From a virus: a stretch of 28,033 nt of DNA. The DNA lies in IMG/VR virus record IMGVR_UViG_3300007516_000103, positions 1 through 28,033 of that record; one strand, written 5' to 3'. The notes below the pieces were generated by a model. That model saw only the letters and a list, made by a program, of their open reading frames with translations. It ran no database searches and was not told where the DNA came from. The stretch's first letter is position 1; each line of letters begins with the position of its first letter. A program made the translations under genes and the position numbers. Positions 1 through 28,033 of the stretch are shown here, piece after piece.

Positions 1-170
1 AGTATGGATACAAATAGTGAAAGTATACCTAATCCGTAGGTAAAAACATCAGTTCCAATATTTGGAGTGAATTCACATGTGTAGTAGAATAGGTAAGTAT
101 AGCTACCCATTAAGAGTATTCCAAGAAGTGGGAACACTATTAGGTAAAGGAATCTGATAAGCAATCTCAT
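1..170 (-). CDS. Partial membrane protein, N-terminal part only
   Basis: On the minus strand an ATG at 168-170 opens a frame that stays open to the window edge, giving the first 56 residues. It begins MRLLIRFLYLIVF and is very hydrophobic: one membrane segment at about residues 4-22 and a second starting near residue 45 (YGLGILSLFVSI). This looks like a small inner-membrane protein, but I do not recognise the family and the C-terminus lies outside the window. The gene runs away from the structural genes, in the same direction as the small gene at 300-554. A hairpin at 201-229 separates the two. Membrane location is inferred from hydrophobicity alone. Confidence 0.55.
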   Translation of the reverse strand, partial: MRLLIRFLYLIVFPLLGILLMGSYTYLFYYTCEFTPNIGTDVFTYGLGILSLFVSI

Positions 171-200
171 GGCTGTTGGGTTTAGGATGAGTGTAAATGA

Positions 201-229
201 AAGAAAGAACTATTGTAGTTCTTTTTTTT
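201..229. terminator. Hairpin with flanking T-tract, terminator-like
   Basis: AGAACTA (206-212), loop TTG, TAGTTCT (216-222), followed on the + strand by seven T. The stem can extend into the flanking A and T tracts. Read leftward, it is followed by TTCTTTC, so it may work in both directions. It lies between two minus-strand genes, about 30 bases ahead of the start of the membrane-protein gene, so a terminator or attenuator role is equally possible. Confidence 0.6.
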
Positions 230-262
230 GTGGATGTTTTTTAACTGACATAACAAGAAGGA

Positions 263-295
263 AGTTAGCTAATGTGCAATGCACACTAGCTAACT
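263..295 (-). terminator. Two-tier hairpin directly after the 84-residue minus gene
   Basis: AGTTAGCTA (263-271) pairs with TAGCTAACT (287-295), and inside it TGTGC (273-277) pairs with GCACA (281-285) around the loop AAT. One A-C mismatch separates the two tiers. On the minus strand it starts five bases after the stop codon at 300-302 and is followed by TCCTTCTTGTT, a moderately U-rich tail. Position and structure suit an intrinsic terminator for that gene. Confidence 0.6.
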
Positions 296-299
296 GAAC

Positions 300-554
300 T
301 CAAATCTCTCCTGCAGCCTCGCCTGCGAGGGTAAAGTAGAGACGATTATCCTCATGGAGGATAACCAAAGGTTCACCTTGGTCTATATCCCATTTCTCAT
401 TGCAAAAGCCAATGAGGTTACCCTTGGCGAAGATTCGGAGCTGGTCTCCAAATCGTTTAAACTGGAACTTCTTTACGTTGTGTAAAGATTTTGCTTTGGC
501 CAAGGTAATAACCTTGCCTTCTAGCTTGCGAGCATTCTTTCTGCCTATTGCCAT
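300..554 (-). CDS. Small basic protein of unknown function, 84 residues
   Basis: The start ATG at 552-554 is preceded by an A-rich leader without a clear Shine-Dalgarno site. The protein has a basic N-terminal half (MAIGRKNARKLEGKV, then several Lys and Arg) and a C-terminal half with alternating hydrophobic residues that suggests beta strands (residues 55-78, including EPLVILHEDNRLYFTL). No transmembrane segment or catalytic motif is visible. A small nucleic-acid-binding protein is possible from the charge, but this is only a guess. The gene is roughly 50% GC, far above the structural genes to the right. A hairpin terminator follows it at once, which supports it being a real transcribed gene. 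Confidence 0.6.
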   Translation of the reverse strand: MAIGRKNARKLEGKVITLAKAKSLHNVKKFQFKRFGDQLRIFAKGNLIGFCNEKWDIDQGEPLVILHEDNRLYFTLAGEAAGEI

Positions 555-730
555 CTTTTTTCATGATTTAAGTCGGGCATACTTGCCCTTCCAAATTTTC
601 TAAGGGGCTGTTTTTCAGGGTGGTCCCTGCCTATGAACTTTCAACATGTTAAAAATTTTCAAAAAATTTTCAAATTTTTTTTTAGGTCCACTGTAACCCG
701 ATCAATATTTTTCCGTATACTTGCAATGGT

Positions 731-764
731 GTTGAGCCTGGAATCAGAAACCAGATCACTCAAC
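731..764. promoter_or_regulatory. Two-tier RNA-like stem in intergenic region
   Basis: GTTGAG (731-736) pairs with CTCAAC (759-764), and inside it CTGG (738-741) pairs with CCAG (751-754) around a nine-base loop. There is no T-tract after it on either strand, so it does not look like an intrinsic terminator. It could be part of a structured leader, a small RNA, or chance pairing. Confidence 0.35.
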
Positions 765-990
765 CGGTCCTTTTGCCTAGGTTTAGTTCAACTTAACGGG
801 TGTCAGGAAGGGCTTAGGAGCAGTGAAGGTATTATAACCTGGAAACTTCTAAGACATCAAAAAGTTCTTTTTATAAGTATCTGGACTCACTTTAATGGCA
901 ATGGTAACGCTATATATATGTTAAAGAAGAGTGTGGTAGCCTTGGTTACAAGGAAGCACTGACAGAATATGAAGTAAAAGAATAGATTAT

Positions 991-1026
991 AAAAACCTGT
1001 CTCGGGGAAAAAAAACCGGGGACAGG
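991..1026 (-). terminator. Strong hairpin with U-tract on the minus strand
   Basis: CCTGTC (996-1001) pairs with GACAGG (1021-1026). The stem continues through a T-G wobble and a C-G pair, then a G-G mismatch and two G-C pairs around an A-rich loop. On the minus strand it is followed by TTTTT (991-995), as in an intrinsic terminator. On the + strand no T-tract follows. No leftward gene lies to its right, so it may stop antisense transcription or act instead as a structured leader element for the + strand genes. Confidence 0.5.
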
Positions 1027-1105
1027 GAAGGGAACCTGTATCTAATTGTTACCTTTATAGTATGAAACTTTACATTACAACAGGGGAAACCAAATTACAT
1101 AACAC

Positions 1106-1360
1106 ATGAAGATATTAATAGATACGACAAATAAAACTGTACTGGTTAGTGACTACAATTCTAAATTAGAAGTTATGCAATTTCTTTATAAGTTATTGCC
1201 TAAAAAAGAGTATAGCAACTATAGCATCGAGTTAAAGCCCTTTTCTCCTTTTCAATTTACTGGATGGGATACTACAAAGGTTACTAATTTTTCAAAAATG
1301 TTTACTGGCGCTACTTTCAGTTCTCCAATACCTGAGTGGGATCCTACGCTAATTAAATAG
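1106..1360 (+). CDS. Small protein carrying one DUF285/BspA-like repeat, 84 residues
   Basis: The first ~50 residues (MKILIDTTNKTVLVSDYNSK onward) are a mixed alpha/beta sequence I do not recognise. Residues 53-84 contain GWDTTKVTNFSKMFTGATF and then EWDPTLIK. This is one full unit of the WDTS-x-VTNMxxMFxxAxxFN repeat found many times in the 761-residue adhesin at 15545-17830. Single-repeat copies outside a long array are unusual, so this may be a remnant of a longer repeat protein or a small partner of the adhesin. It ends in the only TAG stop I see in the window, and the next gene lies in the same frame 18 bases downstream. The start is the first ATG after the intergenic region. Confidence 0.6.
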   Translation: MKILIDTTNKTVLVSDYNSKLEVMQFLYKLLPKKEYSNYSIELKPFSPFQFTGWDTTKVTNFSKMFTGATFSSPIPEWDPTLIK

Positions 1361-1378
1361 AATTCTAACCTTTTAAAA

Positions 1379-1573
1379 ATGAGTCTGCAAATAGAAAAGT
1401 TATCTGAAGGGAAATTGTATAAATGTATCTTAACAGATATGAAAGTTCTTGTTTACCTTATAAAACCAAAGTCTCCTGGAATACTTGATAGGTGTTTCGG
1501 GAGGTACTTTGATGTAAAAGATCAGATATATAGACAGACTAGTATTAAAGACGGACAACTAGAAGACTTATGA
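1379..1573 (+). CDS. Small protein of unknown function, 64 residues
   Basis: The start ATG follows an A-rich leader (CTTTTAAAA) typical of this genome. The protein is basic and mixed alpha/beta, with a likely beta strand at MKVLVYLIKPK (residues 21-31). No known motif is recognised. Its TGA stop overlaps the ATG of the next gene (ATGA at 1570-1573), a sign of translational coupling. It is in frame with the preceding gene across a single TAG, so readthrough would make a fused protein of about 155 residues. Confidence 0.5.
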   Translation: MSLQIEKLSEGKLYKCILTDMKVLVYLIKPKSPGILDRCFGRYFDVKDQIYRQTSIKDGQLEDL

Positions 1574-1710
1574 TTACTTGTATTAGGATAGAAAAACTAG
1601 ATGGCGAACAAGTCAAATTCACATACTCAGATGGGACTATTGAGCTTTACCCATTATTTGAAATGCCTACAGATTTCCCAGAAGATGAGGACAATGATGA
1701 TGAATTTTAA
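1570..1710 (+). CDS. Very small acidic protein, 46 residues
   Basis: The ATG overlaps the stop of the previous gene (ATGA). The protein reads MITCIRIEKLDGEQVKF, then a beta-hairpin-like YSDGTIELYPLF, and ends in a strongly acidic tail (PEDEDNDDEF). The tight overlap at its start and a next gene beginning inside its tail fit a real coupled gene. Function unknown. The short beta-hairpin resembles many small phage early proteins but no specific family is recognised. Confidence 0.55.
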   Translation: MITCIRIEKLDGEQVKFTYSDGTIELYPLFEMPTDFPEDEDNDDEF

Positions 1711-1951
1711 CCTGGATGCGATATTTGAAGAGCAAGTGGGGTATCTTAAAATAGAACACTGTTCTAATAATACTACGCTTGTGACTATATCTTCTACATG
1801 TTTAGAACATATTGTACACTGGGATGAAATTTTATATTCTCAAGAAGTAGATATATTAAGAAATAACAGCAGGATAGAAAATAAAGAATTTGGGTTTAAA
1901 ATACTTGACGATGGTAGGTATGAAAGAACTTTAAAAATACTGCATACATGA
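1694..1951 (+). CDS. Small protein of unknown function, about 85 residues
   Basis: Three consecutive in-frame ATG codons (1694, 1697, 1700) lie just after a purine-rich GATGAGG at 1685-1690, so the start is probably one of these. A longer frame from 1601 is open, but its extra part only overlaps the tail of the preceding gene. The protein (MNFNLDAIFEEQVGYLKI onward) is acidic to neutral with likely beta strands at LVTISSTC and a C-terminal FGFKILDDGRYERTLKIL. No family recognised. The stop overlaps the next start (ATGA at 1948-1951). Confidence 0.6.
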   Translation: MMMNFNLDAIFEEQVGYLKIEHCSNNTTLVTISSTCLEHIVHWDEILYSQEVDILRNNSRIENKEFGFKILDDGRYERTLKILHT

Positions 1952-2508
1952 ATTATAAAATACAAGTGCCGCACTCTACAGAAACCTTTGTGGATGCAGT
2001 GTCACTACTAGTATCTCCTACATTGACTAAACAAGAAAAAGCACTACTAGCACATTTGTTAACTCTTAATATAGAGTACAAACTATTGCCTATGAGACAA
2101 AGAATGGCTTTTATTCTTTCTTCTAGTACTAAAAAGTCAATGAGTGCAGCTTTAAATATTAAGACGACTCAGTTGTCTAATCTTATTAGGGCCCTTCAGA
2201 AAAAGCAACTATATGAAGAGCCCATATTAGAAGATGATAAACTTAACCAGCATCTTGATATTCCATCTGTCCCGGAAAATATTATATTTGCATTAATAAA
2301 ACCTTTATCCCTACAAAGTGAGACAGAGACAAATACCCAACAGAGAGATACTACAAAAGATAGCGGACAAACACGGGTTGACCCTCCTGCAAGTGGAGGA
2401 ATTATGGAAGCACTTAGGATTGTGGATAAGGAAAAACTTACCGCTGAAGAGCAAGACGCTGCACATAACGAATATGGGAAAGATGATTCCCAACAGAGTG
2501 AACAATAA
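1948..2508 (+). CDS. Winged-helix-like DNA-binding protein candidate, 186 residues
   Basis: Residues 26-38 (LTKQEKALLAHLL) and 63-92 (KSMSAALNIKTTQLSNLIRA and the following KKQLYEE) have the spacing of a helix-turn-helix with a following wing, as in replication or transcription regulators. The N-terminal ~110 residues look folded. From about residue 120 the sequence becomes polar and low in complexity (Gln, Thr, Asp, Glu), probably disordered. A second frame is open in exactly that part (2318-2539). The gene lies upstream of TerL in a run of small coupled genes. A regulator of late genes or a small-terminase-like DNA-recognition protein are both possible; neither is shown. Confidence 0.6.
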   Translation: MNYKIQVPHSTETFVDAVSLLVSPTLTKQEKALLAHLLTLNIEYKLLPMRQRMAFILSSSTKKSMSAALNIKTTQLSNLIRALQKKQLYEEPILEDDKLNQHLDIPSVPENIIFALIKPLSLQSETETNTQQRDTTKDSGQTRVDPPASGGIMEALRIVDKEKLTAEEQDAAHNEYGKDDSQQSEQ

Positions 2509-2539
2509 AGAAACAGGAAATGATGGAGAAAAAGAATGA
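2318..2539 (+). CDS. Overprinted small protein with phage HU-like look, 73 residues
   Basis: This frame lies mostly inside the 3' end of the winged-helix gene, shifted by one base, and reads as a compact protein: IPNREILQKIADKHGLTL (6-23), QVEELWKHLGLWIRKNL (25-41), then KTLHITNMGKMIPNR (46-60). Two helices followed by a strand with an x-M-G-K-x-x-P-N turn resemble small conserved phage proteins with an HU-like arrangement. The other frame at this place is polar and disordered-looking. Codon third positions are more GC-rich here than in neighbours, as expected if the other frame constrains them. The next gene starts inside its end (2520). The frame could be open by chance, but the protein looks too well ordered. 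Confidence 0.5.
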   Translation: MRQRQIPNREILQKIADKHGLTLLQVEELWKHLGLWIRKNLPLKSKTLHITNMGKMIPNRVNNKETGNDGEKE

Positions 2540-2756
2540 AGTTACAAAAAAAGTACTTGAACTTAGGTTCAAAAGAGGAGATACTGTTCAGCACACACCT
2601 TCTGAAGAAAAAGGGATTGTAGTTGGATGTCAGTATCATCCTTATTCAGATAGTACCTATTATGTAGTAGATACTGGAGATGAGAACTTATGGGAAGATG
2701 TTACACTTATAGCTGTTAATAACACTGCAAAGCCTAAAGCGGGTTTTGGGAGATAA
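2520..2756 (+). CDS. Small beta-rich protein of unknown function, 78 residues
   Basis: The start is one of two adjacent ATG codons at 2520 and 2523, overlapping the preceding frame. After a short basic helix (VTKKVLELRFKRGD) the protein has an SH3/KOW-like strand pattern: GDTVQHTPSEEKGIVVGC, then YYVVDTGDENLWEDVTLI. Small proteins with this look occur in many Bacteroidetes phages, but I cannot name this one. The tail (NTAKPKAGFGR) is basic. Its place in the small-gene run before TerL suggests late co-transcription. Confidence 0.6.
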   Translation: MMEKKNEVTKKVLELRFKRGDTVQHTPSEEKGIVVGCQYHPYSDSTYYVVDTGDENLWEDVTLIAVNNTAKPKAGFGR

Positions 2757-2765
2757 ATTTTATAT

Positions 2766-2942
2766 ATGCCGACAGGAATTTACAGAGAAGGATATATAGA
2801 AACAGAAGAAAAAGGACTTATCTTTTTTAATTCTAAAACCCGCTGGAAAGTAGAAGGAGACTATATTGACGATGAATGCTATATTTTTACTATTGAAAAT
2901 TCTAAAGCAAAAATATTATCTAAGTGTCGCAAAAAGAACTAA
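2766..2942 (+). CDS. Very small protein, 58 residues
   Basis: The ATG is nine bases after the stop of the previous gene. Translation gives MPTGIYREGYIETEEKGLIF, then a Lys/Asp-rich section with RWKVEGDYIDDECYIFTIEN and a basic tail ending KILSKCRKKN. The alternating hydrophobic residues suggest an all-beta fold. It fills an otherwise empty gap and the next gene starts inside its end, which supports it being real. No family recognised. Confidence 0.5.
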   Translation: MPTGIYREGYIETEEKGLIFFNSKTRWKVEGDYIDDECYIFTIENSKAKILSKCRKKN

Positions 2943-3139
2943 AAAAAATAAAGAGTGTTATAGAGCATTGGCCACTCGGGGGTTTTGTGTACCTCAAACA
3001 CGATCCTGAACAATTGAAAAGAATGATTGTAGGGTTTACTGTATTTGAGAAAGATTTACTGTATTCCCTAAAGGTAGGCGAAAATGATTCTGAACATTAT
3101 GACTATGAACTTGATTTTGAACCTAATGTGATAATATGA
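2924..3139 (+). CDS. Conserved-looking small phage protein, 71 residues, GTG start
   Basis: The frame opens with GTG at 2924 inside the end of the previous gene; no upstream ATG fits. The protein reads VSQKELKKIKSVIEHWPLGG, then FVYLKHDPEQLKRMIVGFTV (21-40) and a strand-rich C-terminus with GENDSEHYDYELDFEP. The pattern x-V-Y-L-K-x-D-P-E-Q-x-x-R-x-x-V-G followed by a beta-rich half that ends H-Y-x-x-E-L is a familiar small-protein theme in Bacteroidetes phages, role unknown to me. Its TGA stop overlaps the ATG of a 15-codon frame (3136). Confidence 0.6.
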   Translation: MSQKELKKIKSVIEHWPLGGFVYLKHDPEQLKRMIVGFTVFEKDLLYSLKVGENDSEHYDYELDFEPNVII

Positions 3140-3183
3140 AAATAGCTAGAGTAACATTTATAGAAATTAAATTTACATCATGA
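3136..3183 (+). CDS. 15-codon linking frame between two genes
   Basis: ATG at 3136 overlaps the stop of the upstream gene (ATGA at 3136-3139), and its TGA (3181-3183) overlaps the ATG of the downstream gene (ATGA at 3180-3183). It would make MKIARVTFIEIKFTS. Such a frame could carry ribosomes from one gene to the next. The peptide itself may have no function, and the arrangement could be chance. Confidence 0.3.
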   Translation: MKIARVTFIEIKFTS

Positions 3184-3668
3184 AAAGATTTGAACAGTTT
3201 GATAGTAAAAATGACTTTTGGAAAACCTTTCCAGAACTTTTGACGTACAGTATATTTAAAGAGCTTAAAGACACTGTAAAAACTTCATCAGAAACAATGT
3301 GGGCTTTGCATATTTGCGAGCACCCTAAGTCAATGGTTTTTAGCGACCCTAATAAACACAATAAATTTAAGCAGCAACTTGCCTCAATTAAAAACTTTCC
3401 AAAATTCGTAGAAGAATATAGGACCCGTGTTCTATCCCCTGCAGAAATGCAATTAATACGTTGGAAAGAAAACTTAGATAAAATCAACGACTATGCGAAT
3501 ACGTGCGATTTAAAAGAAATGAAAACTTCTGAGGTAAAGCACATTACAGATATCATGGAAAAAATACAGAAGCTATTTCAAAATTATGATCTCATTCAAC
3601 AGTCACTAAGAGACGAAGATAACAAAATCAACGAAAGAGAATCTTTATCAGAAACTGGAGAGATATAA
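3180..3668 (+). CDS. Helical protein before TerL, small-terminase candidate, 162 residues
   Basis: The protein is almost wholly helical. Residues 6-30 (QFDSKNDFWKTFPELLTYS onward) are followed by a TSSETMWALHICEHPKSMVF section (34-54), then long charged helices to the end with coiled-coil character around 120-150 (ITDIMEKIQKLFQNYDLIQQ). Proteins with an early F-x-x-F-P-x-L and a following S-x-x-M-W-A motif sit just before TerL in other Bacteroidetes phages as far as I recall. Position two genes ahead of TerL and an oligomer-prone coiled coil would suit a small terminase subunit, but no clear helix-turn-helix is visible. The role is inferred from position. Confidence 0.6.
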   Translation: MKRFEQFDSKNDFWKTFPELLTYSIFKELKDTVKTSSETMWALHICEHPKSMVFSDPNKHNKFKQQLASIKNFPKFVEEYRTRVLSPAEMQLIRWKENLDKINDYANTCDLKEMKTSEVKHITDIMEKIQKLFQNYDLIQQSLRDEDNKINERESLSETGEI

Positions 3669-3679
3669 ATAATAAGCCA

Positions 3680-3829
3680 ATGTCAGAACTAGAAATGCTT
3701 TTTGCAGTGAGAAAAGAGATCCGTGACCTGCAAGAATATACAAGAAAAAGGATCAATATACTTTTAGTTAAATTAATAAAAATAGAAAAAGATGTCAACA
3801 AAGAAGACAAACAGAAAACCGGTGAGTAA
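3680..3829 (+). CDS. Very small helical protein, 49 residues
   Basis: ATG at 3680, twelve bases after the previous stop. Translation gives MSELEMLFAVRKEIRDLQEY, then a basic amphipathic helix TRKRINILLVKLIKIEKDV and a Lys-rich tail ending KTGE. It is likely a single long helix or coiled coil. Its end overlaps the next gene by 38 bases in another frame, and its stop codon lies inside a 15-base tandem repeat. No family recognised. Confidence 0.5.
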   Translation: MSELEMLFAVRKEIRDLQEYTRKRINILLVKLIKIEKDVNKEDKQKTGE

Positions 3830-4346
3830 AAAGCCGGTGAGTAAAAAGCCGGTAGAAAACACTGCAGTTAATCTGCCTAGTAAAAGAGAACTTACAAATG
3901 CAATAATGTCTCTGGAGCAAAAAGTTAATATGATGTATAATTCTATGGCTACTGTAAATAGGAACCTAATTTTTGTACTTGATGAACTTACAGAAGAGAC
4001 GCCTACTGTTTCTGAAACAGATTACTCACAAGAGTACTTAAGTGTACATGTGAATCATATGTTTAATAATACTTATTATGATGATAAGGAAGAAAACTTT
4101 GTAAGGCTTACTCCAATTGTAGATGGTTGGACCCATGAAGAAGATAAAGGAACTTACACTTTTGACAAAGAAGGGGAGAAAACTTATATCATAGATGCGA
4201 AAGATGAACTTGCTGCCATGAAAGCTTTAAGAGAAAAACTTCGTGCTGCTGTAACCTTTGAACCAACGTTCTCGTTAAAAGTAGTTGAGGGAACTTCAGG
4301 AGAACTTTTACCTCTAACAGAAGTAATTGAAATAATGGAAAAATAA
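3792..4346 (+). CDS. Unknown protein with Lys/Pro repeat N-terminus, 184 residues
   Basis: The N-terminus has three KKPV-type units (about residues 10-21: VSKKPVSKKPV) encoded by a tandem repeat, giving a basic flexible tail. A coiled-coil-like helix follows (about 32-66: RELTNAIMSLEQKVNMMYNS and on). The C-terminal two thirds is acidic and mixed alpha/beta, with YTFDKEGEKTYIIDAKDELA near 135-160. There is no catalytic motif. It ends two bases before the TerL start, so translation is probably coupled. A packaging or head-associated role would suit the position, but nothing in the sequence proves it. Confidence 0.6.
   Translation: MSTKKTNRKPVSKKPVSKKPVENTAVNLPSKRELTNAIMSLEQKVNMMYNSMATVNRNLIFVLDELTEETPTVSETDYSQEYLSVHVNHMFNNTYYDDKEENFVRLTPIVDGWTHEEDKGTYTFDKEGEKTYIIDAKDELAAMKALREKLRAAVTFEPTFSLKVVEGTSGELLPLTEVIEIMEK
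3819..3853 (+). repeat. 15-base tandem repeat, 2.3 copies
   Basis: The unit CCGGTGAGTAAAAAG occurs at 3819-3833 and 3834-3848, with a partial third copy at 3849-3853. In the downstream gene it encodes the KKPVS repeat. In the upstream gene the first copy supplies the stop codon. Confidence 0.85.
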
Positions 4347-4348
4347 GT

Positions 4349-6547
4349 TTGAATTTTTGGACAGGTATATCTAATAGTTCTTATAAACTTTCTGAGATAC
4401 CTTCTTTTAACCCAGTTACAGATCGATATGAGTATCTGGATTTTTGGAAGAGTGAGAAAAGAAAATGTATAGAAGGGACCTGGCAATCTGGTAAATGGAT
4501 GCCAGGCCCTTTATACTTTTATATTAACTACTTCCATATCAAAGCCCAAGATATAAAGTCTGTCGGTGAAAAACTTATCCTTCCTTGGCTAAGAGACATT
4601 GACTGGGAGTTGTTTTTGCTTTATGAAGAGTGTAGAGGATTCTCTGGATTTTCTGGGGATAAGGTATATACCTGCAATAGATTCCTAGGCCCAGAAAAAG
4701 CTGTGCTTAAAGAGCTGGGAATCTTTAAATTATATATTGAAAAAGGCTTAATAAGAAAGGAAGACCTTCTCAAAACCTATACCCCAGCTAGAGATTATCT
4801 CAGAACAGTGCAGCTAACTGCAATGGGAAAGCCTTTATACGACAACAAGGCAAAGAACTTTATCTCTATGCAGTCCCGAGGTTCGGGAAAAAGTTTCTCC
4901 AGCGCTGCTATTATTGCACATAACTTTATTTTCGGAGGTTCGACAGACTATGATTATTATCTCCAAATAAAAGCAGAAGGAGGAGATGCAAAGTCTGACA
5001 CTATAGTTGGAGCTATCGATACAAAATATTCTAAGCCTTTAATAGACAAAGTTCTTTTAGGTTATAGCAAACTACCTGGGGAAGTCCAATATTTAGATAC
5101 AACTTTTAGGGCCCCTTTCTATGTTGGCTTTAAAGGTTCTCCCAGAGAAAACAGAGACTTCACAAATAAACATGGTTCTGTAGTTTACCACAGAACTTTC
5201 AGAAACAACCCTCTTGCTGGTAATGCTGGTCGACCAAACTTGATGGTCATCGATGAGATTGGTTTCTTTGATATTTTAGCAGAAGCACTTGCGGGTGTGG
5301 AAGGTTCTCAAGTATCTCAGATACATAACAGACTTGTTATATGGATGTTAGGTACAGGAGGATATGTAAATGGAGGTTCTATAAACTATGTAGAACATAT
5401 TTTTAGAGACCCTGAAAAATATAACTGTTTAGCTTTTGATGACGAGTGGGAGAAGCGAGGTAAGATAGGATACTTTGTACCTATTACTAAAGCTAACAAT
5501 ACTTTCAAAAAAGGAGAGAATCTAGTTACAGATTTAGAAACAGCTCTTAAATACGAGAACATCCAAAGACAAAAAAAGAAAGGGGATAGAAAGAAATACT
5601 CCGGACATATTATTAACTCTCCCTTAGTTCCTTCTGAAGTTTTCCTATTAACAGAAGGTACAAGATTCCCAACAATACTTCTCAAAGACCACTTGCAAGA
5701 ACTACTTGGGGGCTCTAGAAAATATTTAGTCGATCATTCTTATAGAGGTTGGATGAAATTTAATGACCAATCTGAGCCCTATCTAGATGTCTCCGAAAAT
5801 GCTTTTCCAATAAGAAACTACCCAATAGGCAAAACCAACAAAGGTGTAGAAGAAGACCCAACAGGTTGTGTAGAGATTTTCTTAAAACCTGTAAAAGGAG
5901 AACATGGAGACGTAGCAAGAAATAGGTATATCGCAGGAGCTGACGTTGTAGACAAAGACAGAGCTACTACTGATTCCCTTCCTTCTATATTTATCTACGA
6001 CCGTTTAACAAATAAGATTTGTGCTGAGTATACTGGAAGAACAGATGATGCAAAGTTTTTCTATGAACAAGCCAGAATGTTGTGTTTATACTACAAAGCT
6101 AGCTTGATGTACGAGCAAAACCTTGTAGGTTTATTTACTTATTTCTCCCAACATAACAGTACTTATCTGTTAGCAGATACTCCTAGACAACTAAGAAACT
6201 CAGACACTTACAGAGAAAATACCAATACCGCTAAAGGTATCAACGCTAGTACAAAAGTTAATTCAACAGCAGTTGACTTTATTGCTTCATGGCTTATCAG
6301 CCCAGTTGCAAAAGATAAAGAAGTAATGAACCTTACTACTATACAATCTCCAGCTCTTATTCAAGAGCTTATCAAGTGGAATACAAGTAATAACACAGAT
6401 AGGGTTTCTGCTTTAGGAATGCTATTCTGGCACGAAGAGACTTTAAATAAAGTAGAGAGAGCGAACACAGAAAAAACAATGGCTTTTGTAGAAAGCGAGT
6501 TTTTTGCTAAACGAGGATTAATATCACACCATGAGCAAGTATACTGA
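4349..6547 (+). CDS. Terminase large subunit (TerL), 732 residues
   Basis: TerL is the ATP-driven motor and nuclease that packages DNA into the prohead. Walker A is SRGSGKS (residues 176-182) and Walker B is NLMVIDEIG (297-305, with the acidic pair D302-E303). The RNase-H-fold nuclease domain starts near 525, and likely metal-binding acids are in GADVVD (D532 or D535), LMYEQN (E589) and NNTDRVSALGM (D684). The length is in the range of crAss-like TerL proteins, which are longer than most. The start is TTG at 4349, only two bases after the preceding stop; the next in-frame Met is near residue 51, inside a conserved-looking W-M-P-G-P motif, so TTG is preferred. The gene overlaps the portal gene by 17 bases. 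Confidence 0.95.
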   Translation: MNFWTGISNSSYKLSEIPSFNPVTDRYEYLDFWKSEKRKCIEGTWQSGKWMPGPLYFYINYFHIKAQDIKSVGEKLILPWLRDIDWELFLLYEECRGFSGFSGDKVYTCNRFLGPEKAVLKELGIFKLYIEKGLIRKEDLLKTYTPARDYLRTVQLTAMGKPLYDNKAKNFISMQSRGSGKSFSSAAIIAHNFIFGGSTDYDYYLQIKAEGGDAKSDTIVGAIDTKYSKPLIDKVLLGYSKLPGEVQYLDTTFRAPFYVGFKGSPRENRDFTNKHGSVVYHRTFRNNPLAGNAGRPNLMVIDEIGFFDILAEALAGVEGSQVSQIHNRLVIWMLGTGGYVNGGSINYVEHIFRDPEKYNCLAFDDEWEKRGKIGYFVPITKANNTFKKGENLVTDLETALKYENIQRQKKKGDRKKYSGHIINSPLVPSEVFLLTEGTRFPTILLKDHLQELLGGSRKYLVDHSYRGWMKFNDQSEPYLDVSENAFPIRNYPIGKTNKGVEEDPTGCVEIFLKPVKGEHGDVARNRYIAGADVVDKDRATTDSLPSIFIYDRLTNKICAEYTGRTDDAKFFYEQARMLCLYYKASLMYEQNLVGLFTYFSQHNSTYLLADTPRQLRNSDTYRENTNTAKGINASTKVNSTAVDFIASWLISPVAKDKEVMNLTTIQSPALIQELIKWNTSNNTDRVSALGMLFWHEETLNKVERANTEKTMAFVESEFFAKRGLISHHEQVY

Positions 6548-8951
6548 ACAATCCACATCAATAGTAGCCAACTTAGGCTTTCCTCCTCAAAAATTAAACG
6601 AGGCCAGTAAAGGAGATGCTTGGCATAAAAAGCATTTAGATTATGCGGAGTCTTTTGTAGTTTATAGTTCTTCAGATGAAGATTATGAAAACATGAATGA
6701 GAACTATAATCTTCGTGTTAATGTTATAGATGTAAACAAATATGTTACCCAGTTAGACCCAAATAAAATGGGCATGGATAAGTTCCCGGCTAAGTTTAAG
6801 CACGTAGGAATTGGAAATGCAAAGATCAATTTGCTATTAGGTGACTATGCAGGAATGGACAAAGACTTCAGGGCTTATGTGTCTAACAACGATTCTATAG
6901 GAATTGATAATAAAACAGATGAGCTTAAGAAAAAACTCCTCATTAAGATAGATTCTTTGGTTACTAATCAAGAGATGCCAGAAGAGCAACTTCAAGAGGA
7001 ATTAAAGAAATTGCAAGAATGGGCTAAGTACTCTTTTCAATCTATAGGAGAGAAAGTCGCTAATGCTATTCTCAAAAAAGAATTCATGGAGCATAACTAT
7101 GAATTTGTTTTTTCTACAACTTTTGAAGATTTACTAGTTTCCGGAAGAGCCATAATGCTAGTAGACATAGTAGGTAAAAAACCTATTATGGAAAGGCTTC
7201 ATCCTATGAATGTAAAGTCTATAGGAACTACAGACAGCATGTATCTCCATGAGAAAGATATTATCCTGATTACAGAATATATGTCTACTGGTAAAATACA
7301 TGATAGATATTGGGATAAACTTAAAGAAGCCGAAGTTTCCAAATTAGAAAAAACTCCTCACTTAGGCCTTAGCTCAGGGAATCCTCATGATATAAATGGC
7401 GGAATGACTCTGCTTACAAATTCTGAAATAGGAAGTTCAGTAGAAGCTAATGTCATTCAAATGCTTAGCAAAGATGAATATCGTAGTGCTAGTCATAATA
7501 ATTCAGATAGAAATGCTCTAGGAGAATGGAGAGTAATTACAATTTTCTGGAAATCAAAAAGGAAAGTTGGGGAACGTACATCGATAGACCCAGATACGGG
7601 CGATGAAAAGATAGACTACGTGAATGAACACTACGTAGCAGATACAGTTAGAGGAGAGACTGTAGATTGGAAATGGATTTCTGAGTGGAGAAAAGCAGAA
7701 CGTATTGGCAAAGATATTGATCTCTATCATGGTCCAGTAGAGCATTCAAGCAAAAGTTTAACAAACATCTCTTATGGTTTACCGCCTATTATAGGAATTA
7801 CAGCATCTACTAATTCTTATAAAATACAATCTTTGTCGGATATCATAAAGCCTTTTGATATAGCTTATGATATTGGTTTTTGGAAAAGAGAACTACAAGT
7901 AGCTACTTATAAAGGTAAGGCAACTGCAGTAAACCCTTCAATGATACCAGCAGGATGGGACCCTCAGAAATTTTTGCACTTTGCTGAAATTGATAAAGTA
8001 TTATTCCTCGACCCTACACAAGAAATTCTTAAAGGCCCTAACCAAGGAAAATCTGCGGGAATGTTCAACACGTTCTTTACTCAAGAAGTAAGCCTAGGTT
8101 CTGATGCAGAGTCTATTCAAATGCTTTCTAGATATCTTGAATCTATAGAATACACAATGGGAAAAATCTCAGGTATTCATGGAGCTAGGGAAGGAGAAAT
8201 AGGACAACGTACAGCTGTAAGAAATGCACAATCTGAATTAGAACAATTCTCTAAAATTACAGAAAAATGGTTTGTTATAGATAATCAGTTTAGGAGACTA
8301 GTAATTAAAAAGTTCCTAGAGGTCTGTAAGATAGCTTATTATAATACCCCTGAACGAGGGATGTATCTACTAAACGAAATTGGGCAAGAATATATTAAAA
8401 TCACAAAAGACTTCACTTTTGCAGAATACGATATACATATCCCTTCTTCTAAAATCAGTAAGAAACTATTTGATGAGTTGAAAGAGCTTGGGCATGCTGC
8501 AATGCAAAACGGCCAAGCTACTATGGAACACATGGCACAAATGCTTCTTACAGATTCTGCAGCTGAAAGAATACAATTGCTTAAACAAGGAGCTAAGCAA
8601 ATTCAAGAACAACAAGCTCAACAGCAACAAGCAGCTCTTGCTTCTGCAGAAAAGATAGCGCAGTTAGAATTTGAAAAGTTTACTAAAGAATTAGAAAACA
8701 ATATAGAAGTAGCTCTTATTAATGCCGAGTCTAGAGATAGAGATTCTATAAGGAAATCTGCTCCCCAAGAAATACAACAACAAGAAAATGATAATGCACC
8801 AAATTCTTTAGATGTAAGAAAAGTTGAACAAGCAGATAGACATCATACAAATAAAATAAGTCTAGAAAAAGAAAAACTTGCTGAACAAAAACGTAAAAAT
8901 TTAGAAGATGAAGCTATAAAACGTAAACAAAAGCAAGCGCCTAAAAAATAA
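6531..8951 (+). CDS. Portal protein, crAss-like, 806 residues
   Basis: The portal forms the ring at the capsid vertex through which DNA enters and leaves. The call rests on size, position between TerL and the scaffold/capsid genes, and sequence style: mixed alpha/beta through about residue 660, with an IRKSAPQE-type helical tail. A Gln/Ala-rich stretch (KQIQEQQAQQQQAALASAEK, near 685-705) starts a long charged helical C-terminus up to KRKQKQAPKK, as expected for a portal crown or barrel plus a basic tail that touches DNA. The segment around GKISGIHGAREGEIGQRTAV (near 543-562) resembles the conserved portal region just before the stem helix. The ATG lies inside the end of TerL. Confidence 0.85.
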   Translation: MSKYTEQSTSIVANLGFPPQKLNEASKGDAWHKKHLDYAESFVVYSSSDEDYENMNENYNLRVNVIDVNKYVTQLDPNKMGMDKFPAKFKHVGIGNAKINLLLGDYAGMDKDFRAYVSNNDSIGIDNKTDELKKKLLIKIDSLVTNQEMPEEQLQEELKKLQEWAKYSFQSIGEKVANAILKKEFMEHNYEFVFSTTFEDLLVSGRAIMLVDIVGKKPIMERLHPMNVKSIGTTDSMYLHEKDIILITEYMSTGKIHDRYWDKLKEAEVSKLEKTPHLGLSSGNPHDINGGMTLLTNSEIGSSVEANVIQMLSKDEYRSASHNNSDRNALGEWRVITIFWKSKRKVGERTSIDPDTGDEKIDYVNEHYVADTVRGETVDWKWISEWRKAERIGKDIDLYHGPVEHSSKSLTNISYGLPPIIGITASTNSYKIQSLSDIIKPFDIAYDIGFWKRELQVATYKGKATAVNPSMIPAGWDPQKFLHFAEIDKVLFLDPTQEILKGPNQGKSAGMFNTFFTQEVSLGSDAESIQMLSRYLESIEYTMGKISGIHGAREGEIGQRTAVRNAQSELEQFSKITEKWFVIDNQFRRLVIKKFLEVCKIAYYNTPERGMYLLNEIGQEYIKITKDFTFAEYDIHIPSSKISKKLFDELKELGHAAMQNGQATMEHMAQMLLTDSAAERIQLLKQGAKQIQEQQAQQQQAALASAEKIAQLEFEKFTKELENNIEVALINAESRDRDSIRKSAPQEIQQQENDNAPNSLDVRKVEQADRHHTNKISLEKEKLAEQKRKNLEDEAIKRKQKQAPKK

Positions 8952-9038
8952 AAATAAAAGAAACAACTATTAGCCACATTAAAAATATGTAGTTTTATGT
9001 AACTTTTATGAAAAATAAACAGTTAAAATAAAGAGAAA

Positions 9039-10169
9039 ATGATAAAGCCACTAGGAATAGAAATAATTACTCCTGATTCAGAGAGAGGAAAGGAAATATT
9101 TAACAAATCAGAGTCAGAGACTCTAGACGTTATTTTTGATTTTAAAACCTCTGATGAAGAGGAAGAAGATGATAGTGAAAAAGAGGTTGAAGATAACAAC
9201 CCTTTTGAAAGTATCATAAGTGCAAATAAGCCTTCTGATAAAAATACAGACAACTTAGGCAAGACAAATCCTCTGTACAGATTTGCAAAAACCCTTTATG
9301 ATGAAGGATTAATTGAACTAGAAGAAGATGAAGATCTTACAAAGTTTGATACAAAACAATTTAAAGACAGAATTTCTGAAGCTATTGACAAAAAAGGCGA
9401 AGAAAAGAAAGAAGAGTATGTCAAGAACTTCTCAGGTGCCCGTAAGGTTTTCCTAGGCATAGCAGATTATTTTGATGATGAAACAGAAGCTATTCAGGTC
9501 TCAAAAGACCTTGATCTTTTAGAAAGGATTACTGATGAGACTATCGAAGAAGATGAAAAGCTTGCTGAATTTATAGTTGCTAAAACACTTGCTAGTAAAA
9601 ATTTCTCTAGGAAAGATTCTGAAAAGATGATTGAAGATCTTAAAGATCTAGGGAAATTAACAGAACGTGCAGTAGAATTCCGTCCAGGATTGAAAACTAC
9701 ACTTGATAATTATGTGGCTTCTAAAAAGACACAAAGATCACAGCTTAAAGCTTTAAAAGAAAAGCAAGATACAGATTACTATAATGATCTCTTTTCTGCT
9801 ATAGATGAATCAGAAGAAATTCTCCCTGGTCTTAAAATGACAGAAAGAACTAAAAAACTTCTGAAAGAAAAAATGATGAACCCAGTATACACTGACGAAA
9901 AAGGTCGTGCATATAACGATTTGGGTTACAAACAAAAACAACATCCTAAAGAATTCAATCTTGCGATTGAAATGCTTAACAGCTTAGGATTATTTGAATT
10001 CGATAAAAAAGGTGGCTACAGTCCAGATCTAAGTAAGATCTCAAAACTAGTAGAAACCAAAGTCAAAACTTCCGTAGACAAACTAGTTACTGATGAACAA
10101 CAAATTTCAAGGTCATCTTCTAGTGCAAGTACAATGTTAGAAGAACTTAAAAGGGCTATGGGAAGTTAA
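9039..10169 (+). CDS. Scaffold-like head protein, 376 residues
   Basis: The gene lies between portal and major capsid protein, where tailed phages place the scaffold. The protein is very rich in Glu, Asp and Lys and predicted mainly helical. An acidic run DEEEEDDSEKEVED spans residues 39-52. A PLYRFAKTLYDEGLIELEED section (about 79-98) follows; such a short folded patch between acidic linkers is common in crAss-like proteins at this place. The C-terminus (residues ~340-376) is Ser-rich, then basic (LEELKRAMGS), as in scaffold tails that bind the capsid protein. No protease motif is visible. An 87-base AT-rich gap precedes it. Confidence 0.7.
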   Translation: MIKPLGIEIITPDSERGKEIFNKSESETLDVIFDFKTSDEEEEDDSEKEVEDNNPFESIISANKPSDKNTDNLGKTNPLYRFAKTLYDEGLIELEEDEDLTKFDTKQFKDRISEAIDKKGEEKKEEYVKNFSGARKVFLGIADYFDDETEAIQVSKDLDLLERITDETIEEDEKLAEFIVAKTLASKNFSRKDSEKMIEDLKDLGKLTERAVEFRPGLKTTLDNYVASKKTQRSQLKALKEKQDTDYYNDLFSAIDESEEILPGLKMTERTKKLLKEKMMNPVYTDEKGRAYNDLGYKQKQHPKEFNLAIEMLNSLGLFEFDKKGGYSPDLSKISKLVETKVKTSVDKLVTDEQQISRSSSSASTMLEELKRAMGS

Positions 10170-10195
10170 AAATAAAATAAAACAAATAACATATA

Positions 10196-11731
10196 ATGCA
10201 GAATCTATTTAAAAACCAAGTATACCAGGCCAAAGATATGAAGGCCTCGTTGCTACACAGCAACCATTTGTTCTCTATGTACCAACAGGAGCCACAGTTG
10301 CTATCACGATTTATTCGTCAACTAAGCCAGATGTACTTGAAAAGGTCTGCTGTCAATTTCGTTGAACAATTTGAAGTTATGGAGGTAGAGCAAGAAGAAG
10401 GCTTTTACCAATGGCTTGTCAAAGGGCAAGAAAACAAAAATGTCCCTTTGAAAGATGCTGAAACCCTAGATGGTGGAACTGTTTCTGGTAATACTTTCCC
10501 AGTAGCATATGGCTCTAACAGAGCACGTATCATCCTTGTATTCAATGAGCCTTTCTTCTCTAACACAGAAATTATTAAAGGTGAAACTGATGATTATCAC
10601 TTCCTTATTAAGCGTAGCTATGAAGAAGGTGGTCAGTACAAATACGAGACAGAACTTGTAAACGATGACCTAGAAATTGCAGTTCCTCTTGAGGACCTTG
10701 CAATTGGAAAGCGTTTTGCAAAACTGTATGGTGCTGTACCAGGAACACTTTCTTATGAAGGTGCTCAGACTTGGTTCACTTCTCCTTTTAAAATGCAAAA
10801 TAGACCAACAATGGTACGTGGAGAATTCCAAGTAGCAGGTTCCATGATTGAAAAAGGAATCAATGAGCCATTGTTGTTCCCGTTTTCTTTGAATGGTAAG
10901 ACATATGAAGTATGGGTCAACTATATCGAAATGTTGGTGAAAGCTCAGGTTGATGAAATGGAAGCAATGGCTTCTCTATATGGTAAAAAGAACTGGAGTA
11001 ATACCGGTCAAATATTGAACCTTGACGATAAGACCAAGTTTGAAATTACTACTGGAGCTGGATTCTTCGATCAAATTGCCCCAGGTAATCAACATAAGTA
11101 TAACACTTTTGATATTACTCACCTTTGTGAAATGGCCCTTGATATGTCTATCGGACGTATCCCAAGAGATGGAAAAGGCCGTCATCTTCACATCCTAACA
11201 GGAGAAAGAGGAGCAATGGAGATAGCTAAGTCTATCGATCAAAAGCAGTCTACTTCTAAGTTCTACGTTACTAACCAGTCAGCTGCTAATGAAGCAGGAA
11301 TGTCTGTTGGTAAAGGTGCACCTGGAAATATTGGACATGCAAATTCTCTGAAGTATGGTAGCCAGTTCACTGAATATCACTACTACAACGGAGTAAGGCT
11401 TACAGTTGAAATCCTTGATTTCTTGGATGATGATGTAACTTTCCCATCTAAGCATCCACTTGGAATGGGTAATGCAGAATCTCACCGTATGATCGTTATG
11501 GGTCTAGGGGAAGATTCTGGTATCAAAAGGATCAAAGTTAAAGGTCGTAATGATATCGTCCGAGTAATCCCTGGACTACGTGATCCTTATACTCCTGGAG
11601 GAAAAGGATCAACTTCTCCAACACATGCATCTTCTAAACTTGATGGTTATGAAGTAGTTTGTGCTAAGTGGGGCGGTCTAAACATTGAGGATCCAACCAA
11701 GGTTCTTGATTGGCAGTTGAACATTGCCTAA
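10196..11731 (+). CDS. Major capsid protein, HK97-fold, crAss-like, 511 residues
   Basis: This is the shell-forming protein. Support comes from its position after the scaffold-like gene, a length like that of crAss-like capsid proteins, and more polished codon use (more GC-ending codons such as CGT, ATC, AAG) as seen in highly expressed genes. The helical N-terminus (MQNLFKNQVYQAKDMKASLL) is followed by a region with FYQWLVKGQENKNVPLKD (75-92). A middle section (about 190-215) reads GTLSYEGAQTWFTSPFKMQN, and a C-terminal domain has DITHLCEMALDMSIGRIPRD and HILTGERGAMEIAKS. No N-terminal protease site is obvious. A two-tier terminator follows directly, so its transcript can end here and be more abundant than the downstream genes. 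Confidence 0.88.
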   Translation: MQNLFKNQVYQAKDMKASLLHSNHLFSMYQQEPQLLSRFIRQLSQMYLKRSAVNFVEQFEVMEVEQEEGFYQWLVKGQENKNVPLKDAETLDGGTVSGNTFPVAYGSNRARIILVFNEPFFSNTEIIKGETDDYHFLIKRSYEEGGQYKYETELVNDDLEIAVPLEDLAIGKRFAKLYGAVPGTLSYEGAQTWFTSPFKMQNRPTMVRGEFQVAGSMIEKGINEPLLFPFSLNGKTYEVWVNYIEMLVKAQVDEMEAMASLYGKKNWSNTGQILNLDDKTKFEITTGAGFFDQIAPGNQHKYNTFDITHLCEMALDMSIGRIPRDGKGRHLHILTGERGAMEIAKSIDQKQSTSKFYVTNQSAANEAGMSVGKGAPGNIGHANSLKYGSQFTEYHYYNGVRLTVEILDFLDDDVTFPSKHPLGMGNAESHRMIVMGLGEDSGIKRIKVKGRNDIVRVIPGLRDPYTPGGKGSTSPTHASSKLDGYEVVCAKWGGLNIEDPTKVLDWQLNIA

Positions 11732-11738
11732 TTAATTT

Positions 11739-11785
11739 ACAAGCAAAAAGGGGAAGTATAACTGCTTCCCCTTAATGCTTGTTTT
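11739..11785 (+). terminator. Two-tier intrinsic terminator after the major capsid gene
   Basis: The outer stem ACAAGCA (11739-11745) pairs with TGCTTGT (11776-11782). The inner stem AAGGGGAAG (11748-11756) pairs with CTTCCCCTT (11765-11773) around an eight-base loop. Two A on each side form a small internal bulge between tiers. TTT follows. It starts seven bases after the capsid stop. Confidence 0.85.
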
Positions 11786-11802
11786 ACAACAATAAATTTT
11801 AA

Positions 11803-11934
11803 ATGGAGGGTAAATCAGCATTACAAGAAGCGTTAGAAAAACGTGACAAAGAAAGACAAGAAAAAATAGATGCAGGAGAACTTGAGGTCTGTAATATAGA
11901 AAACCCAGATGATTGTGACAGCTGCGGAGCTTAA
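11803..11934 (+). CDS. Very small Cys-containing protein, 43 residues
   Basis: The ATG lies 18 bases after the capsid terminator. The translation has a charged helix (SALQEALEKRDKERQEKIDA, 5-24) followed by a short tail with three Cys (C30, C38, C41) in the context ENPDDCDSCGA. The Cys pair with an acidic neighbour could bind a metal ion, but three Cys alone do not prove it. It fills the gap between the terminator and the next structural gene, with an A-rich leader before the latter. No family recognised. Confidence 0.6.
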   Translation: MEGKSALQEALEKRDKERQEKIDAGELEVCNIENPDDCDSCGA

Positions 11935-11961
11935 TTAAAAAACAAAGAAAAACAAATTAAA

Positions 11962-12879
11962 ATGAGTGAAAACGTAAACAATCCATATCTTGAAAATAGA
12001 GTGGTAGAAGTAAAACCAGTACAAGCTGGTAAAAAATGGAACAAACTTTTGGTGAATGCTGCTGAAAAAGCAAAAGATCCACATTTGTTTAAAGGCACTG
12101 CAAAAGTGTATTCTGTTCCAAGACGTTCTTTTGAACAAGGTGGGTCACTAGTAGAAGTACTAGACTCTACTGAAAGAAAAATGGTTCCTGAGTATAATAA
12201 AGAAATGACTGAAAGAGAGTATTTTGAAGCTGTACTAAATGCAGATTTGAATATTCATTCTAGCGCTAGTTTCTTTTGGCAAGAAGATAAAAGAGGGAAG
12301 ATCAGTATTGATGAAGAAGGTAGAACCCTTAACCTCAGAGACCCTTTGCATATGTTAAACTACAAAGTAGCTTTAGCTAATAAAAAATATATTGCGTCTT
12401 CCCCAGAAGAGTACCACGCTTTTAAAAGGCCTACACAAGAATTTGTAATCACAGATATCTCTAGAGAAAGAGATAGGCTTGTAGAGAAAAATCTTGAAAG
12501 AGGTAAGCAATACGCAGAGTTTATTAAGAAGTTTGAAAGCAAACAAAAAATGCTTGACTTCCTTCTTGTAGCAGGAATCAGAGTAGCTAAGAATCAAGAC
12601 ATGAAACAGATTCAGGCTTCTTACACAGAGCTTTTTGATAAGAGTCCTAAGCTATTTATAGAAATGACTAAGGACCCATACTATGAAGAAAAGCTTATGA
12701 TTTCTAAAGCTGTACACTTAAGTCTTTTTATAAAGAGACATGATGTATACACTACAGATTCTGGCCAAGAAATTGGTAAAATTTCTGATGTTGTTACTTG
12801 GATTAATAACCCAGAGAACCAAGCTTCAGTAATCAGAATAAAGTCTCAAATAGAAAACCAGTTTGAACAAGAGATATGA
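11962..12879 (+). CDS. Helical virion-associated protein candidate, 305 residues
   Basis: I do not recognise this family by name. It follows the capsid gene and overlaps the start of an adaptor gene (ATGA at 12876-12879), the place of a conserved structural protein in crAss-like genomes. The N-terminus is basic and probably flexible (residues 1-60). A middle mixed region holds LNLRDPLHMLNYKVALANKK near 120-140. Residues 165-240 are long charged helices (RERDRLVEKNLERGKQYAEF, then KMLDFLLVAGIRVAKNQDMK). The C-terminus has a compact IGKISDVVTWINNPENQ and a final helix. A head-completion or DNA-associated internal protein are both possible. Confidence 0.65.
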   Translation: MSENVNNPYLENRVVEVKPVQAGKKWNKLLVNAAEKAKDPHLFKGTAKVYSVPRRSFEQGGSLVEVLDSTERKMVPEYNKEMTEREYFEAVLNADLNIHSSASFFWQEDKRGKISIDEEGRTLNLRDPLHMLNYKVALANKKYIASSPEEYHAFKRPTQEFVITDISRERDRLVEKNLERGKQYAEFIKKFESKQKMLDFLLVAGIRVAKNQDMKQIQASYTELFDKSPKLFIEMTKDPYYEEKLMISKAVHLSLFIKRHDVYTTDSGQEIGKISDVVTWINNPENQASVIRIKSQIENQFEQEI

Positions 12880-13643
12880 CCTCTATAGAACAGGCAGATA
12901 ATTTACTGTTTTTATTGAACAGAGCTAATGCAGGAGCTAGTTTTTCGTATAGCGATAAAAAACTATCCCAGGTTTTGACTATGGCGCAATGGCACTATAT
13001 CTACAGCTTTGTAAATAAAAAATCTAATGCAGGAATGTCTGGTCTAGAGGAAACAGAAATAAGGGGTCAGGGCCTTTCCAATTTAATGCGACAGGCCCTA
13101 GACTTACCTTCTTATACTCCACAAAGTATGTATGAAAACAGCAGAGTTTTCGACTTGCCTGAAGACTTTATGTGGGCTATAGATGAAACGGTTCTTCTTT
13201 CTAACAAAGATTGCGAAGATGTTAGGGCTCTTGTTATTCCTGTCAGACATGATGAGGTAGCAAGAAACATACGTAACATTTATAAAAAGCCTGTAATAAA
13301 TGCTGTTGATGCCAGAGTTTGGAGAATCTACCATAACTATAAAGAATATATCCCAGTAATATATCATCCTTTAGATGATGTAGAAAAGACTTCAAAGACT
13401 ACAAAAATTAATCGTCACGAACTGATACTGCCTGTTGAAACAACAAATACAAAATATTCTTTAAGATATTTGAAACTTCCTGAGAGTATTATCGTAGACA
13501 AAAATGTGGGGAGCAATAATGTAGATTGTGAACTAGACCCCCAGGTTCATCAAACAATCGTAGAAATAGCTAGAGATATAATGTTAGATACTGTGAAAGA
13601 ACAAAAATCGCAGTCTACTGTAGATCTGGAAAATTTAGAATAA
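12876..13643 (+). CDS. Ring/tail-adaptor protein, crAss-like candidate, 255 residues
   Basis: Adaptor rings stack under the portal and join it to the tail. The N-terminal half is helical (ADNLLFLLNRANAGASFSYS, 7-26). A middle beta section has RVFDLPEDFMWAIDETVLLS (about 89-108) and KYSLRYLKLPESIIVD (193-208). The C-terminus ends in CELDPQVHQTIVEIARDIML: an acidic D-P motif, then H-x-x-I-V-x-x-A and a long helix, a pattern seen at the end of adaptor proteins of crAss-like and other phages, where the last helix contacts the ring above. Translational coupling to the previous gene supports a shared role. The exact ring number is not assigned. Confidence 0.7.
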   Translation: MTSIEQADNLLFLLNRANAGASFSYSDKKLSQVLTMAQWHYIYSFVNKKSNAGMSGLEETEIRGQGLSNLMRQALDLPSYTPQSMYENSRVFDLPEDFMWAIDETVLLSNKDCEDVRALVIPVRHDEVARNIRNIYKKPVINAVDARVWRIYHNYKEYIPVIYHPLDDVEKTSKTTKINRHELILPVETTNTKYSLRYLKLPESIIVDKNVGSNNVDCELDPQVHQTIVEIARDIMLDTVKEQKSQSTVDLENLE

Positions 13644-13682
13644 TTAACAATACATTTTTTAACTCATAATTTATAATTTATC

Positions 13683-14924
13683 ATGCTTAGATTAGCAAAT
13701 AATAAACATCAGGCTTTCATCGGAAAGACTGGTATAGTATACGGTGGAAGTACTGCAAATCCAGCAACTGCTCTTACTGCTGGAACAGTCGTAACAAAAG
13801 ACAACCTTGCAGATGGTGCAATCGCTGTCGTAACTCTTGGTAACAAGTTTCTCGAAAACAATGCGGCTCTTATTGCAGTAGATCGTTACAAAATAGTACA
13901 AGGACGAGGTGCAAGCAATCCTCTTTCTGTAACTGCCATTGTAAATAGAGCAAATACTGTCGCTAGTGCTAAAAGAAATGCTCCGGCAGTTCAGCAAGTG
14001 ACAACTATTAGCTCTTTTACAGATGCTCTTACAGAAGATAGCTCTTCTTATTTTATCATCATTGAAAAACAAGACAATGATGCTTCTCACAGACAAGGTT
14101 ATTGGCCTTCTATTACTGGGCAGTTCAAAACAGATGCTAGTGCAACTGGTGCAGAACTTTCTCAAGGACTTGGAAGCGCTCTTTTTCAAAACACTTTGTT
14201 TGAAGCAGGAGATACTAAATATGTACGTGTTACTGTAACTTCCAACGGAACAGCAGGAGCTGATGTTGCAGATACAGTTGTTGCTACAAGAAACAGCAAA
14301 AGTGTTGAAACAGCTGCTACTGCAGCTGAACTAACAACTGCTGAAATTGTTGCAGGAGCTGCTATTGAAATAGTAGGTGTTGGAGGTTTTTCAGATACTT
14401 ATATCGTAGCTTCTACAGTAGATGGTGTAATTACTTTGACAACTGCTTACAGAGGAGACTCTGGTGCAGTGACTACTGTTAAAGTTGTAGATACTCCTAC
14501 TAGTTGGAGCATTGTTGTTCGAGGTGTACAACCTTCTTTCGATGTACTAAGGAATAGGGATTATGCTGTAAATCGTTTCAAAGTCAAAATTATGACTGGA
14601 GATGAAATGGCTCCTATGCCAGTAGTTAACACTACTAATGCTTATGAAGGCATCGGAACTTGGGAACAAGTTGCAATGGACGAGTTTCTACATTGGGGAT
14701 TCATTGGACAAGGGAGAGCTATCCTAGATACTCCTCCAGGTTCACGCCCTGCAGAAGTTGTGCAAGGTGCAGGTTATGATACAATTTGCTTAGTAGAGAC
14801 AAATACTATCCCAGGTATGACGTCTTCTTTTACAGCAGGTATTACCAACCTAATTTATGTGGACACTGCAGCTGACCAACCTGGTTCAGCTATCGCTACA
14901 CTATTTGGAGCAAGTTTCTCTTAA
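13683..14924 (+). CDS. Beta-rich virion structural protein, 413 residues
   Basis: The sequence is rich in Thr, Ala, Val and Gly and largely beta-stranded. The N-terminus (MLRLANNKHQAFIGKTGIVY) leads into a domain with GTVVTKDNLADGAIAVVTLG. A central Ala/Thr-rich domain (about 175-280) looks Ig-like or linker-like. The C-terminal part reads FKVKIMTGDEMAPMPVVNTT, then YEGIGTWEQVAMDEFLHWGF and YDTICLVETNTI. G-T-W-E-Q-V-A-x-x-E-F style motifs occur in virion proteins of Bacteroidetes phages as I remember them. A shell-decorating protein, head fibre base or tube-like protein are all possible. It is followed by its own two-tier terminator, suggesting a high-copy product. Confidence 0.65.
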   Translation: MLRLANNKHQAFIGKTGIVYGGSTANPATALTAGTVVTKDNLADGAIAVVTLGNKFLENNAALIAVDRYKIVQGRGASNPLSVTAIVNRANTVASAKRNAPAVQQVTTISSFTDALTEDSSSYFIIIEKQDNDASHRQGYWPSITGQFKTDASATGAELSQGLGSALFQNTLFEAGDTKYVRVTVTSNGTAGADVADTVVATRNSKSVETAATAAELTTAEIVAGAAIEIVGVGGFSDTYIVASTVDGVITLTTAYRGDSGAVTTVKVVDTPTSWSIVVRGVQPSFDVLRNRDYAVNRFKVKIMTGDEMAPMPVVNTTNAYEGIGTWEQVAMDEFLHWGFIGQGRAILDTPPGSRPAEVVQGAGYDTICLVETNTIPGMTSSFTAGITNLIYVDTAADQPGSAIATLFGASFS

Positions 14925-14943
14925 GGTTCTTTCTCTGTTTTTC

Positions 14944-14987
14944 AACTGTCGGCAGGCTGGGTTTATCTCAGCCTGTTTGATAGTTTT
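14944..14987 (+). terminator. Two-tier intrinsic terminator
   Basis: The outer stem AACTGTC (14944-14950) pairs with GATAGTT (14979-14985, one G-T wobble). The inner stem CAGGCTGGG (14953-14961) pairs with CTCAGCCTG (14967-14975) around TTTAT. The bulge is GG on one side and TTT on the other, and TT follows. The tier sizes (7 and 9 pairs) match the terminator after the capsid gene. Confidence 0.8.
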
Positions 14988-15007
14988 AATAAATTAATCG
15001 TAATAGC

Positions 15008-15499
15008 ATGAATACAAACCTGGTTAGAGTAGAAAATTTTTCGGATTTAAACAGTAAGATGGATTTATATTTATATAAAACCAACAATACTAATCCTCAA
15101 ATATATAAAATATCAATTCTTGATATCTTTTTCCCAGTAAGCCAAACTGAGATTGATTTTGGTTCTTTGCCAGTTGCTGAAATGGAGTTCACTATTTTGG
15201 ATGCAAATGTAACAGCTACATCAAAGATAATAGCTTCGGTTGCTTACGATGCTCCGACAAATAAAGACCTTGATGAATTAGAAATGGATGATTTGCAAAT
15301 AAAATGCGGGCAAGCAGCAGCAGGTTTATTCAAAATGTTTGTAAGGACAGCAGATGGAACATTGGTTTATCCTTTACCACTAGAAGGCTTTGCTTTCAGT
15401 CTTGGAATAAGTGCGACTATGACTTTGGGAGCGGATAATAATGACGCAACATCAACTGCAACTGCACCAGACTTTTCAGTATCTATAATTTCAACATAA
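15008..15499 (+). CDS. Small beta-rich virion protein, 163 residues
   Basis: Residues about 45-150 form a domain starting IDFGSLPVAEMEFTILDANV, with DLDELEMDDLQIKCG and a GLFKMFVRTADGTLVY section. The pattern F-G-S-x-P-V-x-x-x-x-F-x-I-x-D-x-x-V, followed by an acidic D-L-D-E-x-E-M-D run, is one I associate with C-terminal domains of phage tail-tip and fibre proteins, where it forms a beta-sandwich. Here it stands nearly alone behind a short N-terminal segment. It begins just after the second terminator and is followed by the adhesin gene with no terminator between, so the two are probably co-transcribed. The virion location is inferred. Confidence 0.55.
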   Translation: MNTNLVRVENFSDLNSKMDLYLYKTNNTNPQIYKISILDIFFPVSQTEIDFGSLPVAEMEFTILDANVTATSKIIASVAYDAPTNKDLDELEMDDLQIKCGQAAAGLFKMFVRTADGTLVYPLPLEGFAFSLGISATMTLGADNNDATSTATAPDFSVSIIST

Positions 15500-15544
15500 A
15501 TTATACAGCCCAAAAAACACCAATAGTAAGCTAAACATACTTTA

Positions 15545-17830
15545 ATGATAGGAGTTCTCTCAAATATTCAAAATGCCTCTAATGACTTTGTTTTTAGAAT
15601 ACTTATAGAGCCTACTCCTAGTTCAGAAAGTATTGTTGTTCCTCCTGAGATAACTGACCCTGGGGAAATTGCAACATACATTGCTGAAGAACAAGCAAAG
15701 TATCCTTTATTTGTAGTTCCTTTTCAACTTGGTGGGACTTATGATCTTATTATTGATTGGGGAGATACTACAAGTAGCCCCAGTATAACAGCCTTTGATA
15801 CTCCTGTAGATTCCCATAAGCATAATTATGCTTCCCCAGGAGTTTATACAATTACAATTTCTGGTACAGATCTTAGAAATTTCAGATTTAGTAATAGCGA
15901 TTCTGCTAAAAAAGTAAGGGAGATTTTAAATTGGGGGTTCCTTGATATAGAAAACAACGGCTTAGGTTTCTTACACGGATGTACTGGAATGACAATACAA
16001 GCTCAAGATTTTTTCAATCCTGGGCCTTTGACTTCATGTCAAAACATGTTTCATTCAAATTATGTCAATCCTAGTATTCCTGGGATAGCTACTTGGGATG
16101 TTTCCGGAGTAGCAAGTTTCCAATACATGTTTGCTGGCAATTATCTTTTCAACGATAATATCTCTTCTTGGAACATGGCTTCTGCAGTAAACTTAGAAGG
16201 TATGCTGAAGAGCTGTTATGTATTTAACCAACCTGTGGGAAATTGGGTTCTTCCAGCTACTTGCACAATCGTAGTAAGGTTATTTGAAGGTTGTTTAGAT
16301 TTTGACCAACCTTTAAATTCTTGGGGGCCCTATTCTCTTAATTTCATTAACTTAAATTGGCTGTTTTATAATTGCCAAGATTTTAACCAAAGTCTTTCTA
16401 CTTGGTTAAATGCTCCTAATCCTTGTAATAGTTTACATTATACTTTTAGAGCTTGTCATAGTTTTGACCAAAATATAAATTCATGGAATATTTCAAATGT
16501 TACTGACCTAAGTTCCACATTTGAAGAAGCCTTTGTATTTGATAAGCCACTATCTAATTGGGATACTTCTTCTGTACAAAATATGAGTTATACTTTTTCT
16601 TATGCAAAAAAGTTTAATCAGCCTTTAAATACTTGGGATACTTCTGCTGTCACTAACATGTTTGGAATGTTCAGGTTTGCACATAAGTTTAATCAAGTGT
16701 TAGACGGGGATGCTTTATGGGATACTTCTCTAGTTATTAGCATGGGAGTAATGTTCTATAATGCTCTCGAATTTAACCAAGATGTATCAGATTGGAAGAC
16801 AAGTTCTGTAACAGATATGAGCGGAATGTTTGCTGCGTCAAGTTTCAATTTTGGACCTTTAGCAACAGTAGGTCCAAAATGGGATGTAAGCTCTGTAACA
16901 GATATGAGTAACATGTTTAGACAATGTCCTTTTAATAAAGCGCTAACAGATTGGGTGACAAGTTCTTTAATAAACACAAATTATATGTTTTTAACAAATG
17001 CTTCTTTTAACCAAGAAGTATTTCATTTTAATATGTCTTCAGTTACCTCTGTAGCAGGAATGTTTTATGGAGCAACTTCTTTTAATAAGACTGTAAATAG
17101 CTGGGACGTTTCTTTAGTTCAAGTCTTTGATGATCTTTTTAGAGGAGCAATAAACTTTAATAGAGAAGTAACAGATTGGGCAACTGGTAGTGCTACTTCG
17201 ATGGCACGTATGTTCTTCGGAGCTACACAGTTTAACAACGAAGGAGATATTCCATTGGTAAAAGATAGTGCTAAATGGGATGTTAGTCTTGTAGAAAATA
17301 TGAGCGGAATGTTTTATAACACTAAGATTAAACTGGGGTTATATAATTGGAATACTTCTTCTTGTACTAACATGAGTTCTATGTTGTATAACTGCACTCT
17401 TTTCAATGAAGATATCTCAGGCTGGGATGTAAGTTTTGTAACAGATTTTAATTACATGTTCCAAGGAGCTTCCATTTTTAATCAAGCTATAGGTTCTCCA
17501 GGAACTTGGGACACTTCGGCAGCTTTGAGTATGGAAGGTATGTTCTTATACGCTTATGGGTTTGACCAGACACTAGAAAACTTCGATGTCTCTTTAGTAG
17601 GTTCCGGTATATCAGGACAAGGTTTTACTAATTTTCTTAATAGTGTGACACTTTCTACTGCTAACTATGATGCGACTTTAAACTCTTTTGCTGGGCAAAC
17701 TCTAATTTCAAATCAAAATTTTCATGGGGGATTGTCTAAGTATACTGCTGCAGGACAAGCTTCAAGGGATACTTTAACAAATCCAGGAGGATTAAACTGG
17801 ACCATAATAGACCAAGGATTATTCCCATAA
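15545..17830 (+). CDS. PKD plus DUF285/BspA-like repeat adhesin, 761 residues
   Basis: A PKD-like domain spans about residues 60-110 (DWGDTTSSPS at 71-80 and HNYASPGVYTITISG at 93-107). About twenty DUF285/BspA-like repeats follow to about residue 700, each near 25 residues with the core W-D-x-S-x-V-T-x-M-x-x-M-F-x-x-A-x-x-F-N-Q. The C-terminus has the cap usual for bacterial members: LSTANYDATLNSFAGQ, then FHGGLSKYTAAGQASRDTL and WTIIDQG. Bacterial relatives are secreted or surface leucine-rich-repeat-like adhesins; this copy has no signal peptide, as expected for a virion protein assembled in the cytoplasm. A receptor-binding or surface-adhesion protein is the best reading. Repeat variation could adapt host contact. 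It may have been taken from a host genome. Confidence 0.85.
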   Translation: MIGVLSNIQNASNDFVFRILIEPTPSSESIVVPPEITDPGEIATYIAEEQAKYPLFVVPFQLGGTYDLIIDWGDTTSSPSITAFDTPVDSHKHNYASPGVYTITISGTDLRNFRFSNSDSAKKVREILNWGFLDIENNGLGFLHGCTGMTIQAQDFFNPGPLTSCQNMFHSNYVNPSIPGIATWDVSGVASFQYMFAGNYLFNDNISSWNMASAVNLEGMLKSCYVFNQPVGNWVLPATCTIVVRLFEGCLDFDQPLNSWGPYSLNFINLNWLFYNCQDFNQSLSTWLNAPNPCNSLHYTFRACHSFDQNINSWNISNVTDLSSTFEEAFVFDKPLSNWDTSSVQNMSYTFSYAKKFNQPLNTWDTSAVTNMFGMFRFAHKFNQVLDGDALWDTSLVISMGVMFYNALEFNQDVSDWKTSSVTDMSGMFAASSFNFGPLATVGPKWDVSSVTDMSNMFRQCPFNKALTDWVTSSLINTNYMFLTNASFNQEVFHFNMSSVTSVAGMFYGATSFNKTVNSWDVSLVQVFDDLFRGAINFNREVTDWATGSATSMARMFFGATQFNNEGDIPLVKDSAKWDVSLVENMSGMFYNTKIKLGLYNWNTSSCTNMSSMLYNCTLFNEDISGWDVSFVTDFNYMFQGASIFNQAIGSPGTWDTSAALSMEGMFLYAYGFDQTLENFDVSLVGSGISGQGFTNFLNSVTLSTANYDATLNSFAGQTLISNQNFHGGLSKYTAAGQASRDTLTNPGGLNWTIIDQGLFP

Positions 17831-17879
17831 CCTATTTGAATAAACTCCCGTATAATAGTATAGAATATAAAAACAGAAA

Positions 17880-18881
17880 ATGAAAAACATAACTTACACT
17901 TTTATTGCATTGCTGTTATTTATTTCTTGTAGCAAAGAAATAGATACTCCTATATTAGAAAAAACTCTTGTTGAACTTGCAGCTGAGCATAAACCTTCTG
18001 ATTTAGGAGATTATGAAATAGATCAAACTAGGATTCTTCTACTCGATACTAACATAGCGAGCTATTATACAGGGTATGGAGAATATTTCCCGTATGTAGA
18101 ATACTCTGCTCCTCAAGACCCGATTAATATCTCTAATTTAATTCATGGGGGAAATCCTTACGGAGACTTACGTGGTGCTATGGATACTGTCACAGGTGTA
18201 AAGTACAGAGCTTATTGGTTTGATGCTTTTTATAACGGTCTTTTCAGGAATTTTATTATCTACACAAAAGCTAATGATGAAAATCAAAATTGGGTATATA
18301 CTATAGACCAAGAGACTAATACTGCTGTTCTTATAGCAGGTGAAACTTTTGTGCAAACTCCTACAGGAAACAATCCTTTTGGATACGGTACAATGAAAGT
18401 TTATAATTCTACAGTAGCCATAACTAATGTGGGGCCCTATGATGTAAATCCTCTTATTGATTCTCAGGGAAAATTATATGTAGATGCATATTGGGACTTA
18501 GAAGTTCAACTTATTGACGGTTTAACAGGAGATACTTTAAAAGGAAGGTCCTATTCTTTTATACGTACTGAAAGTATACCTCCTACTACAATAACTGGAG
18601 TAGGCAGATTAAAAGCAGCTGATCCCGCTTTAGCCAACGGCTTATTTCCAACATATGATATATCCCCTTATGAGATTTTATACAACGGTAATCTTGTAAC
18701 TGTTTTTATTTACCCGGGTGCTTTGCACAGCTTTGCTTTAGGCGCAGGTAATACTTCCAATTCTACAATTATAGTCCAAGGATTTTTCAATGGGGATTTA
18801 ATTAATATCCCAATGTCGAGGTTTTCTAAGATAATTTACAAGAGTAACAGAGGTCAAGGTGCAAGCTACCCACAATACTAA
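17880..18881 (+). CDS. Phage-encoded lipoprotein, probably surface-exposed, 333 residues
   Basis: A lipoprotein signal is visible: MKN, a hydrophobic core TFIALLLFIS and Cys17 as the lipidated residue. The residues after it (S-K-E-I-D) partly match the Bacteroidetes export signal (Lys followed by acidic residues) that sends lipoproteins to the outer face of the outer membrane. The mature part is beta-rich, with many Tyr, Gly and Asn, and has no catalytic motif I recognise. It lies between the adhesin and the lysis genes, with an AT-rich leader containing TATAATAGTATAG that might be a promoter. By analogy with other phage lipoproteins it may block receptors against superinfection. Size rules out a simple outer-membrane spanin. 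The role is inferred. Confidence 0.75.
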   Translation: MKNITYTFIALLLFISCSKEIDTPILEKTLVELAAEHKPSDLGDYEIDQTRILLLDTNIASYYTGYGEYFPYVEYSAPQDPINISNLIHGGNPYGDLRGAMDTVTGVKYRAYWFDAFYNGLFRNFIIYTKANDENQNWVYTIDQETNTAVLIAGETFVQTPTGNNPFGYGTMKVYNSTVAITNVGPYDVNPLIDSQGKLYVDAYWDLEVQLIDGLTGDTLKGRSYSFIRTESIPPTTITGVGRLKAADPALANGLFPTYDISPYEILYNGNLVTVFIYPGALHSFALGAGNTSNSTIIVQGFFNGDLINIPMSRFSKIIYKSNRGQGASYPQY

Positions 18882-18940
18882 TACTAAACGGTTGCAGGAG
18901 ACCCAGCGCAAGGCGAATTTTTAAACTATTGAATACTTTT

Positions 18941-19210
18941 ATGAACCAGGAAATACAAACCTTCGTAGATAGCATCTCTACCGTATCAGATACAGTATCG
19001 AGGAACACAGGCGCAGTTATAGGCCTTGGAACGGGATACGCTGAAGTGGCCAATGGATACGACCTTATGCCCACCTATATATACCCCGACTGGCTCGTGT
19101 TCACTATGGATTTAGGGATTGTATTCCTGTATGGTGCTGTGGGCGCTCTGGGCGCTGCGCTTATCAATTGGATGTTGAAGAGATTCTTCGCTAGCAAAAA
19201 CAAAATATGA
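18941..19210 (+). CDS. Holin candidate, 89 residues
   Basis: Holins open the inner membrane at lysis time. The N-terminal 50 residues are polar (MNQEIQTFVDSISTVSDTVS), then a hydrophobic stretch runs from about 51 to 78 (DWLVFTMDLGIVFLYGAVGA then LGAALINWML), long enough for one or two tight membrane passes, followed by a basic tail KRFFASKNKI. The gene overlaps the amidase gene by four bases (ATGA at 19207-19210), which strongly supports the call. The ATG at 18941 is chosen over an in-frame TTG at 18929. The stretch is clearly GC-richer than its neighbours (near 47% against about 33% in sampled lines). Confidence 0.65.
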   Translation: MNQEIQTFVDSISTVSDTVSRNTGAVIGLGTGYAEVANGYDLMPTYIYPDWLVFTMDLGIVFLYGAVGALGAALINWMLKRFFASKNKI

Positions 19211-19845
19211 GAACAGCATCAAAACCCATAATGGCAGTAATAGTAGGGGCCATGATTGCTCTCGGAGTTTCCGTCTATGACTTCAGGGATGGGGAGGACT
19301 TCTCTGTTAAGGTTATTCCCGGACAGTCTTATGGAATAGCGGTCCATTTTGCAGAGACGTTTGGCGTAAGCTGTGCCGGATTAAAGAAAATTGGCATTGA
19401 AAGAGGCTTTAAGGATGCCTCTTATATCTCAGCATCTACATGGGATGGCTCATTGTGTATGTTCTCAGAGGTGGAAGAATCTACTTATGGAGTGAAGGCA
19501 CAAAACTCCAAATACATAAGTACCGTCTTTCTGGGCTCAGGAGACAAGAAAGCCGCTACAAGAAAGACAGTTAACACGATGGTGGCGCAACTTATTATCA
19601 TCGTGAAGGAGGTGGATAATCAAGGAGGTGTTATCAATGGCATCTACGCCCACAGGGACATACAACTACCCGGACACGGAACAGCTTGTCCAGGAGCAGT
19701 AGCTTATGCTCAATTGGTGTTGGATGGCTTCTATTCACACATTAAGGTGAATGGAGTAATGGTCCAGAATCCAAACTTCAAGGAGGGTATATTCAAGGAT
19801 TCTGATTTAATGGATGTATTCCTTAAAAAAGGAGTGATCAAATGA
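19207..19845 (+). CDS. N-acetylmuramoyl-L-alanine amidase endolysin, membrane-anchored, 212 residues
   Basis: This cleaves the bond between muramic acid and the peptide in the cell wall. It matches the Amidase_2/PGRP type: a strand with GIAVHFAET (H47) and IYAHRDIQLPGHGTACPGA (H149 and C161). H47, H149 and C161 correspond to the zinc ligands H17, H122 and C130 of T7 lysozyme. The middle part (50-145) departs from the T7 version. The N-terminus (SKPIMAVIVGAMIALGVSVY, 5-24) is a hydrophobic signal or anchor, so the enzyme could be exported by the host Sec pathway and released later (a signal-arrest-release type) without waiting for the holin. AAAGGAG (the site of the next gene) and ATGA overlaps show tight coupling in the lysis cassette. 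Confidence 0.82.
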   Translation: MRTASKPIMAVIVGAMIALGVSVYDFRDGEDFSVKVIPGQSYGIAVHFAETFGVSCAGLKKIGIERGFKDASYISASTWDGSLCMFSEVEESTYGVKAQNSKYISTVFLGSGDKKAATRKTVNTMVAQLIIIVKEVDNQGGVINGIYAHRDIQLPGHGTACPGAVAYAQLVLDGFYSHIKVNGVMVQNPNFKEGIFKDSDLMDVFLKKGVIK

Positions 19846-20219
19846 TGATAGGAATTTTGAAGATGACGAACCTTGTTAAAAAATATTGGTGGTTAGTAAT
19901 ATTAATTATCTTAATACTGTTTGCACTACTTAGATCCGTGCCAATGACAAAAAGCATGTTTGAAAAATATAAAGAAACAGAAAAAACAAAAAAAGAAATA
20001 GTACAACTGAAAAAAAGTTATAATAAAACAGAAGAAGACTTAAAAAATGCACGTAAATACATTGATGAGTCTATTGATATTATTAAACAATACGAGAAAA
20101 AGATAAATGAACTTGGTAAAAAAACCCCTACTGCTCCTGTTATTAGGAAGTTTACTGATAAGCAGCGGGATGCTCTTTGGGCAAAATACTACATTGAACT
20201 TAATCCCAGAAAGGATTAA
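19842..20219 (+). CDS. Inner-membrane spanin-like protein, 125 residues
   Basis: One N-terminal membrane segment (WWLVILIILILFALL, about 16-30) with positive residues before it (LVKK), followed by a long charged coiled coil (38-93: EKYKETEKTKKEIVQLKKSY and on) and a Pro-containing tail. This is the shape of an i-spanin, which sits in the inner membrane with its coiled coil in the periplasm. AAGGAG near 19828-19834 is a good ribosome site, unusual for this genome. The start overlaps the amidase stop, and the next gene starts inside its 3' end, the classic layout of spanin pairs. Family identity is from architecture only. Confidence 0.65.
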   Translation: MMIGILKMTNLVKKYWWLVILIILILFALLRSVPMTKSMFEKYKETEKTKKEIVQLKKSYNKTEEDLKNARKYIDESIDIIKQYEKKINELGKKTPTAPVIRKFTDKQRDALWAKYYIELNPRKD

Positions 20220-20547
20220 GTATGAAGGCGAACCTCGTATTATGTTTACATACCCTCAAGAAGATGTTTTACTAGATATCTTGGGAAGATGTGTAGACAT
20301 GAAGAGTGAAGTTTTTTGGAGTAAAAGTTTAAAAGATACCCTTTCTGTAAAGCTATATAAAACTAGCTCTGTTTTAAAAGTTGTATCTGATAGTTTGGCT
20401 ATCCAAAAGAAAATATGCTTTGAATGCCAAGAAGACAAAAAAGATTTGCTTGAAGAAAGCATAAAGAAAAGTAAGTGGGATAAACGAGAAGATGGCTTTT
20501 TTTTAAGTCTAATTGCAACTCTTACCGTATTGCTCATTTTAAAATGA
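20107..20547 (+). CDS. Overlapping spanin-partner candidate with signal peptide and C-terminal membrane segment, 146 residues
   Basis: The N-terminus is a strong Sec signal (MNLVKKPLLLLLLGSLLISS) with likely cleavage after residues near GMLFGQ. There is no lipobox Cys, so it is not a typical outer-membrane spanin lipoprotein. The periplasmic part (27-128) is charged and helical with a CFEC motif at 104-107. A second membrane segment (FFLSLIATLTVLLIL) ends the protein. The layout resembles a unimolecular spanin without its lipid anchor. The first 113 bases overlap the previous gene in another frame, so the signal peptide is coded inside the i-spanin tail. A lysis role fits the context, but an ordinary membrane protein is possible. 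Confidence 0.6.
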   Translation: MNLVKKPLLLLLLGSLLISSGMLFGQNTTLNLIPERIKYEGEPRIMFTYPQEDVLLDILGRCVDMKSEVFWSKSLKDTLSVKLYKTSSVLKVVSDSLAIQKKICFECQEDKKDLLEESIKKSKWDKREDGFFLSLIATLTVLLILK

Positions 20548-20580
20548 AACATTTAGAACTAATTAAACGTAGAATAGAAC

Positions 20581-22461
20581 ATGGCTGATTGTGGAAGTAG
20601 TATATTAGAATCCATTGTTGTATCAGATATTAATAATAATCTGATTACCCTTACACAGGGAGACAAACTGACTGTAAAAACAAACAATCTTGGTGACGAG
20701 ATTCTTAAGATTTCTACAGCAGGTGCTAACTTATTGGCAGTAACCTTGATGCCAGGGGCTGGTGTAGCAACTGATGCCAGTACTGCAGACCCTTATGCAA
20801 TATTGTATGACGGAACTACGTCTACTTGGACTAGGTTAATTTCCGAAGATGCAGGTAATAAACTAGTTGTAGGAACTGACGGAGGATTATTTACATCTTT
20901 AGGTGCTGCAGACATAGGCACCATCTTTAAAATCTCTTCCGGAGATGATGGAGTTACTGTAGCAGAAGGGCCTTTTAATGTAGAACTAACAGACAGACTG
21001 CATTATTACTCTGATGGGTCTTTAGATTTTATTACAGACTTTTCTGCTGGTGTAGGTAAAATACAAGGTAAAGCGGTACTTTCTAGTACTTCTGGAAACC
21101 AACTTACTTTAGATGGCACTGGTCTTTTTGTACCTCAGACTAGCAACGTCATAACAACTCTTGCTTACACTAACGGAATTGTTACTTATACTAACGAAGC
21201 AGCTACAGTATTTAACTTGAATATTAATGCTTCTAATTTAAGAATAGCAGATACACATGATATCTTATTAAGTGGTATTGGAGCTATTACAAATATTCAA
21301 GCACTGTTTGATCAACTAGTGACACTTTCTGGTTCTGAAACTCTCACAACTCTTGGCTATAACTCTACTACTAATAAGCTATCTTATTTAGATGAACTAG
21401 GTGCTATTACTTCTATAACACTTAATACTGGGCAAACTTCCATTTTAGGAACTAATACCCCAGTAATGCAAATGGATGTATCGGGTACTGGCAGTGCACT
21501 AAACCCTTATATTTTAACACCTATCTTTAAAGGGAGATTCCCAGACTTATTAGATGTAAATATCAGTCAACAGAATATTGGGGATATTGTATATTGGACA
21601 GGTAGTAGCTACGACTTAAAAACTCCTTCCACAACAAGCGCTAATACAAATAGCTACATCCGTTCCGTGATACTTGAAGGAGCAGTTCTAAAATTTGAAG
21701 AAGGTGGAGATGGAGATGCATGGTCTGGGGATATTAACTTTCAACCTTTAATAAGCAGCATTGGGAATAGCTTTGTTCAAACAGTTGCCTTAGTTGGAAC
21801 AGACTTAACATTTACTGGAATAGGCTCAGCTTATAACGCTAGTGTACCCCTTGCTTCTTTAATAGGAGGAGGTTATACTTTTAGTACAAAAGATAAACAA
21901 GGCACTATAACAGCTATTACTAATGCAGAAGTTTTAGGCATTATACCAAGTATTTCTACTACAGATTTAATAAAAACAACTACAGTTGTAACTGGCTCGG
22001 GACATGATATAGAAATTGCTATTATAGGCACAGGTGCTAGTTCAGGTTTTACTACTATGCGCTGGGATATGGCTGCTCAAAAAGCTTATTGGGGAAGTAG
22101 TGAAACAGACCCAGTAGTAAAAGAGTCTTTTTCTATCACAGAATTTGCTAGAAATGCAGACTTAGAAGCACTTATAAATGGTAAAATCTTCTTTGTTGTT
22201 CCTCAGTATATGGCAGGTAAAGCTATCAAAAGATACAAAGTAACTGTTCCTACAGCTCATACAGGAAGCGCTTTAACAGGAGACCTCAGAGTAGACGGGG
22301 TATCTGTAAATAGTTTCTCTATTGCTGATGGAGTTAGTACTAAAAACGTTTCAGGTTTAAATATTATACTAGTAGAAGACCAACTTATAGATGTTGTATT
22401 AACAGCAGTAGGAACTACTACTCCAGGAACAGGAATGAATGTAGTTGTAACAATAGAATAA
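20581..22461 (+). CDS. Tail or head fibre-like protein, 626 residues
   Basis: The sequence is rich in Thr, Ser, Gly, Asn and Leu and dominated by short strands, typical of trimeric fibres. The N-terminus (MADCGSSILESIVVSDINNN) would be the virion-attachment part. Internal segments repeat a theme with N-x-L-T-L and GTGLFVPQTSNVITTL, as in fibre shafts. The C-terminal ~120 residues (IFFVVPQYMAGKAIKRYKVT, then ALTGDLRVDGVSVNSFSI) look like a globular beta-sandwich that could bind a receptor or glycan. The gene overlaps the next by one base (TAATG). No chaperone or enzyme motif is seen. Head fibre versus tail fibre cannot be decided. Confidence 0.65.
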   Translation: MADCGSSILESIVVSDINNNLITLTQGDKLTVKTNNLGDEILKISTAGANLLAVTLMPGAGVATDASTADPYAILYDGTTSTWTRLISEDAGNKLVVGTDGGLFTSLGAADIGTIFKISSGDDGVTVAEGPFNVELTDRLHYYSDGSLDFITDFSAGVGKIQGKAVLSSTSGNQLTLDGTGLFVPQTSNVITTLAYTNGIVTYTNEAATVFNLNINASNLRIADTHDILLSGIGAITNIQALFDQLVTLSGSETLTTLGYNSTTNKLSYLDELGAITSITLNTGQTSILGTNTPVMQMDVSGTGSALNPYILTPIFKGRFPDLLDVNISQQNIGDIVYWTGSSYDLKTPSTTSANTNSYIRSVILEGAVLKFEEGGDGDAWSGDINFQPLISSIGNSFVQTVALVGTDLTFTGIGSAYNASVPLASLIGGGYTFSTKDKQGTITAITNAEVLGIIPSISTTDLIKTTTVVTGSGHDIEIAIIGTGASSGFTTMRWDMAAQKAYWGSSETDPVVKESFSITEFARNADLEALINGKIFFVVPQYMAGKAIKRYKVTVPTAHTGSALTGDLRVDGVSVNSFSIADGVSTKNVSGLNIILVEDQLIDVVLTAVGTTTPGTGMNVVVTIE

Positions 22462-23042
22462 TGGCAAAAGTTTGTACAAATATATGTTTAGGTTTATCCT
22501 GTGATGGGTTATCAATTACAGACGTCTCTGGATTATACCCTGATAAAGCTATGGGGTGGCAATATAATCCAGGAGATACAGCTGTACCTACTACAGATAT
22601 AGATTCAATAACTCTAACAGTAACTGACCCAGAAAGTGTAATCACTGTTTATGCTATTCCTTCCGGTAACTATACAGATCCGGCTTTACCTAGCATGTCT
22701 ATAGCAGACATAGATATGGAACTTCCAGATGGTCTTTATACTTTTGAGTATCAAATAGAATTTTTGACAGAAGAAAATTGTGCTACAGCTTCAGTAACAA
22801 CGATGTTAATCACAAAAAGTTTGTCTTGCTGTTTAAGGTCATTAGAAGCAAAAGCGCTTTTAGCTACTACCAGTACAGAATATGAAAGCCTTATTAAAGA
22901 ACATACTAAATTATCAATGGAATTACACGGACTATTAACTTCTGTAAATTCTGAATCAATAACGGACCCACTTTTAGTAAAAGATATAATTGAAGATCTT
23001 TCTACTAGATGCAAAGCCATATCTAAAAACTGCGACTGCTAA
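22461..23042 (+). CDS. Cys-rich virion-associated protein, 193 residues
   Basis: The N-terminal half (1-115) is a beta-sandwich-like domain with GDTAVPTTDIDSITLTVTDP and DGLYTFEYQIEFLTEENC. The C-terminal half is helical (SLEAKALLATTSTEYESLIK, then KLSMELHGLLTS) and ends with KAISKNCDC. Cys residues cluster at the N-terminus (C5, C9, C14), at CC in the middle and in the last six residues. It is bracketed by one-base TAATG overlaps with the fibre gene before it and the Cys-rich protein after it, so the three are likely made together. A fibre-attachment or assembly role is the best guess; no family is recognised. Confidence 0.6.
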   Translation: MAKVCTNICLGLSCDGLSITDVSGLYPDKAMGWQYNPGDTAVPTTDIDSITLTVTDPESVITVYAIPSGNYTDPALPSMSIADIDMELPDGLYTFEYQIEFLTEENCATASVTTMLITKSLSCCLRSLEAKALLATTSTEYESLIKEHTKLSMELHGLLTSVNSESITDPLLVKDIIEDLSTRCKAISKNCDC

Positions 23043-24259
23043 TGTGCACATGTAATTCTTCTTCTTGTAATGGTGCCTGCGGGAGCCTTATTGTAAATAA
23101 AGGAACTTCAGGAAATCCTGGAGTTGGGATAAGATCCATTACCTCTTCTGTTGATTCTGTAGGCAATACTATAATTAAAATCACTCTGACTAGTGGAGTT
23201 GTAAACAACGTTACTTTGCCAATAGGTTTACAAGGTTTGTCTGTACATCATTCTTCTATTACTAAAAGTACTATTTCTAGTCTTAAGCCTCCTACAGCGA
23301 GTCTACCAGGAGCAGTAGATACATATACACTATGGGCAGATGAAGCAGAAACTATTGCTATAGGGACTTATAAAATATATAATGGAGCAGATGGTTTATC
23401 AGATTCTGTATTTTCCAATGTTGGTGGTGAAGCAGAAGTATTCCAAGTTGGTTCTGCGTATAACTTTAGAACTTTTAAGTCAGATAACTTAACTGTTACT
23501 CAAACTACGGATCAAATAAAAATAAATGACCCGAGATACCCCGTAGAGGTAGTTCTTACAAGTTCTTCGGGAACGTATGATCTTTTAATGGATAGTTACC
23601 AATACTATCAGCCTATTGAAATTACAAACAAAACCCTTTCCCCAGTTACAATTGTAATACCAGCTGGGTACTCTTTTGAGGAATGTCCGTATCTTATATC
23701 CCCTCTGCAACTAGTCTTGCTTCCTACAGGGACTTTACGTGTTTGGAAGTCTTTAAAAGAGACTGTTAATAAGGTTAGTATACTCTCTTATAAGTGCAAA
23801 GCTTATTCAAGAGAAGTAACAGACTTCCAGAATAACTTTAAGTATGACACAGATAGGATATATGTTACAGCAACAGAATCTAGACAAATAACTATTGCAG
23901 GAAGACTGAGATTTGCAGGATCTAATATAAATGACAATGGAATTGTCTTTAAAATAGAAACTCCTTTTACTCCTCCTAGAGTAGTTTACTTTGAAGGAAC
24001 TGCATTTATCAATGGAGGAAGCCCTTCTGTATTAACTTCTTTAGGACAACAAACTGCTTTCCCTGTAAGCTTTTCAGTAAGTCCTGCAGGAATAGTTACT
24101 CTTATAGGAGCAGCTGCACGTATTGGCTCTGTAGATCCTAGTCCTTTATCTGCTGGTTCTGATGTCAGATTTGTTAAAACTTACATTGACACAATAAGAT
24201 TCACTGGAATATGGGATGGAGCAAACGCTATAAATACAGTTCCAATAAGCGATTCTTAA
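23042..24259 (+). CDS. Virion or fibre-like protein with Cys-rich N-terminus, 405 residues
   Basis: The first 14 residues (MCTCNSSSCNGACG) hold four Cys, followed by a Gly-rich KGTSGNPGVGIRSI section. Strand-rich domains follow: about 30-60 (IIKITLTSGVVNNVTLPIGL), about 95-120 (YTLWADEAETIAIGTYKIYN) and a middle part near 165-205 with SSSGTYDLLMDSYQYYQPIE. The C-terminal domain (about 270-405) has YVTATESRQITIAGRLRFAG and a final RFTGIWDGANAINTVPI, resembling a receptor-binding beta-sandwich. No enzymatic motif. Coupling to the previous Cys-rich gene by TAATG suggests the two proteins meet in the virion. Confidence 0.6.
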   Translation: MCTCNSSSCNGACGSLIVNKGTSGNPGVGIRSITSSVDSVGNTIIKITLTSGVVNNVTLPIGLQGLSVHHSSITKSTISSLKPPTASLPGAVDTYTLWADEAETIAIGTYKIYNGADGLSDSVFSNVGGEAEVFQVGSAYNFRTFKSDNLTVTQTTDQIKINDPRYPVEVVLTSSSGTYDLLMDSYQYYQPIEITNKTLSPVTIVIPAGYSFEECPYLISPLQLVLLPTGTLRVWKSLKETVNKVSILSYKCKAYSREVTDFQNNFKYDTDRIYVTATESRQITIAGRLRFAGSNINDNGIVFKIETPFTPPRVVYFEGTAFINGGSPSVLTSLGQQTAFPVSFSVSPAGIVTLIGAAARIGSVDPSPLSAGSDVRFVKTYIDTIRFTGIWDGANAINTVPISDS

Positions 24260-24260
24260 A

Positions 24261-24506
24261 ATGACTTTTGAAGAATTTCAAAATAAAGTAAAAGCATTAC
24301 AATCTGCTTATGGTTCTAAAATAGAAATATTTAGAGTTAAAAGATCTTATGGATTATTCTGCAATGGCTTTTACGAAATATATGCTTATCGAGCCCTAAA
24401 ATTCTTATCTTGCACTACAGAAGCAGAGTTCTTAGAAACCTGTGCTTGTGTTAGTCAAAAAGATATTCTACAAATTTTGAATAAAGCCAGTGAAAGATTA
24501 TGCTAA
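24261..24506 (+). CDS. Small protein of unknown function, 81 residues
   Basis: The ATG is one base after the previous stop. The protein is compact: a helix (TFEEFQNKVKALQSAYG), two strands (KIEIFRVKRSYGLFCNGFYE) and a C-terminal helix pair with a CTTEAEFLETCACVSQKDIL section. Four Cys are spread through the middle and one more is the last residue. It overlaps the next adaptor gene by seven bases. The position marks the return from fibre/lysis genes to the crAss-like tail block. No family recognised; a small virion or assembly factor is possible. Confidence 0.6.
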   Translation: MTFEEFQNKVKALQSAYGSKIEIFRVKRSYGLFCNGFYEIYAYRALKFLSCTTEAEFLETCACVSQKDILQILNKASERLC

Positions 24507-25240
24507 GGCTAGAGCAAATAGTATCTCAATATGAAGAAGCACTGGATATTACAACTAGTGACTCAGATTTCTCTTATGATTATTACGTGGATCTTACCAA
24601 TCAGCAACGAGCTTTGCATATACGTAATGAGCAAAATAAGAGATCAAGGACGTTTGATGATACTATTGTTCAGACAATAGGATGTTTTCCTATGAAGCCA
24701 GTAAGTTCTCTTATGTGCTGTGGCCAGGAAATTGAAGGATGCACTATACTTAGGTCTGTTGAGAAACTTCCTGACACAATAGAGTTCCATGATAAAGATG
24801 GGATAATCTCTGTAGGATCTCCTCAGATGACAAGTAAAAGACTTAATCATGTAGATTATCAAACTATACCTTATAGGGGCAGTAACAAAATCTCCTCTAA
24901 AGAAGTGTTCTCGTTTTTAATGGAAGGCTATTTATATCTTTATAGTAAATCTACAGATGTTCTTTCTATAAGATACTTAATGATAAGAGGGATATTTGAA
25001 GACCCTACGTCTCTGGCTAAATTCAAATGCGAAGAAAATTCTGAAAAAGCTTGCTTTAATAAGCTTACCTCAGATTACCCAATATCTACTTGGATGTGGG
25101 AATCTCTTGTAAAGCCTAATGTATTGCAACAATTAGGAAGAGAAGCTAGTATACCTAAAGATCTTACTAATGATAATAAAGACAGAGAAGATGGCGAATC
25201 ACAAAATGCACAGGCCAAAGGGGAGACTAGGCAACAATAA
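24500..25240 (+). CDS. Ring/tail-adaptor protein, crAss-like candidate, 246 residues
   Basis: The most telling part is ISSKEVFSFLMEGYLYLYSK (near 130-150), then LSIRYLMIRGIFEDPTSLAK (154-175), followed by a Cys-containing loop and YPISTWMWESLVKPNVLQQL (192-213). The order strand, R-G-I-F-E-D-P, Cys loop, Y-P-I and a helix is a conserved theme of one crAss-like structural protein as I remember it. The N-terminal 100 residues are mixed. The last ~30 residues are polar and low in complexity and overlap the start of the next gene by 50 bases. Together with the two following genes and the muzzle protein it should build the connector below the portal. Confidence 0.7.
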   Translation: MLRLEQIVSQYEEALDITTSDSDFSYDYYVDLTNQQRALHIRNEQNKRSRTFDDTIVQTIGCFPMKPVSSLMCCGQEIEGCTILRSVEKLPDTIEFHDKDGIISVGSPQMTSKRLNHVDYQTIPYRGSNKISSKEVFSFLMEGYLYLYSKSTDVLSIRYLMIRGIFEDPTSLAKFKCEENSEKACFNKLTSDYPISTWMWESLVKPNVLQQLGREASIPKDLTNDNKDREDGESQNAQAKGETRQQ

Positions 25241-25730
25241 CTCTGATATTACGACCCAAGATTTTTATAAGTTCTATATGAAGGAGCTTAAAAAAGACCC
25301 TACAAGAATTTCTAGGGGTAAAATGCGTAAGGTATTTAATGATTTGACCAAAGCTATGATGGCTGAAGTACAAGATGGGGGTAAAATATATATCCATAGA
25401 GTAGGTAGAATTTATGTAAAATTCATCAAGGTTCCTTTGATGGAAGAAGGTGAAATCAATCCTATGCTACCTATAAATTGGAAAGCTACTTTTGAATACT
25501 GGGAAAAACTTTACCCTGGTGTAACAAGTTTAGAAAGAAAGAGTATAAAGAATAAGCCTTTATTAAAATTTATAAACGATCATACTAAACAGTATGTCGC
25601 TAAACATATGTTTCTAAGAACATTTTTCTTAGAGGACCAAAGTTGGAGATTTGATTTTTGCACAAAAAACAAAAGGGCTCTAGGGAAAATAATAAAAGAG
25701 GGCTCTAATAAAAGAGCTTTTATTGCATAA
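25191..25730 (+). CDS. IHF/HU-like protein with C-terminal extension, 179 residues
   Basis: Residues 40-80 carry the HU/IHF core pattern: a helix SRGKMRKVFNDLTKAMMAEV, then DGGKIYIHRVGRIYVKF, matching the family's helix, x-G-x-x-V-x-I-x-x-x-G-x-F-x-V turn. crAss-like genomes carry IHF-like genes in just this neighbourhood. HU and IHF proteins are near 90-100 residues, so this one is long: it adds a basic N-terminus (HKMHRPKGRLGNNN) and about 100 C-terminal residues with INWKATFEYWEKLYPG and a basic helical tail. ATG at 25191 is preferred over an in-frame ATG at 25170 because of the GAGAAG before it. It may bend DNA near the portal or serve as a virion part. Confidence 0.75.
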   Translation: MANHKMHRPKGRLGNNNSDITTQDFYKFYMKELKKDPTRISRGKMRKVFNDLTKAMMAEVQDGGKIYIHRVGRIYVKFIKVPLMEEGEINPMLPINWKATFEYWEKLYPGVTSLERKSIKNKPLLKFINDHTKQYVAKHMFLRTFFLEDQSWRFDFCTKNKRALGKIIKEGSNKRAFIA

Positions 25731-25732
25731 CT

Positions 25733-26491
25733 ATGGAAATTTATAATTACATATCTTATAAAGCTGTCCTCGAACAAGCCAAAGATGACTTTAAATTCAT
25801 TGTAGGCAATATTTCAGACTTAGAAGCTAAGCAATGGCTATCGAGATTAATAGGCTTAAGTGGGTCTTTCCATGTACTTACAGATAAGACAGAGTTTCTT
25901 AAAGTAGAATTTGGGAAAGTAGAGACTCCTGATGACATGTCTGTGTTAATATCTGTCGCACAGTCTTGTGAAAAAACCTTAGAAGAAGCAAAATGTAATC
26001 CGTGCAATGTTGCCCCTATGAAATGGAATACTGCAGATGTTAATTGTAAAAGACATTTTGTACCTATTGATTTCTATGTGCACTCTAAGGCTAGGTATAA
26101 TGTTAATGACAGCACTATTTTTACAAATTTTGATGAAGGTATAATCAGAGTATCTTATAAAGGTTTGCCCCAAGATCAAAATGGGGACCCAGCTATCCCA
26201 GAAGAAGACTCTTGGCAAGAAGCTGCTATACATGAACTTGCTTGGAAAGTTGCAAGAAACATGTATCTTATGGATAAGTTTGATGAAAGAAAACTTAATA
26301 GAATAGAAAAAGATAGAGATTGGTATTTTGCTCAAGCTGTCAACAAAGCTAAAATGTTCAATAGGCCACAAAGAGAAGTATTCAAAGACAACTGGATAAA
26401 GACAATAAAAGACCTTTATCCAGAAGATATTAATATGCATTCTTTAGCAGATAGAGAATACAGAAACTGGCACGGAAGCTACACTTCATGA
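25733..26491 (+). CDS. Ring/tail-adaptor protein next to the muzzle gene, crAss-like candidate, 252 residues
   Basis: Residues ~120-150 are beta-rich (VPIDFYVHSKARYNVNDSTI), then EGIIRVSYKGLPQDQNGDPA with IPEEDSWQEAAIHELAWKVA (about 145-185). A strand ending in Y-x-G-x-P-x-D-x-x-G-x-P-x-I-P followed by a long helix is the signature of P22 gp4-like adaptor proteins, and in crAss-like phages such a ring protein directly precedes the muzzle gene. The C-terminal helix region (ERKLNRIEKDRDWYFAQAVN) fits the adaptor fold. A C-x-P-C motif occurs near residue 87. The stop overlaps the muzzle start (ATGA at 26488-26491). Confidence 0.75.
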   Translation: MEIYNYISYKAVLEQAKDDFKFIVGNISDLEAKQWLSRLIGLSGSFHVLTDKTEFLKVEFGKVETPDDMSVLISVAQSCEKTLEEAKCNPCNVAPMKWNTADVNCKRHFVPIDFYVHSKARYNVNDSTIFTNFDEGIIRVSYKGLPQDQNGDPAIPEEDSWQEAAIHELAWKVARNMYLMDKFDERKLNRIEKDRDWYFAQAVNKAKMFNRPQREVFKDNWIKTIKDLYPEDINMHSLADREYRNWHGSYTS

Positions 26492-28033
26492 AAGCACAAG
26501 CACATTCATATGCGTCTGTAAACAAGGACTTTAGTGTTGAGTTATTTCCAAATAACTTGATATACCAGTTACGTAATGGTAGAATGACTACTGATGCAGA
26601 AATCGGTACTGAAGGAGGCGTCATTAATATTCGTGGGAACAAGTATAATTTTACTATCCCAGCAGGGAAGTATATTCTTAACTATACTACAATTGTTGAG
26701 ACTGTCTATTTAATTACTACTGATTCTTTGACTGAAGAAGGTGGTACTGGGTATATCTATAAAGTTGTAATAAGTCCTAAAACACTTGTTAGTGTAATTA
26801 CTCTTATTTATTCTAGTCCAGATTTACTTCTATCTGTTTACAGAACTGTACAATCACATGGAATAAGAGAAAACTCTACAAAAGAAAGGTTGTATTTCTC
26901 AGAGCATAAATCTGAAACAAGAAGTTTAAACCTTATAACAATACCTGTAGATGCCCCAATAGAATTTACACAGCTTCATCCAGATGCATCTTTTTCTGCA
27001 CCGATAGTAGAACATATTTTTGAAGGTGGAGATTTAAGAAGAGGTGTTTATGAGTATGCGTTTTACCTTACAACTTATGACGGCAAAAAGAGTTTATTAT
27101 CTGAAAATTCTGTGCCTATTTCTTTAATAGGTTCAGCTTTCAATGACGCTAAAGATTACAGCGATTCTAAAATAGTAGATGAATCCCCAAATAGTACAAA
27201 TTTCGGCAACACTTTTTCAGCTTCAAAGTCTGTAAAAATATCAGTAGACGTATCTCAATACCCAAGTAATTTATATGACACTGTTACATTTGTGGCTATT
27301 TACAGCGGAGATAAATTTCTTCCCCCAGAGATAACAGCTATAGATACTGTTTCTCTTGTTAATAACAAAGCTACTTTTATTCATTCTGGTTTAGAATCTG
27401 AGGTTTTTCTTTCTTACAACGATTATGTAGATAACCGCTATCCTTTTTTTACAAATAAAACCTTTGCTGCAAAAGATCAAGTGTTATTAGCTGGTAATAC
27501 ACGTTCTGCGACACTGACTTTAGATTATAATGCATCAACAAACAGATATTTAAAAACAGGAGAAACTTATGAAGACTTTCATTTTAATCCTTATAACGAT
27601 GAATCTGGAACTCACTTTACAACTCAACCAGATGGTACAATAGAAGATTGGCAAAATAATGACCAATATAAATATCAAAACCCTACAGAAAATAATGGCA
27701 ATTATTATTTAGGGGGAGCAGGAGATAATATTGACTATACTTTTGTCTTACATGAATTAGACAGTGGCTTAGTTGCTAACAAAATTTCTCATAGTGATAC
27801 ACAAATTATAAATGAAATAGTTTCTTTAGAGCAAGATTATCCTTCTGGGTATCTAAATAACTTTAATTCTCCTTATTTAAGATTCTTAAAAGGATATAAG
27901 CGTGGAGAAATATACCGTTTTGGAATTAGCTTTACTTCTAAAAAAGGAAACAAAAGTTTTGTAAAATATATTGGGGATATTAAAATGCCTGAACTTTCTG
28001 AGAGAGCAGGTTATGTTACTATTCCTGGAACTA
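26488..28033 (+). CDS. Muzzle/tail-stabilisation-type protein, crAss-like, 3' end outside window
   Basis: The frame is open from ATG at 26488 to the window end, giving about 515 residues of a larger protein. The N-terminus (MKAQAHSYASVNKDFSVELF) leads into a beta-rich, propeller-like series. Visible blocks are RLYFSEHKSETRSLNLITIP (near 133), GDLRRGVYEYAFYLTTYDGK (near 182) and a stretch with NDYVDNRYPFFTNKTFAAKD near 310-335. The strongest mark is LKGYKRGEIYRFGISFTSKK, then SFVKYIGDIKMPE near 470-500, a motif I associate with the crAss-like stabilisation/muzzle protein that lines and closes the tail tube. It ends the adaptor, IHF-like, adaptor, muzzle series. Confidence 0.8.
   Translation, partial: MKAQAHSYASVNKDFSVELFPNNLIYQLRNGRMTTDAEIGTEGGVINIRGNKYNFTIPAGKYILNYTTIVETVYLITTDSLTEEGGTGYIYKVVISPKTLVSVITLIYSSPDLLLSVYRTVQSHGIRENSTKERLYFSEHKSETRSLNLITIPVDAPIEFTQLHPDASFSAPIVEHIFEGGDLRRGVYEYAFYLTTYDGKKSLLSENSVPISLIGSAFNDAKDYSDSKIVDESPNSTNFGNTFSASKSVKISVDVSQYPSNLYDTVTFVAIYSGDKFLPPEITAIDTVSLVNNKATFIHSGLESEVFLSYNDYVDNRYPFFTNKTFAAKDQVLLAGNTRSATLTLDYNASTNRYLKTGETYEDFHFNPYNDESGTHFTTQPDGTIEDWQNNDQYKYQNPTENNGNYYLGGAGDNIDYTFVLHELDSGLVANKISHSDTQIINEIVSLEQDYPSGYLNNFNSPYLRFLKGYKRGEIYRFGISFTSKKGNKSFVKYIGDIKMPELSERAGYVTIPGT

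Follow-up and report, generated by a model that had tools for sequence, protein, structure and literature searches.

A new two-member family of crAss-like phage lipoproteins at the lysis genes, a candidate for superinfection exclusion or for release through the outer membrane

Envelope lipoproteins of coliphages are known exclusion factors, and none has been described for crAss-like phages in the literature that we found. The crAss-like phages persist with their hosts without lysogeny. In phage T5, the gene of the lipoprotein Llp is adjacent to and downstream of the receptor-binding gene pb5, and its product inactivates the receptor (PMC9586334); Rtp45 disables the receptor LptD likewise (PMC12685063). 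In B. thetaiotaomicron, the susceptibility to phages is modified by lipoproteins (work cited in PMC8375218). Concerning export to the cell surface, the optimal lipoprotein export signal (LES) of Capnocytophaga (C. canimorsus) is C-X-K-(D/E)2-X at positions +2 to +6 (PMC5080379), and a looser rule demands two or more acidic residues among the six that follow the cysteine (PMC12578637). The phage-specific lipoprotein described here, which is better conserved than the capsid protein and is located at the lysis genes, represents a concrete candidate for exclusion or for outer-membrane release.

The window, i.e. the whole analysed stretch of 28,033 nucleotides, is an IMG/VR virus record and is 99.96% identical to part of a contig of 44,433 bases. 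It is a fragment of a crAss-like phage, a virus group that infects Bacteroidota. Its terminase, portal and capsid proteins match head-and-packaging families of PHROGs, and the capsid protein displays 29% identity with that of crAss001 (over 95% of the length) and 28% with that of Cellulophaga phage phi14:2. The gene order of the Crassvirales is present (terminase, portal, capsid, ring proteins, IHF-like, tail tubular), and the phage carries the features of this order, namely the crAss-type MCP, the portal, TerL, the IHF-like gene and the ring/tail order. TAG is used as stop codon by none of the 24 main window genes, the late genes are intact under translation table 11, and no tRNA was found in the window. 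Near the left end, a short DUF285 match (1262-1381, in the ORF 1106-1360) represents a further, small copy of the repeat that the tail-region protein contains.

The ORF of the lipoprotein is a real gene: when the surrounding 2 kb were shuffled 500 times, the longest open frames had a median of 72 codons and a maximum of 174. A phage-coded lipoprotein of 333 residues, between an adhesin and lysis genes, had been proposed by the sequence-only reading, and this description was confirmed (Table 1). The ORF is located exactly at 17880-18881 and its product is predicted to be lipidated, with the DUF285-repeat protein upstream and the holin-like ORF, the amidase and the spanin-like ORFs downstream. 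The mature protein has 317 residues, a mass of about 35 kDa and a pI of 4.6. After the signal, neither a transmembrane segment (TM) nor a coiled coil is present according to hydropathy and to a low-confidence model. The protein is probably soluble and beta-rich, the strand calls being of low confidence.

Table 1. Features of the lipoprotein gene and of its neighbours, with positions in the window.
Feature	Position	Strand	Remark
761-aa DUF285 (BspA-like) repeat protein, putative tail/adhesion; no signal peptide seen	15545-17830	+	upstream neighbour
Lipoprotein gene	17880-18881	+	333 aa, ATG...TAA
Predicted signal peptide MKNITYTFIALLLFIS, lipobox FIS↓C	17880-17927	+	read from the sequence; L004, the relative, has LLS↓C in the same layout
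Predicted lipidated Cys +1, partial surface-export motif C-S-K-E-I-D	17928-17945	+	compared with the motif in PMC5080379
Most conserved block, residues 51-100	18030-18179	+	39/50 identical; EYFPYVEYSxPQDPINIxNLxHGGNPYGDLR
Small protein with C-terminal transmembrane stretch, putative holin	18929-19210	+	downstream neighbour
Amidase/endolysin	19207-19845	+	weak PHROG amidase match (phrog_822, E 5.7e-4)
i-spanin-like protein	19842-20219	+	N-terminal TM, then coiled coil
Overlapping protein: signal peptide (LFG↓Q, no Cys), C-terminal TM	20107-20547	+	recurs in two other crAss-like phages

The N-terminus reads MKNITYTFIALLLFIS↓CSKEIDTPILEK, with CSKEID after the cleavage site. It has the layout of a signal peptidase II substrate, MKN-ITYTFIALLLFIS-C, which contains a positive n-region, a hydrophobic h-region and a lipobox, and lipidation is predicted. 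This ORF is the sole one of the window phage that passed a strict filter for signal peptidase II substrates; each of 20 further crAss-like records or fragments yielded zero to two. The sequence-only reading had seen a surface-export-like signal behind the cysteine, and part of it is found. Lys at +3 and Glu at +4 fit the LES and a second acid, Asp, stands at +6, which gives two acids within +2 to +6; on the other hand, Ile at +5 breaks K-(D/E)2, so that the strict C-X-K-(D/E)2-X is absent, and the motif is not kept in the relative. The latter reads C-S-K-T-E-V, with a single acid, and is weaker than the window protein. Under the looser rule the window protein passes (E, D) and the relative does not (one E). 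These residues make exposure of the lipoprotein on the surface possible.

No family match was obtained in Pfam, NCBIfam, PHROGs or the PDB sequences, including with a sequence profile. The fold search that had been advised with the first description of the locus was run on AlphaFold models built from 2-3 sequences; they have pLDDT values of 43 and 40 and gave no significant fold match. The claim of an unknown fold is supported. The only fold trait that can be reported is a predicted tendency to beta strands, and the fold searches were not used as evidence for the exclusion explanation discussed below. This beta-rich prediction, the many invariant W/Y/D/E/H/R residues and the invariant block HGGNPYGDLR would suit an envelope-active enzyme or a glycan binder, a lipoprotein of the surface or of the periplasm that would cut or bind host glycan (capsule, O-antigen or peptidoglycan) and would alter adsorption or release. 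Among the weak matches of the first model there are also several glycosidases with a five-bladed propeller (best 3qz4, E 3.5e-3). However, the TM-score of the propeller (GH43-like) matches is about 0.13, against a threshold of 0.5, on a model of pLDDT 43 that is too poor to decide, which makes them meaningless. The second model gave few GH43 matches, with E-values of about 0.5 and above and ranked below acylaminoacyl peptidases, and the sequence searches of Pfam, NCBIfam and PDB also speak against such an activity, which we consider improbable.

Relatives were searched in phages and in cellular genomes. Annotated phages gave no relative of the lipoprotein by tblastn, and no cellular homologue emerged when about 85,000 prokaryote (GTDB) genomes were scanned with patterns. 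In IMG/VR, pattern scans confirmed by tblastn detected one other distinct member, in the contigs L003/L004 of a distant crAss-like phage. This relative is also a lipoprotein and displays 45-47% amino-acid identity with the window protein. The scans of viral contigs used lipoprotein queries plus the MCP and recovered only two distinct members; since they rely on short peptide patterns, distant homologues may have escaped them. When 17 crAss-like records were searched with the profile, the lipoprotein appeared in the three contigs already known and in none of the other 14. The two proteins form a new orphan family of phage lipoproteins. Matches to mycobacteriophage tape-measure proteins (E 0.1) and to nsp3 (E 0.6) were attributed to chance, and homology with the lipoproteins of the crAss-like contigs L008 and L026 was rejected because the alignments span little beyond the signal region.

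In global alignments between the window and the L004 phage, the lipoprotein is the most conserved of all shared genes with 46% identity; the values are 38% for TerL, 33% for a ring protein, 30% for the MCP and 28% for the portal, and those of the lysis region are 26-29% for the spanin-like proteins and 23% for the amidase. Such a conservation between two distant phages fits a factor that faces a conserved host target. The third codon positions of the two lipoprotein genes are only 43% identical, and the codons for the same amino acid differ by their third base in 49 of 71 cases. These near-saturated third positions, together with the conserved protein, indicate an old split and purifying selection, and a recent transfer between both phages was rejected on account of the same codons. 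The GC3 of the lipoprotein gene (24%) is equal to that of the tail genes, so the gene is a long-term resident and a fresh import from a host was rejected. Two outliers of GC3 were observed in the window, the holin-like gene (52%) and the amidase gene (44%), against about 17-33% elsewhere; this pair (18929-19845) is likely a recently acquired lysis module.

The lipoprotein gene is included in a run of structural and lysis genes on the same strand, and its position suggests late expression. The 49-bp gap upstream contains no terminator-like site. A separate promoter was rejected: this region lacks the Bacteroidota consensus, and its sigma-70-like sites are no more frequent than by chance. In L004, the lipoprotein ATG and the stop codon of the fibre-like gene in front of it share a 4-nt overlap, as would be expected if the two genes are co-transcribed. 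Such a place among the late structural and lysis genes, where no promoter could be recognised for the gene alone, does not favour a moron that would alter the living host (adhesion, nutrient binding, or defence against other phages or predators) and have no role at the lysis of the phage, and no cellular relative is known. A moron would nevertheless agree with the sporadic distribution of the family, of which two crAss-like lineages have a member and the other 14 profile-searched records none, and with the unrelated lipoproteins found elsewhere in crAss-like genomes; we regard it as quite unlikely. The structural genes all around could also suggest that the lipoprotein ends in or on the particle, as the annotation of phi14:2 places many genes of the corresponding block in virions (mass spectrometry). 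The Sec/lipobox N-terminus would however direct the protein to the envelope and not to the cytoplasmic site of assembly, and phi14:2 contains no homologue of the lipoprotein; we hold a place in the virion to be highly improbable.

In both phages, the cassette holin-amidase-spanin is directly 3' of the lipoprotein gene. The tail-fibre block is located after this cassette in the window (20581-24506) and before it in L004 (5685-9968). Since the fibre block switches sides and the lipoprotein stays, the latter is tied to the lysis genes and not to a particular adhesin; this synteny rests on two phages and represents one contrast, without a statistic. The neighbours of the lipoprotein gene are in both cases putative adhesion/fibre genes, which are unrelated to each other, and the switch of the fibre block weakens the pairing of the lipoprotein with the neighbouring adhesin. 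The constant place directly 5' of the lysis genes would agree with a lysis accessory, either replacing the o-spanin or destabilising the outer membrane in cooperation with the neighbouring i-spanin-like protein. A search down to 30 aa, nested frames included, detected no further lipoprotein ORF in the lysis region of either phage, and an o-spanin concealed within these genes was rejected. Since its signal peptide is devoid of Cys, the protein that overlaps the i-spanin is no o-spanin by lipidation. Moreover, a lipoprotein resembling a u-spanin adjoins the amidase in another crAss-like record (L014:9285-9824). On the other hand, the lipoprotein is acidic and far larger than o-spanins, and has no coiled coil, no Pro-rich linker and no C-terminal TM. 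It is conserved at 46%, against 26-29% for its would-be spanin-like partners, and L008 possesses the same i-spanin/signal-TM pair without an adjacent lipoprotein, which indicates that the pair can manage alone. We judge such a lysis function, which is the main rival of the exclusion discussed below, rather unlikely.

Several observations were made on the lysis genes themselves. The overlapping pair of i-spanin-like and signal-TM proteins is present in three crAss-like phages (window 19842-20547; L004:12479-13196; L033, reverse complement, 505-1246) and is a possible non-lipoprotein variant of spanins. The signal-TM protein has the cleavage site G↓Q in the three phages, in agreement with the Q-rule of Bacteroidetes for signal peptidase I (PMC5837995). 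The L014 lipoprotein has 179 aa, with a C-terminal TM and thus the layout of a u-spanin. At the spanin position of phi14:2, g076 (L027:30611-31189) has an N-terminal TM and a beta-like C-terminus that ends with Phe (GGSIKF), suggestive of insertion into the outer membrane.

Taken together, the lipoprotein probably acts on the outer membrane of the host late in infection. Our tentative explanation, which we hold to be possible rather than probable, is that it masks or inactivates the phage receptor, for superinfection exclusion or protection of the progeny. The crAss-like phage would produce this acidic 35-kDa lipoprotein late in infection; after export by Sec and signal peptidase II, the protein would be anchored in the outer membrane of the host, as its predicted lipidation suggests, and would bind a conserved component of the envelope. 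The receptor would then be masked or inactivated both on cells already infected and on lysis debris, and progeny would not be wasted. The lipobox of both members, the lack of cellular homologues and of family matches and the residence in phages of two lineages are counted in favour of this exclusion. The place in a same-strand run of structural and lysis genes, the long residence indicated by GC3, the conservation above that of all other shared genes, the probably soluble and beta-rich protein and the precedents of Llp, Rtp45 and the B. thetaiotaomicron lipoproteins are counted likewise, and a periplasmic localisation would be compatible with it because Llp and Rtp45 are periplasmic. Against it, the exclusion lipoproteins described so far reach at most about a fifth of its size and show no detectable similarity; Llp is early, whereas the window lipoprotein belongs to the late block; the two phages have unrelated receptor-binding neighbours and yet a conserved lipoprotein, which stays with the lysis genes when the fibre block switches sides; and the LES is incomplete in the window protein and weaker in the relative. 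Superinfection exclusion is graded as possible, a help at lysis being about as well supported by synteny. A stronger form, in which a large lipoprotein displayed on the surface would coat the host's outer membrane ahead of lysis and keep out the phage itself and related phages, appears distinctly unlikely to us. If true, it would be the first known exclusion protein of the Crassvirales, and its action from outside would make it an exclusion lipoprotein of a new kind.

Compared with known systems, the lipoproteins encoded upstream of the terminase in other environmental crAss-like phages (L008:2937-3701; L012/L026:3590-4132) are also phage-coded and come from the same viral order, and that of L008 shares with the window protein a KTLVEVA-like N-terminal stretch. 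They differ by their gene place, by dockerin-like calcium motifs (DFDADGLVATSDLNIFIQRYG, DFNGNQITDASDLATLLTGYG) and by a similarity confined to the signal region and the adjoining residues. Like the o-spanins and u-spanins, the window protein is a predicted lipoprotein encoded beside the genes of holin, endolysin and i-spanin, but it is large, globular and acidic and lacks both a coiled coil and a C-terminal TM. With the LES lipoproteins of Bacteroidota (C. canimorsus), the likeness is C-S-K-E plus the acid at +6 and the difference is Ile at +5. Concerning Llp (T5), Cor (T1-like) and Rtp45 (Rtp), no similarity to the window lipoprotein was detected in phages, PHROGs or Pfam. These proteins are small (about 6 kDa for Rtp45), Llp and Rtp45 being periplasmic and Llp early, whereas the window protein has 333 aa, lies in the late block and is not co-conserved with the neighbouring receptor-binding gene. 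All are nevertheless phage-coded lipoproteins; the gene of Llp follows a receptor-binding gene, and that of the window lipoprotein adjoins a putative adhesion gene that is unrelated to its counterpart in L004.
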